Source: an uncultured Verrucomicrobia subdivision 3 bacterium
GTDB taxonomy: Bacteria > Verrucomicrobiota > Verrucomicrobiia > Limisphaerales > UBA11358
Direction of reading: 5' to 3'
DNA: 64,000 nt
Assembly: GCA_903865745.1 (NCBI GenBank)
Contig: CAIPKV010000060.1
Span: forward strand, 1 to 64,000
Shown: piece by piece, positions 1 through 64,000 of the stretch
Position numbering within the stretch: position 1 is the first letter of the stretch
How the letters are laid out: each line of letters begins with the position of its first letter
Made by a program: the position numbers and the translations under genes
The notes under the pieces: model-generated
Told to the model about the DNA's origin: nothing
The model's input: the letters and a program-made list of their open reading frames with translations, nothing else
Database searches by the model: none

Positions 1-36
1 ACTGAAACCACCGGAAACTGTCTCATCACAAGTGGT

Positions 37-1644
37 CTAATGAACGGGGTCCAAGCATCCTTCCAAGGCCAGCTCCATGCCTTGCGCATCCGCATTAATA
101 TTTTCGTCCGATCCGTTTTCAACAACGATGAGATTGTTCATCTGGTTGTAAAAGCCGGAAACCGAAGACTTCAAGAACTGCCCGATTCCCTGTTCGTAGA
201 CCAGCTCGTAGGACTGAATCTGTTCGGGCTGGATATTATGGTCTTGGTTGACTTCCAGCTCCAGAAAATCAGGGTCGCGAAACGCGGTCCCATAAAGGGC
301 CTTGAAGGTGGATTGCTGGAATGGGTTGTAAATCAAACCCACCCGAGGACTGAAAGTGGCATCAAAATCACCGTATTGATCATAGCGTACTCCGGCATTA
401 AGGCGTAGGTCGCTGCGCAACTCAAAATCGCCTTGCGCGTAGACCCCATGGCTTTGTTGGCTGGAATTTATATTGTTAACTGGCTTTGTCGACCCAGCAA
501 CAGTGACTTTGTCATATTGGCTGAAATCATCACGGTATTCTGCGCCCACGCTGATGGTATGTTTCTCCCAGAGTCGTTTACTCACTTGTAGCTCAGCGCC
601 CCACCATTCCCCACCCGTATTTTGCTGTTGAAATTGGGTTATTGTCGGGGTGCCAAGCGGATTGCCGGAATTGATTTGGTTTTGGTCGTAATAGAGGTGG
701 GAGGACAAATCCAAGTCGCCTGCCAACTCATGGTTAAATTTCAAGTCCAGATAACTACGCTCCTGTACAATCTGGGCTTTGGAATTATTGAAGGTCAATG
801 GTACCGGGGCGGTGGGATCAGTATGCTCGCGATTAATATAGGCGCCTTCTAGGATCAAATCCGCGTAGCTGATTGAGCCAAAAACACTCTCGTAGGAATC
901 GCCATTCATGTTTTGGGCTATACCGTTGTTTTGCGTCGGAGTGTTGAATTCCTTGTAATAGAGCTGATCTGGCCCATCGCTTTGGTAGTAAGTGCCAGAG
1001 AGGAGAAACGCGACCCCGTTGGTATAGGTCTTACCAAAAGAGAGTCGGGCTTTGTAAGTATCAAATGAGCCATATTCGCCGGAAGCTTCAACGCCGTCCA
1101 CCTTGCGGGTCACGACGTTGATGACACCGAAGAAAGCGTTGTTGCCGTAAAGCACCGAGCCGGGACCGCGAATGACCTCCACATGGTCAATCAAATCTAT
1201 GTCTAGAATGAAGTCAGTGCCAATGGCGGCGCCGTCATTGATGTTGTTGTTGACACGATGGCCATCCACGAGGAGCAGAATGCGGTTATTATAATCACCC
1301 AAATTAACCCCCCTTGGCCCCAGATATGCATAATTGCGGTCATACGAGACGTCAAATCCTTGTAGACTCGCCAAAATATCCGCCAACGTCCGGTAACCAT
1401 AACGTTTAATTTCTTCAGCCGTGACGATGGATATGGAGGAGGGCGCTTCCGTGGTTTTCTGCTCGAACCCCGAGGCGGCGACCACGGTATTAACTTGGAC
1501 TTCCCCAAGGTCTTCAAGACTCATCGATTTCAGCGCCGACAACTCCGTAGTATTGTTGTCTGCCTTAGCAATGGCGACGCACCAGCCCAGCACCAGGCTG
1601 ATAAGCCCAGTTTTAAGCGTTAGCTTCAGGTGCATGCGGTTCAC
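37..1644 (-). CDS. TonB-dependent receptor, plug domain plus part of the beta-barrel; C-terminus appears truncated
   Basis: Signal peptide followed by a plug domain (SIVTAEEIKRYGYRTLADILASLQGFDV, VEVIRGPGSVLYGNNAFFGVINVVTR) and barrel strands. Stops at 535 aa in ALEGCLDPVH without a normal terminal strand. Confidence 0.85.
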   Translation of the reverse strand: MNRMHLKLTLKTGLISLVLGWCVAIAKADNNTTELSALKSMSLEDLGEVQVNTVVAASGFEQKTTEAPSSISIVTAEEIKRYGYRTLADILASLQGFDVSYDRNYAYLGPRGVNLGDYNNRILLLVDGHRVNNNINDGAAIGTDFILDIDLIDHVEVIRGPGSVLYGNNAFFGVINVVTRKVDGVEASGEYGSFDTYKARLSFGKTYTNGVAFLLSGTYYQSDGPDQLYYKEFNTPTQNNGIAQNMNGDSYESVFGSISYADLILEGAYINREHTDPTAPVPLTFNNSKAQIVQERSYLDLKFNHELAGDLDLSSHLYYDQNQINSGNPLGTPTITQFQQQNTGGEWWGAELQVSKRLWEKHTISVGAEYRDDFSQYDKVTVAGSTKPVNNINSSQQSHGVYAQGDFELRSDLRLNAGVRYDQYGDFDATFSPRVGLIYNPFQQSTFKALYGTAFRDPDFLELEVNQDHNIQPEQIQSYELVYEQGIGQFLKSSVSGFYNQMNNLIVVENGSDENINADAQGMELALEGCLDPVH

Positions 1645-2060
1645 AAGAATTAAATTTTATTCAGCTTCAATATTTAAATCATCGGGAAATTTTTGCTTGG
1701 ACAACGTTGACTTTAGATTTTTGTGCGTTCCTTGTCCATTCGAAGCACGCGGTCAAGGCTTATGGTAGAACTGCAAACAGACAAAGATTAAGACAAAACC
1801 ACTACCCGCCGGTGCTTAAACCTGCCTTAAATCAGCACTATTTGCGCCAAAGGAATGGAATTACGTATTCTTAATAAACCACCATCAATCCGTATCCCTG
1901 AAAATTTATCGCGACTAATTTCTAGTCGGCTAATAGGAAAAAGGCAGAACGATGCTCCGCAACACGTCGGTAACCTCGTTATTTTACTTAACCATCATTT
2001 CCCGATAGCTTAGGATTTTCCAAGCTAGCTGCGGGGTCTTGTCTAAAAATCGCCAGATTG

Positions 2061-2354
2061 ACAAAATATCGGGTATAAAAGTGAAATAATCGGATAGTTT
2101 TACCCAGCCTACGTGATTTATTGGCTGCAGTACCTAATTTCTGGGTATCAAGAGATCTTTTCATGGCTGCAGAACCCGTCCTTTTGCTCGCGGATAATTA
2201 TTTGTTCGATGCAGGATACGTTAAGTTGCCGGTGAAACGGGATTTCCTCGCTGCGAGACACGGTATATTGGCCGCATAAACCGTTCTATTTGGAGCCAAA
2301 TGAGCTCTGCAGTGTGCAAAAAGCGTTTTGCACTATGCAAAACGTGATTTGCAA
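2061..2354. repeat. Degenerate 21-bp tandem array E (strong units 2229-2354, recognisable to about 2103, possible to 2061)
   Basis: 21-nt units in register: 2292 ggagccaaatgagctctgcag, 2313 tgtgcaaaaagcgttttgcac, 2334 tatgcaaaacgtgatttgcaa. Twelve of 21 positions are identical in all three; upstream units keep GC at positions 4-5 and T15/T17. Confidence 0.65.
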
Positions 2355-2826
2355 CGCCTCTCCCGACACAAAAAAGCTAAAGTTGATGGTTTTCTTTGAA
2401 AATCGGCGAAACTAGCACCCGCTGGCGCTTTTTGACCACCTCCCATCTTCTATCTATCGTTCGGTGCCTGATTCCTAATGCCAGCCTTTTTTAAAAATTT
2501 GAACCAGTGTCCATATTCTAGCCGGTATGTGTCCAAAAATTTGCCACATCTTGTTTTCGTTAAACCAAGTCATTAAACAGACAATGCTGAGGCTTTTGCA
2601 AGTTTTGTAACTATCGACGAAATCAGACGTTCTATTTTTGGCCTCCTTAATTACACAGCATCATGTAAACCAATCACTTGCCAGACTAAAAATTCAAAAT
2701 AAGCCGGCATATATTTCAGGAATGTCGTTTGGGATGACTGGGCGGGTCAGTCTTAAAAAAATTGCAGGTTCATTTAATAATGGCGTGCAAATTGCTTTTT
2801 TAATGTTAGGATTGGTATTGAATTTT

Positions 2827-3747
2827 ATGACTACAACAAAATTTTTTAGCTCAGCCATACGCACCTGTCGCTACGGCGTCATGCTAGGCAGCTTGATGTT
2901 TGCCGCCAACGCGTTCGCCGGGACTGCGCCGCTGATTACCTCCCAGCCATTAAGCCAAACGGTTTCAGCGGGTAGTAACGCCACTTTCTCAGTGGCTGCC
3001 TCGACTGGGACAACTTTGAGCTATCAGTGGTATTTTAATAACGTCTTAATCAGCGGGGCGACGGGCAGCTCATATACCTTAACCGCAAAATTTTCCAATG
3101 CCGGACTTTATTTTGTTTCTGTAAAGAATGCTTTTGGAACGGTTAATAGCGCGACTGCAACGCTAAATGTAAAACCGCCGACCGGAGCTACCTTGGCGGC
3201 TCCTTGGGTTTCGGCTGACATTGGAAACGTCGGGTTGATTGGCAGCGCTTACAGTATTTCCAATAATTACACGGTGAACGGATCGGGTGCCAGTTTGGTA
3301 GGCGCGGCGGCTGACCAGTTTCACTATATTTATCAGACTATGCCAGGAAACGGATCCATTGCGGCTCGGGTCACCAACCAAAGCGGAACCAATGTCAACG
3401 GGTACGCTGGGGTTATGATTCGTGAAACTACAGCGACCGGCTCGCGTTATGTATTTGCCGCCCGTGAGGGAAATGGCCCCGTAGTCGTCCGTAGCCGGCC
3501 AAGTACGGGTGGAGCCACCACCAGCACCAACGTCCCCAACGCGACTTTGGCCAGCTGCTGGGTGCAACTAGTACGGACTGGAACCAACATAGCTGCTTTG
3601 ACCTCTATCAATGGTTCTGTGTGGACTCCAATACAGACAAACGCTGTTGCGATGGCGACTAATGTCATTTTTGGTTTGTTTGCAACTTCCGGCAATACAA
3701 ATGTTCTTGATAGCGATGTTTTTACCAATGTCACCGTGGTTCCCTGA
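2827..3747 (+). CDS. Secreted immunoglobulin-like domain protein
   Basis: Signal peptide, then PLITSQPLSQTVSAGSNATFSVAASTGTTLSYQWYFNNVLISGATGSSYTL, a bacterial Ig-like domain. ATG at 2827 preferred over the upstream ORF start. Confidence 0.75.
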   Translation: MTTTKFFSSAIRTCRYGVMLGSLMFAANAFAGTAPLITSQPLSQTVSAGSNATFSVAASTGTTLSYQWYFNNVLISGATGSSYTLTAKFSNAGLYFVSVKNAFGTVNSATATLNVKPPTGATLAAPWVSADIGNVGLIGSAYSISNNYTVNGSGASLVGAAADQFHYIYQTMPGNGSIAARVTNQSGTNVNGYAGVMIRETTATGSRYVFAAREGNGPVVVRSRPSTGGATTSTNVPNATLASCWVQLVRTGTNIAALTSINGSVWTPIQTNAVAMATNVIFGLFATSGNTNVLDSDVFTNVTVVP

Positions 3748-3787
3748 CCGAATAAATTTGGCGGGGTAAATATTTTCGCCTCACGAA

Positions 3788-4738
3788 TTGAAAACGCATC
3801 AAAAATTAATTTGGATTGCGTTGATAGGAATCGTTGCTGCCATTGTCTCAAGGTCTCTGTTTCATAATAAGTCTTCCATTGTTAGTTCCGCCGGTGGCGG
3901 GACGGTAGCGACCAATCAGAAAGTTCCAGCCTACATTGACAGCGCCCGAGCACTTCCGTCCGAAAATGTTGCTCAGACTAATTTCCCGCCTGTTGCGAAT
4001 GTTGGAACCATAGTGCCGACCGCAGAGGATCCGGAAAAAATCGCCGTAGTAATCAGCGAACTGAGCGAAACTGAAGTTTTCAAATGGCTTGGTGCTCTCG
4101 CAACTCAGGACCTGACCGGCAATACTGGTCGGCTACTACTTCGCCGTTGGGTGGAGCTTGATCCGGCTGCAGCTGTTAACTGGCTTGAAAAATTAAGCGA
4201 CCCGGGCGTGCGCCAGGAATTGGTGGATGTTGCAGCGGTTGCCTGGTCGGAAAAAGATATGCCGAATACCTTGATTTGGGTCGAATCGCTCCCGGATGGT
4301 GCGACGAAACATCAGGCGCTGACCGACCTTGGCTATGAAGTAGCACGGGTTGATCCGGTTGATGCCTTGCAAATTGCAAGTCAGTTACCAGCCAGTGACC
4401 ATACTGACGGTCTGCTACTTCATTCACTGGCACAATATGCGTCGTCGGATCCCCAACAGTCGCAGCAACTGGCCCTTTCGCTGCGTCAAGGTCCGCTGCG
4501 CGACGAAGCTTTGTCCACCGTGGCGACGGTGCAAGCCAAACAGGATGGGGCAGGCGCAGCGCAATTCGCTGTGCAAAATATTTCCCCTGGTCCTGGCCTT
4601 GACCGCGCCGTTATCGGCGTGATTCAGCTTTGGGCGCAAAATGATTTAGCTAGTACTGCCTTCTGGGTACAAAGCTTTCCGGCTTCACCTATTCGCAATC
4701 AAGCGGTAGAAAGCTTGGATATGATCAGTCCGCACTGA
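3788..4738 (+). CDS. Hypothetical exported helical-repeat protein
   Basis: TTG start, N-terminal membrane anchor, then degenerate helical repeats with W-x-x-x-L motifs (VNWLEKLSD, LIWVESLPDGATKHQAL, AFWVQSFPASPIRNQAV). Confidence 0.6.
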   Translation: MKTHQKLIWIALIGIVAAIVSRSLFHNKSSIVSSAGGGTVATNQKVPAYIDSARALPSENVAQTNFPPVANVGTIVPTAEDPEKIAVVISELSETEVFKWLGALATQDLTGNTGRLLLRRWVELDPAAAVNWLEKLSDPGVRQELVDVAAVAWSEKDMPNTLIWVESLPDGATKHQALTDLGYEVARVDPVDALQIASQLPASDHTDGLLLHSLAQYASSDPQQSQQLALSLRQGPLRDEALSTVATVQAKQDGAGAAQFAVQNISPGPGLDRAVIGVIQLWAQNDLASTAFWVQSFPASPIRNQAVESLDMISPH

Positions 4739-4771
4739 TTCATTTTGGCTTTGTTCAATTGGTAAATCCTA

Positions 4772-5623
4772 TTAGTGTCTTGCGCCGAAGCCGCGCACAA
4801 AGCCGACGCACTGGGCCACGTCGGGAACGCTGTCCATCCAGTTGTTTTCATATTCGATAGAGGCATTGCCGACGAAGTGCTGGCGCTTCAACTCATCGAG
4901 GATGACTGCGATGTTAACATTACCCGTCCCAAACGGAACTACGGCGAATTTCGAGTCTTCGTCTTTCAAGTGGGTACTTATGATGCGGCCCTGAAGAATT
5001 TTCAGGCAATCTACCGGATCTAAGCCGGAGTGAAACCAGTGGCCGACATCTGCGCAGGAACCAATGCGCGCATCACGGTCTTTCACTACGCTCAAAACAT
5101 AATTCGGATCCCACATTTTGTAGCTGGGATTCTTTGGTTGGCGCGGATGGTTGTGGAAGCCGACCCGGATGTCGTATTCTTTGACTAGTTTTTCAATGGT
5201 AGTAATCGCTTCAACTGACTCGGTGGTGATGCCGTAAAACTCCATTTTTTTGGCGAACTCAAAAATCTTTCTGGCGGCGGCCTCGTCCTTGGGAATGGCC
5301 ACTACGCCGTAATTGACTGCTCGGACGCCGCGTTCTGCTAGGCGAGCTTGAATGGCGGCAATCATTTCGTCGGTGGCGTTGTGGTCGAACATTACGCCGG
5401 GTTTTTCTGGGCCGTAGCTCTGGCCGGGATAGAATTCGATGACCTTGCCGCCGGCGGCTGCAGTTTTGTCAATCGCCTCGAAGACGGAAAAAGCCTTGAA
5501 AGTATATGCTTGGCAGCCTAGCGCGAGGCCACTGGTAAGGCAGGTTTCTGGAATCGGCGCGGCGAATACGGTGAGACCCGAGATGCAAAAAATGGCGGCG
5601 AGAGTAGGAAATTTGATTTTCAT
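4772..5623 (-). CDS. Sugar phosphate isomerase/epimerase (xylose isomerase-like TIM barrel), exported
   Basis: Signal peptide; VGFHNHPRQPKNPSYKMWDPNYVLSVVKDRDARIGSCADVGHWFHSGLDPVDCLK; ISTHLKDED. Confidence 0.85.
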   Translation of the reverse strand: MKIKFPTLAAIFCISGLTVFAAPIPETCLTSGLALGCQAYTFKAFSVFEAIDKTAAAGGKVIEFYPGQSYGPEKPGVMFDHNATDEMIAAIQARLAERGVRAVNYGVVAIPKDEAAARKIFEFAKKMEFYGITTESVEAITTIEKLVKEYDIRVGFHNHPRQPKNPSYKMWDPNYVLSVVKDRDARIGSCADVGHWFHSGLDPVDCLKILQGRIISTHLKDEDSKFAVVPFGTGNVNIAVILDELKRQHFVGNASIEYENNWMDSVPDVAQCVGFVRGFGARH

Positions 5624-5787
5624 TTGTTAGCGGATTGTTCCACCACTTTTTCAAATCAGTTGAAAAATGCAAGGAACCAATGGGATGGGGACCGGTGGTG
5701 GCCGGTATTTGTCAGGTGGCTCACGCAAAGGTGTTGTGCAAACCGTTTTTATTTTCAAACATTCCAGCCAGTTGCTAAATTTTTTAA

Positions 5788-7281
5788 ATGAAGCCACCCA
5801 TATCGTCTACGTATACCCAATGGAATCGCCGCAAGTTTCTCAAGACCGCCACGCTAGCTGGTGGTGCGGTCGTGTTTGGCGTGCCCACGCTACTTCGTGG
5901 GCAGAACCTCAATAGCAAATTAAATATCGCTGCCATCGGTGCGGGTGGCAAGGGTGCCAGCGACACGGACCATTGCACCTCCGAAAACATCGTCGCACTG
6001 TGTGACGTGGACACCGTCCGATGTGCCGGGCAGATAAAAAAATACCCATCTGCGAAGTTTTATTCAGATTTTCGGAAAATGTTTGACGAGATGGGCAAGG
6101 GTATTGACGCCGTGACCGTATCTACGCCGGATCACTTCCATGCCATCGCCGAAACGGCCGCGATGCGCCTAGGCAAGCATGTGTATGGCCAGAAGCCGCT
6201 CGCGCAGACAATTTATGAGGCGCGCTATCTTCGTGACCTCGCGCACGAGACTGGCGTTGTCACCCAGATGGGCAATCAGGGCAGTGCAGCGGATGGCTTG
6301 CGCCGGGCGGTGGAATGTGTCCAAGCTGGAATTATCGGCCAGGTGCGCGAAGTTTATGTTTGGACGAATCGTCCAATCTGGCCGCAGGGTATTGGCCGAC
6401 CGGACGGTAGTGATTCGGTTCCTGAAACTTTAGACTGGGATATCTGGCTTGGACCGGCACCCGAGCGGCCTTACAAAAAAGGCGTCTATAATCCATTCAA
6501 CTGGCGTGGTTGGCTAGATTTCGGCACCGGTGCACTGGGTGACATGGCATGCCACACAGTTAATATGCCGTTCCGCGCGCTTGGCTTGGGCTACCCAACG
6601 GAGATTGAGGCCACCGCCATTACCGGCATCAATCAGCAAACTTATCCGCTTGCGTCCAAAATCCGGTTCGAATTTCCAGCTCGAAAGATTTCCGTGCCCG
6701 CTGCCCATAAATCTTTGTTTCACAAGCACGATACGTTGTCGTTGGAACCAGTAACCTTGTGGTGGAACGACGGCGGCCAACCAGTTGTGGATAAACCTGG
6801 TCGGCACGACGGTAGCAACAAGCCGCCGCAGGAAATCACAACCGATATTGCAGAGATGTTTGGTGAGGTTCCCGGTAGCGGCTGCCTACTGATTGGCGAT
6901 AAGGGAAAAATCTTTTCCCCAGATGACTACGGTGAGCAGTTTTTCATTCGGCTCAACGACGAGAGGAGATTTACTCATTACAAAAAACATGAAACCATTA
7001 TATCGGTGCCGCAAAGTCTGCCACGCAACTTGTTCAAGGGCGACAACGACCATCGTCAGCACCTCGAGTGGATCGCTGCAATCAAGGCAGGCAAACTGGA
7101 AATGTGTTACTCGCGTTTCGCCGTCGGCGCACAGCTCACCGAGATCATGTTGCTCGGCTGCGTCGCTTTGCGCGCTGGCCAGAAAATCGAGTGGGACGGT
7201 CCAGGCATGCGCGCCACCAACTGTCCAGCAGCTGCCTCGTATATTAAGCGTGACAACCGTGCAGGCTGGGTGCTTTCGTGA
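5788..7281 (+). CDS. Gfo/Idh/MocA family oxidoreductase with Tat signal
   Basis: Twin-arginine leader RRKFLKTATLAGGAVVFG; IAAIGAGGKGASD nucleotide-binding region; GKHVYGQKPLAQTIYEARYL. Confidence 0.9.
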   Translation: MKPPISSTYTQWNRRKFLKTATLAGGAVVFGVPTLLRGQNLNSKLNIAAIGAGGKGASDTDHCTSENIVALCDVDTVRCAGQIKKYPSAKFYSDFRKMFDEMGKGIDAVTVSTPDHFHAIAETAAMRLGKHVYGQKPLAQTIYEARYLRDLAHETGVVTQMGNQGSAADGLRRAVECVQAGIIGQVREVYVWTNRPIWPQGIGRPDGSDSVPETLDWDIWLGPAPERPYKKGVYNPFNWRGWLDFGTGALGDMACHTVNMPFRALGLGYPTEIEATAITGINQQTYPLASKIRFEFPARKISVPAAHKSLFHKHDTLSLEPVTLWWNDGGQPVVDKPGRHDGSNKPPQEITTDIAEMFGEVPGSGCLLIGDKGKIFSPDDYGEQFFIRLNDERRFTHYKKHETIISVPQSLPRNLFKGDNDHRQHLEWIAAIKAGKLEMCYSRFAVGAQLTEIMLLGCVALRAGQKIEWDGPGMRATNCPAAASYIKRDNRAGWVLS

Positions 7282-7348
7282 GTGGAAATTAAATCACCAC
7301 TATTAAAATAGACGCAACATTTTCCTTTTGATTGCGAGGATGCAGGCT

Positions 7349-7371
7349 CTATTTGAATAAGCTTCAAATAG
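7349..7371. terminator. Inverted repeat between convergent genes, possible bidirectional terminator
   Basis: CTATTTGAA-taagc-TTCAAATAG, 9-bp perfect arms, between convergent 3' ends. Confidence 0.4.
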
Positions 7372-10300
7372 AAACTATGTAATTTTCAATTGGTTCCGAG
7401 CCGAGTGTCCCCACCAGTTTCTTAAGATAGTCTTTCGACTCGACGGCTTCTAAAGTTTTTCTCGCGGCAGTCAGTCGCGCGGCGATTTGCAGTTTTTCTG
7501 AAACGTCGGTGTAATTCGGCCGGCGCAGAAACTGGTTTAAACATTCTACGTGGCGCTTCCACAAGGCCCGGTCCACCTTCTGTTTGGCTAGCAGTCGTGC
7601 AGCATACCACGCGCTGGTCATCAAGCTTTCGCGCGTGAACAGCTTTCGTACGTCGGGATGCTCTAGCCCTTTGCCTTCCCATTCGTCGTAAAGCATGATG
7701 TGCAATAATGCATTCAGTGGCGGGCTCGCTTGTGCTATGCTGCCGTCATCAAAATACATTTTTGCGACGCGTTTCTGAGTAGCTATGATGTTATCTATGC
7801 CGTCCGCAAAAATGTCTTTATCTTGTAATTCCGGTTTGAGCATTGACTCGGTAAACACGGCGTGTGGATGATTGAACACTCGGCCGAAGAAGTTATGTAC
7901 GAACCGCGCGTTGATGCGCCAGCCTAGTCGGCTTGCGAGAATTTTTTTGCCGCCATATTCAAAGTCTGCGCACTTTTCCAGAAACCGATTTGAAATTAGA
8001 AATTGAGGGTTGCGTTCTTCATCCGAGAGCCGGCACCACACTTCTGGCACGATTAAACTCACGTCGTGGTCTACCCGTAGATTTGGCCCTACATAACCGG
8101 CGGCGGTGATGTAAGCGTGGTGGTCGCAGAGGATAAACGAGACCAACGCGTTGTTTAAATCAATAATCGGCGGCAGTGCGTTGAATGGTCCCTTAGTCAA
8201 AGCGCCTTCAGAACCCGCGCCGGTGGTCGAAGGTGATTTGCCGGTCATGCTGCAAATCACTTCCATGAATAGCTCCGGCAATTCCATGAAATGAATCGGG
8301 TTGTAGCAGGCCAGTGGGCGTACGCCATTTTCCGGTGGATTGTTGCGGCGTCCCGGAAGCACGGCTGTGACCGGCGTGTACAGCGGCTTGCCTGGCGACA
8401 CGCGGCGGCGTAGGCGCGCAGAAATTTCCGCAAGATACGTCTCGCTAGCACGTACAAGATCGGGGCGCTTTTGCAAATACCGCGGATTTTTTGTCGGTTT
8501 GCCGTCCACGAGACGTGGATTCGCAGTGCAGACGAAATAATCTGGCGCGCCCGTTTCCGCCACATCGCGTATAAATTTCTGCATCGGTTCGGTGAACTGG
8601 TTGAATCCCAGCGCGTCCCTGACTATTTCACGAGCTTTCGTTGGTGTGAGCGGTTCGTAGTTGGAGAAGAAATTGTCTGGCTGCACGAAATCCAGTTCCG
8701 CCTGCTTGTCGTAGCCGCGATGAATTGCATCATCCGGCCGTTGGAACAGTCGCTGTTCGCAGTTCTGCGCAAATTTTATAGACACATTGTTGTCCGTGCC
8801 TTCCGGAAGATTTTCCAACTCGCCAGCTGGAACCACCGTTGACGCCGTGATATCGTCCTCCATTTGCACCTTCACTGCTGGGTAAAAATCTTTACGCAAA
8901 CCGAACGTCCGCCAAGCACCGTCGGCATCGAAGCCGACGCGCAGATATGTTGTGACAAGCTTGCGGCCGTCACATTTTAGTTCATTTCCGGGTGTGCCGT
9001 TAATAATATCCACGCTAAAATGCTCGCGCCAGTCCGCGCCCCATTCCGGCTTATAATAGCGCTTTACGACGAAAACCAGCTCCTTGACGTGCTGAGGTAG
9101 ACTAACCAGCCAAGCATTGTATGCTGGAGTGTAATCGTGCTCGTCCGGTGTTAGCAGCTTGATGACCGAGCCCAGCGAGCGGTTGGCGTCCAGCACTGTC
9201 CGCTTGTCCGCACGTGTAATGTCGGCAAAACGGCCTGAGTAGTCGTGATCAATCAGCTCAGCCACGCGGTCAAAATCATTTTTTAAGTCTGACACGAATA
9301 CTGCACCGGTAAGAATTGCATCAGTAATAGGTTTGGAAATTTCTGATTTGCCCCCGCCGGAAACGGTGCAGGGCTTATGACAGAAAGTTCCTTCGGCGAC
9401 GGTGCCTACCAGCCGCCACTGTCGGCCGTGGCCGGGCGGTTTTTCCATGCGTATTTTATAACCCGAGGGTCGCACGTAGGTTTTTTCAGGCGAGAGCCGA
9501 ATGCTTTGCTCGCCGGAATTTGGATTGGTCCAGGAAATCTTCTGCGTGTGCAAGTCAAAGCGTGCCGAGGCGGGAACATAAATGATTTCGGGAAATTTCT
9601 TGTCCACCGCATAACCTTCCGGCTTAACATCCATGATAGAACCAAACATTGCGGTCATCTCCACGAACGAATGCGGTAGACGCCTCGAAACCACGTCACC
9701 ATTGAATTCTTCGCCGAGATCGTAGCTCGCAAACACCAGCGCCCCGCCGGCGTGCTCCTCTTCCGTCAGGCCGAATAGATTGGCCGCGTAGCTCAACTGC
9801 GTCTTTACCTCTTTTTTGCAGTAGCCAAAATAGTTGTCGGCGATGATGGTAACTATCACGCCGGTCTCGTCGCGCGCCGTGAGCTTGAAGGCGTTACCGC
9901 CGTTATAAAGCTCGTCCTCTTTTTTCCAGCACATACCGTCGCGACGTTGGCGTTCCGTGGCTTGGTCGAAAGGTGGCAGGCCGGCGGATTTTTTGGTGAT
10001 CTTCGTCAGATGCGGCGCGAGGATGATGCAGCCGGTATGGCCGGTCCAATGTTCACTGTCCAGTGCAGCGTCGTTCTCCGGCAGCAGTGGGTCTCCACCA
10101 TTTTCAAAAATCGTCTCTACGAAATCTAAATTGCTTACAAGGTTGCCCGGTACGAAAAAGCGTACTTCCATTCGTTTTTCTGGCGTGAACCCAGGTACCT
10201 CCGGGCATACAAGTGGTCTGATAAGCAGCGAGACAAAACATTCCGCCGGTGCTGGTTGTGTAGCGGTGAACGGCAGCATCAGCAGTTCCTTTGGTGGTGT

Positions 10301-10783
10301 GAGTGCGAACTGGAGGATTTTTGAGAAAGTTACTTTAGGCACACCCAGTTTGTCGTCCGGGATGGGTAATCCGCCTTCCGCTATGTGGAAAATACCCGCC
10401 GTAGTGCGCCGGTCGCTCTTAGGATTATGTAAAACCCCTTGCTTGACGCGATAGGAGTTAATGATGTCCGAAGAAAAATCCTCGCGGTCCACTGGCAGCG
10501 ACAGCACGCGGGCAAGGCCGGCGCGGTCAAGCGTGAAGGTGCGTGCGGGCAGCTTCGGCACCGGTATGTCTTGCAAATAGTCGTATAGAAAAGTCTGGAT
10601 GCGTTGGTCTACTGGGCAGAGATGCTGGCCGAGCAGCCGGTCTTTTTCACGTGACTGCGCGGCCATGGCAGTGGCGATTTCGACAAACTCGCGGTCACCG
10701 GCCAGTGGCACCGGCGAGCAGCCGATAAGAGCAAGCTTCACGTTAATATGCGCAATGAGATGTGCGGGTAACTGGTTGTTCAT
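7364..10783 (-). CDS. Large (1139 aa) uncharacterised protein; candidate PPi-type phosphoenolpyruvate carboxykinase
   Basis: Single long ORF. Length and the motif [41 protein letters not shown] resemble, from memory, the PPi-PEPCK family. Not verified by search. Confidence 0.5.
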   Translation of the reverse strand: [1139 protein letters not shown]

Positions 10784-10899
10784 GGTAATTTTCGATCCTG
10801 TGATCGTATCCTTGGCTGTTTACAATGCCCGTTTTTTTACTGCTAGCAAAACATTTTTTGCGCAGCGAAGCTATAACGCTACTATATGGTTTTGACTAA

Positions 10900-13800
10900 A
10901 TGACCACAATGCCTGGGACAGTTAGCTCTAGGCGCGGCGGGGAAAATCTGCTAAAAAAATTGTGTGTGAGATCCAAGCAAAATCCCGTCATACCTACGCT
11001 ACCGCGCCTGCTGTCGCTGTTGGCGCTGTTTCCACTGGGCGGGCTGTTGCTCAAGAAAACTTCCCTGACCTATGAACATGCCAATTTGTTCTGGCCACCG
11101 GCTGGCATAGCGCTGGCGGCGTTACTGCTACTCGGATACCGCTTCTGGCTCGGAATTGCTTTAGGTTTTGTCCTATTTGGGCTGGCCGGCGGCATTCCGT
11201 TTGGGTGGTTTCTTTTGGCCACGGCGGTCGGCGGTACACTGGCTGCGACATTTGGCGCGTTTGTGTTGCGGCAGCTATTTCAATTTGAAGATTCGCAGGA
11301 GCGGCTGCGCGACGTGACGGCGTATTTGCTCGTGGCGGGCGTCTTAGTCGCCACCCTTAATGCCGTATCCGATGCCGTTGGTCTAGCATGGATGAATAAG
11401 TTTTCATGGGCGTCATGGTTAACGAATGTATTGGACTGGTGGGTGCCGAACTTGCTGGCGGTGTTGGTGATTACGCCAGTTATTACGTTCTGGACGGTGC
11501 CGTCGTTGTGGCGTTGGAATTTCCGGCTGGCGCTGGAGGCGGCGGTCTGCGCGGTTGGATTGGCTGTCTGCGCGCTGGTATCTTTTTCGGCTTGGTATGT
11601 CTATGGTCTTCACAATTTCCTGCTGGCCTACCTGCCAATACCATTCCTATTGTGGGGAGCGTTCCGGTTCGGTCCACGCGGAGCCTCTGCGGGGACATTG
11701 ATTGTGGCGGTCATGACCTTTTATTTCTTGCTACAAGGGCATGGACTAGCCGATGACAACCCGGCAATGCTTCAATTAGTAGGCATCTACCCCAGCTTTA
11801 TCGCGGCGGCTAACTTACTGCTCGGTGCGTTAGCAACGGAACGACGACGCGCGGAAATCACTCTGGTTGAAAATGAAAAACGGTTACGCACCCTGCTGGC
11901 CGAACAATCGGACATGATTTGCCGGTTTTTGCCGGATGGTCAAATTACCTTTGTGAACCCGGCTTTCTGCGAATTTTACGGCCAGGCAGAAACCCAGCTC
12001 CTCGGTGCGGATTTTTTTCAAAAGTTTCCGGCCGGCGAAGCAGCGACATTACGAGAAAAGCTGGCTTCGCTGACGGAGGAAAATCCGGTCTGGACGTTTG
12101 ACCGCCGTGCTGTGGCTGGCGATGACCATGTGGAATGGCAGCAATGTGACTTACGCCGGTTCGCCCGTGACGGCGAAAACAGTTTTGAATATCAGGCCGT
12201 CATCCAGAATGTCACACCGCGCAAGCAGGCGGAATTGGCGTTGCAAGAGGCCAAGTTCACATTGGAAAAAATGAACCTTCAACTCCGGCTGGCCGCCGAG
12301 GCGGCCAATGCGGCTGCCGAACAGGCGAACCGTGCCAACACTGCCAAGGGCGAATTCCTCGCGAATATGAGTCACGAGATTCGTACGCCGCTGAGCGGCA
12401 TCCTCGGCATGGTTGAGTTGCTTTCTCAGTCGCGCCTCGATTCGCGCCAGAAGGAGTTCGCAGTCGCTGCCGCTGAGAGTGCCAACGCCTTGCTGCACGT
12501 CATCAACGACGTCCTCGACTTCTCCAAGATCGAAGCGGGTAAGATGTCCATGGCGCAGGAAAACTTTTCGCTGCGCGACATTGTGGATGGCGTACTCGAA
12601 AATGCCGCCACCCGCGAGCCGGGCAAAAACATCCATCTCGCCGCCATCATCCGGCGCGACGTACCGCACTTGCTGGTAGGCGATCCTGGTCGGCTTCGGC
12701 AGGTGCTCCTTAACCTCGTTGGCAACGGCATTAAATTCACCGAATCGGGCGAAGTCATCGTTCGCGTTCATCCGCAGTCCCATGCGCACGGTCGCATCAA
12801 GCTGCGGTTTGAAGTCGCCGACACCGGCCTCGGCCTCACGCCGGAGCAAATCTCAAAACTCTTCCGGCCGTTTGTTCAAGCCGACACGTCGTCGTCGCGC
12901 AAGTTCGGCGGCACCGGCCTCGGCCTCGCCATCTCGCGGAAAATCACCGAGCTGATGGGCGGCCGCATCGGCGTCCAAAGCGCTCCCGGCAAGGGCTCGA
13001 CCTTCTGGTTCGAACTGCCTTTCCCCGTGCCGCCGCAGCCGGCCATTGAGCGCAGTTTTCCCGGCCTCGTCTTTGCGCAGGTGCTCATTGCTGCACCCAA
13101 CGCCAGCCTCCGCGAATCGCTCGCCGAACGTCTGCGCGGCTGGGGCGTGGACTGTCGCGAATTCGGGTCCGCAACGGAACTGGTGCGCCATATCAACCAC
13201 GAACTGGGTGCAACCATTTTGCCGGTTGTGCTGTGCGACGATGAGATGCTCGCGCTCGGCGGCGAGCCATTGCGCCAACTGCTGACGTCCGATCAGGGCA
13301 ATATCCAATGCATTTTACTCGCGGGTCCCACGGCGATGCTTAGCGACGAACAGAAAGAATTTGCCCCGTTCGCGAGCGTCCTCCTGAAGCCGGTTCGCGA
13401 ACAACCGCTCTTCGACGCGCTCGTCAATATCGTTGCCGGCAAAAAACCGGAATCCCTGCGCCCCGTCCATCTGCCCGGCGACACCGAAATCATCCGGCGC
13501 GAAGCTGCCGCCAAGACCACGCCCATTTCCAAGCTACGCATTCTGGCCGCCGAGGATCATCCCTTCAACCGCAAGCTCTGGCAGCTCATGCTCGACGGCT
13601 TTGGTGCGCACGCCGATTGGGCTGAGAATGGCCGCGAGGCGGTGGAAAAGTTTTCTGCTGGGCAGTACGACGCCATTCTCATGGATTGCAATATGCCCGA
13701 GCTTGACGGCCACGAGGCCACTGCTGCCATCCGCCATATTGAAGTTGAAAAAAATCTGACACCGCGCGTTCGCATCATCGCCATCACCGCCAACGCCCTC

Positions 13801-14277
13801 GCCGGGGAACGCGAGCGCTGCCTGGCCGCCGGCATGGACGACTACTTGCCTAAGCCATTCACCACCCAGCAGCTTTATCAGTCGCTGCTCGCCGCCGCAC
13901 CGCTGCCGGCTGACAACAAAAGTTTTTTTGATACCGCCCCGTTGGAGTTACTTAGCAGCGAACAAGGCCGCGCCTCGGTGGTCGATATGGCCGGCGATTT
14001 TTTGAATGAATTGCCGGACCGGCTCACCGAAATCCACCGGCTTCACGAGGCTGGTCAATGGTCCGACCTCAAGCGCGCCGCGCACTCGCTGAAAGGATTG
14101 TTTGCCATCTACGGCTTTCGCCCGCTATCGGAAAAGCTGCTGGCCGTCGAAGAAGCCGCTGGTCTGGCGGAAGCGCCCCGGGTGATTGCGGCGTTGGCTG
14201 GCCTCGACCTCGAGGCCGGTAGAGCCGTGACCCAATTGCGCGATTGGTGCCAAAAACAATCGCTTGGCACCACCTGA
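10900..14277 (+). CDS. MASE1-like/PAS hybrid sensor histidine kinase with receiver and HPt domains
   Basis: N-terminal MASE1-like membrane region; GEFLANMSHEIRTPLSGILGM (H box); GLGLAISRKITELMGG (G box); REC domain DAILMDCNMPELDGHEATAAIR; C-terminal HPt LKRAAHSLKGLFAIYG. Confidence 0.92.
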   Translation: MTTMPGTVSSRRGGENLLKKLCVRSKQNPVIPTLPRLLSLLALFPLGGLLLKKTSLTYEHANLFWPPAGIALAALLLLGYRFWLGIALGFVLFGLAGGIPFGWFLLATAVGGTLAATFGAFVLRQLFQFEDSQERLRDVTAYLLVAGVLVATLNAVSDAVGLAWMNKFSWASWLTNVLDWWVPNLLAVLVITPVITFWTVPSLWRWNFRLALEAAVCAVGLAVCALVSFSAWYVYGLHNFLLAYLPIPFLLWGAFRFGPRGASAGTLIVAVMTFYFLLQGHGLADDNPAMLQLVGIYPSFIAAANLLLGALATERRRAEITLVENEKRLRTLLAEQSDMICRFLPDGQITFVNPAFCEFYGQAETQLLGADFFQKFPAGEAATLREKLASLTEENPVWTFDRRAVAGDDHVEWQQCDLRRFARDGENSFEYQAVIQNVTPRKQAELALQEAKFTLEKMNLQLRLAAEAANAAAEQANRANTAKGEFLANMSHEIRTPLSGILGMVELLSQSRLDSRQKEFAVAAAESANALLHVINDVLDFSKIEAGKMSMAQENFSLRDIVDGVLENAATREPGKNIHLAAIIRRDVPHLLVGDPGRLRQVLLNLVGNGIKFTESGEVIVRVHPQSHAHGRIKLRFEVADTGLGLTPEQISKLFRPFVQADTSSSRKFGGTGLGLAISRKITELMGGRIGVQSAPGKGSTFWFELPFPVPPQPAIERSFPGLVFAQVLIAAPNASLRESLAERLRGWGVDCREFGSATELVRHINHELGATILPVVLCDDEMLALGGEPLRQLLTSDQGNIQCILLAGPTAMLSDEQKEFAPFASVLLKPVREQPLFDALVNIVAGKKPESLRPVHLPGDTEIIRREAAAKTTPISKLRILAAEDHPFNRKLWQLMLDGFGAHADWAENGREAVEKFSAGQYDAILMDCNMPELDGHEATAAIRHIEVEKNLTPRVRIIAITANALAGERERCLAAGMDDYLPKPFTTQQLYQSLLAAAPLPADNKSFFDTAPLELLSSEQGRASVVDMAGDFLNELPDRLTEIHRLHEAGQWSDLKRAAHSLKGLFAIYGFRPLSEKLLAVEEAAGLAEAPRVIAALAGLDLEAGRAVTQLRDWCQKQSLGTT

Positions 14278-14303
14278 ACCTCACCGGACTTTTCGTCCCC
14301 CTC

Positions 14304-14555
14304 GGTTGAACGGGAAGCGTCACTTTTCCAGCCGGAACCGCCTTGCTTCCGATTGGAATGGTCATGCTTCCGACAGGAATTGTGACGCTTCCGGTCGGAA
14401 TCATCACCATTCCTGTTGGAATAGCCTCCCTTCCGACCGGAATTGCCATGATTCCGACTGGAATTGCCTCCATTCCGGTCGGAATGGCCTCGCTTCCACC
14501 CGGAAACATGACAATTCCCGCTGGAATGATCACCGTTCCAGCGGGAATAAGTCCT
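14304..14555. repeat. Degenerate 21-bp tandem array A, 12 units, core TTCC-N4-GGAA
   Basis: Units from 14346: cttccgattggaatggtcatg, cttccgacaggaattgtgacg, cttccggtcggaatcatcacc, attcctgttggaatagcctcc, cttccgaccggaattgccatg, attccgactggaattgcctcc, and so on. Strict 21-nt spacing. Confidence 0.95.
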
Positions 14556-14683
14556 AATCTTCTTAAATCCAGCGACTTGCTATTTTGCTGTCATTTCCGC
14601 TGCCGTGACCGACGGGGTAGGTGTGGGTGGATTATCTATTGGCCGTAGTCGTTGGCAACGACGATGTGAAAACCTAACTAAAT

Positions 14684-15583
14684 TCAGCCGCGCGACTTCG
14701 CCGCACCGGCTTTGAGCGCCACCAAATAATCGCACCACACCGCCACGCCATCGCCGCTGCGTGCGGAGAGTTCAAAAATCTTCGCCCGCGGGCTGGCCTG
14801 CCGGATATTTTTCAAAGCCAGTTCCCGATCAAAACCCGCTGCCGCTGCCATATCAGTTTTCGTCACGACGACGACATCGGCAGAATGGAACATCGGTGGA
14901 TATTTAAGCGGTTTGTCTTCGCCTTCCGTCACGGAATGCACGACCACGCGAACGGCTTCGCCCAAATCAAACGCGGCGGGGCAGACGAGGTTGCCGACAT
15001 TCTCGATAATGAGCAAATCAAGTGCGCGCAAGTCCAGTTGCCGCATCGCTTCGGCCACCATCCCGGCCTCCAGATGGCAGAGCGTGCCGGTGGCGATTTG
15101 CACCACGGGCGCGCCGGTGGTGCGAAGCCGCGCGGCATCGTTATCCGTCGCCAAGTCGCCGACAATCACCCCGGCGCGTAAACGGCCTTTTAATTCGTTG
15201 AGCGTTTTCGTCAGCAACGCCGTTTTGCCTGCGCCCGGCGAGGAAACCATATTCAGCACGAGCAAATTCAACGCCTTGAAGACGCCGCGATTTTGTTCCC
15301 CCGCGCGGTCATTGGCGTTCAGGATGCCGGTGTTCAGATTCAAAATCTGATGGGGATGCGCGTGGCTGTGGCCGTGGTCGTGGTCGTGATGATGATGCTC
15401 GTGACCATGTGAATGATCATGTGCGTGGTGGTCGTCACGGGTCGCGCCGGAGCGCAGCGTAGGCGGATGCGCATGCGTATGCACCGTGCCATCCGCGTGC
15501 GTGTGGCTATGCGTGTGGGGTTCAGTGGGCCGGCCATCAATCTGGTAGGGACCGGGTTTGGAGCAGCCGCATTCTTGGCACAT
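14684..15583 (-). CDS. hypB: Hydrogenase nickel incorporation GTPase HypB
   Basis: Long His-rich N-terminus (HTHSHTHADGTVHTHAHP...HEHHHHDHDHGHSHAHPH), SSPGAGKTALL P-loop, VGDLATDNDAARLR, VVVVTKTD. Confidence 0.92.
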   Translation of the reverse strand: MCQECGCSKPGPYQIDGRPTEPHTHSHTHADGTVHTHAHPPTLRSGATRDDHHAHDHSHGHEHHHHDHDHGHSHAHPHQILNLNTGILNANDRAGEQNRGVFKALNLLVLNMVSSPGAGKTALLTKTLNELKGRLRAGVIVGDLATDNDAARLRTTGAPVVQIATGTLCHLEAGMVAEAMRQLDLRALDLLIIENVGNLVCPAAFDLGEAVRVVVHSVTEGEDKPLKYPPMFHSADVVVVTKTDMAAAAGFDRELALKNIRQASPRAKIFELSARSGDGVAVWCDYLVALKAGAAKSRG

Positions 15584-15604
15584 AAAATATAATTTGTGGT
15601 TGGT

Positions 15605-15946
15605 TCAGGAAATTTCCAGCGACGCCAGATCCATTTCCTGGCCGCGCCGCAGTTCGCCGCTCGACTGATGGCACCGCGGACATTCGTAATTAATCTCCGT
15701 CACGGCAAATTCCGCCGCACAGTTCGCGCACCAGCCGGCGGCGGGAACATTTTCAATTTCTAATTCGGCCGCCGCCGCGAGCGATTCTTTTTTCAAAGCG
15801 TCAAACGCGAAGCGCAATGCTTCCGGCACCACGCCGGAGAGCGCGCCGACGCGCAAGGTGAGCCGGTGAATCTGCGTCGCTCCCGCCGCGCGGGTTTTTT
15901 CGCCAGCGGTTTCGAGCGCAGCCTGCATGATACTAAATTCGTGCAT
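15605..15946 (-). CDS. hypA: Hydrogenase/urease nickel metallochaperone HypA
   Basis: MHEFSIMQAALETAGEK start; zinc site CANCAAEF...YECPRCHQSSG. ATG at 15946 preferred over the longer ORF start. Confidence 0.9.
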   Translation of the reverse strand: MHEFSIMQAALETAGEKTRAAGATQIHRLTLRVGALSGVVPEALRFAFDALKKESLAAAAELEIENVPAAGWCANCAAEFAVTEINYECPRCHQSSGELRRGQEMDLASLEIS

Positions 15947-16143
15947 GACATTGGCAAAAACGAGAATCCGTGTAATCATCATTGCGCTGGTCGGCCAAAA
16001 GTCAAGGAGCGCGCCCGGACGGAAAAATCTACCGCGCCGCCCCACCGCCGGCACAAAAGGATTGAAAACAAAGGCTGGAACTTGGTTTTATGGAAAAATC
16101 TGCGCTTGCTGCCGGCCAAGAAACGGTTAAATAAAGCAAAGAA

Positions 16144-18903
16144 ATGTGTGCTGCTCTCATCGCTGAAAAAGCCCGGCTCGCTGCGGACGGCGGCTTGAAA
16201 AATCTTTGGCGGGCGTGGGGCCCGTATCTTTCCGAGCGCCAGTGGGGCACGGTGCGCGAGGATTATTCGCCGGGCGGCACGGCGTGGGAATATTTTCCGC
16301 ATGATCACGCGCGCAGCCGCGCCTATCGCTGGGGCGAGGATGGCATTGCCGGTGTCAGCGACGGTTTACAGCTGCTCTGCCTCTCACTCGCGTTGTGGAA
16401 CGGTAGGGATTCCATTTTGAAGGAGCGTTTCTTCGGTCTTACCAACGAGCAGGGCAACCATGGTGAGGACGTTAAGGAAATTTATTATTATCTCGACGCG
16501 ACTCCGACGCATTCCTACCTGAAGCTGCTCTACAAGTATCCGCAGCGCGAATATCCCTACGCGCAACTCGTCGAGGAAAACGCGAAACGCAGCAAAGCGC
16601 AGACGGAATTTGAACTGCTCGACACGGGCATTTTTGACGACGACCGCTACTTTGACGTGTTTGTGGAATACGCCAAGGCCACGCCGGAGGACATCCTGAT
16701 GCGCGTGACCATCCACAATCGCGGGCCGGCGGCGGCGACCCTTCATGTGCTGCCGCATCTGTGGTTTCGCAACACCTGGTCGTGGGAAAAAGAACATTCG
16801 AAGCCCAAACTGCGCGCGGTGCGTGGCGGTTCGGCGGTGGTGGTGGAACACGAGGAACTAGGGACATTTGAGTTTTATCCTGGCGTGCTCGACGACGCGA
16901 ATACGTTGCCAGAACTTTTGTTTACGGAGAACGAGACGAACGCGCACCGGATTTTTGGCAACGAGGTGGCCCCCGGCTTTTTCAAGGATGCGTTCCACGA
17001 ATTTCTCATCGACGGAAAGCAGGACGCCGTGAATCCCAAGCGCACCGGCACCAAAATGTGTGCGCATTATGAGCTGGAAATTCCCCCTGGTGGTTCGCGC
17101 GAAATCCGTCTGCGCCTCGCGCGCAAGTCTGACGCAAAACCATTTGCGGATTTTGACGTTGTATTTGCCAAACGCATCGCTGAGGCCGATGAATTTTATG
17201 CTGACCTGCAGCACGGTTTGGCGGACGAAGATGTCCGCTCCATCCAACGGCAGGCACTCGCGGGCATGATTTGGTCAAAGCAGTTTTATCATTTCAACGT
17301 ACGGACTTGGTTGAACGGCGACCCGACTCAGCCCCTGCCGCCGCGTGAACGCAAACACGGCCGCAATTCTGAGTGGACGCATCTGAACAACGCCAACATC
17401 ATTTCCATGCCCGACAAATGGGAGTATCCGTGGTATGCCGCGTGGGATCTGGCGTTCCATTGCATCCCGCTCGCGCTGGTGGATGCAGAGTTTGCCAAGC
17501 AGCAGCTCGATTTGCTGACGCGCGAATGGTACATGCACCCGAATGGACAATTACCCGCCTACGAGTGGGCGTTCGGCGACGTGAACCCGCCCGTCCACGC
17601 CTGGGCGACGTGGCGCGTGTTCCAGATGGATCGCAAACATCGTCGCGAAAAAGACGAGCAGGACAAGGGTGACGTGGAATTTCTTGAACGTGTCTTCCAC
17701 AAATTACTTTTGAATTTTACTTGGTGGGTTAATCGCAAAGACGCTCAGGGCAGAAATATTTTTCAGGGTGGCTTTCTCGGTCTCGATAATATCGGCGTGT
17801 TCGATCGCAGCCAGCCGTTGCCCACCGGTGGCTTTATCAACCAGGCCGACGGTACGAGCTGGATGGCGATGTATTGTGTGAACCTGCTGCGCATTGCGCT
17901 CGAACTCGCGCAGCACAACAAGGTCTATGAGGATATCGCGACCAAGTTTTTCGAGCATTTTTTGAGCATCGCCGCGGCCATCAACGGCGTCAGCGACGGC
18001 CACGGTGCGCTGGCTGATGAAGGCCTCGCGCTCTGGGATGAGACGGATGAATTTTATTACGACGAACTCCGCCTGCCCGATGGCAAAAAGATTCCGCTAA
18101 AAGTTCGTTCGATGGTTGGGCTGGTGCCACTGTTCGCAGTCGAAACTTTGGAGCCGGAATTATTGAAGTGCCTGCCCAACTTCACCGCCCGACTGGAATG
18201 GTTTCTAGGCCACCGACCGGATCTTGCAAATTTGGTTTCGCGTTGGCAGAAGCATGGTGAAGGTGAACGCCATTTACTCTCGCTCTTGCGGGGGCATCGC
18301 ATGAAATGCCTGCTTCGGCGCACGCTCAACGCGTCGGAATTCTTGAGCGACTACGGGGTTCGTGCCCTTTCTAAAATCCACGAAGAGGATCCGTATCGAC
18401 TGGATTGCGGCGATAGTGTTCACGAGGTCCGCTACTGGCCGGGCGAATCTGAGGGCGGCCTGTTCGGCGGAAATTCCAACTGGCGTGGCCCGGTCTGGCT
18501 ACCGATGAATTTCCTGCTCATCGAGTCGCTCCAGAAATTCCACCACTACTACGGCGACGAATTTAAGATCGAGTGTCCCGCCGGGTCAGGCAATTTTCTG
18601 AACCTCAACGAGGTCGCGGACGAGTTGTCACGCCGACTGGTGAAACTATTTCAACCGGGCGCAGACGGCCAGCGACCTGTCTTGAAATATCATCCCAAGC
18701 TGGCGGTCGATCCGCATTTCCGGGATTACATCTTGTTCCACGAATATTTTCACGGTGATACCGGGCGCGGCATAGGTGCCGGACACCAAACCGGCTGGAC
18801 CGGCCTAGTTGCCAAACTCATCATGCCGCGAGCCAGTGTCCATCATCCCTCTCACACGGTCATTTTCAAGCGACGCGAAACTAAAACCAACGGCGATTGC
18901 TAG
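16144..18903 (+). CDS. Glucosidase, GH63/MGH1-like (alpha/alpha)6 glycoside hydrolase
   Basis: RQWGTVREDYSPGGTAWEYFPHDHARSRAYRWGEDGIAG; WYMHPNGQLPAYEWAFGDVNPPVHAWA; GGNSNWRGPVWLPMNFLLIESLQKF. Confidence 0.88.
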   Translation: MCAALIAEKARLAADGGLKNLWRAWGPYLSERQWGTVREDYSPGGTAWEYFPHDHARSRAYRWGEDGIAGVSDGLQLLCLSLALWNGRDSILKERFFGLTNEQGNHGEDVKEIYYYLDATPTHSYLKLLYKYPQREYPYAQLVEENAKRSKAQTEFELLDTGIFDDDRYFDVFVEYAKATPEDILMRVTIHNRGPAAATLHVLPHLWFRNTWSWEKEHSKPKLRAVRGGSAVVVEHEELGTFEFYPGVLDDANTLPELLFTENETNAHRIFGNEVAPGFFKDAFHEFLIDGKQDAVNPKRTGTKMCAHYELEIPPGGSREIRLRLARKSDAKPFADFDVVFAKRIAEADEFYADLQHGLADEDVRSIQRQALAGMIWSKQFYHFNVRTWLNGDPTQPLPPRERKHGRNSEWTHLNNANIISMPDKWEYPWYAAWDLAFHCIPLALVDAEFAKQQLDLLTREWYMHPNGQLPAYEWAFGDVNPPVHAWATWRVFQMDRKHRREKDEQDKGDVEFLERVFHKLLLNFTWWVNRKDAQGRNIFQGGFLGLDNIGVFDRSQPLPTGGFINQADGTSWMAMYCVNLLRIALELAQHNKVYEDIATKFFEHFLSIAAAINGVSDGHGALADEGLALWDETDEFYYDELRLPDGKKIPLKVRSMVGLVPLFAVETLEPELLKCLPNFTARLEWFLGHRPDLANLVSRWQKHGEGERHLLSLLRGHRMKCLLRRTLNASEFLSDYGVRALSKIHEEDPYRLDCGDSVHEVRYWPGESEGGLFGGNSNWRGPVWLPMNFLLIESLQKFHHYYGDEFKIECPAGSGNFLNLNEVADELSRRLVKLFQPGADGQRPVLKYHPKLAVDPHFRDYILFHEYFHGDTGRGIGAGHQTGWTGLVAKLIMPRASVHHPSHTVIFKRRETKTNGDC

Positions 18904-18958
18904 TAATTACCAGGCGAAGTAAATTGCGCTTTGACGTGCGTTAGCGCATAAGTCTCTA

Positions 18959-20485
18959 ATGCTTGCAAGGGTCTTTTCAGCGGCGGTCAATGGCATCGAC
19001 GCTTACTCCATCGAAGTTGAGGTGGATTGCGGCTATGGTGAAACCTTTATCGCGCTTGTGGGGCTGCCTGACACGGCCGTTAAGGAATCAAAGGATCGCG
19101 TCTCCACCGCGTTGGGAAATTCCGGGTACAAATTTCCGATGGGTAAGACCACTATCAACCTTGCTCCGGCGGATGTAAAAAAAGAGGGGCCGAGCTTCGA
19201 TTTACCCATCGCCCTCGGGATGCTCGCCGCATCCGAGCAAATGGAAACCGACCAGCTTGATTATTTCGTTGCCGTCGGCGAACTCGCGCTAACTGGCGCA
19301 GTGCGTTCATGCAAGGGCGTTTTACCAATTGCGCTGCGCGCAAAGGCGGACGGAAAAACGGGAATCTTGGTGCCGATAGAAAATGCGGCCGAAGCAGCCG
19401 TGGTGGAGGGTTTGAATGTGATCCCGGTGCAAAATCTCCGCGAAGCTGCGCAGTTTTTAGAGGGCGAAATTAAAATCGCGCCAACAAAAGTAGACTTGGT
19501 CAAACTCTTCGAACATCAGAACGATGACGAGCACGATTTCTCCGAGGTTAAAGGTCAAGAGAACGTAAAGCGAGCGCTGGAAATCGCGGCGGCAGGGGGG
19601 CACAACGTGATTTTAATTGGCCCACCGGGCACCGGCAAATCTATGCTGGCAAAAAGGCTGGCGACCATTCTACCGCCGCTTACCTTAGCTGAGGCGCTGG
19701 AAACGACGAAGATACACAGCATCGTCGGTTTGTTGAAATCAGGGCAGGCGCTGGTGACGCAGCGGCCGTTCCGCGCGCCGCATCACACAGCGAGCGACGC
19801 TGGTCTACTTGGTGGCAACATCAATCCAACTCCGGGGGAAATATCCATCGCGCACAACGGCGTTTTGTTTCTAGATGAACTGCCGGAGTTTAAGCGCAAT
19901 GTTTTGGAGACCTTGCGCCAGCCGCTTGAGGAAGGCATCGTGACGATTTCGCGCGCGGCTGGCACGATGACTTTCCCATCGCAGTTTATGCTGATTGCCG
20001 CGATGAACCCAACGCCAGATGGGAAAATGCCGGGCGAATCGAAATCTTCGCCGCGTGAGATTCAGAATTATCTCGGCCGAATTTCTGGGCCACTTCTTGA
20101 CCGGATTGATTTACATATCGAGGTGCCGCCGGTAAAGTTCCGCGAGATGTCATCCGCACAGCCTGGTGAAACGTCTACGATAATCCGCGAACGAGTCATC
20201 GCTGCGCGGAGATGTCAGCACGCGCGGTTTGCCGGCAAACCTAAAATCACGTGCAATGCGCGTATGGGAGCGCGGGAATTAAAATCCTATTGCGAATTAG
20301 ACGAGACGACGCGGGATCTATTGAAGCATGCGATGACCGAATATAATTTGAGCGCGCGTGCCTACGACCGCATCTTGAAGGTGTCTCGAACGATTGCTGA
20401 TTTGGCAGGTACTGAAAATATATCCGGCGACCACATCAGCGAGGCAATTCAGTTTCGGTCGCTCGACCGACAGTTATGGGGCTAA
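18959..20485 (+). CDS. YifB/ComM family Mg-chelatase-like AAA ATPase
   Basis: VEVDCGYGETFIALVGLPDTAVKESKDRV; VKGQENVKRALEIAAAGGHNVILIGPPGTGKSMLAKRLATILPPL; FRAPHHTASDAGLLGG. Confidence 0.95.
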   Translation: MLARVFSAAVNGIDAYSIEVEVDCGYGETFIALVGLPDTAVKESKDRVSTALGNSGYKFPMGKTTINLAPADVKKEGPSFDLPIALGMLAASEQMETDQLDYFVAVGELALTGAVRSCKGVLPIALRAKADGKTGILVPIENAAEAAVVEGLNVIPVQNLREAAQFLEGEIKIAPTKVDLVKLFEHQNDDEHDFSEVKGQENVKRALEIAAAGGHNVILIGPPGTGKSMLAKRLATILPPLTLAEALETTKIHSIVGLLKSGQALVTQRPFRAPHHTASDAGLLGGNINPTPGEISIAHNGVLFLDELPEFKRNVLETLRQPLEEGIVTISRAAGTMTFPSQFMLIAAMNPTPDGKMPGESKSSPREIQNYLGRISGPLLDRIDLHIEVPPVKFREMSSAQPGETSTIIRERVIAARRCQHARFAGKPKITCNARMGARELKSYCELDETTRDLLKHAMTEYNLSARAYDRILKVSRTIADLAGTENISGDHISEAIQFRSLDRQLWG

Positions 20486-20538
20486 AAGGAATGTTTACCG
20501 AGATTGCCTGTTAATCAGAATTTTGCTACTGAATTGGG

Positions 20539-21372
20539 GTGTCTGAACCCAGCCTGTTGCTACTAATCCCGGCATACAACGAAGAAGCGCGCATCGAACC
20601 GGTGCTGCGTGACTTTGCAGATTTTTTCGGTCGTAATTATTCTGGCCAATTCCAACTTGTTGTCGTGCTCAATGGTTGTCGTGATAACACGCTTGGCGTG
20701 GTGCAGCGTGTGGCTAAGGATTTTTCGAGTATCGGTTGGCTGGATTTTCCAGCGGCCATTGGAAAAGGTGGTGCGCTCATTGAAGGGCTTAAACTGGCCG
20801 GCCACGCGGACCTCATTGGCTATGTAGACGCAGATGGCGCTACGCCTCCGCATGCTTATCTCGATTTAGTAAAAAAAATCGGTGCGGTGGACTGCGTAAT
20901 CGGTTCGCGCTGGCTGGCTGGTGCCGTGATCCACCAGTCGCAGACGGGCAACCGGCAGTTTGCCAGCCGTGTGTTTCATCTCATCGTTCAGTCCTTGTTC
21001 TGGATGAATATCCGTGATACCCAGTGCGGTGCGAAGGTCATGCGGCGCGAGGTTGTAGAAAAAATTCACCCAGCGTTACGAATCGCCGATATGGCGTTCG
21101 ACATCAACCTGCTTTATTCGATGAAGCGCGCGGGCTTCCGCATTCTTGAAGTGCCCACGGAGTGGACGGATAAAGCCGGTTCGAAGGTTGCGCTCGGGCG
21201 CTCATCGCTGACAATGTTTCTCTCGGTTGTCCGTGTGCGTCTCATTTATTCGCCGTTTTACCAACTGTTGCGTCCGCTGCGTCCGCTGGAAGGCTGGATT
21301 TATAAAAAGTTGCGTGCGCCGCAGCCGCTTTCAGTGTCTGACGTTCAGAGTCCAAAGCCTAAAGCGGACTAA
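20539..21372 (+). CDS. Family 2 glycosyltransferase (dolichyl-phosphate sugar transferase-like)
   Basis: LLLIPAYNEEARIEPVLRDFADFF; GKGGALIEGLKLAGHADLIGYVDADGATPP; GTG start. Confidence 0.88.
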   Translation: MSEPSLLLLIPAYNEEARIEPVLRDFADFFGRNYSGQFQLVVVLNGCRDNTLGVVQRVAKDFSSIGWLDFPAAIGKGGALIEGLKLAGHADLIGYVDADGATPPHAYLDLVKKIGAVDCVIGSRWLAGAVIHQSQTGNRQFASRVFHLIVQSLFWMNIRDTQCGAKVMRREVVEKIHPALRIADMAFDINLLYSMKRAGFRILEVPTEWTDKAGSKVALGRSSLTMFLSVVRVRLIYSPFYQLLRPLRPLEGWIYKKLRAPQPLSVSDVQSPKPKAD

Positions 21373-21382
21373 CCAGTTGGTT

Positions 21383-22666
21383 TCAAGCTTTTAAATTTTG
21401 GATTTTCACTCCCCAAGTGAACCAGGAGCAGGCAACGAAGAGTAAGAGATTAAACCCACCGAGTGTTTGTAACACGACATCGAGGCGGTGAAAATGATTC
21501 AGCATTACCGGCAGTGTCAGGCCGTAAGCCAGCGCCAGCACCACCATGAACGGCACTACCGCAAATCGCCCGCGAGCCAAAAGATCATTGACCATCACAT
21601 TGGCTAGTGCAAGTGGTACCATTGCCGCCGCATACCACGGCAGTAGCGCCGTGGTAGCCGCCACATAGCTGGTCTTATAAACAATTTTCACCATCACCGG
21701 TCCGACCAACCACAGTCCGATGCCGCCGCCCATCGCTAGCACAGCTGTGCCAAGGACAACCAGATTGAATAAATTACTTTTTTGGGATTTTGCTGCCGCG
21801 TGAACAATTTTCGGGAACATCACCGCCGCCAAAGGCAACACCAGCCAAAGCAGTGCTCGGGATAAGGTGCCCGCCGCTACATACGGTGCCATCTCGTCGC
21901 CGGTGAAATACGCCTTCGCGTACATCGTGTCAGCCGTGAACATGAACTGGCATGCGCCGAAGCCAAACAGAAGTGGTATTACCTCGCGCAGTAGACCTTT
22001 CGTGTCAGATTTGTCCGGCTTCGGAAGCCACAAATCCCGCGTCCGCCAGATGGCGATGCCTGCAGCCAAACCCACTCCCATCAGTGCGCCGGCCATCATG
22101 CCCGCCGCGCCCATGCCAAGTGCCAACACTAATATTGCTGCGCCTAGAAACCGCCCCGCGCCGCCATAAATCACCGACCAGCCAAACCAGAAAAAATCCT
22201 GTCTCCCTTGCAACACGCCGGAAAACATCGGGACCCACAGCGCCGCTAGAATCAACGGCAGGGTTACCCACAGGCCGAGCGCATCCGGCAAATGCCAACC
22301 CGCGACGATTTGTTTTTGAAAAATCAGAACCATCACCGCGCCAATCGCCCAAACGAGGAATGTCCACAGCCACGCGACCCGAATCAGTCTGGACAATTGC
22401 CGCTCTCGCCCTGCCGCCAACGCGAGTGCTGTCTGTTGCGCAAAAATCATCTGCAACGGCATCGTCGGTAGGCACGCTACGACCATCAGCAATGTACCAA
22501 ACGCTGCGTATTCCGACTCGGGGATGGATTTCGAAAGAAAATGCACACCCCATGTCAGCGCGCCGCCCGCGATATTCGCAATCATAAGCCAGCCGCTCTG
22601 GCGGAAAAATGACGCGTGCGGTTTATGATCAACCGTCGGAAGGGCTTGTTTTTTTTCGGCGTTCAT
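21383..22666 (-). CDS. Oligosaccharide flippase/polysaccharide biosynthesis membrane protein (Wzx/MATE-like)
   Basis: About 12 hydrophobic segments; GWLMIANIAGGALTWGVHFLSKSIPESEYAAFGTLL typical of the flippase N-terminus. Confidence 0.8.
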   Translation of the reverse strand: MNAEKKQALPTVDHKPHASFFRQSGWLMIANIAGGALTWGVHFLSKSIPESEYAAFGTLLMVVACLPTMPLQMIFAQQTALALAAGRERQLSRLIRVAWLWTFLVWAIGAVMVLIFQKQIVAGWHLPDALGLWVTLPLILAALWVPMFSGVLQGRQDFFWFGWSVIYGGAGRFLGAAILVLALGMGAAGMMAGALMGVGLAAGIAIWRTRDLWLPKPDKSDTKGLLREVIPLLFGFGACQFMFTADTMYAKAYFTGDEMAPYVAAGTLSRALLWLVLPLAAVMFPKIVHAAAKSQKSNLFNLVVLGTAVLAMGGGIGLWLVGPVMVKIVYKTSYVAATTALLPWYAAAMVPLALANVMVNDLLARGRFAVVPFMVVLALAYGLTLPVMLNHFHRLDVVLQTLGGFNLLLFVACSWFTWGVKIQNLKA

Positions 22667-22699
22667 GAATTATTTATTAAGAATTCTCAGGCAAATCAA

Positions 22700-23826
22700 T
22701 TAAGGTAGCGACTTGAAAAAGCTGATTAGCAAATTTTTTGCTTTTTCGAGTTCCGCCAGCGAAATCCATTCGTCTACCGTGTGTGCCTGCGCAATGTCGC
22801 CCGGCCCGAACACGATGCTGGGAATCCCGCCGGATGCCAGCACGGCCGCGTCACAAAAATAATCTGCACCGAGTGGTTTTTTTTGGCCAATCACTTGGAG
22901 AAATGTTTGGACAAGCGGCAGCTTAAAATCTGTTTCCAGCGGCAAGGCGGGTGCGAGTTTGGTGCTGGAGATTTTTGCGGACAGATTCTTTGTATGCAAC
23001 AGCCTGGAAATTTCGCGGCGAACGGAAGCTTCCGTCTCGCCCGGTAGTGTGCGCCGGTCAATTACAATCACGCAAGTATCCGGCACTATATTTGGCTGGG
23101 TGCCACCGTGAATTTTTCCTACGTTCACTGTGCCGGTGCCGAGCAGTTCATGTTTTTTCTTTTTTAAGTGCCCTGCGTAATCCGATTCCAGTACATCAAC
23201 AATCTGCGCCATTTCATGTACTGCATTTTTGCCGAGGTGCGGGGTCGCGCCATGTGCGGCTCGACCACGAGTGGTAAGCTCAAGCCACAGGCTTCCCTTA
23301 TGCGCCGTCACGACTTGCAGTTTTGTCGGTTCGCCGACGATGGCCAAGTCGGCTTTGAAATTATTTTTTACGAGCGCGCGTGAACCGGCTTGACCGTGTT
23401 CCTCATCGATTAAGCCGGTGAAGATTATTTCTGTTTCCAGTGGACGCGATTTTGAATTTGCGAGTTCACATAGCGTCGCCAGCATGGCGGCGACGGAACC
23501 TTTAGTGTCACACGCACCACGCCCATGCAGGTGGTCGTTTTTGCGCTGCGGAATAAATTGAGTCCCAGTTGCGCCGACGGTGTCCAAATGTGGCGCAAGT
23601 AAGATAGTCCGCCGGATTTTATTTTTTGGTAGTAGCCGTGCAATGACGTTGCAACGCCCTGGCAAAACTTTTTGAAGCTCCACTTCCAGGCCAGCGCGGG
23701 CGGCGGTGGCAGCTAGAAAATCTGCTACATTCTTTTCGCCGGCGAGTGGATGACGAGACGGCAGGAAGGCGGGATTGACGCTCGGCAAAGCGATAAGTTC
23801 GGCCAGCAGTTTTTCTGTACGCGTCA
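22700..23826 (-). CDS. M20 family metallopeptidase (ArgE/DapE-like)
   Basis: LLAPHLDTVGATG, GRGACDTKGSVAAMLATL, GLIDEEHGQAGSRALV, VGEPTKLQVVTAHKGSLWLELTTRGRAAHGATPHLGKNAV. GTG start at 23826 (VTRTEKLL). Confidence 0.9.
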
Positions 23827-23902
23827 CGTTGAAAGGATGGCAGAGCCGGGGCGTTGACGAAAGTGAATTGGAGTGGCACTGGTGGAAAAATCCGGTCAAG
23901 CA

Positions 23903-24676
23903 TCAACGCACAAATTGTTTGAAAAAAATCATCCCAGAAATGGTGAAGCCAATGGCTGTGATGATTTGCCGGACTCGGGCCGGTGAAATTCGTTGGGAAT
24001 AATGCGAGCCTAAATAATAGCCAGTCACGGCGCCTACAGTCATGATGGCGGCTCGCGGCCAGTCGATCAGTCCAGCCCCGACGAACCAAACAGCTGCGAT
24101 AAGATTGATAAGTGAACCCAAAATCGTCTTGAGCGTGTTCATCTCATATATGTTGTGCATACCGATAAACCCCAGCGTGGCCAGCATCAGGATGCCGATA
24201 CCCGCTCCGAAGTAACCGCCGTAAATGGCAACTAGGAATTGGAAGAAAATAGCTCCCCAGAGATGAACCGAATTGGTTTTGGCATCAAGATGCGAACCTG
24301 CAAAGCGCCGGAAGATACCTTGTGCCAGAAAGAGAAGTGTCGCGAACAGAATCAGGAAGGGAACGAGTTTGCTGAAAATCTGGTTGCTTGTATGGGTCAG
24401 CAAGGTGCTGCCGAGTAAGCCGCCGAGCAGGCTGACTGGCAGAAAGCGCTTCAGCCAGGGCAGAACGGGTTTGATGTATTGCCGGTTTCCAAACATGCCG
24501 CCGCTGGTACCAATGACTAGCGCCAGCGTGCTGGTGGCGTTGGCCATGACTGGCGAGGTTCCAAAGGCGAGCAGAGTCGGAAAGGTGAGGAGTGTGCCGC
24601 CGCCGGCCACGGCATTAATCATGCCCGCTCCGACCGCCGATCCCGCCAGACCGATTATTTCCCAACCAGAAATCAT
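23903..24676 (-). CDS. TauE/SafE family sulfite exporter/permease
   Basis: GSAVGAGMINAVAGGGTLLTFPTLLAFG; YGGYFGAGIGILMLATLGFIG. Confidence 0.88.
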   Translation of the reverse strand: MISGWEIIGLAGSAVGAGMINAVAGGGTLLTFPTLLAFGTSPVMANATSTLALVIGTSGGMFGNRQYIKPVLPWLKRFLPVSLLGGLLGSTLLTHTSNQIFSKLVPFLILFATLLFLAQGIFRRFAGSHLDAKTNSVHLWGAIFFQFLVAIYGGYFGAGIGILMLATLGFIGMHNIYEMNTLKTILGSLINLIAAVWFVGAGLIDWPRAAIMTVGAVTGYYLGSHYSQRISPARVRQIITAIGFTISGMIFFKQFVR

Positions 24677-24812
24677 TTGTCGGAAAGTCTAATTCGTACT
24701 AACTCTGACTAAAAGCAGTCAAAACCCGAATGGAGGTAACTTAGTTAAGCATTAAACATCATGAAAAATGTAGGTCTCGCCAGACCGCTAAATTTATTCT
24801 GTAAAATGAAAG

Positions 24813-24898
24813 TGGTGGTAGGTGATGGATTCGAACCATCGAAGGCGTAAGCCGACAGATTTACAGTCTGCACCCTTTAGCCACTTGGATAACCTACC
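24813..24898 (-). tRNA. tRNA-Tyr (anticodon GTA), 3' CCA encoded
   Basis: Reverse complement GGTAGGTTATCCAAGTGGCTAAAGGGTGCAGACTGTAAATCTG...GGTTCGAATCCATCACCTACCACCA. Acceptor pairs GGTAGGT/ACCTACC; long variable arm. Confidence 0.95.
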
Positions 24899-25024
24899 AC
24901 GAAAGGGACGATAATTAAGCCATGCCGCAGCGCATTTGTCAATCTGCGTGAGCTCGAATTTAAGATGGTGGTCAACGTCGCCTTTGAATTTGTGCACTAA
25001 ATAAATTTGTTTTAGACTGACCGA

Positions 25025-26368
25025 ATGTTTGACTCGTTAGGCAGCAAGCTTCAAAACGCCTTCAAGAACCTGCGCGGCCTCGGTAAAATTTCCGAGAGCA
25101 ACGTCGGTGACGCTCTGCGCGAAGTAAGAATGGCGCTCCTTGAAGCCGATGTGAATTTCAAGGTCGCCCGCGATTTTATTGAGCGGGTCAAAACTAAATC
25201 GCTCGGTGCGGAAGTTATTTCCAGCATCCAGCCGGGACAGCAGATCATCAAATTTGTCAGCGACGAGCTGACAGCCTTGCTCGGCTCACAAAACGCGGCG
25301 TTGAACCTTTCTGGAAATCCCACCTGCCTGATGATGGTTGGGCTGCATGGCGCAGGCAAAACGACTTCGGCTGGCAAGCTTGCTAAACTTCTAAAAAAAC
25401 AAGGCCGCGCGCCGTTGCTCGTGGCGGCGGACGTTTATCGGCCAGCGGCGATGGATCAACTCGAAACGCTCGGTAAACAAGTCGAAGTTCCGGTGTTTAT
25501 TAAGCGCGGCGAGACGGACGTTTTGAAAATAGCGCGCGAGGCGCTGGCTTTTGCCGGTGTCAATAATTGCAATGTCGTCATCTTTGATACTGCTGGCCGG
25601 TTGCAGATAGATGAGCCGCTCGTACAGGAACTCGTCCGCTTGCGCGACTTGGTGAAGCCGCAGGAAATTTTGCTCGTGCTCGATGCCGCGACCGGTCAGG
25701 AAGCCGTGAATGTCGCCACGCATTTCGATCAGGCGCTGAACATTACCGGCTCAATTCTCACCAAGCTCGACGGGGATGCGCGCGGCGGTGCGGCTTTGAG
25801 TCTGAAAAGTGTCACCGGCAAGCCAATCAAGTTTGCCGGTGTCGGCGAAAAGCTGGACGAGTTTGAACCGTTTCATCCCGAACGCATGGCGTCGCGGATT
25901 CTGGGCATGGGCGACGTAGTGAGTCTCGTTGAACGCGCCGCTGAGGCTGTCACCGAGGAAGATGCGAAGCGCATGGAGGAAAAGATGCGCAAGGGCGAAT
26001 TTTCGTTGGAGGATTTTCTCGAGCAATTGCGCGCGATGAAGAAGTTTGGCTCGCTCGAAAGTATTATGAAGATGTTGCCGGGCGGCGGCGACGCGCTGAA
26101 ACAAATTGACCTTGGCAAGCAGGAGAAAGAATTCAAGCGGATGGAAGGCATGGTTTGCGCAATGACGGTGAAGGAACGCCGTAATCCAATGCTCCTCAAC
26201 GCGAGCCGCCGTCGCCGCATCGCCGCCGGCAGTGGCGTGACGGTGACCGAGTTGAACACCATGTTGAACAAGTTTTTCCAGATGCAGACGATGATGAAAA
26301 AGATGGGCAAGATGTCCAAGATGATGGGCAAGATGGGTGGCGCGATGCCGGGGATGTTCCGAAAATAA
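25025..26368 (+). CDS. ffh: Signal recognition particle protein Ffh
   Basis: GLHGAGKTTSAGKLAKLL, DTAGRLQIDEPLVQEL, LTKLDGDARGGAALSLKSVTGKPIKFAGVGEKLDEFEPFHPERMASRILGMGDV; Met-rich M domain. Confidence 0.97.
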   Translation: MFDSLGSKLQNAFKNLRGLGKISESNVGDALREVRMALLEADVNFKVARDFIERVKTKSLGAEVISSIQPGQQIIKFVSDELTALLGSQNAALNLSGNPTCLMMVGLHGAGKTTSAGKLAKLLKKQGRAPLLVAADVYRPAAMDQLETLGKQVEVPVFIKRGETDVLKIAREALAFAGVNNCNVVIFDTAGRLQIDEPLVQELVRLRDLVKPQEILLVLDAATGQEAVNVATHFDQALNITGSILTKLDGDARGGAALSLKSVTGKPIKFAGVGEKLDEFEPFHPERMASRILGMGDVVSLVERAAEAVTEEDAKRMEEKMRKGEFSLEDFLEQLRAMKKFGSLESIMKMLPGGGDALKQIDLGKQEKEFKRMEGMVCAMTVKERRNPMLLNASRRRRIAAGSGVTVTELNTMLNKFFQMQTMMKKMGKMSKMMGKMGGAMPGMFRK

Positions 26369-26392
26369 TTTGTCTTTACGGCTGTGCCAACC

Positions 26393-26418
26393 GTGCCAGC
26401 TGCGCCCGGCGCTGGCAC
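26393..26418. other. Strong hairpin downstream of ffh
   Basis: GTGCCAGC-tgcgcccggc-GCTGGCAC; no following T-run. Confidence 0.5.
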
Positions 26419-26576
26419 ACTTGTTGTGCCAAAAATTTCCAGTGTCTGCTTCACGCCGAACGGCGAATTCTTCAAAACCTCTTGATATTTCAGCGTTTTT
26501 CTGCGGTTCGCACCGTTGGCATTGCTCAAGCTAAAAGGAAGGTGTCGGATATAACTAAACCATTAACGAAAGGAAA

Positions 26577-27014
26577 ATGATTATGAAATTAATGCAATAT
26601 CAACGTCCCTCGGTTGCCTGGCCGACTTTTGGCCGGCTGGCAAACTTGCAAGATGAACTGGATCGGCTGTTCGAATCGCCCTTGACCGGCTGGGCACCCG
26701 CTTTGGATGTCCACGAAGACAAGGACAGCTTCAGCATCCGCGTGGAACTGCCGGGCATGAAGCGCGAAGACATCGAGGTCTCGCTCCAAGATGGCGCGCT
26801 CATCATCTCGGGCGAACGCAAGGAAGAGAAGGTTAACGAAGGCACTGAAGTTCATCGCCAAGAGCGGTTTTACGGCCGCTTCTCGCGGGCACTGACTCTG
26901 CCATCGGCGGTTGCGGGCGATAAGGTAAAGGCGCAGTACAAGGATGGCATTCTGACTGTCACCTTGCCCAAGGCTGAGGAAGCCAAGCCCAAAGCCATTA
27001 CCGTCAGCGAATAA
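26577..27014 (+). CDS. Hsp20/alpha-crystallin small heat shock protein
   Basis: PALDVHEDKDSFSIRVELPGMKREDIEVSLQDGALIISGERKEE; KAQYKDGILTVTLPKAEEAKPKAI. Confidence 0.95.
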   Translation: MIMKLMQYQRPSVAWPTFGRLANLQDELDRLFESPLTGWAPALDVHEDKDSFSIRVELPGMKREDIEVSLQDGALIISGERKEEKVNEGTEVHRQERFYGRFSRALTLPSAVAGDKVKAQYKDGILTVTLPKAEEAKPKAITVSE

Positions 27015-27032
27015 TCCGTTGCTAAAAAATCA

Positions 27033-27069
27033 AAAGGCAGGAGCTGGATAATCCGGCTCCTGCCTTTCT
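27033..27069 (+). terminator. Rho-independent-like terminator after hsp20
   Basis: AAAGGCAGGAGC-tggataatccg-GCTCCTGCCTTT followed by CTT. Confidence 0.75.
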
Positions 27070-27080
27070 TGCTAGACGTG

Positions 27081-27968
27081 TTAAACGTAAAGGTAAACGT
27101 AAATCGAGAATGACACCGCCAGCGCACCCGCGGCCGCCGCAATGGACCAGAGGAAACTCCGTTTCCGGGCTGCTACTGCAAAGGTCGAGATAATCACGGC
27201 CATCTGCGAGGCGAGCATTCCATAGAAAAACTTTCCGCTGCGCCGGTGATGCTTTTCAGCAGTGTAATTATTCTGACGCACTTGTAGTTCATATACGTTT
27301 GCGACAGCCTGGTTCAGTTTTGCCTCGGCCTCGTAGCGCTCCGCCGTGTAGCGCAGACGGGCGGCGGAGAAACTACGGAATACATTTTTGTCACCCGTCA
27401 TCAGCGACTCGTCCAGCTTATCCACGGCTTTGTTGACCGACTTGGTTGCATTGTCAAAAGCATCTGCCGCGTCTTTTGCGGCGGTCAGCGCATCGGCCAG
27501 CGCGGCGGGTTTAATTTTCGCCAGCACGGCAGTGGTCTCCGCTTCCGGAGCGGAACTGGCGACATCGGTAATCGCTGTGTTCACGGCATCCTCAAACTTT
27601 GCCGGTGTGGCGGCAGGTAATTGATTGTTCACGAGCGCCGCGATTGTGGCTGCATCCGCTTTGGGCAAAACTTCCGCCGTCAAGGGCGTGAGGTCCACCG
27701 TGGCGGCCAGCAGGTCCAATGAATTGCGCGCCATCGCGCCCCGCAGTTTCTTGGCCTGATAAAAACTCCATTGATCGCCGGCCTTGGACTGGAGCTGTGC
27801 CGCCGCCGAGCGGTCGTATTGCGCCTTGGTCATCTCGCTGGACGCGAGGCCGGCGAGCATGGTCGCGATGACGGTCATCACGATGGGCGTCGCGCCGAGG
27901 ATTTTTCCCCAGGTGGAGGGTGGCAGATCTTTTTTTAAATCGTCCGGAATCTGGATTTTGGCGGCCAT
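27081..27968 (-). CDS. DUF4337-like membrane protein
   Basis: MLAGLASSEMTKAQYDRSAAAQLQSKAGDQWSFYQAKKLRGAM with C-terminal TM segments. Confidence 0.65.
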   Translation of the reverse strand: MAAKIQIPDDLKKDLPPSTWGKILGATPIVMTVIATMLAGLASSEMTKAQYDRSAAAQLQSKAGDQWSFYQAKKLRGAMARNSLDLLAATVDLTPLTAEVLPKADAATIAALVNNQLPAATPAKFEDAVNTAITDVASSAPEAETTAVLAKIKPAALADALTAAKDAADAFDNATKSVNKAVDKLDESLMTGDKNVFRSFSAARLRYTAERYEAEAKLNQAVANVYELQVRQNNYTAEKHHRRSGKFFYGMLASQMAVIISTFAVAARKRSFLWSIAAAAGALAVSFSIYVYLYV

Positions 27969-28066
27969 AATCTTTTAGAATTTCGCGCACTCTACACAAA
28001 ACCAATTTTCCCCGCCAGCCCGTAAAACGCATTGCCGTCCGGCACCGGAAAATTCACCATCGACGG

Positions 28067-28531
28067 GTGAACAATATCTGGCAGAACGAATCCGTCAGCG
28101 CCCAGACGCAAACCATCGCGCGCAGCCTGAAACATTTTACCGGGCGCGAACTGCTGGTCGGAAATTTCTCGCCGGCGGAATTCGCAGAGAAAGTTTTTCA
28201 TGCGCCATTCGTCCTCGTCTCGCACGGTACGGAAGCCGATCCGGTTTTGAATTACGGAAATGCCGCCGCGCTCGCACTCTGGGAAATGCCGTGGGAAGAA
28301 TTGACGCGCACGCCGTCGCGGCTGACTGCGGAGGCGCCGAATCGCGAGGAACGTGCGCGTTTGCTCGCCGCCGTCACGGCGCGCGGTTTCATTGATGACT
28401 ATTCCGGCATCCGCATTTCCAAGCACGGCCGCCGTTTTCGCATTGCGCAGGCGACGGTGTGGAATTTGATTTCAGCGGATGGAAAACCCTGCGGCCAGGC
28501 GGCGATGTTCTCGCATTGGGAGTTTCTTTGA
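28067..28531 (+). CDS. MEKHLA domain-containing protein (PAS-like)
   Basis: APFVLVSHGTEADPVLNYGNAAALALWEMPWEELTRTPSRLTAE...GYSGIRISKHGRRFRIAQATVWNLI-type architecture. Confidence 0.75.
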   Translation: MNNIWQNESVSAQTQTIARSLKHFTGRELLVGNFSPAEFAEKVFHAPFVLVSHGTEADPVLNYGNAAALALWEMPWEELTRTPSRLTAEAPNREERARLLAAVTARGFIDDYSGIRISKHGRRFRIAQATVWNLISADGKPCGQAAMFSHWEFL

Positions 28532-28561
28532 GCATCCGTTTTGCCAGGTAGCGCCAGAATT

Positions 28562-28633
28562 TGGTGGGGCGAGCGTCCCCGCGAGCCGGACGTCGCCTTA
28601 CCCAAGCGGCGCGCGAGGACGCTCGCCCCACCA
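28562..28633. repeat. REP/BIME-like inverted repeat
   Basis: Arms TGGTGGGGCGAGCGTCC (28562-28578) and GGACGCTCGCCCCACCA (28617-28633), perfect 17-bp complement, between two genes. Confidence 0.85.
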
Positions 28634-28710
28634 GCTTTTCAATATGAGCCGGCTCCTTTTGCTGCTTGGTTTTATCCCCGTTTTTGTGGTTTAATGTCCG
28701 CCGCACTTTT

Positions 28711-30207
28711 ATGGAAGCCAATCCGACAAATCCAAATCCGGTCAAGCCGGTAGATGAGAATTCCCTCATTAAGCAGCGCCGCGAAAAGCTCGACGCCCTG
28801 CGCGCCAAAGGCATTGACCCGTTCAAAAATAAGTTCACGCCGGACACCGAATGCAATACCGCCCGCAGCGGGTTCGACTCCGGCGCGCTGCCCGAAGGTC
28901 ATCGCGTGGCGGTTGCCGGGCGCATCACGGCGCATCGCGACATGGGCAAGTCCATGTTCATTGACGTGCGCGACCAGAGCGGCCGCATCCAGGTGTATGC
29001 GCAGAAAAATGTGCTCGGTGACGACAGTTTTCATACGTTCACGCATCTCGACCTCGGCGATTTTGTCGGTGTGACCGGCACGCTCTTCCGCACCAAGACC
29101 GGCGAGCCGAGCATCAAACTGGAAGCATTTACCATCCTCGCCAAGTCGCTGCGTCCGCCGCCGGCGAAATGGTATGGCCTCGAAGACACGGAGACGCGCT
29201 ATCGCCAGCGCTATCTCGACCTCATCGCGAATCTCGATGTGAAGGCCGTGATGCTTAAGCGCAGTGCCGTGGTCCGCGAGATTCGAAATTTTTTCCATGA
29301 CCGCGGCTATGTCGAAGTCGAGACGCCGGTGATGCAAGGTATTCCCGGTGGGGCGGCGGCGGCGCCGTTCATCACCAAGCACAATGCGCTCGGCTGCGAT
29401 TTTTACCTACGCATCGCGCTGGAGCTTTACCACAAGCGTCTGCTCGTGGGCGGTATTGATAAACTGTTTGAGATTGGCAAAAACTTCCGCAACGAAGGTC
29501 TGTCGCGCCGGCATAATCCCGAGTTCACGATGCTTGAGGCCTATCAGGCGTTCGGCGATTACAACACGATGATGGAAACGGTCGAGTCGCTCATCAAACA
29601 CGTCGCGCAGAAAGTTCTCGGCACGCTCGTCATCGAAACGAAGGATGCCGAGGGCAAAGTTGTAAAGACGATTGACCTCACTAATTGGCGCCGCGCGAAA
29701 TACAACGACCTCATCAAAGAAAAAGCCGGGGCGGATTGGTTCACTATTTCTGCGGCGGAACGTCGCCAGCGCGCGCATGATATGGGCGCGGAAATCGGCA
29801 AAGAGTTTGAAGATTTTGAAGTCACGAATGCCGTGTTCTCTAAATTCATTGAGCCGACGTTGATTCAGCCCACGTTCGTCACGCATCTGCCCAAGGAACT
29901 TGTGCCACTCGCCAAGCTTTCGCCGGAGGACCCGACGACGGTCGAGGTGTTTGAGTGCTGCATCAATGGACAGGAGATTTCGCCCGGTTATACCGAGCAG
30001 AATGATCCGATTCAGCAGCGCGCCACGCTGGAACATCAGGCGGGCGGCGAACAGCAGAAGCTGGATGAGGATTTTTTAGTCGCCCTCGAACACGGCATGC
30101 CTCCGGCTGGCGGTATTGGAATTGGCATTGACCGTCTATGTATGATGCTCCTCGGTCAGGAAAGCATCCGCGACGTGATTCTCTTCCCGCAATTGAAGCC
30201 CAAGTAA
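28711..30207 (+). CDS. lysS: Lysyl-tRNA synthetase, class II
   Basis: GLEDTETRYRQRYLDLIANLDVK, FEIGKNFRNEGLSRRHNPEFTMLEAYQAFGDYNTMM, GGIGIGIDRLCMMLLGQESIRDVILFPQLKPK. ATG at 28711. Confidence 0.96.
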   Translation: MEANPTNPNPVKPVDENSLIKQRREKLDALRAKGIDPFKNKFTPDTECNTARSGFDSGALPEGHRVAVAGRITAHRDMGKSMFIDVRDQSGRIQVYAQKNVLGDDSFHTFTHLDLGDFVGVTGTLFRTKTGEPSIKLEAFTILAKSLRPPPAKWYGLEDTETRYRQRYLDLIANLDVKAVMLKRSAVVREIRNFFHDRGYVEVETPVMQGIPGGAAAAPFITKHNALGCDFYLRIALELYHKRLLVGGIDKLFEIGKNFRNEGLSRRHNPEFTMLEAYQAFGDYNTMMETVESLIKHVAQKVLGTLVIETKDAEGKVVKTIDLTNWRRAKYNDLIKEKAGADWFTISAAERRQRAHDMGAEIGKEFEDFEVTNAVFSKFIEPTLIQPTFVTHLPKELVPLAKLSPEDPTTVEVFECCINGQEISPGYTEQNDPIQQRATLEHQAGGEQQKLDEDFLVALEHGMPPAGGIGIGIDRLCMMLLGQESIRDVILFPQLKPK

Positions 30208-30214
30208 CCTGCCC

Positions 30215-30282
30215 GTAGCGGCGCCCGGCTGAGCGCTGCCATCCCAAGCCAAGTTTGTGGCGCGCGACCGTGTCGCCGCTAC
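30215..30282. repeat. Second REP-like inverted repeat, different family
   Basis: GTAGCGGCG (30215-30223) and CGCCGCTAC (30274-30282) flanking GC-rich sequence just after the lysS stop. Confidence 0.6.
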
Positions 30283-30312
30283 AAAAATTCGCTGAATTGC
30301 CATAAGTGGCTT

Positions 30313-30608
30313 GGGGGCAGTAGCTTTTAATATCGGGATGGCTGGAGAAAAAATGGGGGCAGCCCTAAAATAAATGGGGGCAACGTTCGGAAAAATGGGG
30401 GCAAAGGCAAAAAAATTGGGGGCAGTGTCCGGAAAATCGGGGGCGATGATGGAAAAAATGGGGGCAGTCATCCAGAAAAGGGGGGGGCAACGCCAAAAAT
30501 TATGGGGGCAACCTATGAAAATAAGGGGGCGGTGGTTGGCAAATGGGGGGCAGTTGTCCAAAATAAGGGGGCGGCCAGAGAAAATATGGGGAGCAAAAGA
30601 TTTTTTAT
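30313..30608. repeat. Degenerate 21-bp tandem array B, about 14 units, consensus GGGGGCA-N9-AAAAT
   Basis: Units at 30355, 30376, 30397, 30418, 30439, 30460, 30483, 30504, 30525, 30546 and 30567, all starting GGGGGC. Spacing is 21 except one 23-bp unit in a G run. Confidence 0.95.
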
Positions 30609-30677
30609 CGGGAAAGCGGTGTCTGTGGCCCGGAGGGGAGGGGCGCCGGGCGTTGAATCGTTTAGAATTTATATTTC

Positions 30678-32516
30678 ATGTTAACTGTAGCTGGTCTTAG
30701 CAAATCATTTGGTGGACGCGAGCTGTTTGACGATGTGTCGTTGAACATCATGTCGGGCGATCGCGTCGCCATCACCGGGCCAAACGGCGCGGGCAAATCG
30801 ACCCTCATCAAAATCATCCTCGGCAAGGAGGAACCGGATGGGGGCAGCGTGTCGTTCATCCGGGGCACGCGCGTCGGCTATCTGCCGCAGGAAAGCGAGC
30901 CGGCTGGCAATGAGACGGTCATGGAAGTCGCCGTGCCCCACGAACACGAGCACGATGGCCAGTTCATCGCGAAGGTGAAACAGATTCTCGCGAGCCTCGG
31001 ATTCAAGCAGACCGACCATGACCGGCCGGCGCGCGAGATGTCCGGCGGCTGGATTATGCGCGCGCATCTGGCGCGCTTGTTGGCGGAGGAGCCGGACTTG
31101 CTGATGCTCGACGAGCCGACGAATCATCTGGACCTCGAAACGCTGATCTGGTTTCAGGATTATCTAAAATATTATCCCGGGGCGATTCTGATGATTTCGC
31201 ATGACCGCGAATTTTTAAACAACTTGTGTACGCACATCGCGGAGTTGCGCGCGTCGAAGATCATGCGCTACACGGGCAACTACGATGAGTATCTGGAACA
31301 GCGCGCGGCGATGGAGGAGACCTTGATCGCGACGGCGAAGGCGCAGCAGCGGGATATTGACCGGCTGCAATTGTTTGCCGACCGGTTTGGTGCGAAAGCG
31401 AGCAAGGCGTCGCAGGCGCAGAGCAAGCGCAAGCAGATCGAGCGGATCAAGGAAGACATGGTGCAGGTGCCGGACGGCCCGGAATCGACGATGGGTTTTC
31501 GCTTTCCGCAACCGCAACGCAGCGGGCAGCGGGTCATCACGCTGGAGAAAATCAAGTTCGGCTACGGCGAGAAGCTGATTTACGACGGAATTGATTTCGA
31601 AGTCGAACGCGACCAGCGCATCGTGCTCGTCGGGCCGAATGGCGCCGGTAAATCGACGTTGCTCAAACTTCTCGCACAGGTGCTCACGCCGCAGTCGGGC
31701 GTGCACAAGCTTGGGCATAACGCGAAGTTTGGTTATTTCGCGCAGCATCGCGCGGCGATGTTGAATCCTAAGAACACGGTGTTTCAGGAGGCGCTGGATA
31801 CGCCGCAGCGCATCACGGAGCAGGCCATTCGCACGGTGCTGGGCAGCTTTTTATTTCGCGGCGATGACATTTACAAACCGGTCAGTGTGTTGAGCGGTGG
31901 CGAAAAAAGCCGGCTCGCACTCGTGAAGTTGCTGCTTGATCCGCCGAACCTGCTGTTGATGGATGAACCGACGACGCATCTGGATTTGGCGAGCGTGGAC
32001 GCGCTCATTGAGGCGTTGAAGCAATATCAGGGGACGCTGGTATTCATCAGCCACGATGTGCATTTCATCCGCGCGCTGTCCACGCATGTCGTGCGCGTGG
32101 AGGCGGGCACGCTGAAACATTTTGGCGGCGGTTATCAATATTACTTGGACAAGACGGCGCAGTCGGCCCGCGCGGCGCTGACGAGTTCGAGCTTTAATAA
32201 TGCCTCGGCCGCTAAGGCGGTTGTGCCGCAAGTTGATCGCAAGGAACAAAAGCGTCTGGAAGCTGCGCAGCGTCAGGCGCGCTCGAACAAGAAGTCAGAA
32301 ATCCAGAAGCGCATCGCCGCGTTGGAAAAAGAGATTGCCGATCTGGAAGCGAAGGAACGCGACTACGCGGCGGAGTTGGAGAAACCGGAGACGTATCATT
32401 CCGGCGGCCGCGCCACGCAAATCAACCGCGAGCTGGTGCATGTGTCCGACCGCTTGGAAGCGGCCAATGCGGAGTGGGAAAAAGCCGGCGCAGAACTGGC
32501 GGCGTTCGAGGGTTAA
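30678..32516 (+). CDS. ABC-F family ATP-binding protein
   Basis: Two ABC domains (GPNGAGKSTLIKIILG and GPNGAGKSTLLKLLAQVL), two signature/Walker B sets (LMLDEPTNHLDLETL, LLMDEPTTHLDLASV), C-terminal coiled coil; no TM segments. Confidence 0.95.
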   Translation: MLTVAGLSKSFGGRELFDDVSLNIMSGDRVAITGPNGAGKSTLIKIILGKEEPDGGSVSFIRGTRVGYLPQESEPAGNETVMEVAVPHEHEHDGQFIAKVKQILASLGFKQTDHDRPAREMSGGWIMRAHLARLLAEEPDLLMLDEPTNHLDLETLIWFQDYLKYYPGAILMISHDREFLNNLCTHIAELRASKIMRYTGNYDEYLEQRAAMEETLIATAKAQQRDIDRLQLFADRFGAKASKASQAQSKRKQIERIKEDMVQVPDGPESTMGFRFPQPQRSGQRVITLEKIKFGYGEKLIYDGIDFEVERDQRIVLVGPNGAGKSTLLKLLAQVLTPQSGVHKLGHNAKFGYFAQHRAAMLNPKNTVFQEALDTPQRITEQAIRTVLGSFLFRGDDIYKPVSVLSGGEKSRLALVKLLLDPPNLLLMDEPTTHLDLASVDALIEALKQYQGTLVFISHDVHFIRALSTHVVRVEAGTLKHFGGGYQYYLDKTAQSARAALTSSSFNNASAAKAVVPQVDRKEQKRLEAAQRQARSNKKSEIQKRIAALEKEIADLEAKERDYAAELEKPETYHSGGRATQINRELVHVSDRLEAANAEWEKAGAELAAFEG

Positions 32517-32588
32517 AATTCTCCCGTCGTAAATCCGCTGGCGCGATCGAAAGGTTTGTGCGAGTTTGCCATCAATAAAAATAAGACC

Positions 32589-32855
32589 ATGAAAATATTG
32601 ACCCTGATTGCTGGAATCATCTTTGCCGCCAACCTCGCTGTGCGTGCGGACGACGCCAAGCCCACGCCGGATAAGCTCACGACCTGCCCCGTGTCCGGTG
32701 AGAAGCTCGATGGCGACATGGGTAAGCCGTATGTTTTCATCTATCAGGGACAAGAGGTGAAGCTGTGTTGCAAGGGCTGCAAAAAAGATTTCGACAAGGA
32801 TCCGACCAAGTTCATCGCCAAGATTCGCGCTGCCGACCCGGCTGCTACGAAATGA
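32589..32855 (+). CDS. Small exported YHS/metal-binding-like protein
   Basis: Signal peptide; TCPVSGEKLDGDMGKPYVFIYQGQEVKLCCKGCKKDFDKDPTKFIAKI. Confidence 0.75.
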   Translation: MKILTLIAGIIFAANLAVRADDAKPTPDKLTTCPVSGEKLDGDMGKPYVFIYQGQEVKLCCKGCKKDFDKDPTKFIAKIRAADPAATK

Positions 32856-32957
32856 TGTGAGCGGGAGCTAAAACGGTTTTTGACCTTTCCGTTGGAAATT
32901 GCAAGCAGGAGAAATAATTGCGTTAAAAGGTTTTTCCGATAAGAATCTGCTACAACG

Positions 32958-34190
32958 ATGGAACCCATCTCCACGCAAGAACTCGACCGGCTGCTCACGG
33001 ACATGATTCAGAGCGCCGAAGGTATTTCCGACCTTCTGTTCGTAGCCAACCGGATGCCGCAGGTGGAGGTCCATGGCCGGCTCAAGCCGTACGCGCCCGA
33101 ATCCCCTGAGGCGGTGCTGACCAGCGCGCGCATCGAATCGCTGGCCCGCGCCATCATTAATAACAATGCGCGCCTGCTCGAAGATTTGATCGGCCGCGGC
33201 TCCTGCGATTGCAGCTATTCGTTGCAAGACAACTGCCTGTTCCGCGTCAACATTTACCGGCAGAACGGCAATTACGCGATGGTGCTGCGCCGGCTCCAAT
33301 CGAAGATTCCCTCAATGGACGCGCTACGCCTGCCGCCCGTGTTCCGCGAAGTCGTCAAAGAAAAGAACGGCCTCATCTTTGTGACCGGCGGCACGGGCAG
33401 CGGTAAGACCACCACGCTCGCGGCGCTGCTGAACGAGATCAATCAGCATGAAGAGGCGCATGTTGTTACGCTCGAAGATCCGATTGAATTTTTACATCCG
33501 CATCTCAAGGCCACATTCAGTCAGCGCGAACTGGGTCGGGATTTTTTCAATTTCCCGGACGGCTTGCGCGCGGCACTGCGGCAGGCGCCGAAGATTATTT
33601 TCGTCGGCGAAATCCGGGATCGCGACACCATGGAGATCGCGCTGACGGCCGGCGAGACTGGTCACGTTGTTTATAGTACGCTGCACACCATCAGCGCTGG
33701 TCAGACGATCAACCGCATACTCGGCATGTTTACCAAGGACGAGGAGCAGCAGGTGCGCGAGCGGCTCGTCGGCTCGCTGCGTTACATCATCAGCCAGCGG
33801 TTGGTGCCCAAAAAAGGCGGCGGCCGGATGCTCGCGACGGAATTGATGGGCAGCAATATGCGGATTCGCGAAGCCATCGCGCTGGGCGAAAATGAGAATC
33901 GCCGGCTCGCCGACATCATCGAGGCGGGCAGTACGTCCGGCTGGCACAGTTTTGAACAATCTTTGGTCAAAGCCTTCGAACAGGATTTGATTACGGAGGA
34001 AACGGCGCTGCTTAACTGCATTAACAAGTCGGCCATGCATCAGCGAATTGATTATATCAAAAAGACCCAGCAGGCCGCCCATTCCTCCGAGGGCCTGAGA
34101 TTGAAGATGGACAAGACCCCGCCGGCGGCACCGGCTATGCCCAAACCGCCGGTCATGCCAGCGGTGCAACCCCCGCGTCCAACCGTTTGA
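32958..34190 (+). CDS. PilT/PilU-type twitching motility ATPase
   Basis: VTGGTGSGKTTTLAALLNEIN, VVTLEDPIEFLH, RQAPKIIFVGEIRDRDTMEIALTAGETGHVVYSTLHT; Pro-rich C-terminal tail. Confidence 0.93.
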   Translation: MEPISTQELDRLLTDMIQSAEGISDLLFVANRMPQVEVHGRLKPYAPESPEAVLTSARIESLARAIINNNARLLEDLIGRGSCDCSYSLQDNCLFRVNIYRQNGNYAMVLRRLQSKIPSMDALRLPPVFREVVKEKNGLIFVTGGTGSGKTTTLAALLNEINQHEEAHVVTLEDPIEFLHPHLKATFSQRELGRDFFNFPDGLRAALRQAPKIIFVGEIRDRDTMEIALTAGETGHVVYSTLHTISAGQTINRILGMFTKDEEQQVRERLVGSLRYIISQRLVPKKGGGRMLATELMGSNMRIREAIALGENENRRLADIIEAGSTSGWHSFEQSLVKAFEQDLITEETALLNCINKSAMHQRIDYIKKTQQAAHSSEGLRLKMDKTPPAAPAMPKPPVMPAVQPPRPTV

Positions 34191-34219
34191 CGGGGTGGCT
34201 GGGAGGTATTTGGACGTCG

Positions 34220-34492
34220 GATGTCCTCGTTCGCTGGATAGCAATCGTCGTCCGCTCGCTAGCGAACGTCAAAATCTGGCAGGATTTTCCCGTTCGCTTG
34301 TTGGAAATCTCAAATACCTGGCTGGAAATCTTCGTTTGCTAGACAGATATCCCCGAAATCCAGTCAGCTAACGCAAAAATCCGACAAGATATCGTCAATT
34401 TCCAACCGGATTTTTACGTTCGCTGATAAGAAATCGTCGTCCGCCGATAGGATTTTGAGGAAATCCGACCGAAAATCTTCGTTATTTGCCAC
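34220..34492. repeat. Degenerate 21-bp tandem array C, 13 units
   Basis: Consecutive 21-mers: gatgtcctcgttcgctggata, gcaatcgtcgtccgctcgcta, gcgaacgtcaaaatctggcag, gattttcccgttcgcttgttg, gaaatctcaaatacctggctg, gaaatcttcgtttgctagaca, gatatccccgaaatccagtca, and so on. Confidence 0.88.
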
Positions 34493-34622
34493 TGTTTTGG
34501 GCGATGAAAACAAGAAATCATGCTTAATGACAACGAATTAGCCAAAAATCACCAAAAATCACTTCATTACCGTACATAGGTTGTGATTTCATCGACGGCT
34601 AAAATTTGGTTTCATCCCGCCG

Positions 34623-35597
34623 GTGAATGAGTTTCTCACAGTACTGACCTCGGTGCTGCCGGTATTTGGCATCATGGGTATCGGTCTCTGGCTGCGGCGG
34701 CGCGGTTGGCTTTCAGCCGACGCCGACGCGAGCCTGATGCGCGTGACCATCAGCCTGCTGCTGCCATCGCTTATCTTCGATTCCGTCCTCGGCAATGCGG
34801 CCTTGCGCCGGCCGGAAAATTTACTGCTGCCGCCGCTCGTCGGCTTTGGCATGGTCGCGGTGGGTGTGGGCGTAGCTTGGCTGTTCGCCCGCGCGGCCGG
34901 GTTGCCGACGAAGCCGGAGCAGCGGACATTCGCGTTTCTGACCGGCCTGCAAAACTACGGCTACCTGGCCATCCCGCTCTGCATCACGGTCTATCAGGAT
35001 GCCGGCACCACGGGCGTACTATTCGTCCACAACGTCGGGCCGGAAACCGCCATGTGGACTTTGGGGGTGGCAATGCTTTCGGGCCGCGGCCCGGTTGGCG
35101 GCTGGAAAAAAATCATCAACGCGCCGCTCGCCGGGCTGCTGCTGGCGCTGGCGCTAAATTTTATTGGAATGGTCTGGACGCCGCCCGCGTCGGCGCTCTT
35201 CGTGGGAAAAACCATTTTAATTGCAGTTCACTGGCTCGGGCAGAGTTCGATTCCGCTGGCGCTGTTGATGATTGGCGCAATTGTGGCGGATCACCTCGAC
35301 GAGGCGCGCGGCGGGCGCGCGGTGCGGGTGGTGAGCGTTGCGGCGTGCGTGCGTCTGGGCGTGATGCCGGTTTTGTTTCTGCTGCTGGCGAAGTTTTTAC
35401 CGTGTTCCATCGAACTCAAGCGCGTGCTCGTCCTGCAAGGTGCCATGCCGGCAGCGGTGCTACCAATCGTGCTGACCAAACATTACGGCGGTGATGCGCG
35501 GACGGCATTGCGGGTGGTGCTGGGGACTTCTTTGATTGGGCTGGTGACGATTCCGCTGTGGATCCGATTCGGTGGCCACGTCATTGGCCTGTGGTGA
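34623..35597 (+). CDS. AEC family (auxin efflux carrier-type) transporter
   Basis: GTG start; multi-TM; FGIMGIGLWLRRRGWLSADADASLMRVTISLLLPSLIFDSVLG; GLQNYGYLAIPL. Confidence 0.88.
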   Translation: MNEFLTVLTSVLPVFGIMGIGLWLRRRGWLSADADASLMRVTISLLLPSLIFDSVLGNAALRRPENLLLPPLVGFGMVAVGVGVAWLFARAAGLPTKPEQRTFAFLTGLQNYGYLAIPLCITVYQDAGTTGVLFVHNVGPETAMWTLGVAMLSGRGPVGGWKKIINAPLAGLLLALALNFIGMVWTPPASALFVGKTILIAVHWLGQSSIPLALLMIGAIVADHLDEARGGRAVRVVSVAACVRLGVMPVLFLLLAKFLPCSIELKRVLVLQGAMPAAVLPIVLTKHYGGDARTALRVVLGTSLIGLVTIPLWIRFGGHVIGLW

Positions 35598-35601
35598 AAA
35601 A

Positions 35602-36573
35602 TCAGCGCGACTTCTGCGCTGGCGTCTTGAGTGGATACAAACCCGGACAACAGCCGAAGGTTTCGTGGAACGCCGCGCTGAAATGGCTCAAACTATTGTA
35701 GCCGACTTCGAGCGCGGATTCGGTCACGTTGTGGTCGCCGGATTTTAGCAACTCTGCCGCGCGTTCCATGCGGAGCTGGCGCAAATGCTGTGTGATGGTG
35801 TGGCCGGTCTGCGCGGAAAAAATCCGGCTCAAATAAAAATGACTGCAACCGATTTTCTTGCCCAACTCTTCCAGCGTGGGCGGTTCAGCCAGATTTTGTT
35901 TCAGTAAAAAAACCACCTGCTCGACGCGCTCCTGCGCCATGCGCTGTTGGCGCGAACAAAACATTTCCGTTTCCGGCGGCGGCTGGAGGAGAAACGTCAC
36001 GGCGAGTTCGAGTACCTTACATTGATACCAAAGCGGCTGCGCGGCGGCATAAACCGGCGGCTGCCGCAGCGTGGCGATGAGTTGTTGTTGTGCCGCCGTG
36101 AGCCGGACGGTTGCGCCGGAAACCAGCTCGCAAGGGCGGTCTTCCATGGCTGCGCGCACCAACGGATGCAGCATTGGTTCCATGCCCGCGAGATGTTTCG
36201 CGAGAAAAGGGCGGGAAAATTCCACGGTAAGAAACTGGTGCTGCTCATTCGCCGCGCGGTTGGCGATGAGCGGTTCATCTTTGCGATGATAAAATCCCGC
36301 CGTGCCTGGCGCGAATTCCATTCGCTTGTGTTTGCATTCCACGAAGCCGTGACCAGCCAGATTTAAACAAAGTTCCACGCAGCCCGGATGAAAACTTGCC
36401 GCCCAGTCAAACTCGCGCTTCGCAAAAAAATCGTGCCACTCGATGCTGTAACCTGCACCGTGAAAACTACCGAAGAGCGGCTGCCAGCCCTTGCCGACAT
36501 CGCGCCACGCGTCCGCCTCGGTGAAGGGCGCAGTCTGACGGTGAAGATTTCCGGCTGGGTCGGCAGCTTTCAA
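35602..36573 (-). CDS. AraC family transcriptional regulator
   Basis: C-terminal LEELGKKIGCSHFYLSRIFSAQTGHTITQHLRQLRMERAAELLKSGDHNVTESALEVGYNSLSHFSAAFHETFGCCPGLY. Confidence 0.93.
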   Translation of the reverse strand: MKAADPAGNLHRQTAPFTEADAWRDVGKGWQPLFGSFHGAGYSIEWHDFFAKREFDWAASFHPGCVELCLNLAGHGFVECKHKRMEFAPGTAGFYHRKDEPLIANRAANEQHQFLTVEFSRPFLAKHLAGMEPMLHPLVRAAMEDRPCELVSGATVRLTAAQQQLIATLRQPPVYAAAQPLWYQCKVLELAVTFLLQPPPETEMFCSRQQRMAQERVEQVVFLLKQNLAEPPTLEELGKKIGCSHFYLSRIFSAQTGHTITQHLRQLRMERAAELLKSGDHNVTESALEVGYNSLSHFSAAFHETFGCCPGLYPLKTPAQKSR

Positions 36574-36585
36574 AGGCGGCGGATT

Positions 36586-37602
36586 TTACTCGTTCACGCC
36601 GAGCTTCTTTTCCCAGGCAGCGATTTTCTTAAACAGGTCGGGCAGTCGCTGCATGGCAATCATGATGCGCTTGGCCTGCTTATCCGGTTGCGCGGGCGCG
36701 CCCAGCCATTGCTCGCCATCGGGAATATTGTGCATCACGCCGGCCTTCGAGCCGACCGTGACGCGATTGCCAATCTTCAGATGCCCGGCGATGCCGACCT
36801 GGCCGGCCATCACAACGTAACTGCCGACTTTCGCGCTGCCGGCGATGCCGACCTGCGCGCACAAAATGCAATGCTCGCCAATCTCGACGTTGTGCGCGAT
36901 CTGGACAAGGTTGTCAATTTTCGTACCCTTACCAATGACCGTCGAGCCGAGCGCGCCGCGATCCACGGAGGAATTGGAACCAATCTCCACGTTGTCGCCG
37001 ATGATGACATTGCCAACCTGCGGCACCTTGCGGTGAAAGCCAGAATCGAAAACATAGCCAAACCCATCCGAACCGATGACCGTGCCGGCATGAATGCGGA
37101 CGCGCTTGCCGATAAGCGTGCGCGAATAAATTGTGACGTTCGGAAATAGATTTGATTCTTCGCCGAGCACGGAATCATCACCTATGAAATTGCCGGCCTG
37201 CAAAACAACCTGCGCGCCAATCTTCACGCGCTCGCCGATCGTGCAATGCGGTCCGATGTGTGCGGTCGGGTCAACTTGTGCGCTCGCCGCGATGACGGCG
37301 GATGGATGGATGCCGGGCGCAAATTTTGGTTCCGGAAAAAACACTGCCAGCGCCTTTGCAAACGCGATGCGTGGATTCTCGACGCGAATGACGATTTTCT
37401 TCGTCGAGGAAGAACCCTTACCGGCGATAATCGCGGTGGCCGCACTGTTTTCGGCGGCGATGAAAAACTCGTCGGTTTCGGCAAAAGTCAGGTCGCCGGG
37501 CTTGGCGGCGTCGGCGTTGGCGAAGCCGGTGAGGGTGGCGCTGGGGTCGCCGAGGACTTCTCCGGCAATCAGCTTGGCGATTTCAGCAGTGGTAAGTGTC
37601 AT
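36586..37602 (-). CDS. lpxD: UDP-3-O-(3-hydroxyacyl)glucosamine N-acyltransferase
   Basis: LbetaH hexapeptide repeats; [84 protein letters not shown]. Confidence 0.95.
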
Positions 37603-37662
37603 TGACTTGATTTATTCAGCTTACTATAAAGCCGGAAAGATTCTGTTCAACCCCAACTTTTT

Positions 37663-38805
37663 ATGGCCCAAACATTTCGCGTCGGCCTGATCGGCTACAA
37701 ATTCATGGGCCGCGCCCATTCCAACGCGTGGCGGCAGGCACCGAAATTCTTCGACCTCAAGGCAAACATCGAATTGCATACAATCTGCGGGCGCGACTCC
37801 GTCGCCGTGCAAGCTGCGCGCGCAAAGCTTGGCTGGCAGTACGCTGCAACTGACTGGCGCGAAGTTGTCGAGTCGCCGCTGATTGACATTGTAGATATCG
37901 GTACGCCGACATTTACGCATGCCGAGATTGCCATTGCCGCGCTGAAGAACGGCAAACACGTCCTCTGTGAAAAACCGCTGGGACGCGACTTGAAGGAATG
38001 CGAGGCCATCTTAGCCGCTGCTAAAAAAGCAAAGGGTGTTCACATGGTCTGCCACAACTACCGGCGAATACCGGCCATCGCGCTAGCGAAGCGGATGCTG
38101 ACTGAAGGCGCCCTCGGGAAGATTTATCATTTTCGCGCGCGCTATGCACAGGACCGGCTGGCGGATGCGGAATTTCCGCTCGACTGGCGACTTGAAAAAG
38201 AGACAAGCGGTAGCGGTGTTCACAGCGATATCAATTCGCACATCATTGACTTGGCTCGCTATCTCGCCGGCGAATTCACGTCGGTCTGCGGCGTCGTGCA
38301 TACGTTTATTCCCAAACGGCCACGCGCCGATTTGCTCGCGAAGGGCAAGCGCCAACTTGGCAAAGTCACCGCGCCTGATTCCGCTGCATTTATCGGCTGG
38401 CTGGAGGGCGGCGTGATGGCGAATCTTGAGGCAACGCGCTATGCACTAGGTCGGCGCAATCATATCGAGATTGAAATCAACGGCAGCAAAGGTTCTATCT
38501 ACTTTGATTTCGAGGACATGAACCGGCTTAAATATTACAACGGCGAAGACCCGAAGGACCGGCAGGGTTTCCGCGACATTTTGGTGACGCAGCGCGACGG
38601 GATCCAGCCCTATGTTGCGAATTGGTGGCCGCCCGGCCACGGAATTGGCTACGAACATACATTCATCCACGCTGTGGCGGACTTTATAAATGCCTGCGCC
38701 GACGGTAAGGCCGTTCATCCGACGTTTGAGGACGGCCTAAAGAATCAGCGCGTGCTTACGGCGGTCGAGGAATCCTCGGCCAAAGGTAAGTGGGTAAAAG
38801 TTTAA
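37663..38805 (+). CDS. Gfo/Idh/MocA family oxidoreductase
   Basis: VGLIGYKFMGRAHSNAWRQ; NGKHVLCEKPLGRDLKECEAI; GVHSDINSHIIDLARYLAGEF. Confidence 0.93.
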   Translation: MAQTFRVGLIGYKFMGRAHSNAWRQAPKFFDLKANIELHTICGRDSVAVQAARAKLGWQYAATDWREVVESPLIDIVDIGTPTFTHAEIAIAALKNGKHVLCEKPLGRDLKECEAILAAAKKAKGVHMVCHNYRRIPAIALAKRMLTEGALGKIYHFRARYAQDRLADAEFPLDWRLEKETSGSGVHSDINSHIIDLARYLAGEFTSVCGVVHTFIPKRPRADLLAKGKRQLGKVTAPDSAAFIGWLEGGVMANLEATRYALGRRNHIEIEINGSKGSIYFDFEDMNRLKYYNGEDPKDRQGFRDILVTQRDGIQPYVANWWPPGHGIGYEHTFIHAVADFINACADGKAVHPTFEDGLKNQRVLTAVEESSAKGKWVKV

Positions 38806-39485
38806 CCCCGTACGCCAAAAACTGCGTCGAGGATGACTTCCTTGGTCTTCCAGATGAGCGCCATGGTCATGGCTAGCGGCAGCAGGATAAAAAAGATAAG
38901 TAACAGACTGCTCGCGCGGTTGACCCAGATCAAAACCTTGCCGACGGGAGGGGACGGATGCGGCAGTTGCACCAGCGCGATTACGATAATTAAAAAAAAC
39001 AGCAACCCAACTAACAGCCAGCGGTTAAAGGCGGTGAACTGGCGCGTCTCGCTGCGCAAAGTCTCGTCCGGCAGCATCGCGCCCAGACGTTTAATCACGA
39101 GGTTTAAATTGAATAGGAACATTACACTGGCCAGTTCCAAAACCATGAGGGCGTCAGTGAAGAAAGCTTGGTCCGGTCGCTTATTGTGCCAGTAGATAAA
39201 GGGACATAAGCCAAGCAATACAAGCGCGAGCAGTTGTGCGCGGTCAAGCGCCTGCCGCCAGGGGCGTTCTTGCCTTTGAAATTCACCCATCTGCCACAGG
39301 CCATAGATTAGGAGGGCACTTATGGCGACTGCAGGTAGAAAACCCAGCGGTTTGAGCCAGTCGGCGCGCGCGGTCTCAGCGCCTATAATCAACGCGGCGG
39401 GCAAACCCCAGAATAAAGCGGACAACCCGCGGGCCAGTTTGCCGAGGGAGCGGAGCAGTTGCGGATTGGTCGCTGAGGAGGCCAT
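38802..39485 (-). CDS. Hypothetical integral membrane protein
   Basis: Several hydrophobic segments; no family recognised. Confidence 0.6.
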   Translation of the reverse strand: MASSATNPQLLRSLGKLARGLSALFWGLPAALIIGAETARADWLKPLGFLPAVAISALLIYGLWQMGEFQRQERPWRQALDRAQLLALVLLGLCPFIYWHNKRPDQAFFTDALMVLELASVMFLFNLNLVIKRLGAMLPDETLRSETRQFTAFNRWLLVGLLFFLIIVIALVQLPHPSPPVGKVLIWVNRASSLLLIFFILLPLAMTMALIWKTKEVILDAVFGVRG

Positions 39486-39491
39486 TGAGCG

Positions 39492-41432
39492 TCAGAAGCT
39501 CAAGTAGGTATAGGCCTTCAGCCCACGCTCGTAATCATCCAGCAGGCGCATGGCTTCACTTGGCTTCATGCGGTCTGATTTGATGGCTTCGTCCATTTGC
39601 GCCTTCATCTGCCGCTTAAGTTCGTTCTCATCGTATTGCACTGAAGTGAGCGAATGGATTACGGTGGCACCTTCAATGATTTCCTCGATGTAATAGCCGG
39701 TCGGCTCGTCGGGTTCGAGGAAGACATGAACTTCATTCACGCGGCCGAAGAGATTGTGCAGGTCGCCCATGATGTCCTGATAAGCGCCCATCAGAAAAAA
39801 GCCAAGGTGGTAAGGCTCGAGCTTGCCGTCGCCGTTCGCGACGAGTGCATGCATCGGTAAAGTGTCGCGTACATCGCGCAGGTCGATGAACTTGTTCACT
39901 GCGCCGTCAGAATCGCAGGTGATGTCTACGAGTGTGCCCTCGCGCGTTGGACGCTCGTTCAGTCGTGAGACAGGCATGATTGGAAATAACTGACCGAGAG
40001 CCCAGTGGTCGAGTAGCGATTGAAACACGGAGAAATTACAGAGGTATTGGTCGGCGAGCGAATCTTCGAGCTTGCGAATTTCCTCCGGGATGTAGGCCTG
40101 GCCCTTGAAACTTTCGACGACGTCGCGGCTGATTTCCCAATAAAGATTTTCAATGCGAGCTTTGTCCGGCAGTTCCATGACGCCGAGCGTGAACATATTG
40201 TGCGCATCTTCCTTACGCTCTTGCGCGTCGTGGAAAGCCTCAAGCTTGTTGAGCTTTGCGAGATTCTTTTTGATGTCGAGAAGTTCCTTTACGAGCGGAT
40301 GTTCGCTCTCACCATACTTGAAAGCGTCGCCCGGACGGATTTTTTCAATTGCGCCAAACACTTCCACAATGAGCACGCTGTGATGTGCTACGATTGCCCG
40401 GCCGCTTTCGCTGACAATGTCTGGATGTGGCACTTTTTCCGCGTTACAAACGTCGGCGATATAATAAACGATATCGTTGGTGTATTCCTGCAAAGAATAA
40501 TTTGTCGAGGAATCAAACGCGCTACGAGAACCGTCGTAGTCCACGCCGAGGCCGCCACCAACATCCATGAACTCGATTGCGAAACCCATCTTTACAAGCT
40601 TGGCGTAAAAGCGGGATGCTTCCTGCACGGCTTTTTTTACGGTGAGAATGTCCGGCACCTGCGAGCCAATATGGAAGTGCAGTAGTTTTAGACAATGACC
40701 GAGATTTTCAGACTGCAACATTTCCGTCGCGGTAAGCAGTTCAACGGTACTCAAGCCGAACTTGGCATTTTCGCCGCCACTCTCCGCCCACTTGCCTGCG
40801 CCCTTGCTGAGCAAGCGCGCGCGAATACCAATGAGTGGATCGACGCTGAGGGTTTTTGAAATCATGATAATCTGACGCAGCTCTTCGAGTTTTTCCACGA
40901 CCATGATAACGCGCTTGCCAAGCTTGATGCCAAGCAGCGCCATGCGAATGAACTCTGCGTCCTTGTATCCGTTACAGATGATTAAACCACCTTGCTGGTT
41001 TTGCAGTGCAAGGCCCGCGAAGAGTTCGGGCTTGCTGCCAACCTCAAGGCCGAAGTTGAATGGCTTTCCGGCGTCCAGGATTTCCTCCACTACTTCGCGA
41101 AGCTGGTTTACCTTGATGGGAAACACGCCGCGATATTTGCCCTGAAAATTAAATTCTGCGATCGAACTTTGAAACGCCTTATTAATTGCCTCTACGCGGT
41201 GCCGCAAAATATCTTGAAAGCGAATTAGCAGTGGAAATTTCAACCCGCGTCCTTTTGCTTCCTCAATGATGTCGGTGATGTCTACGCTCGCGCCTGTTTC
41301 CTGCAATGGGCTTACGGCAACGTGGCCGGCGTCGTTGATGTCAAAATATTTAGCACCCCAGCGCTGTATGTTATAAAGCGCGCGAGCGGCATCAGTGTTC
41401 CACGGAGAGGTGGCGTCGTTTGGGTTGCTCAT
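39492..41432 (-). CDS. speA: Biosynthetic arginine decarboxylase
   Basis: YFDINDAGHVAVSPL, GVFPIKVNQLREVVEEILDAGKPFNFGLEVGSKPEL, FHIGSQVPDILTVKKAVQEASRFYAKLVKMG, MDVGGGLGVDYDGSRSAFDSSTNYSLQEYTNDIV. Confidence 0.96.
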   Translation of the reverse strand: MSNPNDATSPWNTDAARALYNIQRWGAKYFDINDAGHVAVSPLQETGASVDITDIIEEAKGRGLKFPLLIRFQDILRHRVEAINKAFQSSIAEFNFQGKYRGVFPIKVNQLREVVEEILDAGKPFNFGLEVGSKPELFAGLALQNQQGGLIICNGYKDAEFIRMALLGIKLGKRVIMVVEKLEELRQIIMISKTLSVDPLIGIRARLLSKGAGKWAESGGENAKFGLSTVELLTATEMLQSENLGHCLKLLHFHIGSQVPDILTVKKAVQEASRFYAKLVKMGFAIEFMDVGGGLGVDYDGSRSAFDSSTNYSLQEYTNDIVYYIADVCNAEKVPHPDIVSESGRAIVAHHSVLIVEVFGAIEKIRPGDAFKYGESEHPLVKELLDIKKNLAKLNKLEAFHDAQERKEDAHNMFTLGVMELPDKARIENLYWEISRDVVESFKGQAYIPEEIRKLEDSLADQYLCNFSVFQSLLDHWALGQLFPIMPVSRLNERPTREGTLVDITCDSDGAVNKFIDLRDVRDTLPMHALVANGDGKLEPYHLGFFLMGAYQDIMGDLHNLFGRVNEVHVFLEPDEPTGYYIEEIIEGATVIHSLTSVQYDENELKRQMKAQMDEAIKSDRMKPSEAMRLLDDYERGLKAYTYLSF

Positions 41433-41581
41433 CGAATGTTTTCTTGAACGAGCGAACTATAAAAATTCCGGCGCAGAAAGCAATCAGCACGTTGAAAAAA
41501 TTCGATGACGGCGGATGGGCGCGAACAGGACACTTGCCTTGCCATGGTATAATTTTATAGTAATATTTCAACTCGCACGTT

Positions 41582-41666
41582 GCCCACGTGGCGGAATTGG
41601 CAGACGCGCTAGATTCAGGTTCTAGTGAGTAAAATCATACAGGTTCAAGTCCTGTCGTGGGCACCA
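41582..41666 (+). tRNA. tRNA-Leu (anticodon CAG), CCA encoded
   Basis: GCCCACGTGGCGGAATTGGCAGACGCGCTAGATTCAGGTTCTAGTGAGTAAAATCATACAGGTTCAAGTCCTGTCGTGGGCACCA; long class II variable arm. Confidence 0.96.
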
Positions 41667-41818
41667 ATTTAGGAATCTTCCAAAATGTTTGTTTTCCTTG
41701 GCAAACGCCCTTTTTGCTGCGTTTTTTATCACATAGGCAACTGACTATTACTGCCATCTTCGGTCAACTTTTACCGGTTTTAGGGCGCCAAAAGGCATTG
41801 ACAATTCTTTATCTGGAG

Positions 41819-42526
41819 TTAGAAAAAATAACCTAGTTCACGAAGTGAAGCATAATCCTTTGCCCGGCCAGTCGTTATACGCCCAATAATGATGTGGTCC
41901 ACTACCTCAATTTTTAAAAGCTGTCCCGCTCGGATTAAATCGCGAGTCACCTTGATATCCGCTTCACTTGGAGTCGGGTCGCCGCTGGGATGGTTATGGA
42001 CGAGTACGATGCACGCCGCATTTGCTACAATTGCCGCGCGAAAAACTTCTCGCGGATGTACCAGAAGCGTGTCGATAAGGCCTTGAGATATTTCTTCTGC
42101 GCGTATCAGTTTTTTTCGCGCATTTAGCAATAGCACTTGAAATATCTCCACGTTCTTTAGCCGATTTGACTCGCGCATGAAATCAACCACTGTCGCGGGA
42201 TTGTCCAGTGCAGGCGATTCTTCGCTTCGTTCCTGCTCCATGCGTTTGGCGAGCGCAAACGCCGCTACGAGCGTCGCTGCTTTGTCCGGACCAACGCCAG
42301 AAACCTGTTTTAGCTCGTCTACCGTTGCCAGTGCCAGTGCGTTGAGCGAACCAAATTTATGTAAGATGTTTTGAGCGACCTGCACCACATTCACACCATG
42401 AAGGCCTGTTCTCAGTAATATCGCAATCAGTTCCGCGTGTGTGAGTGCGTTGGATCCGCGCGCCACAAGCCGTTCGCGCGGGCGCTCGCTCGCTGGCTGG
42501 TCCTTGAGCCGGAGCGATTCATTCAT
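41819..42526 (-). CDS. radC: RadC family JAB-domain protein
   Basis: ERLVARGSNALTHAELIAILLRTG; LVHNHPSGDPTPSEADIKVTRDLIRAGQLLKIEVVDHIIIG. Confidence 0.94.
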   Translation of the reverse strand: MNESLRLKDQPASERPRERLVARGSNALTHAELIAILLRTGLHGVNVVQVAQNILHKFGSLNALALATVDELKQVSGVGPDKAATLVAAFALAKRMEQERSEESPALDNPATVVDFMRESNRLKNVEIFQVLLLNARKKLIRAEEISQGLIDTLLVHPREVFRAAIVANAACIVLVHNHPSGDPTPSEADIKVTRDLIRAGQLLKIEVVDHIIIGRITTGRAKDYASLRELGYFF

Positions 42527-42536
42527 AGCAAATTAT

Positions 42537-43397
42537 TTAAGCTGACTGAGACCCCTTTGTGGCTGGTAAATTGGGCGCAAGTGCTGGCCGGCCTCCCGCT
42601 GGGATGGGTTGGCTCGCCGCTCGCAAACTGACCAGTGCGGGCCTTAATAATCGGCCTTGAAACGTGATTCCCGGAGCAAGTGTCTCGGCGACGTTGGCGT
42701 CTGCGGGCGGATTTTCCACGCCATGCGCGCGGTGTTTCTGCGCATCAAATTTTTCGTGGGCCTCCGCGCTAAACATCATCAGCCCGATCCGCCGTACAAC
42801 ATCGCGGCAGGTGTTCTGGAAGACGCCTATCTGGGTGGCTAATTCCGGCTGGCCTGAACGCACGGCGGCGGTATTCAGCGCGTGGATATGATCCATGATG
42901 CGTACCAGAATCTGTAGCCACTCATCCTCACTGCGCCGCAATTTTTCAACCTCGAGCCGGAGGGCGGCTCGTTCGGTGGCGTTCATTTTCTGTTGGAACT
43001 CGGTGAACTGCCGGACTTCAGCCGCCATGCGGTCAGCAATTTCGCGGGCAGCGGCGGCAGTTTTTTCACCGCCGTCCTTCGTGGAATCCTGTACGCGTGC
43101 CCATTGCTCTGTGGCGGCGGCTACCTGCGCAGAATACATTTTCAAATCATGCAATTGCTCAACCACCGTGGTAACGGCATTGACGTCAATCAGCTTGCAC
43201 GTCGCGCGGTATTCCAAAATGAAAGGTAGGCAGCCGAGCAGTGCCCCAATGCCGGCACAGCCTACAGCGATGTAAATTTCAAAATGCGTAATGGGGTGGG
43301 AAGCCTTGGCTACTACGATGGTGCCGGTAATGACCATAATGGCGTTGGCGGTGAGAAATGGCCACTTGGGGACCTTCCATTCGGAAACTTCGTTCAT
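42537..43397 (-). CDS. Hypothetical membrane-anchored coiled-coil protein
   Basis: Two N-terminal TM segments followed by a charged helical region; no family recognised. Confidence 0.6.
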   Translation of the reverse strand: MNEVSEWKVPKWPFLTANAIMVITGTIVVAKASHPITHFEIYIAVGCAGIGALLGCLPFILEYRATCKLIDVNAVTTVVEQLHDLKMYSAQVAAATEQWARVQDSTKDGGEKTAAAAREIADRMAAEVRQFTEFQQKMNATERAALRLEVEKLRRSEDEWLQILVRIMDHIHALNTAAVRSGQPELATQIGVFQNTCRDVVRRIGLMMFSAEAHEKFDAQKHRAHGVENPPADANVAETLAPGITFQGRLLRPALVSLRAASQPIPAGGRPALAPNLPATKGSQSA

Positions 43398-43461
43398 ACA
43401 TGCATTGTCCGAAAAATGTCAGTGAAGTGCAAGCTACCGGCATATTTCGACTCGACTGCCG

Positions 43462-44376
43462 GTGGGAAATGAAAATCATTTGCACGTGCGCATCTGTGTC
43501 ATTTTCAATCCTGCCGCGCGGGGCAACAAGGCGCGGCGTTTCCGCAAATTCTTGAATGAGTTATCGCAGCAGTGTGCCCTTAAGGCTACGACTGCGCCTG
43601 GCGATGCCCGAAGGTTTGCGCATGCGGCGGTTGCTACAGGCTACGACGTCATTGCGGCGGCGGGTGGCGATGGCACGGTTAACGAAGTTCTAAACGGTAT
43701 TGGCGATGAGCCGGATGGATATGTTAAAACACGGCTTGGCGTACTGCCGCTCGGAACGGTCAACGTCTTCGCGCGCGAACTAAAAATTCCGCTAAAGCTG
43801 GAGCACGCTTGGAAAGTCTTGAAAAGAGCCCGCGAGACAAAAATTGATCTTGGTCGCGCAGAATTTATCGAAGATGGCAATCCTCAGTCGCGCTATTTCA
43901 TGCAGCTTGGCGGCGCGGGGCTGGACGCACGCGCAATCGAACTTGTGAGTTGGAAATTAAAAAAAAGCGCCGGGCCGCTGGCCTACCTCGTCGCCGGATT
44001 TCAGGCGCTCGCGGAAAAACAGCCGCAGATCACGATCAGCGCGGATGGTAAAAAACTCGCAGGCGAGTTAACACTCTTCGGCAATGGAAAGTTCTACGGC
44101 GGTTCGTTTCACATTTTTCCGGAGGCGCATTTGAGCAATGGCCAATTAGACGTTTGTGTTTTTCCGCGTGTGAACCTGCCCACGATATTGAGTCTCGCGC
44201 CCGGATTTATTACGCGCAGAAAACTGTCCGAGCAGCGGGTCCGCCGCCTGCGTGCGGAGAAGTTTGAGGTGACTAGCGACTTGCCTGCAGCGTTCGAGCT
44301 GGACGGCGAATGGATTGGCAACCTCCCCGCGACGTTTTCTGTCGAGCACCAAAAGCTACGCGTGGTCGTGCCCTAG
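43462..44376 (+). CDS. Diacylglycerol kinase family lipid kinase
   Basis: CVIFNPAARGNKARRF; VIAAAGGDGTVNEVLNGI; LGVLPLGTVNVFARELKIP. Confidence 0.92.
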   Translation: MGNENHLHVRICVIFNPAARGNKARRFRKFLNELSQQCALKATTAPGDARRFAHAAVATGYDVIAAAGGDGTVNEVLNGIGDEPDGYVKTRLGVLPLGTVNVFARELKIPLKLEHAWKVLKRARETKIDLGRAEFIEDGNPQSRYFMQLGGAGLDARAIELVSWKLKKSAGPLAYLVAGFQALAEKQPQITISADGKKLAGELTLFGNGKFYGGSFHIFPEAHLSNGQLDVCVFPRVNLPTILSLAPGFITRRKLSEQRVRRLRAEKFEVTSDLPAAFELDGEWIGNLPATFSVEHQKLRVVVP

Positions 44377-44427
44377 CCACAGGCTTGCCGTGGGTGGCGC
44401 GGAGTATTAGCCTGCGCCCTGATTCGC

Positions 44428-46101
44428 ATGAGTGAAATCCTTGTCATCGGCCATCGGAACCCCGACACCGACGCCATCTGCTCCGCCATCGGCTACGCAG
44501 AATTCAAGCGGCGCACCGGCATGACGGAGGCCGTCGCGGCACGCTGCGGCGATACCAACGACCGGATTGATTTTGTACTGAACTCATTTGGCGTGGCCGC
44601 GCCGAAATTTGTTGCTGACGTTTCCCCCATTATTTCCGATGTGATGCAGCGGAAAATATTAAGCGTGCGTCCGGACTCGACGGCGGCGGAAGCGCTGCGG
44701 TTGATGGATGAAAAGAATCTCCGCATCTTGCCCGTGATGGATGCCGGGCATAAATGTCGCGGTCTGCTTTCACTTTTCAAGTTAAGCAAATTTCTTTTTC
44801 CCGCCGTCAGCCGCCATCCCGGCCAGCAAAATTCCCGTGAAGTGCTCTCGTCATTGTCGAGCTTGGCGCAGACGCTGGATGGACAGCTTGTCACTGGCAT
44901 TGATGCTGAACGTGAAGAAGAATTGATTTTGATGATTGGCGCAATGGGTCTGGAATCCTTCGCCGCGCGGCTCGACAAGTTTCCGCCAGAAAAATCCTGC
45001 GTGATCGTCGGGGACCGTTTGGACATCCAGAATGTTGCCATCCGCGAAGGCGTCCGCGTGCTCATCGTCACCGGCGGCATCGAAGTCGCGGCTAACACCG
45101 TTGAGGCCGCGCGCCGGAAAAACGTCAGTGTCATCACCTCGCCGCATGACACCGCGACCACCGCCTCACTTTGCCGTGCCGCCGTCGCCGTGCGCCATGT
45201 GCTGAACGAGGAATTTCTTTGCTTTCGCGAAAATGCGCCGCTCGCCGCCGTGCGCGAAGAGGCGACGGCTTCTGGCTATCTCGTCTTTCCCGTGCTCGAT
45301 GGCGAAGGCCATACCGTCGGCATTTTGTCCAAAACCGATTTCCTAAAAACCGTGAATCGCAAATTGATTCTCGTGGATCACAATGAACTTTCCCAGGCGG
45401 TACAGGGTGCGGACGAGGTGGAAATCATCGAAATCATTGATCATCACCGCCTCGGCTCGATGGCCACTCAGCAGCCGATTTTGTTTCGCAATGAGCCGGT
45501 CGGTTCCACCTGTACGATTGTGGCCGACTGTTTTTTCCGGCAGGGCGTGGAATTACCAAAGCCCATCGCGGGCCTTTTACTGGCCGGTGTAGTTTCCGAC
45601 ACATTGAACCTGACTTCGCCCACGACGACGACGCGCGATGCCGAGATTTTGAAGAAGCTCGAAGGCATCGCGCAGGTCAATGCCCGCGAGTTCACCGAGA
45701 AACTGTTTGCCAGCGGTTCGTTGCTCACGCTCAAGCCCGCGCCGCAGGCCGTCGCCACCGACTGTAAGGAATACGCCGAACACGGCATCAAGTTCAGCGT
45801 GGCACAGATTGAGGAGATTGGCTTCGAACAATTTTGGAAGCGCAAGGACGAGCTGCTCGCCGCCTTGGAAAACTATCGCGCCGGGAAGGCGTATCTATTT
45901 TCAACGCTACTGGTCACCGATGTAGCCACGCAAAGCTCATTGCTGCTTGTGGTGGGTGACGAGAAATTCATCAGGCGCATCGACCATCCGCGCCTAGAGC
46001 CGGGCATCTACGAACTGCGCGACGTTGTCTCCCGCAAGAAACAATTACTGCCCTATCTCACGCATTGCCTGCGGGAGAAGGAAAAGGGTGTGAAGGGCTG
46101 A
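44428..46101 (+). CDS. ppaC: Manganese-dependent (family II) inorganic pyrophosphatase with CBS and DRTGG regulatory domains
   Basis: ILVIGHRNPDTDAICSAIGYAEFKRR (DHH), internal CBS (ILSVRPDSTAAEALRLMDEKNLRILPVMD) and DRTGG-like region, LVDHNELSQAVQGADEVEIIEIIDHHRLG. Confidence 0.93.
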   Translation: MSEILVIGHRNPDTDAICSAIGYAEFKRRTGMTEAVAARCGDTNDRIDFVLNSFGVAAPKFVADVSPIISDVMQRKILSVRPDSTAAEALRLMDEKNLRILPVMDAGHKCRGLLSLFKLSKFLFPAVSRHPGQQNSREVLSSLSSLAQTLDGQLVTGIDAEREEELILMIGAMGLESFAARLDKFPPEKSCVIVGDRLDIQNVAIREGVRVLIVTGGIEVAANTVEAARRKNVSVITSPHDTATTASLCRAAVAVRHVLNEEFLCFRENAPLAAVREEATASGYLVFPVLDGEGHTVGILSKTDFLKTVNRKLILVDHNELSQAVQGADEVEIIEIIDHHRLGSMATQQPILFRNEPVGSTCTIVADCFFRQGVELPKPIAGLLLAGVVSDTLNLTSPTTTTRDAEILKKLEGIAQVNAREFTEKLFASGSLLTLKPAPQAVATDCKEYAEHGIKFSVAQIEEIGFEQFWKRKDELLAALENYRAGKAYLFSTLLVTDVATQSSLLLVVGDEKFIRRIDHPRLEPGIYELRDVVSRKKQLLPYLTHCLREKEKGVKG

Positions 46102-46107
46102 CCGGCC

Positions 46108-46740
46108 TTACGCCGTCCACGCCAGCACCATCTCCGTAATGGCGATACCCGCCAGAATCATTGCGGCGAACCACAGTGGCTTTTTCTTTGTGACCAAACA
46201 AATGGACGCCAACGCCACAGCCACCGAGAAAAAAGAAATCGCCAGACCCATCTTGCCACCTTTCGCGCTGGCAATGGTCGCGCTGCTACGGGCGGCATCG
46301 CGCTTCGCCTCCAAGTCGTGCGCCTTGGTCTCGATATCCTTTTGCTCGCTTTGGTATTTTGCAATCGCCCCTTCGTAATTCTTGATGAGCTTGAGCGTCT
46401 CCGGGTCGGCGGCGTTAGGGGCATGCGCCAGCTCGTCGCGGGCGATCTCGTAGGATTTCAATTTGACGGATTTGGCCTCATAATACGCCCACTGGTCGGA
46501 GGCGAGCGTCTGGTTGAAGGTCGCGTCATTGAGTTGCGTGAGGACGCGGCTGCCGTATTTGCCGCCCCACTGCGCCGCGATGGCCGCGACGACCGCGATG
46601 ATGACGACCGAGAGCGAAACATACTTCGTCCACGCCTCGCGCTTTTCTTTTTCCTTCGTGGCCGCGCGGTCGGCTTTGAGGTCAGCGATAAATTCTTTCA
46701 GCTCCGCGATTTCTGTCTGTAATTCATTCATGATCGGCAA
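46108..46740 (-). CDS. DUF4337-like membrane protein (second in window)
   Basis: LNDATFNQTLASDQWAYYEAKSVKLKSYEIARDELAHA; TM segments at both ends. Confidence 0.65.
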   Translation of the reverse strand: MPIMNELQTEIAELKEFIADLKADRAATKEKEKREAWTKYVSLSVVIIAVVAAIAAQWGGKYGSRVLTQLNDATFNQTLASDQWAYYEAKSVKLKSYEIARDELAHAPNAADPETLKLIKNYEGAIAKYQSEQKDIETKAHDLEAKRDAARSSATIASAKGGKMGLAISFFSVAVALASICLVTKKKPLWFAAMILAGIAITEMVLAWTA

Positions 46741-46818
46741 AATTATTTTACCCGGCTAAAAACCGGGCGACGATTTTGCGAATCCGCGGAAAAAAATCAA
46801 CTGCGAGTTTACAGAAAA

Positions 46819-47232
46819 TCAGCGACGCGCCCGAAACCACTTCGCCGCCGCCGCGTGGGCCATCACCACATCCGGGTCGCGTTGCAGCGCATCGAAATAA
46901 TGCCGAGCAAAACCTTCGCCCACCTCGGATGCCACCAGCAGTTCGCCCGTCCGTTTCACCAAGGCCGCCGCCGCGTCATCAGTCAGCGGGGCTGTACTTT
47001 TTGCGTCAAGCGCCTCATCCAGCGCCACAATGAGCAGCGAGAGCGGATGCAGCCAGGCAAACCACGGGTCATCGGTCAGCAGTTTCAGGAAATGGTTGGC
47101 CGACGGGATGGTGCCGATATTCTGCTCGTAGCCGACGCGTTCCGAATCCACCAGCGCCTTGTGCAGGTCCAGCAGCGCCGTGCGCAAATGGCTGAGGCGT
47201 TCGTGAAAATTCTCTGACGGCGGCAAATCCAT
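46819..47232 (-). CDS. Hypothetical protein
   Basis: ORF with likely start MDLPPSENFHERLSHLRTALLDLHKALVDSERVGYEQ; helical; no confident family. Confidence 0.6.
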   Translation of the reverse strand: MDLPPSENFHERLSHLRTALLDLHKALVDSERVGYEQNIGTIPSANHFLKLLTDDPWFAWLHPLSLLIVALDEALDAKSTAPLTDDAAAALVKRTGELLVASEVGEGFARHYFDALQRDPDVVMAHAAAAKWFRARR

Positions 47233-47300
47233 GCGCGGAAGATAGCGCAAATACCGCCAGCTGTCATCGTGGCAACCTATTAGCTTGTGCCGCGCTACCG

Positions 47301-47573
47301 GCCGCTGGTGTTGAAAAGTCAACGGCGGAAGGTTCACCGCCAATGGCTAGGGGCACGCCCCCAGCGGCAAGGGGCGTAAACCCTACGGCTACTTTCACGC
47401 CCCCAACCGTCGGTGGCGCATTTATAACCACTTCTTTCCCATACCCAATGGTTGGGTTTGCGTCCGTAACGGCTGCTTTCTCGCCCCTAACCATTACTTT
47501 ACCACCCCCAACGATTGGGTTTGCAACGCCAATGATTACTTTTTTACCCACAACCATCGGGATTGCGCCCTTA
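47301..47573. repeat. Degenerate 21-bp tandem array D, about 13 units
   Basis: Consecutive 21-mers from 47385: acggctactttcacgccccca, accgtcggtggcgcatttata, accacttctttcccataccca, atggttgggtttgcgtccgta, acggctgctttctcgccccta, accattactttaccaccccca, acgattgggtttgcaacgcca, atgattacttttttacccaca, accatcgggattgcgccctta. Confidence 0.92.
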
Positions 47574-47724
47574 TTCGTGAAAAACAGCTCGTTTTCGCCA
47601 TCCGAAGCCTCTTTTTAGTATTTTTGAGGTGAAACCAGGTCATTTTTCAAGGCCGGATCTCCCGTGCTAGCTGGAAAAGCGAACAATCCACTTGCCGCTA
47701 AAGCTACCCGCAGCTAGCTTCGGA

Positions 47725-48825
47725 ATGATGTCACTGATTCTCTTTCACTCGGCCCGGGCTTTGCCCTTGGCGTTAACCTTCTTCGTCGCCGTGGTCAACT
47801 ACAGCCAGGCCGAGGCGCCCAAACCGGCTAAAACCTTCATTGATTATTTTCAGCCGATGCCGATAACCAGCTCGTTGACCACCAACGTCTGGGGTGCTGC
47901 CACCGTCGGCCCGCGCGATCCGCAGAATGGTCTCGAAGATACCACGCTGAAGGCCTGGGATTATTGGGATGGTAAAATCATCAAGGGGCCTGAAGGCAAA
48001 TATCATTTGTTTGGCAGCCGCTGGGCGCAGGCGCGCGGCCATAACGGCTGGGTTCAGTCAAAAGCCATTCATGCCGTCAGCGATAATCTCTTTGGGCCTT
48101 ACCAGGATAAAGGGCTTTGCTGGCCGGACAGCGAAGGCGGCAAAGGGCACAATGTTACCGCGCTGCAATTAGCCGACGGCCGCTGCGCTATCGTAATCAG
48201 TGAAACGCGGCCCGGCACGGTGTATGTTTCACAATCGCTCGATGGCCCGTGGGTGTTGCTGGGAAAAATCAGTGTCGCAGACAATCCCAAATGGCGTGCC
48301 TCTAATGAAATCATCTTGTTGCGCCCGGATGGAAACTACGAGCTGTTTGGCCGCGCAGGCGTGGTCATGCTTAGCACCAACGGGGTGCTCGGTCCTTATG
48401 TTGCTCAAGGCGCGAGCATTTATCCGGGCATCGCGGGCATGCCGCAGCATGAATTGCGTCATCTCGAAGACCCGGTGCTGTGGTTCAGCGGTGGTCTGTA
48501 TCACATCACCGTCAATAATTGGAGCGACCGCAAAGCCTATCACCTGACTTCCGCCAACGGCATTGATGGCTGGACCTATCGCGGTCTGGCGTACACGCCG
48601 ACGCAGGATTTTGTGCGCTACGCTGACGGCACCGTTAACCGCTGGCCGAAACTGGAAAGGCCCGGGGTTTATCTGGAAAACGGTCACGTGTCCGCCATCA
48701 CGCTCGCGGTTATTGACGTGGAAAAGGAGCAGGAACATGGGAACGATGGCCACGGCAGCAAAATCATCGTCATCCCCTTCGACGGTGCTGCGCTAGACCG
48801 CGATTTGCAGTCTGTCGCAAAATAA
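47725..48825 (+). CDS. Exported glycoside hydrolase, five-bladed beta-propeller (GH43-like)
   Basis: Signal peptide; WDGKIIKGPEGKYHLFGSRWAQARGHNGW; GHNVTALQLADGRCAIVISETRPGTVYVSQSLDGPWVLLGKI; HLEDPVLWFSGGLYHITVNNW. Confidence 0.75.
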   Translation: MMSLILFHSARALPLALTFFVAVVNYSQAEAPKPAKTFIDYFQPMPITSSLTTNVWGAATVGPRDPQNGLEDTTLKAWDYWDGKIIKGPEGKYHLFGSRWAQARGHNGWVQSKAIHAVSDNLFGPYQDKGLCWPDSEGGKGHNVTALQLADGRCAIVISETRPGTVYVSQSLDGPWVLLGKISVADNPKWRASNEIILLRPDGNYELFGRAGVVMLSTNGVLGPYVAQGASIYPGIAGMPQHELRHLEDPVLWFSGGLYHITVNNWSDRKAYHLTSANGIDGWTYRGLAYTPTQDFVRYADGTVNRWPKLERPGVYLENGHVSAITLAVIDVEKEQEHGNDGHGSKIIVIPFDGAALDRDLQSVAK

Positions 48826-48846
48826 TTGGCGCGTGTTCCAACGACA

Positions 48847-50379
48847 TCAAGGTTTTCCATCAATCAGCTTTTGCACTTTTGCCTTCACTGCGGCATCCAT
48901 CTTGATGAGCGGCGGCCAGGCACGTTTGAAACCTTCGCCTGGAATTTTCTTCGTGGCGTCAAAACCCATTTTGCTGCCGCTGGCGATTTCGCTAGTCGCA
49001 TGATCCAGCACATCGGACGGACCTTTGGTATAGATGCTGTCGCGCTGCGGATCGGTGTTGGCCGTGAGATGGAATAGCACTTCACTGGTGTTGTGAACAT
49101 TCACATCTGCATCCACCACGACGATGTATTTCGTGAACATCATCTGCCCCATGCCCCAGAGGCCGTGCATGATTTTGTAAGCCTGCATCGGGTAGGTCTT
49201 CTTGATGCTGACGAACACGAGGTTGTGGAATACTCCTTCCGCTGGCAACGCGATGTCCATGATCTCGGGGAAATTCATTTTGAAGATCGGTAAGAATAAT
49301 TTAACGCTCGCACCGCCAATATAAAAATCTTCCATCGGCGGTATGCCGACAATCGTCGCCGGATAGACCGCATCCTTGCGATGCGTAATGGCGGTAACGT
49401 GAAACACCGGATACGGCTCGGGCAATGTGTAATAGCCGGTGTGATCGCCGAACGGTCCTTCCTCGCGCAACGGCTCGGTGGGGTCGATATAACCTTCGAT
49501 CACGAAGTCGGCATTGGCGGGTACTTCCAAATCGTTCGTCTCGCACTTCACGAGTTCGACGGATTTTTTGCGAAGATAACCGGCGAGCAGAAATTCGTCC
49601 AAGCCGTCCGGTAATGGTGCGGTCGCGGCGAAGGGAAACATTGGGTCGCCGCCGATAAAAATTGCCACGGGCATACGCTCGCCTTTTTCATAATAACGAC
49701 GGCCATGGCGCGCGGCTACCTTCTGCAACTGCCAGTGCATGCCGGTGGTTTTGTCGTCGTAAATTTGGATGCGATACATGCCGAGATTGCGCTCGCCCGT
49801 GTCCGGGTCGCGCGTGACCACGCATGGCAAAGTGATGAATCGTCCGCCATCGAGCGGCCAGCAGCGAAGAATGGGAATGTTCGCAAGCGTGGGCGGCTGC
49901 GGGTTGAACGAAGCGGGATTGATGACGTCCGGAGCTTTCGGCCAACTCTTCGATACGGCGGGGGCATCATATTTGTGAATGACATCCTTGCACGAACCGC
50001 TCTTCACGGTTTTCGGTTTTGCGTGGCGCAAATCGAGCGCGAGTGAGAGCAGCTTGATGGCATCCTTGAAACTGGTCGGCGGCTTGGCTTTCATCAACGC
50101 GCCGAGTTCGTTCGCGACTTCGTTCACGGACTCCGCGCCCATGCTCAGAGCCATGCGCTTGTGCGATCCGAGCGTGTTGATGGCCACGGGGAAGGGCGAT
50201 ATGACACCGTTGATAGTGGGTTTTTCAAACAGCAATGCCTTGCCGCCGCCGGGCAATTTCATTTCGCGGTCGGCAATCTCGGTAATTTCGAGTTCAGTGG
50301 CGACAGGCTCGGAAATGCGTTTGAGTTCGCCCGCGCGGTCGAGGGCGTTGACGAAATCGCGAAAGGAATCAAAAGCCAT
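48847..50379 (-). CDS. UbiD family decarboxylase
   Basis: FRDFVNALDRAGELKRISEPVATELEITEIADREMK; YIDPTEPLREEGPFGDHTGYYTLPEPYPVFHVTAITHRKDAVYPATIVGIPPMED. Confidence 0.95.
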   Translation of the reverse strand: MAFDSFRDFVNALDRAGELKRISEPVATELEITEIADREMKLPGGGKALLFEKPTINGVISPFPVAINTLGSHKRMALSMGAESVNEVANELGALMKAKPPTSFKDAIKLLSLALDLRHAKPKTVKSGSCKDVIHKYDAPAVSKSWPKAPDVINPASFNPQPPTLANIPILRCWPLDGGRFITLPCVVTRDPDTGERNLGMYRIQIYDDKTTGMHWQLQKVAARHGRRYYEKGERMPVAIFIGGDPMFPFAATAPLPDGLDEFLLAGYLRKKSVELVKCETNDLEVPANADFVIEGYIDPTEPLREEGPFGDHTGYYTLPEPYPVFHVTAITHRKDAVYPATIVGIPPMEDFYIGGASVKLFLPIFKMNFPEIMDIALPAEGVFHNLVFVSIKKTYPMQAYKIMHGLWGMGQMMFTKYIVVVDADVNVHNTSEVLFHLTANTDPQRDSIYTKGPSDVLDHATSEIASGSKMGFDATKKIPGEGFKRAWPPLIKMDAAVKAKVQKLIDGKP

Positions 50380-50427
50380 ACACCGCTGAAACTAAACCGA
50401 ATCAGGGCGAAGGAAAAGGAAATGAAA

Positions 50428-50823
50428 TCAGCCGCACTTGGCCTTGACCCGCTTTGTGAAGCTTTCTGTTCGAATAATCGCGCGTTTGTGCAGACCGCGT
50501 ACGATGACTTCATGCGCATCGCGGGCCTCAATCTGGAAGGTGACCTTGCGGTCTTCGACGGCAATCACCTGCGCGCGGCAATGAATCGCCTGGCCAACGG
50601 GCGTCGGCGCGAGATGTCGAATATCAATTTCAAGCCCCACGGAACGCTCGTCTGCTTCAAGATGTGGCGTCAGGGCGTGGCGCGCGGTGCGTTCTAAAAA
50701 CTGTATGATGTTTGGCGTGGAGACGACGGCGGGCATACCATCGCCGTGAAATTCCACGGCATGCTTCATGTCCGTAGGAATGGCTAGCTCGCCGACTTCA
50801 CCAATTCTGGGACGCGATTTCAT
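50428..50823 (-). CDS. Hotdog-fold thioesterase (FlK-like)
   Basis: MPAVVSTPNIIQFLERTARHALTPHLEADERSVGLEIDIRHLAPTPVGQAIHCRAQVIAVEDRKVTFQIEARDAHEVIVRGLHKRAII. Confidence 0.85.
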   Translation of the reverse strand: MKSRPRIGEVGELAIPTDMKHAVEFHGDGMPAVVSTPNIIQFLERTARHALTPHLEADERSVGLEIDIRHLAPTPVGQAIHCRAQVIAVEDRKVTFQIEARDAHEVIVRGLHKRAIIRTESFTKRVKAKCG

Positions 50824-50837
50824 TCAAAACAAAATTG

Positions 50838-50897
50838 CCACAGAAGCACAGAGTTTGCAGAGAAGAATTTCACTCTGTGTTCTCTGAGTTTCTGTGG
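50838..50897. repeat. Third REP-like palindrome (CCACAGA...TCTGTGG type)
   Basis: CCACAGAAGCACAGAGTTTGCAGAGAA ... CTCTGTGTTCTCTGAGTTTCTGTGG, imperfect 25-bp arms in a short intergenic gap. Confidence 0.8.
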
Positions 50898-50914
50898 AAA
50901 TGATAAACGGCAAT

Positions 50915-51910
50915 TTATTTTGGCAGTAAATCCGTAACGAGCGATTTCTCTTCCTTGAGCTCGGCTTCGGTTGCGGCAATTTTCGCCTTGCTAAACTCGT
51001 TGAGCGGTACGCCCTGGACGATTTCAAAATCCTTACCGTTACTACGAATAGGGTAGCTGAAGATCAAACCCTTTTCGATCCCGTAGCTGCCGTCGGAATG
51101 GACACCAACACTGAACCAGTCGCCAGCGGGCGTGGGATGCGTGAGCTTGTAAACCGTGTTGACGGCGGCATTGGCGGCACTGGCCGCGCTGCTCAAACCG
51201 CGCGCCTTGATGATGGCCGCGCCGCGCTGTTGGACGGTGGTGATGAAATCCTTCTCCAGCCATTCGCGGTGGCTGATGACTTCTGGCACGGGGCGGCCTT
51301 GAATCTTCGCGTTGAAGAAATCCGGATACATCGTGGCGCTATGGTTACCCCAGATGGCGAGGTTGGTGACAGCGGTGACATCCACGCTGGCTTTCTGGGC
51401 GAGCTGCGACTTGGCGCGGTTTTCGTCCAGCGCGGTCATGGCGAAGAAACGATTTTTCGGCACACCGGGCGCGTTGTTAGCGGCGATAAGCGAATTCGTA
51501 TTACACGGATTGCCAACGACGAGCACGCGAACGTCACTCGCGGCGTTCTTGGCTATAGCATTACCTTGGCCGGTGAAAATCTTTCCGTTAATGCCAAGCA
51601 AATCCTTGCGTTCCATGCCAGCCTTGCGCGGCACGGCGCCAACGAGCAGCGCCCAGTTCACTCCCTTGAACCCTTCGTCGAGGTTCGAGGTCGGCACGAG
51701 GCCCTTGAGTAAAGGGAACGCGCAGTCGTCCAGTTCCATGCAGACGCCATTGAGCGCGGCCAAGGCTTTTTCATCCGGTACTTCGATCAGGTGCAGGATA
51801 ACCGGTTGATCCGGACCAAACGCCGCGCCGGAAGCAATACGGAAGAGGAGTGAATAACCGATTTGACCGGCCGCGCCGGTAATCGCCACGCGAAGGGGAG
51901 CTTTGTTCAT
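50915..51910 (-). CDS. mdh: Malate dehydrogenase
   Basis: [86 protein letters not shown]. Confidence 0.97.
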
Positions 51911-52053
51911 AAAATAAAAATCAAGCGCTAGTATAATTATTTACTTTGGCTCCACGCAAGCGCGGAACCGCTCCTATTCAAAGCGACCCACCGGCCTTGG
52001 AAATTTAGCCGTGTCCATTTGTGCCCATCTGTGGTTTAATTCTCCACGTAACT

Positions 52054-52428
52054 ATGGATTCCAAAAAACTGGCGAAACTGTGCCGCGATTTCGCGGACAA
52101 CAAAAAGGCGGAAAACATTACCGTGCTTGACGTGCGGAAACTTTCGTCCGTGACGGATTTTTTTGTCATTGCCACCGGCACGAGCCAGCCACACCTGCGC
52201 GCCATCGTCGAAGAAATTACTAGCCGGTTGCGCGACGAACATGATTTGCGCCCGGCGCGTTCGGAAGGCATGGTTTCTGGTGCTTGGGTGGTACTGGATT
52301 ATTTTGACGTGATTGTCCACGTCATGCATACGGAGACACGTGCCCGCTACGATCTCGAAGGGCTATGGGGTGACGCTAAGCCGTTGAAAACGGCCAAACC
52401 AAAAAAGAAAACTCCATCGAAAAAATAA
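52054..52428 (+). CDS. rsfS: Ribosome silencing factor RsfS
   Basis: NITVLDVRKLSSVTDFFVIATGTSQPHLRAIVEEI; GAWVVLDYFDVIVHVMHTETRARYDLEGLWGDA. Confidence 0.95.
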   Translation: MDSKKLAKLCRDFADNKKAENITVLDVRKLSSVTDFFVIATGTSQPHLRAIVEEITSRLRDEHDLRPARSEGMVSGAWVVLDYFDVIVHVMHTETRARYDLEGLWGDAKPLKTAKPKKKTPSKK

Positions 52429-52467
52429 TTTCACCGGAGCTTCTAGTAAACTTAGTTCAGGTCCCGT

Positions 52468-52806
52468 TCAAGTCTCAGTGTTGGTTGGTGGCGGGTTTTT
52501 CTCAGGTATCTCTTCTGAGGTCTTGACCATTTCGTCAACGAGCTTCTTAAACTCGGCAAGCCCAGTCGAGGGGATGATAATTGTGTCACGGCGTCCGGCC
52601 ACATCCTCGGTGATACGCAGAAAGCGTCCACGCGGGTTTTCCTTGAGGGTCAGAACAAAGAATTTCCGCTCAATTTGCAACTCGACGGTTTTCAAGGTGT
52701 CTTCGTTGACTGGCGGGCGGGGTTGGGCGTTGTATTTGGGCGTACCGTAGCCCTGACTTTGATAAGGGCGGCGGCCGTAAGGCGAGGGGCGTTCGTTCGA
52801 AATCAT
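52468..52806 (-). CDS. PUR-alpha-like (DUF3276) nucleic-acid-binding protein
   Basis: QIERKFFVLTLKENPRGRFLRITEDVAGRRDTIIIPSTGLAEFKKLVDEMV. Confidence 0.8.
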   Translation of the reverse strand: MISNERPSPYGRRPYQSQGYGTPKYNAQPRPPVNEDTLKTVELQIERKFFVLTLKENPRGRFLRITEDVAGRRDTIIIPSTGLAEFKKLVDEMVKTSEEIPEKNPPPTNTET

Positions 52807-52943
52807 AAATCCGTTAATATTATTAAGACTTAAATTCGACCGATTTTTGAAAATTGTCAAACGACAAAGGTGGTAATACCGACTGAGCAGCCAGCATATT
52901 CATGCGATTGACAAAAACGCAGCTTGGAAGAAGCGCCAAAGCT

Positions 52944-54248
52944 TTAAAGTATGTTTGCCGCCAGTTCTGCTAGCTCAGAGCGCTCTCCCTTTTGCAATTC
53001 GATGTGAGCGGCAATCGCCTGATCACGAAACCGACTTATGATGTAATTGAAACCATTTGACGAGGAGTCCACATATGGGTTGTCAATCTGATACGGGTCA
53101 CCAGTGAAAATAATTTTTGTACCGCTGCCGACACGCGTGACAATTGTCTTCGCCTCAAGCGGCGTGAGGTTTTGGGCCTCGTCAATAATCATAAATTGGT
53201 TGGCGATACTGCGGCCGCGAATGTAGCTCAACGCCTCCACCACAATGCTGCCGCTGCGCATCAAATCCGCCGCGCGGCGATGGTCATGACCCATATTCAA
53301 ATCGCTCAACATTTCCAGCGCGTCATGAATCGGCTGCATCCACGGCGCAAGTTTTTCTTCGAGTGAGCCCGGAAGAAAACCGAGCTCCTTGCCCATTGAA
53401 ATGGTCGGGCGAGCAACCACAAGCCGCCGGAATTCGCGGTCGTTCACTACGCGCTTCAAACCGGCGGCCATTGCCACTAAAGTTTTGCCTGTGCCGGCTT
53501 TGCCCATCAGGGTGACCAGTTTCACGCGGTCGTCGAGCAGTGCGTCGAGTGCGAAATGCTGCTCCCGATTGCGCGGTTTGATGCCCCAGACGCCTTCACG
53601 ACAGTCCATAATGGGGATGAGTTTTGTTCCCGTTGCGTCGACTTTTGTAAGTGCGGCCTTCTTCGGGTTCGCCTCGTCGGTCAGCGTACAGTATTCGTTT
53701 GGGAAATATTTTTTACTACTGTCCAATATAAATTCACCCTTGGCACGGAACGCCGTGATTTTTTCCGCTGATACGGTCATGTCAACCATCCCGGTATAAA
53801 GATCGGTGATGAACACGCGATCGGTCTCATAATCTTCCGCCATGACGCCAATGGCATCGGCCTTGATACGCAAATTGATATCTTTGGAAACAAGAATGGT
53901 TGCATTTTTTGGCTGCGTCCGCTGAATGCTAGCTGCCAAAGCAAGAATCCGGTTGTCCACCGAATCTTTAGGAAAAATCGTATCGCCGTGTCCGTTTTTC
54001 TGGAAGGCGATTTTTAATTTGCCGCCGTTCGGTAAATCCACGCCCGCACTAAGACTGCCTTCGCCGCGAAAACCGTCAAGCATCCGCGAGACCGTGCGCG
54101 CGTTGCGGCCCAGCTCGGTGGACTCGCGCTTGAATCGATCAATTTCCTCGATAACCTCAATGGGCACGAGGACGTTGTTTTCTTTAAAATTAACGAGCGA
54201 GTTTGGGTCGTGGAGGAGGACGTTGGTGTCGAGGATGTAGTTTTTCAC
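52944..54248 (-). CDS. PhoH family protein with N-terminal PIN domain
   Basis: MKNYILDTNVLLHDPNSLVNFKENNVLVPIEVIEEIDRFK (PIN); TLMGKAGTGKTLVAMAAGLKRV; MIIDEAQNLTPLEAKTIVTRVGSGTKIIFTGDPYQIDNPYVD. Confidence 0.95.
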   Translation of the reverse strand: MKNYILDTNVLLHDPNSLVNFKENNVLVPIEVIEEIDRFKRESTELGRNARTVSRMLDGFRGEGSLSAGVDLPNGGKLKIAFQKNGHGDTIFPKDSVDNRILALAASIQRTQPKNATILVSKDINLRIKADAIGVMAEDYETDRVFITDLYTGMVDMTVSAEKITAFRAKGEFILDSSKKYFPNEYCTLTDEANPKKAALTKVDATGTKLIPIMDCREGVWGIKPRNREQHFALDALLDDRVKLVTLMGKAGTGKTLVAMAAGLKRVVNDREFRRLVVARPTISMGKELGFLPGSLEEKLAPWMQPIHDALEMLSDLNMGHDHRRAADLMRSGSIVVEALSYIRGRSIANQFMIIDEAQNLTPLEAKTIVTRVGSGTKIIFTGDPYQIDNPYVDSSSNGFNYIISRFRDQAIAAHIELQKGERSELAELAANIL

Positions 54249-54486
54249 TTTGAAATAAAACGGACGGTGAAGTTTCCGCCGGAATGGCGGCTGCGGTTAG
54301 AATATATGAACAGCGTTGTCAAAATTTCCCTGAAACTTGAGTTGATTTTTTCAAGCATAAAAATTGTGTCAACGATAATCATGCTATCCCGTGAAACTTT
54401 CTGGTTACATAAATATAAAATGCCTGCTTGCGAAGGCGGTTGAAAATTATTTCCGGCCAAGTCATGTGCTGGCATAATCCCAGCGC

Positions 54487-55599
54487 ATGGCAAAAAAAAA
54501 TCCATTCATTCGTCCGCTTGTCCACGACCTCCACGCCTATGTACCCGGTGAGCAGCCGAAAATTAAAGGTCTAATCAAGCTTAACACAAACGAAAATCCC
54601 TACCCGCCCTCACCTAAAGTCCTGAAGGCGGTAAAAAACGCAACCGATGCGCGCCTGCGGCTGTATCCGAATCCGACAGCTGAAAAACTACGCGTAAAAC
54701 TGGCAGAGCTGCACGGCTGCCAGCCTGAAAATATTATTGTCGGTAATGGTTCGGACGAATTGTTGGCTCTCGCGGTGCGGGCATTTGTCGAACCAAAATC
54801 AAAATTCAAGGACCAAAACTCAGAACGGGCTCAGGCTACAGTGCAATTTTTTACACCTAGCTACTCGCTTTATCCAGTGCTGGCGGATATTCATGGTGCC
54901 ATAAAATCCGCAGTGCCCCTTAAATCAGATTTTTCAATTCCAAGCGTTCCGGAATTGAAACGCGGTATGGAGTGGAAGTTTAACGCCGCGCTGACCTGCG
55001 TGACGTCACCGAATGCTCCGAGCGGGCGAGGCTACCATACGGCCGAGCTGGAAAAGCTATGCCGTGCGCAGCAGGGCGTAGTCATTCTGGACGAGGCTTA
55101 TGTAGATTTTGCCATTGAAAACGCGCAAAAGCTCGCGCTCAAATTTCCTCACGTCCTTGTGGCGCGGACCTTTTCCAAGGCATACTCACTTTGCTTCCAG
55201 CGCGTCGGTTATTTTATTGGTCATACAGACCTCATTGCTGCCTTGGACAAGATTCGCGATAGCTATAATGTAAATGGTCTTGGCCAGATTGCCGCCGAGG
55301 TAACACTGGACAATTTGAAGTTTTACCGCGCTAATTTTAAGAAAATCATTGCGACACGGGAATGGCTGGCTGATGAGTTGACGAAATGCGGCTTTCATGT
55401 TTTGCCAAGTCAGGCAAATTTTTTACTCGCAAAACCACCGCTGTTCTCGGCACATGAATGGTTGCAGAAACTACGCGAGCAAAAAATCCTTGTCCGCTGG
55501 TTTAGCACTCCTGAAGTCAGTAATTATTTGCGTATAACCATCGGTACCCCCGCGGAAGCAGTGAAGTTGGTGCGAGTTGCGCGTCGACTGACACGATAG
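54487..55599 (+). CDS. hisC: Histidinol-phosphate aminotransferase
   Basis: IKLNTNENPYPPSPKVLKAV; IIVGNGSDELLALAVRAF; VILDEAYVDFA; VARTFSKAYSLCFQRVGYFIG. Confidence 0.94.
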   Translation: MAKKNPFIRPLVHDLHAYVPGEQPKIKGLIKLNTNENPYPPSPKVLKAVKNATDARLRLYPNPTAEKLRVKLAELHGCQPENIIVGNGSDELLALAVRAFVEPKSKFKDQNSERAQATVQFFTPSYSLYPVLADIHGAIKSAVPLKSDFSIPSVPELKRGMEWKFNAALTCVTSPNAPSGRGYHTAELEKLCRAQQGVVILDEAYVDFAIENAQKLALKFPHVLVARTFSKAYSLCFQRVGYFIGHTDLIAALDKIRDSYNVNGLGQIAAEVTLDNLKFYRANFKKIIATREWLADELTKCGFHVLPSQANFLLAKPPLFSAHEWLQKLREQKILVRWFSTPEVSNYLRITIGTPAEAVKLVRVARRLTR

Positions 55600-55644
55600 T
55601 TTGGGGGTATTCGACTTCGGCTGGTATTCTAATACTGGAAAACT

Positions 55645-56433
55645 ATGCTGTCGGCTAAATTGTCAATGTCCAACGAACGTGTCAATGTTCTCGGTGTCGG
55701 CATCAGCGTCCTCAATCTACGCACGGCACTGGAGGCTATCGCCTCCGCTGTGCGCGAACGGCGTAAGGGCTATATATGCGTGACCGGTGTTCATGGCGTG
55801 ATGGAGGCACAGTCTGATGATGGGTTCAAAAAAATCCTCAATGGCGCATTTCTTTGCACGCCGGACGGTATGCCGATGGTTTGGGCGGGGAAAATCGCCG
55901 GCCACCGCAAAATGAGCCGGGTCTATGGACCGGATCTCATGCTTGATGTTTGCGCGTGGAGTCAGACTAACGGTGTGAAACACTTTTTTTTTGGTGGTTC
56001 GCAAGGCGTAGCTGAACTGCTGTCCCAGAAATTAAAAGGAAAATTTCCGAGGCTTAACGTAGTTGGCACCTTCACCCCCCCATTCCGTGCTCTCAATGTG
56101 GAAGAGGACAAGAAATTACGAGAGCAGATTACCACGACAAAACCAGATATTATCTGGGTCGGCCTAAGTACGCCTAAGCAGGAAAAGTTCATGAACGAAT
56201 TTTTACCGAAGCTGGACACGACCCTTATGATCGGTGTGGGGGCAGCGTTTGATTTTCATAGTGGCCGGGTAAGACAGGCACCCCACTGGATGCAGCGCAG
56301 CGGCCTAGAGTGGTTTTATCGACTATGTTGCGAGCCACGGCGGTTGGCGTGGCGATATTTCCGTAACAACCCGCTGTTCCTCTTAAAATATTTCGGACAA
56401 TTGGCCGGCCTGAGAAAATATCCGTCACCGTGA
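55645..56433 (+). CDS. WecG/TagA/CpsF family glycosyltransferase
   Basis: GYICVTGVHGVMEAQSDDGFKKILNGAFLCTPDGMPMVWAGKIAG; RVYGPDLMLDV; KPDIIWVGLSTPKQEKFMNEFLPKL; GVGAAFDFHSGRVRQAPHWMQRSGLEWFYRL. Confidence 0.96.
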   Translation: MLSAKLSMSNERVNVLGVGISVLNLRTALEAIASAVRERRKGYICVTGVHGVMEAQSDDGFKKILNGAFLCTPDGMPMVWAGKIAGHRKMSRVYGPDLMLDVCAWSQTNGVKHFFFGGSQGVAELLSQKLKGKFPRLNVVGTFTPPFRALNVEEDKKLREQITTTKPDIIWVGLSTPKQEKFMNEFLPKLDTTLMIGVGAAFDFHSGRVRQAPHWMQRSGLEWFYRLCCEPRRLAWRYFRNNPLFLLKYFGQLAGLRKYPSP

Positions 56434-56449
56434 TTTAACCGGATTTTGT

Positions 56450-57448
56450 TTGAGTGAATGTAGCGGATTAGCTATCTGTAGCCTGGACAGCGCAAGCATG
56501 ATTGAAATCTCCAAACAAGAAGTGTCGTCCGGCTTTTGGCCGGACCTCGTGATATGCTGGCAACGCCTGCCTAATAAGTTTTTTTTCTTTAGCTTACTCT
56601 CAGTTTGGCTACTGCTATTCCAATACTTTGGCAATTCCGTTTTGGGCTATATCCACTCGCCATCGCTGTTCATATGGCTGGATAATTCCTATCATGGCGG
56701 CAGTCAAGTGTCGGATGACGGTCACGGCTATATGATTCCGTTTTTGGTTGTCGGTCTCTTTTGGTGGAAGCGGAAAGAACTGCTGGAATTGCCTTTAGTT
56801 TTATGGTCACCAGGGATTTTTTTTGTAATGGGTGGAATTTTATTACACCTTTTCGGATTCGCCGTGCAGCAGCCTCGATTTTCGGTGGTGGGTATGTTCG
56901 CTGGCATTTACGGGTTGATGGGTATGGCGTGGGGCCGTGCTTGGCTCAAAGAAACCATCTTTCCATTCTGGCTTTTTATTTTTTGTGTGCCGCTATCGGC
57001 GCTGCTGACGTCGGTAACCTTTCCGTTACGTTTGCTGGTGACGTGGCTGGTCACAATCATAGCAAACTTGTTGACGATTCATGTGGTAAGACAGGGTACA
57101 ATTTTGTTCGGGCCGGATGGTAGCTACCAATATGAGGTGGCGGCGGCGTGCAGTGGCATGCGCAGCTTGGTGGCAATTTTTCTGCTGGCGACGGTTTATG
57201 GCTTCTTAATGTTCCGCTCGCCTAGCCGGCGGCTATTACTGATGTCGCTGGCACTGCCGCTCTCGGTTCTGGGTAATCTGGCAAGGATGCTGTGTATCAT
57301 TTTCGCTGCGGAACTTGGTGGGCAGTCCACAGGTAATTATGTTCACGAAAGCAGCATCTTCAGCATGATCCCCTACATCCCAGCTATCGCGGGACTAATG
57401 CTCGTGGGCCGGTGGCTGGAGAAAAAGCCGGAGCCAGTGTCCAAATGA
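56450..57448 (+). CDS. Exosortase family transpeptidase
   Basis: Multi-TM; putative catalytic Cys AAACSGMRSL, Arg GNLARML, His NYVHESSIF; W-rich N-terminal HGGSQVSDDGHGYMIPFL. Confidence 0.92.
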   Translation: MSECSGLAICSLDSASMIEISKQEVSSGFWPDLVICWQRLPNKFFFFSLLSVWLLLFQYFGNSVLGYIHSPSLFIWLDNSYHGGSQVSDDGHGYMIPFLVVGLFWWKRKELLELPLVLWSPGIFFVMGGILLHLFGFAVQQPRFSVVGMFAGIYGLMGMAWGRAWLKETIFPFWLFIFCVPLSALLTSVTFPLRLLVTWLVTIIANLLTIHVVRQGTILFGPDGSYQYEVAAACSGMRSLVAIFLLATVYGFLMFRSPSRRLLLMSLALPLSVLGNLARMLCIIFAAELGGQSTGNYVHESSIFSMIPYIPAIAGLMLVGRWLEKKPEPVSK

Positions 57449-58167
57449 ATGCCAGCCGGCAGAAAGTTTTTCTGTTCGTTCTCACGTTGGCGCTGCTGGC
57501 GGGAACGGCGGGCGCGTTGACTTGGCTGAAGACCCACCAGCGGCTTGGCGCAACCGGACTTGTGGCCACCCCGATACCGAACAGTGCGATGATGCTGATT
57601 GCATTGCCGGAGCGCGTGTTGAATTTCACTTCCACAAACGTGCCCGAGTCGTCGGTCGTTTTGAATTATTTACCCAAAGATACGTCCTATGCGTCACGTC
57701 GCTACTCTGCGGCAGATGGTTCGTGGGCACAGGCTAGTGTCGTTTTGATGGGCGCAGACCGCACGAGTATCCATCGGCCAGATTACTGTCTACCTGGTCA
57801 GGGTTGGCAGATTCGCGACCAGACTGAGGTGAAACTGAACATCCTCGGCCGCCACTCCTATGAACTGCCGGTGATGAGGTGGATTGTCAGCAATACCTAT
57901 CTCGCATCTGACGGTTCCAAACAAGAAGTGAGCGGTATTTACGTTTTTTGGTTCGTCACCGAGCACCAAACCACAGATAGCTTCCCGGCGATGCTCAAAT
58001 CCATGTTGTTCCACCAGCTTACCAGTGGTGAACTGCAGCGTTGGGCCTACGTTTCTTTTTTCACTGTTTGCCGTCCCGGTGGTGAATCCGCTGCGTTTGC
58101 GGGACTGGAGCCGCTTATTGTTGCCGCCGTGCCGGAATTTCAACTGCCGCCGGCATCGGCAAAATGA
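57445..58167 (+). CDS. Exosortase-associated EpsI family protein
   Basis: ATGA overlap with the exosortase; TSIHRPDYCLPGQGWQI and YVFWFVTEHQTT typical of EpsI. Confidence 0.88.
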   Translation: MNASRQKVFLFVLTLALLAGTAGALTWLKTHQRLGATGLVATPIPNSAMMLIALPERVLNFTSTNVPESSVVLNYLPKDTSYASRRYSAADGSWAQASVVLMGADRTSIHRPDYCLPGQGWQIRDQTEVKLNILGRHSYELPVMRWIVSNTYLASDGSKQEVSGIYVFWFVTEHQTTDSFPAMLKSMLFHQLTSGELQRWAYVSFFTVCRPGGESAAFAGLEPLIVAAVPEFQLPPASAK

Positions 58168-58220
58168 ATTGAGTTCGCTATTTCTGAAGGCTATCTTCGA
58201 ACAACCTTGAAGAAGTTTTA

Positions 58221-59624
58221 ATGCTCCAACGCGACCGCCTCATCCGGACCCAAGTTCAGCAGTTCGCCGACGCGAGCCTGTTTGCCATGAGTTTTTGGTT
58301 GGCATATTGCCTCCGTGCTATGCCGTTTTTTTCCGAATCTCTCGGCCTCGACACCATCCAACCGGAGGCGTTCGCAGAAGTTGTATGGCTTTACTTTGCA
58401 CTGGTGCCAGCCGCACCCCTCGTGCTGGAGTCGCAGGGCTTTTACAACCGCCCAGTTATCAGCCGGCGCCCAGTAATTTTCTGGCCGCTGCTAAAATCTT
58501 GCTTCATTGTGACCATCGGGTTGGTATTGCTGGTGTTCCTATTTAAAAAATCTGAGTTCGCACCGCGCGGCGTAATGGTGCTATTTGGCATCATTAGTTT
58601 TATTTTAGTCTGGCTCAAGGAAGAAGCCGTCGCGATCGCCATGCGCAGCCGTTTGGCCAAAGCCCAGTACCACCGTCGCGTTATCCTTGCCGGAACCCCG
58701 GCAGAAACGGCGAAACTCCATCGTGAAATCAACGCCCACACCGGCGAAGGCATCGAGGTTGTAGCTGAATATAGTTTGTCGGGTGCCCCGGTACAGGAAC
58801 TTATTGATCTGCTGCACACGCATTCCGTCAGCGGTGTCTTCGTTACCGCCCGGCACGCCCAACTCGAGCGGGTTGAGGCCGTTCTCCGACTGTGCGAGGT
58901 CGAGGGCGTTGAAGCGTGGTTGGTCGCGGATTTTTTTGCGACACAAATTGCGCGCGCCAGCTTTGACGAAATGTTTGGGCATCCGCTGCTGGTATTTCGC
59001 ACCACGCCGGAAACCTCGTGGCAGGTTATCGCCAAGATGTTGCTGGATTTTTTTGGGGCACTAGCACTGGTGGTAGTTACGTCGCCGCTACTACTGGCCA
59101 CTGCCTTGCTGGTGAAGCTCACCTCCCCCGGCCCAGTATTGTTTCGCCAGCAGCGCTCCGGGGTCAACGGTGCTCCGTTTGAGATTCTCAAATTCCGCAC
59201 CATGGACACGAATGCCGAGCAGTTACAACACGAGCTGGCCGCGATGAATGAGATGTCCGGCCCTGTTTTCAAGGTTACTAACGATCCCCGCATCACCCGC
59301 TTTGGCAAGTGGCTCCGCAAATGGAGCCTGGACGAATTGCCTCAACTGTTTAATGTGCTGCGCGGAGAAATGAGCCTCGTCGGCCCGCGCCCATTACCCG
59401 TTAATGAAGTCAGACGGTTCAGCGACTTGGCGCACCGCCGCCGCTTGAGCGTCAAACCCGGCTTGACATGCCTTTGGCAGGTCAAGGGGCGTAACCAGAT
59501 TTCCGACTTCAAGGAATGGGTCCGCTTAGATCTCGAATACATAGACAACTGGTCTTTCTGGCTTGACCTGCAAATCCTACTGCTTACGCCCGCCGCCGTG
59601 ATACGGGGCACCGGAGCAAAATAA
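58221..59624 (+). CDS. Exopolysaccharide polyprenyl glycosylphosphotransferase (undecaprenyl-phosphate sugar transferase)
   Basis: VLFRQQRSGVNGAPFEILKFRTMDTNAEQ; FKVTNDPRITRFGKWLRKWSLDELPQLFNVLRGEMSLVGPRPLPVNEV; N-terminal TMs and CoA-binding-like domain. Confidence 0.95.
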   Translation: MLQRDRLIRTQVQQFADASLFAMSFWLAYCLRAMPFFSESLGLDTIQPEAFAEVVWLYFALVPAAPLVLESQGFYNRPVISRRPVIFWPLLKSCFIVTIGLVLLVFLFKKSEFAPRGVMVLFGIISFILVWLKEEAVAIAMRSRLAKAQYHRRVILAGTPAETAKLHREINAHTGEGIEVVAEYSLSGAPVQELIDLLHTHSVSGVFVTARHAQLERVEAVLRLCEVEGVEAWLVADFFATQIARASFDEMFGHPLLVFRTTPETSWQVIAKMLLDFFGALALVVVTSPLLLATALLVKLTSPGPVLFRQQRSGVNGAPFEILKFRTMDTNAEQLQHELAAMNEMSGPVFKVTNDPRITRFGKWLRKWSLDELPQLFNVLRGEMSLVGPRPLPVNEVRRFSDLAHRRRLSVKPGLTCLWQVKGRNQISDFKEWVRLDLEYIDNWSFWLDLQILLLTPAAVIRGTGAK

Positions 59625-59644
59625 TGATTAACCAATAATCCTAT

Positions 59645-60589
59645 ATGAATAAAAAACAACCTACTTCCGTCGTAACTGGCGCGGCCGGCTTTCTTGGTTC
59701 GCATCTCACTGACCTGTTGCTGTCACGGGGCCACAAAGTCATCGGCCTCGATAATTTTGTTACTGGCTCGGTGGACAACATCTCCCACCTCGGCGGCAAC
59801 AAAAACTTCAAGTTCATCCAGCAGGACGTCACGGAATTCATTTTCCTCGACTGCCCGGTGGACTATGTCTGGCATTTTGCCTCGCCGGCCAGCCCGATTG
59901 ACTACCTGAAAATTCCTATTCAAACACTGAAGGTAAGCTCGCTTGGCACACATAAGGCGCTCGGTCTGGCGAAAAACAAGGGCGCGCGCTTCCTCATCGC
60001 CTCCACTTCCGAAATTTACGGCGACCCGCTCGTCCATCCACAGACCGAGGAATACTGGGGTAACGTCAGTACCATTGGTCCGCGCGGCTGCTACGACGAG
60101 GCCAAGCGCTTCGCCGAGGCGATGACGATGGCCTATCACCGTGAGCACAAGGTGGAAACGCGTATCGTCCGGATTTTCAATACCTACGGTCCGCGCATGC
60201 GGATCAACGATGGTCGCGTCGTCCCTGCCTTTGTCAGTCAGGCCATCACCAACAAACCCATCACGATTTTCGGCCTGGGCACGCAGACCCGAAGTTTTTG
60301 TTATTATGCCGACCTGATCGAAGGCATTTATCGCCTGATGATGAGCAACTACGATTTGCCCGTGAACATTGGCAACCCGACGGAGATGACCATGCTCCAG
60401 TTCGCCGAGCAGATTATTAAGGCCACGAAATCTAAAAGCAAAATCGTCTTCCGGCCGCTGCCCCAGGACGATCCCAAGCAGCGCAAGCCGGACATCACCA
60501 AGGCCAAAAAACTTTTGAAATGGGAGCCGAAGGTGAAGCTTGCCGATGGTTTGACGGACACCATCGCGTATTTCCGCACGAAAGTCTGA
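59645..60589 (+). CDS. UDP-glucuronate decarboxylase-like SDR (NAD-dependent epimerase/dehydratase)
   Basis: [105 protein letters not shown]. Confidence 0.93.
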
Positions 60590-60596
60590 AACGACC

Positions 60597-60648
60597 TCTG
60601 ATTTAAGATATACGATTTACGCGGTCTCTGATTTACGGCATCGTAAAT
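60597..60648. other. Short direct plus inverted repeat in the gap before folP
   Basis: TCTGATTTA twice, 30 bp apart; inverted ATTTACG-gcat-CGTAAAT (60631-60648). Confidence 0.45.
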
Positions 60649-60652
60649 TAGT

Positions 60653-61510
60653 TTGATGATTTTCACCGCGCGCCAGTTTCAATTTATTTTCCCTCGGCCC
60701 GCGCTCGTTATGGGCGTGGTCAACGTGACGCCCGACTCATTTTCCGACGGTGGGAGATTTCTGGAACCGAATGCAGCGGTTGCGCACGCGCTGGCGCTGG
60801 TCTCGCAGGGTGCTGAAATCCTCGATCTGGGCGGTGAGTCCACGCGGCCCGGTGCGGCCACTGTCGGCGAGGAAGAAGAATTACGCCGCGTGATTCCGGT
60901 CATTGAAAAGCTCGCGCCGCAGGTCAAGGTTCCCATTTCAATTGATACCATGAAGCCCGCCGTGGCGCGCGCCGCGCTGGACGCCGGCGCGAGCATCGTC
61001 AATGACATCGCTGCCACCACCCGCACAGACTTTATGATGGGGCAAATTGTCGCCGAGAGCCGCGCCGGTTATATTATGATGCATACACAGGGTCTGCCGC
61101 CGACGATGCAGGCGCAGCCGACCTACCACGATGTCGTGGGCGACATCAGTGGAATATTTTCTGAGCGGCTCAATCTGCTGCTAAACGAGGCCGGCGTGCT
61201 GCTGGAACAGGTGGTGATCGACCCTGGCATTGGCTTCGGCAAGTCCCTGGAACACAATTTAACTTTGCTCGCCGGCTTAAAAACCTTTAACAAATGGCGG
61301 CGACCGCTGCTCGTTGGTGTCTCGCGCAAGTCGTTCATGGGGAAATTGCTTGGCGCGGAGGTGTTTGATCGGCTACCCGCGTCGCTCGCTTGCGCCGCGT
61401 TAGCGGTCGGAGAAGGCGTGAACATCATCCGCACACACGACGTCGCAGAAACGGTGCAGGCAGTGCGGATGGCGGAAGCAATTTATTCCCGCAGAAAAAA
61501 TGTGGACTGA
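60653..61510 (+). CDS. folP: Dihydropteroate synthase
   Basis: VMGVVNVTPDSFSDGGRFLEPNAAVAHALALVSQGAEILDLGGESTRPGAATV; VVIDPGIGFGKSLEHNLTLL; VGVSRKSFMGKLLG. Confidence 0.97.
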   Translation: MMIFTARQFQFIFPRPALVMGVVNVTPDSFSDGGRFLEPNAAVAHALALVSQGAEILDLGGESTRPGAATVGEEEELRRVIPVIEKLAPQVKVPISIDTMKPAVARAALDAGASIVNDIAATTRTDFMMGQIVAESRAGYIMMHTQGLPPTMQAQPTYHDVVGDISGIFSERLNLLLNEAGVLLEQVVIDPGIGFGKSLEHNLTLLAGLKTFNKWRRPLLVGVSRKSFMGKLLGAEVFDRLPASLACAALAVGEGVNIIRTHDVAETVQAVRMAEAIYSRRKNVD

Positions 61511-62369
61511 TTTAGAATCTGGTTGGCGACCCGCCGTGGAGATTTTCATCCTCGCGGTGCTAATCTATTTCATTTTCAAGTTCGTGCGCGGCACGCGCGG
61601 CTGGCCGGTCGTCATCGGCTTCGTCGTCGTGCTGCTCGCGCTAACGGCGGTGACGACCATCCTAGATCTGAAGGTGCTGCGCTGGATTCTCGGCAGTGCC
61701 TCCGTCTTCATCGCCTTGGGCGCCATGGTAATCTTTCAGCCGGAACTCCGCCGTATCCTCGGTGAATTGGGCAATCTACCGCTCTTCGCCAGCACGAGCG
61801 AGCAGCGCGAAAGCATTGAGGTTATCATCCAGACCGTCGAGCGTCTTGCCGACGTCAAGATTGGCGCGCTCATCGCCATTGAGCAGTCCATCCAGTTGCA
61901 AGAGGCCGTCGAGTCTGGCATCAAGGTGGACTGCGACGTGACTTCCGAGATGCTCGAGACAATTTTCTTCCCGAATAATGCCGTGCATGATGGCGGCGTC
62001 ATCATCAAGGGCGACCGCATCGCCTACGCCGCTTGTATTTTTCCGCTGTCGCAACGCACCGACTTGAACAAGTCGCTCGGCACGCGGCACCGCGCGGCCA
62101 TCGGTTTGAGCGAGGAGACCGATGCCGTCATTGTGATCGTGTCTGAGGAGAACGGCATGATTTCCCACGCCTACAAAGGCCAGCTCGTGCGCGGCGTGAC
62201 GTTGGAAGAACTGCGCGCGTTCCTGGTCTCCGTCATTTTGCGGCCAGCGCGGACCAACAACATCATCAAGTGGCTGCGCGCCTACTTTAGCGAAAGCCAC
62301 AAGCCCACCGGGCCGGCGGTCATTACGCGTCACGAGCCCCGTCCGGCGTCCAAACCCACTGGCAAATGA
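61500..62369 (+). CDS. cdaA: Diadenylate cyclase CdaA (DisA_N domain)
   Basis: N-terminal TMs; [109 protein letters not shown]. Confidence 0.97.
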
Positions 62370-62791
62370 AATTTCTCTCCGCATTTCGTAGCTGGCTGGT
62401 CGAGGACATCGGCTGGAAAATCTTTTCGCTCCTGCTCGCCGTCGCCATCTGGCTGACCGTCCACAAAATCCTGCTCGAATCCGCCATGCCGGTTGAAAAC
62501 AGCGGCGGCAGCACGCTCACTTATGGCAATTTGCCGGTGCTCATTGTCGCGACAGCAGCGGATGTGCACCTCTACCGCGTCGTGCCGGAGAATGTCAAGG
62601 TTACCGTCACCGGTTCGCCCGAGGTCATCGCCACGCTGCAAGCCAACCAGATTCGTGCCACCGTAGATCTGACCGGCATAGACTCCGCGAAAGATTTGAA
62701 GCGCAGTGTGGACATCTCCGTGCCGGCGGGCGTAACGGTCGTGAGCGTCGAACCCGCCAAGGTCGGCATCATCGTGCCACCGTCGCCCTGA
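62366..62791 (+). CDS. YbbR-like (CdaR-type) domain protein
   Basis: ATGA overlap with cdaA; N-terminal [53 protein letters not shown]. Confidence 0.88.
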
Positions 62792-62805
62792 TCAAAAATA
62801 ATTTC

Positions 62806-64000
62806 ATGAGCCAGCCCAAAAAAATCTTCGGTACCGACGGCGTGCGTGGCACGGCCAATGTCGAGCCCGTCACCGCCGAGACCGCCCTCAAGCTCGGACG
62901 CGCCGCCGCCCACGTCTTCAAAAACCTGGAACGCCAGTCGCGCGGGCGCGGCAAGCACAAGATCGTCATCGGCAAGGACACGCGCCTCTCCGGCTACATG
63001 CTCGAGAACGCCATCTCGTCCGGCATTCTTTCGATGGGGGTGGATGTCGTCTTCATCGGGCCCCTGCCCACGCCGGGTGTGGCCTACGTCACGCGCAGTT
63101 TGCGGGCGGACGCCGGTATCGTCATCACCGCCTCGCACAATCCTTATACCGACAACGGCATCAAATTTTTCCGCGCCGACGGCTACAAGCTCGACGACAA
63201 GATTGAAGGCGAGATTGAAAACCTCGTGTTCACCGGCGCGATTGAAACCGTCCGGCCCAGTTCCGAGCAGATCGGCCGTGCCGTCCGCGTGGACGATGCG
63301 CTCGGCCGCTACATCGAGTTCGCCAAATCCAGTTTTCCCAAAGGTCTGACGCTCGAAGGCATGAAGATCGTCTTGGATTGCGGCCACGGCGCGGCCTACA
63401 AATCCACCCCCTGCGTCCTGCGCGAGCTGGGCGCGGAAGTCATCGTCTATGGCAGCGCGCCCGACGGCAAAAACATCAATGAGAACTGCGGCTCCATGCA
63501 CCCGGAACTCATGTGCCAGAAAGTCGTCGAGCACCGCGCGCACCTCGGCATCGCGCACGATGGCGACGCCGACCGCGTCCTGCTCTGCGACGAAACCGGC
63601 GCGCTGATTGATGGCGACGACATCATGGCCATCGCCGCACTGGAGATGCTCGCGGAAAAAACTTTGGCGAACAATACCCTCGTCGCGACCGTCATGAGCA
63701 ATGCCGGGCTCGAAGCCGCCATCACCAACGCGGGTGGCAAGATGCTGCGCACTGCCGTGGGCGACAAGAACGTGATTGATGAAATGCTGCGCGGCGGCTT
63801 CAACTTCGGCGGCGAGCAGAGCGGGCATTTGATCTTCCGCGATTACGGCACGACCGGCGACGGTTTGGTGGCCGCGCTGCAAATTCTCCGCATCCTCAAG
63901 GCCAAAAATCAGTTCCTCTCCCAACTGGCAAAATGTTGGACGCGCTTCCCACAATTGGTGACCAATGTGAAGGTGCGCGAGAAAAAGCCGTTTGCACAGC
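62806..64000 (+). CDS. glmM: Phosphoglucosamine mutase, 3' end beyond window
   Basis: Translation from 62806: [31 protein letters not shown]...[19 protein letters not shown]...[18 protein letters not shown]...[10 protein letters not shown]. Open to the window edge, so absent from the supplied ORF list. Confidence 0.96.

Follow-up and report, generated by a model that had tools for sequence, protein, structure and literature searches.

Array E, a run of 21-bp units in a 64,000-nucleotide stretch of DNA (the window) from a Verrucomicrobia subdivision 3 / Limisphaerales MAG of 3.63 Mb, may well be one copy of a dispersed modular element, the core of which would act as a helically phased multi-site platform for one or more dimeric DNA-binding proteins; this reading is held with middling confidence. 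Arrays of this class would, in a wider and more tentative proposal, be defined by their geometry (a 21-bp pitch and a dyad), each copy having its own, fast-replaced motif and part of them being tied to a family of ~130-aa proteins encoded immediately upstream.

Array E and its surroundings

The features discussed are collected in Table 1. The first-pass annotation had placed array E in a gap of about 1 kb between a TonB receptor and an Ig-like protein, and the two genes indeed diverge across 993 bp; the Ig-like / DUF1349 ORF begins at 2638, its true start being possibly at ~2827. The palindrome described for the unit at 2313-2333 is exact (GTGCAAAA-AGCG-TTTTGCAC, an 8-bp dyad with a 4-bp centre), and this is the best unit of an array that carries the family-1 dyad GCwAAACrCGTTTwGC.

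Table 1. Coordinates of array E, its neighbours and the sister arrays within the window
Feature	Position	Strand	Evidence and remarks
TonB-dependent receptor	37..1644	(-)	Pfam TonB_dep_Rec_b-barrel 1.6e-28, Plug 5.2e-20; neighbour of array E
Two mutually in-phase 21-mers of uncertain membership	2061..2102		Common AAA..ATCGG.TA
Array E proper	2103..2354	(-)	12 units x 21 bp; lag-21, independent profile, dyad p 0.018, no indel
Conserved flank F1 of E, ~85 bp, adjoining the array	2355..2438	(-)	Flank then array on minus strand; alignment and nhmmer
Secreted Ig-like / DUF1349 protein	2638..3747	(+)	Pfam Ig_3, below cut-off; neighbour of array E
Sister array, family 2, aTTCCnnnnGGAAt, 11 units	14321..14551		Lag-21, dyad tests
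Small array-associated gene, 3'-end remnant (PPTPTPSVTAAEMTAK stop)	14580..14630	(-)	Tail and flank intact at C62 of the same genome
Sister array AAAAATGGGGGCA, 21-bp period, no dyad	30341..30590		TRF, lag-21, dyad test
Sister array, 21-bp period	34221..34490		Dyad p<0.002
Sister array, 21-bp period	47319..47570		Dyad p 0.002

Identity at a lag of 21 reaches 0.458 over 2061-2354, compared with 0.252+-0.028 in dinucleotide shuffles (0 of 500), and again none of 500 shuffles equalled this score when all lags from 5 to 60 were considered. The signal extends upstream of 2292 (0.414 over 2061-2291, z 5.5, 0 of 500 shuffles; 0.423 over 2103-2291, z 5.0) and is flat on either side of the array (z -0.2 over 1645-2060; z -0.3 over 2355-2640). 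The upstream extension claimed earlier, which hinged on this score exceeding that of shuffled controls, thus holds. Tandem Repeats Finder reports only 2308-2353 (2.2 copies) at E, in agreement with the earlier remark that standard repeat finders miss such arrays.

The limits of the array were drawn with an independent profile, which was built, with E excluded, on six further arrays of the genome and ranked over the 64-kb window. Ten of the 12 in-phase 21-mers of 2103-2354 rank among the best 1% of all positions, and the profile sums are +78 and +69 at two adjacent registers and -63 or lower at every other, so that the array proper comprises these 12 units. The two preceding 21-mers do share the motif first noted in them, but they rank at 7% and 25%, which leaves their membership unproven.

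As had been supposed, array E and the window's other 21-bp arrays belong to one class. Its portrayal as an older, decayed member finds no support: its divergence from consensus is 0.38, inside the 0.19-0.49 range of 33 arrays, and its phase is exact and free of indels; moreover, its columns are unevenly conserved (p 0.02), as they are in most arrays, so that particular arm bases are held. Further, the description of E as an array is correct but too narrow, since E also has a conserved flank and, on other contigs, sister arrays of its sequence family. The sister array at 14321-14551 has relatives at C62 of the same genome and in genomes G009, G010, G041 and G063. A further lag-21 match, at 26201-26388, is coding and outside the class, being the Met/Lys-rich C-terminal end of a 447-aa ORF at 25025-26368.

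Family 1 and the conserved flank

The dyad of E recurs at C49:7860-7965 with identical spacing, and the core AAACnCGTTT is common to arrays on contigs C15, C52, C13, C79 and C85, where the surrounding arms differ but are mutually complementary (GCA/TGC, GCT/AGC, GGT/ACC and GGC/GCC in the family). Flank F1 is present on one side of the array at seven loci of the genome, that is, E and six arrays elsewhere. With E excluded from the model, nhmmer matched 2438-2369 (E-value 4.7e-4 in 313 kb) and 2438-2371 (0.0016 in 678 kb, the best match outside the training copies). The latter value is modest by itself; the position of the match, exactly beside array E, adds weight to the identity of the flank. 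The F1 consensus folds weakly. In the right flanks of L222 and L232, a run of ~10-bp repeats (AATCnGCGG) forms a second short-period repeat.

Number and distribution of the arrays

Arrays were surveyed in stretches of the source genome. In 313 kb, partly chosen for motif matches, 18-24 arrays of period 21 were found, depending on the threshold, as against 0-2 for periods 20 and 22. Density was estimated from 389 kb of largely unselected sequence, not chosen by motif and made up of the window, the starts of contigs and two stretches taken arbitrarily. These hold 22 non-coding arrays, or ~1 per 18 kb; extrapolation to the 3.6-Mb genome therefore gives an estimated ~200 non-coding arrays of period 21, among which E is not unusual. 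The stretches from relatives contain ~1 array per 125 kb, and in other phyla period 21 is without excess over periods 18 and 24, as expected of coding sequence. Five contigs of the genome, C2, C16, C18, C22 and C24 (L221, L232, L234, L238 and L240), terminate within a 21-bp array or very close to one, which suggests that the arrays break the assembly.

Properties shared by the units

The consensus unit is dyad-symmetric in 27 of 33 arrays, with a combined p of 4e-36 for a set that includes several relatives and is not fully independent; the six arrays where no significant dyad was found count against the platform reading. Relative to consensus, 3041 substitutions stand against 2 indels, a figure to be read as "very few", since detection favours intact phase (~100 bp) and two arrays may hide one extra shift each. 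Thus, the spacing of the units is held.

A coding heptapeptide repeat was ruled out by stops in every frame of E (at least one in each across 2103-2354) and by a stop frequency across the 33 arrays near the column-shuffled expectation (625 vs 692). Mismatches between arms are balanced between G-T and A-C (746 vs 806), and co-change within units (ratio 1.39) offers no pairing compensation beyond unlinked controls (1.24-1.33), the complementary fraction being equal; a reading of the units as RNA hairpins was rejected on these two grounds. Taken together, the chance-level stops, the balanced mismatches and the absence of compensation point to DNA recognised by something symmetric, rather than to RNA or protein.

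Some other regularities were recorded. In 33-37 arrays from this genome and its relatives, C<->G changes relative to consensus are about as frequent as transitions, as if the unit centres flipped orientation, and the substitution spectrum has no A bias, so that a DGR-like adenine mutagenesis was discarded. Several arrays alternate two unit types, which gives a 42-bp super-period. A very regular array at L183:2800-3219 (G014 C257) has four palindromic arm types (CTGCAAA, AGCAAA, AGATAA and GAGAAA) and provides the best hint of arm compensation inside one array.

Turnover of motifs and empty sites

The absence of arrays was compared at two syntenic loci. In congeners the arrays are missing: genomes G014 and G005 have the same genes around the 14321-14551 gap without the array, and G020 and G055 keep the TonB and Ig-like genes of the E locus, also without it. 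Within the source genome, the copies on C3, C16 and C4 have the left-flank sequence and parts of the right flank in common (identity up to 94%), and their units read different dyads in the same phase: GTACTTAACCAAGTAC, GTACAGGACCCTGTAC or ATCCTTGACCAAGGAT. Similarly, the copies on C49 and C79 have both flanks in common and different arms. These two sets of copies imply a faster replacement of motifs than of flanks, with pitch and symmetry preserved. In the array on C70, the central units are identical and the edge units have diverged.

A linked gene family

The flank of the array at 14321 holds the last codons of a small gene (Table 1), which is intact beside the sister array at C62. Searches revealed homologs, ~125-131 aa long and with a Pro-rich tail, in 10 of 49 genomes belonging to the genus and in 12 of 245 sampled across the order. 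Genomes other than the source have 23 loci with a good match (three weak matches being left out), and at 21 of these a 21-bp array lies within ~700 bp downstream of the gene; one fragment and one full-length gene are the exceptions. Under the same distance rule, and with a somewhat stricter array threshold, ordinary genes have an array downstream in 8 of 634 cases. No trace of the small gene exists at E, so that an array can do without it as a neighbour.

The ~130-aa protein has no convincing match in Pfam, NCBIfam, PHROGs or PDB. A viral origin was considered and dropped, since two scans of viral contigs contained no relative of the gene. The family comprises several subfamilies (L165, L166, L189-L202 and L203-L219), with a 21-bp array directly downstream nearly always. 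In G065 and G026 a collagen-like (GPPGPPG) gene comes after the small gene and its array (L209:2126-2773, L216:604-1125 and L211:2745-3257). At L194:1181-1630 and L199:1005-1393, GCACCGGTGC arrays followed by T-runs lie downstream of the small gene and have the look of tandem terminators. By eye, a hairpin resembling a terminator closes several of the linked genes ahead of the array.

Proposed mechanism and alternative explanations

The element proposed for E joins the conserved flank F1 to a body of 12 dyad-symmetric sites at exact 21-bp spacing. Since 21 bp corresponds to two turns of B-DNA, every site faces the same side of the helix, and the body would most likely serve as a multi-site platform for a dimeric DNA-binding protein, whose molecules would line up next to one another along it. 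The phasing, the symmetry, the conserved bases, the dispersal with flanks and the rapid change of motif are observed, and the dimeric reader, its assembly and the mode of copying are inferred. The element would spread into intergenic space by copying itself, flanks included, and its units would be quickly re-homogenised inside each copy, as a result of which copies with the same flanks would come to carry different, still symmetric motifs. Chromosome organisation, selfish maintenance and silencing are candidate roles. Further points against the platform are that a search by sequence found no candidate for the cognate binding protein, that the dozens of motifs in one genome would require either many proteins or a reader of DNA shape, that terminal inverted repeats were not found, and that the flank match at E is modest by itself.

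The best surviving alternative, although unlikely, is a selfish minisatellite, in which slippage or unequal exchange favours palindromic units that then decay neutrally, no reader being involved. Copy-specific homogenised units, the identical centre and diverged edges of the C70 array, the absence of arrays from syntenic loci and the excess of complement-type C<->G changes would all be accommodated by such a process. It fits poorly, however, with the 2 indels among thousands of substitutions, a period that never drifts, the uneven conservation of columns and the association with a single gene family in different taxonomic families of the order.

A non-autonomous transposable element, with the units as subterminal repeats bound by a transposase, is quite improbable. 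The motif varies among copies that have their flanks in common, a variation that a single transposase would not tolerate, no common mobilising gene was seen, and the genome has only two Y1 transposases; nor do terminal inverted repeats rise above the background of mismatched pairs in 17 arrays. These objections stand against the conserved flanks, dispersed copies and empty syntenic sites that such an element would explain. A match at the two ends of E (AAAAATCGCCAG), noticed by eye, was tried as a terminal inverted repeat and set aside as neither outstanding nor general.

Very unlikely, too, is the possibility that the arrays are transcribed into RNA hairpins or guide RNAs, whether of the TIGR type or another. 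Hairpin-like units, the 42-bp super-period of some arrays and array-specific motifs, which come naturally to nucleic-acid readers, would be consistent with it, and TIGR loci also vary their repeats between loci (PMC12045711). Against these stand the balanced mismatches and missing compensation described above, an Rfam search (window, L006, L009 and L010) that matched tRNAs only, the lack of a Nop-domain match, and the terminator-like hairpins that close several linked genes before the array.

Finally, local regulation of adjacent genes, by operators, a promoter insulator or tandem terminators, would suit intergenic dyad sites, but hardly any credence is given to it: gaps with arrays show no orientation bias (convergent, divergent and co-directional 7, 9 and 13, vs 13, 23 and 51 of other gaps; p 0.37), and syntenic gaps between the same gene pairs are without the array.

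Significance

Bacterial repeat families are recognised by sequence, while here unit length and symmetry are constant and the sequence turns over; for this reason similarity searches and repeat finders largely miss the ~200 loci estimated. The arrays give the impression of a mobile DNA platform of an undescribed type, to which proteins would bind. If a protein does read the sites, they would constitute a chromosome-scale binding system not previously known, to which the linked gene family, of unknown function, offers a direct experimental handle.

Comparison with known systems

The open-licence literature, to which the search was confined, contains nothing similar on Verrucomicrobia repeats or helically phased 21-bp intergenic arrays, and the class is considered categorically new with moderate certainty. 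The terminal inverted repeats of MITEs and IS-derived elements do not stand above background in the 17 arrays compared, and the compensatory changes and curated Rfam family that mark structured RNAs were likewise not found.

Iteron and centromere arrays (plasmid origins, ParR/parC) are tandem sites of ~20-22 bp in helical phase, bound by dimeric readers; each replicon has just one or two of them, which use a single motif and have a known cognate protein. The present arrays are equally tandem direct sites in helical phase, whereas they number ~200 on a chromosome, with many motifs and no constancy of sequence. REP/BIME elements with their RAYT (Y1) transposases are also dispersed intergenic palindromes, but they lack a fixed 21-bp head-to-tail run and a motif particular to each copy; moreover, an array lies ~1 kb from one of the two Y1 genes (C16) and the other (C57) has no array within 1.5 kb, unlike a RAYT flanked by REPs.

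TIGR-Tas systems combine units of 36 nt and spacers with a Tas protein that has a Nop domain, and their arrays are processed into ~36-nt guide RNAs. They resemble the present arrays in forming tandem runs beside a gene, with repeats that vary between loci and some variable palindromes (PMC12045711). They differ in period, which is 21 or 42 here, and the Nop domain PF01798 has no match in the source genome, in a search whose controls matched only in archaea and which a very divergent Tas could escape.

The BOX elements of Streptococcus (boxA-boxB(n)-boxC) lie scattered between genes as modules whose ends are conserved and whose tandem core varies in copy number (PMC3049150), and in this they are similar to the element proposed for E. 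However, BOX modules are defined by a sequence that all copies share, whereas here unit length and symmetry are common and, judged by architecture, flanks are common within families and the core motif changes between copies with the same ends. In the wider proposal, the arrays could correspond, in bacteria, to satellite or centromere-like DNA whose readers evolve together with it.

Follow-up and report, generated by a model that had tools for sequence, protein, structure and literature searches.

What is the role of a row of short dyad-symmetric sites, set at exact 21-bp intervals, in the gap between the convergent 3′ ends of a gene for a hybrid histidine kinase (plus strand, stop ending at 14277) and a gene for HypB (minus strand, stop at 14684)? 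The first-pass annotation of this locus, here called array A, had described 12 TTCC-N4-GGAA units starting about 30 bp past the kinase stop, readable as open heptad frames on both strands, and had favoured a function at the DNA or RNA level. Its account of the layout is borne out on each of these counts. Within the window (the whole stretch of DNA analysed, 64,000 nucleotides), TTCCNNNNGGAA occurs 12 times, compared with 1.54 +/- 1.34 in shuffled sequences (0 of 100 shuffles reach 12), and 11 of the 12 matches belong to array A, running from 14326 and 14347 to 14536 in exact 21-bp steps with no exception. The first unit is degenerate (GTTG-AACG-GGAA, 14305–14316), remains in phase and amounts to a half-site; it lies 28 bp past the kinase stop, and the first full site lies 49 bp past it. 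Across the 11 full units, 88 of 88 TTCC/GGAA core bases are invariant, whereas the columns of the N4 and the 9-bp linker each hold 2–8 non-consensus bases.

Table 1. Features of array A, its surroundings and other arrays in the window.
Feature	Position	Strand	Remarks
Array A, 12 units with a 21-bp step, of which 11 are perfect TTCC-N4-GGAA (14326–14337 to 14536–14547) and one degenerate (14305–14316)	14305..14547	.	Sequence, pattern search, comparison of copies
9-bp linkers between the sites of array A	14338..14535	.	Diverge like the outside flank between the two copies
Spacer from array A to gene remnant	14548..14579	.	Homology with the 3′ spacer at the gene-linked C62 locus (L016)
Remnant of the 3′ end of a helical gene, 16 codons and stop (PPTPTPSVTAAEMTAK)	14580..14630	-	Matches PPTPTPPLTVAAAAAK of the intact gene (L016)
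Left neighbour, MASE1-PAS hybrid histidine kinase with receiver and Hpt domains	10900..14277	+	Ordinary gene outside the element
Right neighbour, hydrogenase nickel incorporation protein HypB	14684..15583	-	Ordinary gene outside the element
Second strong array, core AAAAATGGGGGCA, non-palindromic, some +/-1 steps	30339..30600	.	Between the end of a lysyl-tRNA-synthetase-like gene and an ABC ATPase-like gene
Weaker intergenic array of the same class	34218..34490	.	
Array of the class, GGTTGGGTTTGC-like core	47432..47578	.	Same core at C60:64369-64620 (L043 369–620), ~17 kb away on the one contig

When the 3.6-Mb genome was searched with a two-site pattern, exactly one other TTCCN4GGAA array emerged (A′; C62:106621-106863), which lies 3′ of a gene for a helical protein of ~131 amino acids with a proline-rich tail (L016 8897–9292, minus strand). 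Alignment places array A, the adjoining spacer and 16 codons and the stop of a helical gene end in homology with the C62 locus and, because all three elements align, array A is on this evidence a copy, or a co-descendant, of a gene-linked array, now without its gene. In a same-genus ortholog of the helical gene, TTCCN4GGAA sites in 21-bp phase are likewise present just past the stop. When A and A′ are compared in register, they differ at 2 of 88 core positions, 16 of 44 N4 positions, 31 of 99 linker positions and 18 of 74 positions of the outside flank (core against linker, Fisher p = 4e-8; linker against flank, p = 0.39). The comparison therefore shows constraint on the core at the DNA level, with linkers diverging at the rate of the flank, and agrees with the earlier suggestion that the fixed bases are conserved as DNA and not as codons.

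Array A is one of a genome-wide class of gene-linked and solo arrays, to which it is assigned by its period of 21, by its possession of the core of a gene-linked copy and by its homology to that copy and the accompanying gene end. A lag-identity scan covering 1.07 Mb (29% of the genome) returned 58 period-21 arrays, 50 of which have z >= 7; among the weakest of the 58, some are coding or simple repeats, as are a few that lie at contig ends. The genome-wide total probably runs to hundreds. In 666 kb scanned, 39 arrays were detected at lag 21 and 34 at its multiple 42, with 0–4 at any other lag, and core-to-core steps measured 21 bp 392 times and 42 or 63 bp 35 times, off-phase steps being rare. 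The arrays comprise about 6–19 sites spaced 21 bp apart (two turns of B-DNA) with linkers of 9–12 bp. Most arrays, or pairs of arrays, have a core of their own—examples are GACGTTTAC, TTGGGGCCAAT, GCATATGC and CCCGCA-N5-TGCGGG—and dyad symmetry is significant (p<=0.05) in 29 of 65 arrays, about half being not significantly palindromic. Many arrays are solo, occupying intergenic gaps of any orientation, including divergent promoter gaps. Because array A belongs to this class and duplicates a gene-linked array, it is not simply an operator of its neighbours, and a local operator of the kinase and HypB genes alone is insufficient to account for it. A number of arrays coincide with contig ends, as though they had interrupted the assembly; the core AAAAATGGGGGCA of the second strong array in the window also begins two other contigs (C59:1-302 and C64:1-302; L036 and L128), whose first 302 bp are 97% identical.

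The class is found in Limisphaerales and other Verrucomicrobiota, with an array count that is high in the studied genome and low in its congeners; same-genus carriers of the helical gene show few arrays in the rest of the genome. In samples of genomes initially scored as devoid of the helical gene, the scan gave 4 weak coding-like matches in 459 kb and 0 in a further 200 kb, a contrast that serves as a rough background, given that two of the genomes sampled as gene-minus (G110 and G084) carry FN3 genes, one with an array. The same two genomes, together with the scarcity of arrays elsewhere in same-genus carriers, speak against the helical gene as the sole genome-wide determinant of arrays.

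In a group of Verrucomicrobia, many arrays have as neighbours small protein genes that evolve fast. The helical gene has homologs in 7 of 142 genomes of the order, 13 of 335 of the class and 14 of 49 of the genus, and a 388-genome draw across the phylum matched no additional genome; those relatives that carry names are MAGs from lakes, bogs and soils, assigned to Limisphaerales/Verrucomicrobia subdivision 3 and Spartobacteria. An array lies 0–550 bp past the stop in 26 of 33 distinct helical-gene loci and is often followed, 45–81 bp on, by a collagen-like ORF. A different association is seen with a family of 18 proteins of ~205 aa, FN3-like at the C terminus, in the studied genome: an array lies upstream of 16 of the 18 genes (p ~1e-18 by chance at the array density of this genome, a figure that counts paralogs as independent although this is not entirely true). 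Elsewhere in the order, an array is positioned 5′ of 18 of 28 FN3 loci. The helical protein of the gene-linked copy has no match in Pfam or NCBIfam. Its predicted structure contains three helices, one of 57 residues (pLDDT 80, pTM 0.52), yields no match in a fold search and resembles no known DNA-binding fold. A phage origin was considered and set aside, two gene subfamilies having no relatives in IMG/VR. The helical genes of six loci (L023, L028, L053, L064, L069 and L072) have at the 5′ end in-frame leaders ahead of the helical domain, with short repeats (for example SRADFSRADI, ARFNQCCFNQARF or WDDPTKTWDQPGLTW). At L034, an array and a small helical/FN3-type gene are preceded on the 5′ side by a gene (6805–7119) for a PurA-like ssDNA/RNA-binding protein with a proline-rich tail (Pfam PF04845, E 7e-13).

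Core similarity has a median of 0.71 between the arrays of orthologs, compared with 0.30 between different subfamilies (99th percentile 0.57). The main exception, L058, has a core like that of subfamily 3, and its protein sequence is likewise similar to that subfamily. In subfamily 3, GGTCGTTTnnnAAACGACC-like units are kept in several species, and mixed half-sites are common. The array core is shown to be inherited with the linked gene subfamily. The close FN3 paralogs L191 and L192 have unrelated cores, and for this reason the product of the FN3 genes is an unlikely reader of the core. Within the scanned 29% of the genome, about 10 pairs or sets of arrays have a core in common, which is suggestive of a strict pairing of all arrays; two cores were searched genome-wide, and each belongs to exactly two arrays. 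In three further pairs (L201/L206, L042/L218 and L134/L125) one member adjoins a helical or FN3 gene. A recent duplicate pair (L206 13367–13555 and L210 2654–2863) shares an invariant 12-bp core, AAGCTCCCGCTT, and its two arrays resemble each other more closely than their flanks do.

On these grounds we propose, with a confidence that is evenly balanced, that the arrays are duplex-DNA lattices of phased, often dyad-symmetric sites for an inferred protein, tied to small surface- or tail-like gene cassettes, with array A as a solo copy. A sequence-specific protein, probably a dimer, would bind each core as duplex DNA, and the 21-bp phase would place a row of dimers on one face of the DNA, favouring cooperative assembly. 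A gene-linked lattice beside or between small, fast-evolving cassette genes (helical proline-tailed, FN3-type or collagen-like) might then control or organize their expression, and solo copies such as array A would recruit the same factor in trans. The helical gene product is a candidate for the binding factor of its own array family alone. This proposal draws on the 21-bp phase, the constraint on the core between A and A′, the like sites beside a same-genus ortholog, the dyads in 29 of 65 arrays, the linkage to genes, the tracking of subfamilies by cores and the symmetry of the strands; counting against it are the roughly half of arrays that are not significantly palindromic, the unrelated cores of L191 and L192, the helical protein without a known DNA-binding fold and an excess of compensatory double changes that a fixed protein site does not require. 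A more speculative extension, which we offer tentatively and think rather doubtful, is that of an addressing system, in which a constant 21-bp lattice carries a private site for each cassette gene subfamily, read by a cognate reader, and solo copies put other loci, such as the histidine kinase/HypB interval, under the same address.

Two alternatives invoke the product of the array and not the DNA itself. That the 21-bp period marks a heptad-repeat protein gene has in its favour the open frames on both strands; we give this next to no credence, as no stop avoidance is seen beyond depletion of TA dinucleotides (TAG 0.66 and GTA 0.69 of the column-shuffled expectation, but TGA 1.05; TAT is likewise scarce at 0.77), the array at 30339–30600 has +/-1 steps and neither heptad ORF (14343–14648 and 14069–14533) has a family match. 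Codon-level purifying selection, the observation that the first-pass annotation had named as fatal to its own reading, was looked for between A and A′ and not found, non-synonymous differences exceeding synonymous ones in every frame. Of the two levels of function that the annotation had left standing, DNA is favoured over RNA. The array might be transcribed with a neighbouring gene to form a row of RNA hairpins in an untranslated region, consistent with gene-linked arrays lying 3′ of the helical genes but 5′ of those of the FN3 or collagen-like type, and array A folds far better than shuffled sequences on either strand (z -9.0 and -11.6), although any palindromic repeat would do so. Yet single changes in gene-oriented arrays are equally divided between GU (116) and AC (113), and after composition control the sense strand is more stable than the antisense in 12 of 29 and 6 of 12 cases, that is, without bias. 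This equality and the absence of sense-strand bias favour a strand-symmetric role of the arrays at the level of duplex DNA; with solo arrays also present in divergent promoter gaps and no Rfam match, we consider an RNA element very improbable.

Two readings of the array as DNA are possible besides the protein-bound lattice. The sites could be extruded as hairpins or cruciforms and read by shape during recombination or replication, like integron attC or HUH-transposase sites, thereby moving cassettes. Compensatory double changes across the dyads (106 of 197 compared with 77 expected, sd 6.2) point this way, a signal that is suggestive only, because related units inflate the counts and array A itself is paired in 2 of 9; variants such as GTCTGTTTGCCAAACAGAC and GGTAGTTTCGCAAACTACC within one subfamily, the siting at helical-gene 3′ ends and the scattered copies are also in keeping with it. 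Single-strand recognition, however, needs no exact helical phase, about half of the arrays lack a significant palindrome, subfamily 3 often has mixed half-sites and Y1 transposases occur in 23 of 25 relatives, array-poor ones included. The last observation also led us to reject a Y1/RAYT transposase as the driver, and we regard shape recognition as improbable. Less easily dismissed, if still unlikely in our judgement, is a selfish or neutral repeat, whereby short duplicating or mobile DNA travels with the cassette genes and scatters solo copies, its cores kept uniform by biased amplification and gene conversion and not by function. The many solo copies in gaps of any orientation, the core-sharing pairs (including the recent pair more alike in array than flanks) and the high copy number here relative to congeners are as such a repeat would have them. 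Unit exchange would nevertheless homogenize linkers too, and those of A and A′ diverge like the flank when the cores do not; moreover, cores persist across species beside orthologous genes, and the constant 21-bp period in unrelated sequences would be left unexplained.

Several known systems resemble the arrays in part. Plasmid iterons and partition-site arrays (parC, tubC), bound by Rep, ParR or TubR, are direct repeats of ~10–22 bp in helical phase beside a small protein gene, with a conserved core and freer spacer, and array A likewise consists of short direct repeats in helical phase (11 sites, 21-bp steps). The present arrays differ in being chromosomal, at tens per Mb and with a different core each time; no rep or par gene lies beside array A, and the linked protein is without a match in Pfam, NCBIfam or among solved folds. 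Integron attC sites are single imperfect palindromes of about 57–141 bp at cassette ends, and go with an integrase encoded in the genome; the resemblance lies in a palindrome of variable sequence that follows small cassette genes on their 3′ side, whereas the arrays are rows of 21-bp units that also occur 5′ of FN3 genes and between housekeeping genes. In type III toxin–antitoxin arrays (ToxIN), the repeats act as RNA; these share with our arrays tandem repeats of family-specific sequence by a small gene, but the latter have no sense-strand RNA signal, are commonly gene-less and are linked to a protein without a ToxN-like match. CRISPR arrays, in which the repeats are near-identical and the unique spacers longer, similarly alternate a constant core with variable stretches, but the linkers here are only 9–12 bp (9 bp in array A) and no cas genes adjoin array A. 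The genome has a separate type II CRISPR–Cas9d locus (L038 5900–12680), which has its own ordinary CRISPR array and adjoins an FN3-linked 21-bp array. REP/BIME elements and their RAYT proteins offer a further likeness, as extragenic palindromes of high copy number, regular spacing and linkage to a protein gene, although REPs form one sequence family with GTAG/CGTC tags (PMC2817692, PMC8266576, PMC3733652). The arrays share a period and not a sequence, the units of array A have no invariant GTAG or CGTC and the distribution of Y1 transposases is not that of the arrays.

The open-access literature searched contained papers on REP, CRISPR and tandem repeats in general but none that describes a bacterial DNA element of this type, and an earlier description elsewhere is possible. 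What would be new is the element class, defined by constant period, private cores and gene linkage, and not the putative binding mechanism. One fixed geometry combined with a subfamily-specific site in most arrays is unlike iterons, REP, attC or CRISPR, and predicts either many co-evolving protein–site pairs or some unusual process, acting on the DNA, by which 21-bp lattices arise and are maintained; array A and its C62 partner provide a minimal pair for testing either prediction. The class would also explain heptad-repeat ORFs like the two in array A, likely to be annotated as proteins by gene-finding programs. In the 9-bp linkers of arrays from this genome, ATGAC/TGACA is ~5-fold over its frequency in the genome, in many arrays with different cores.
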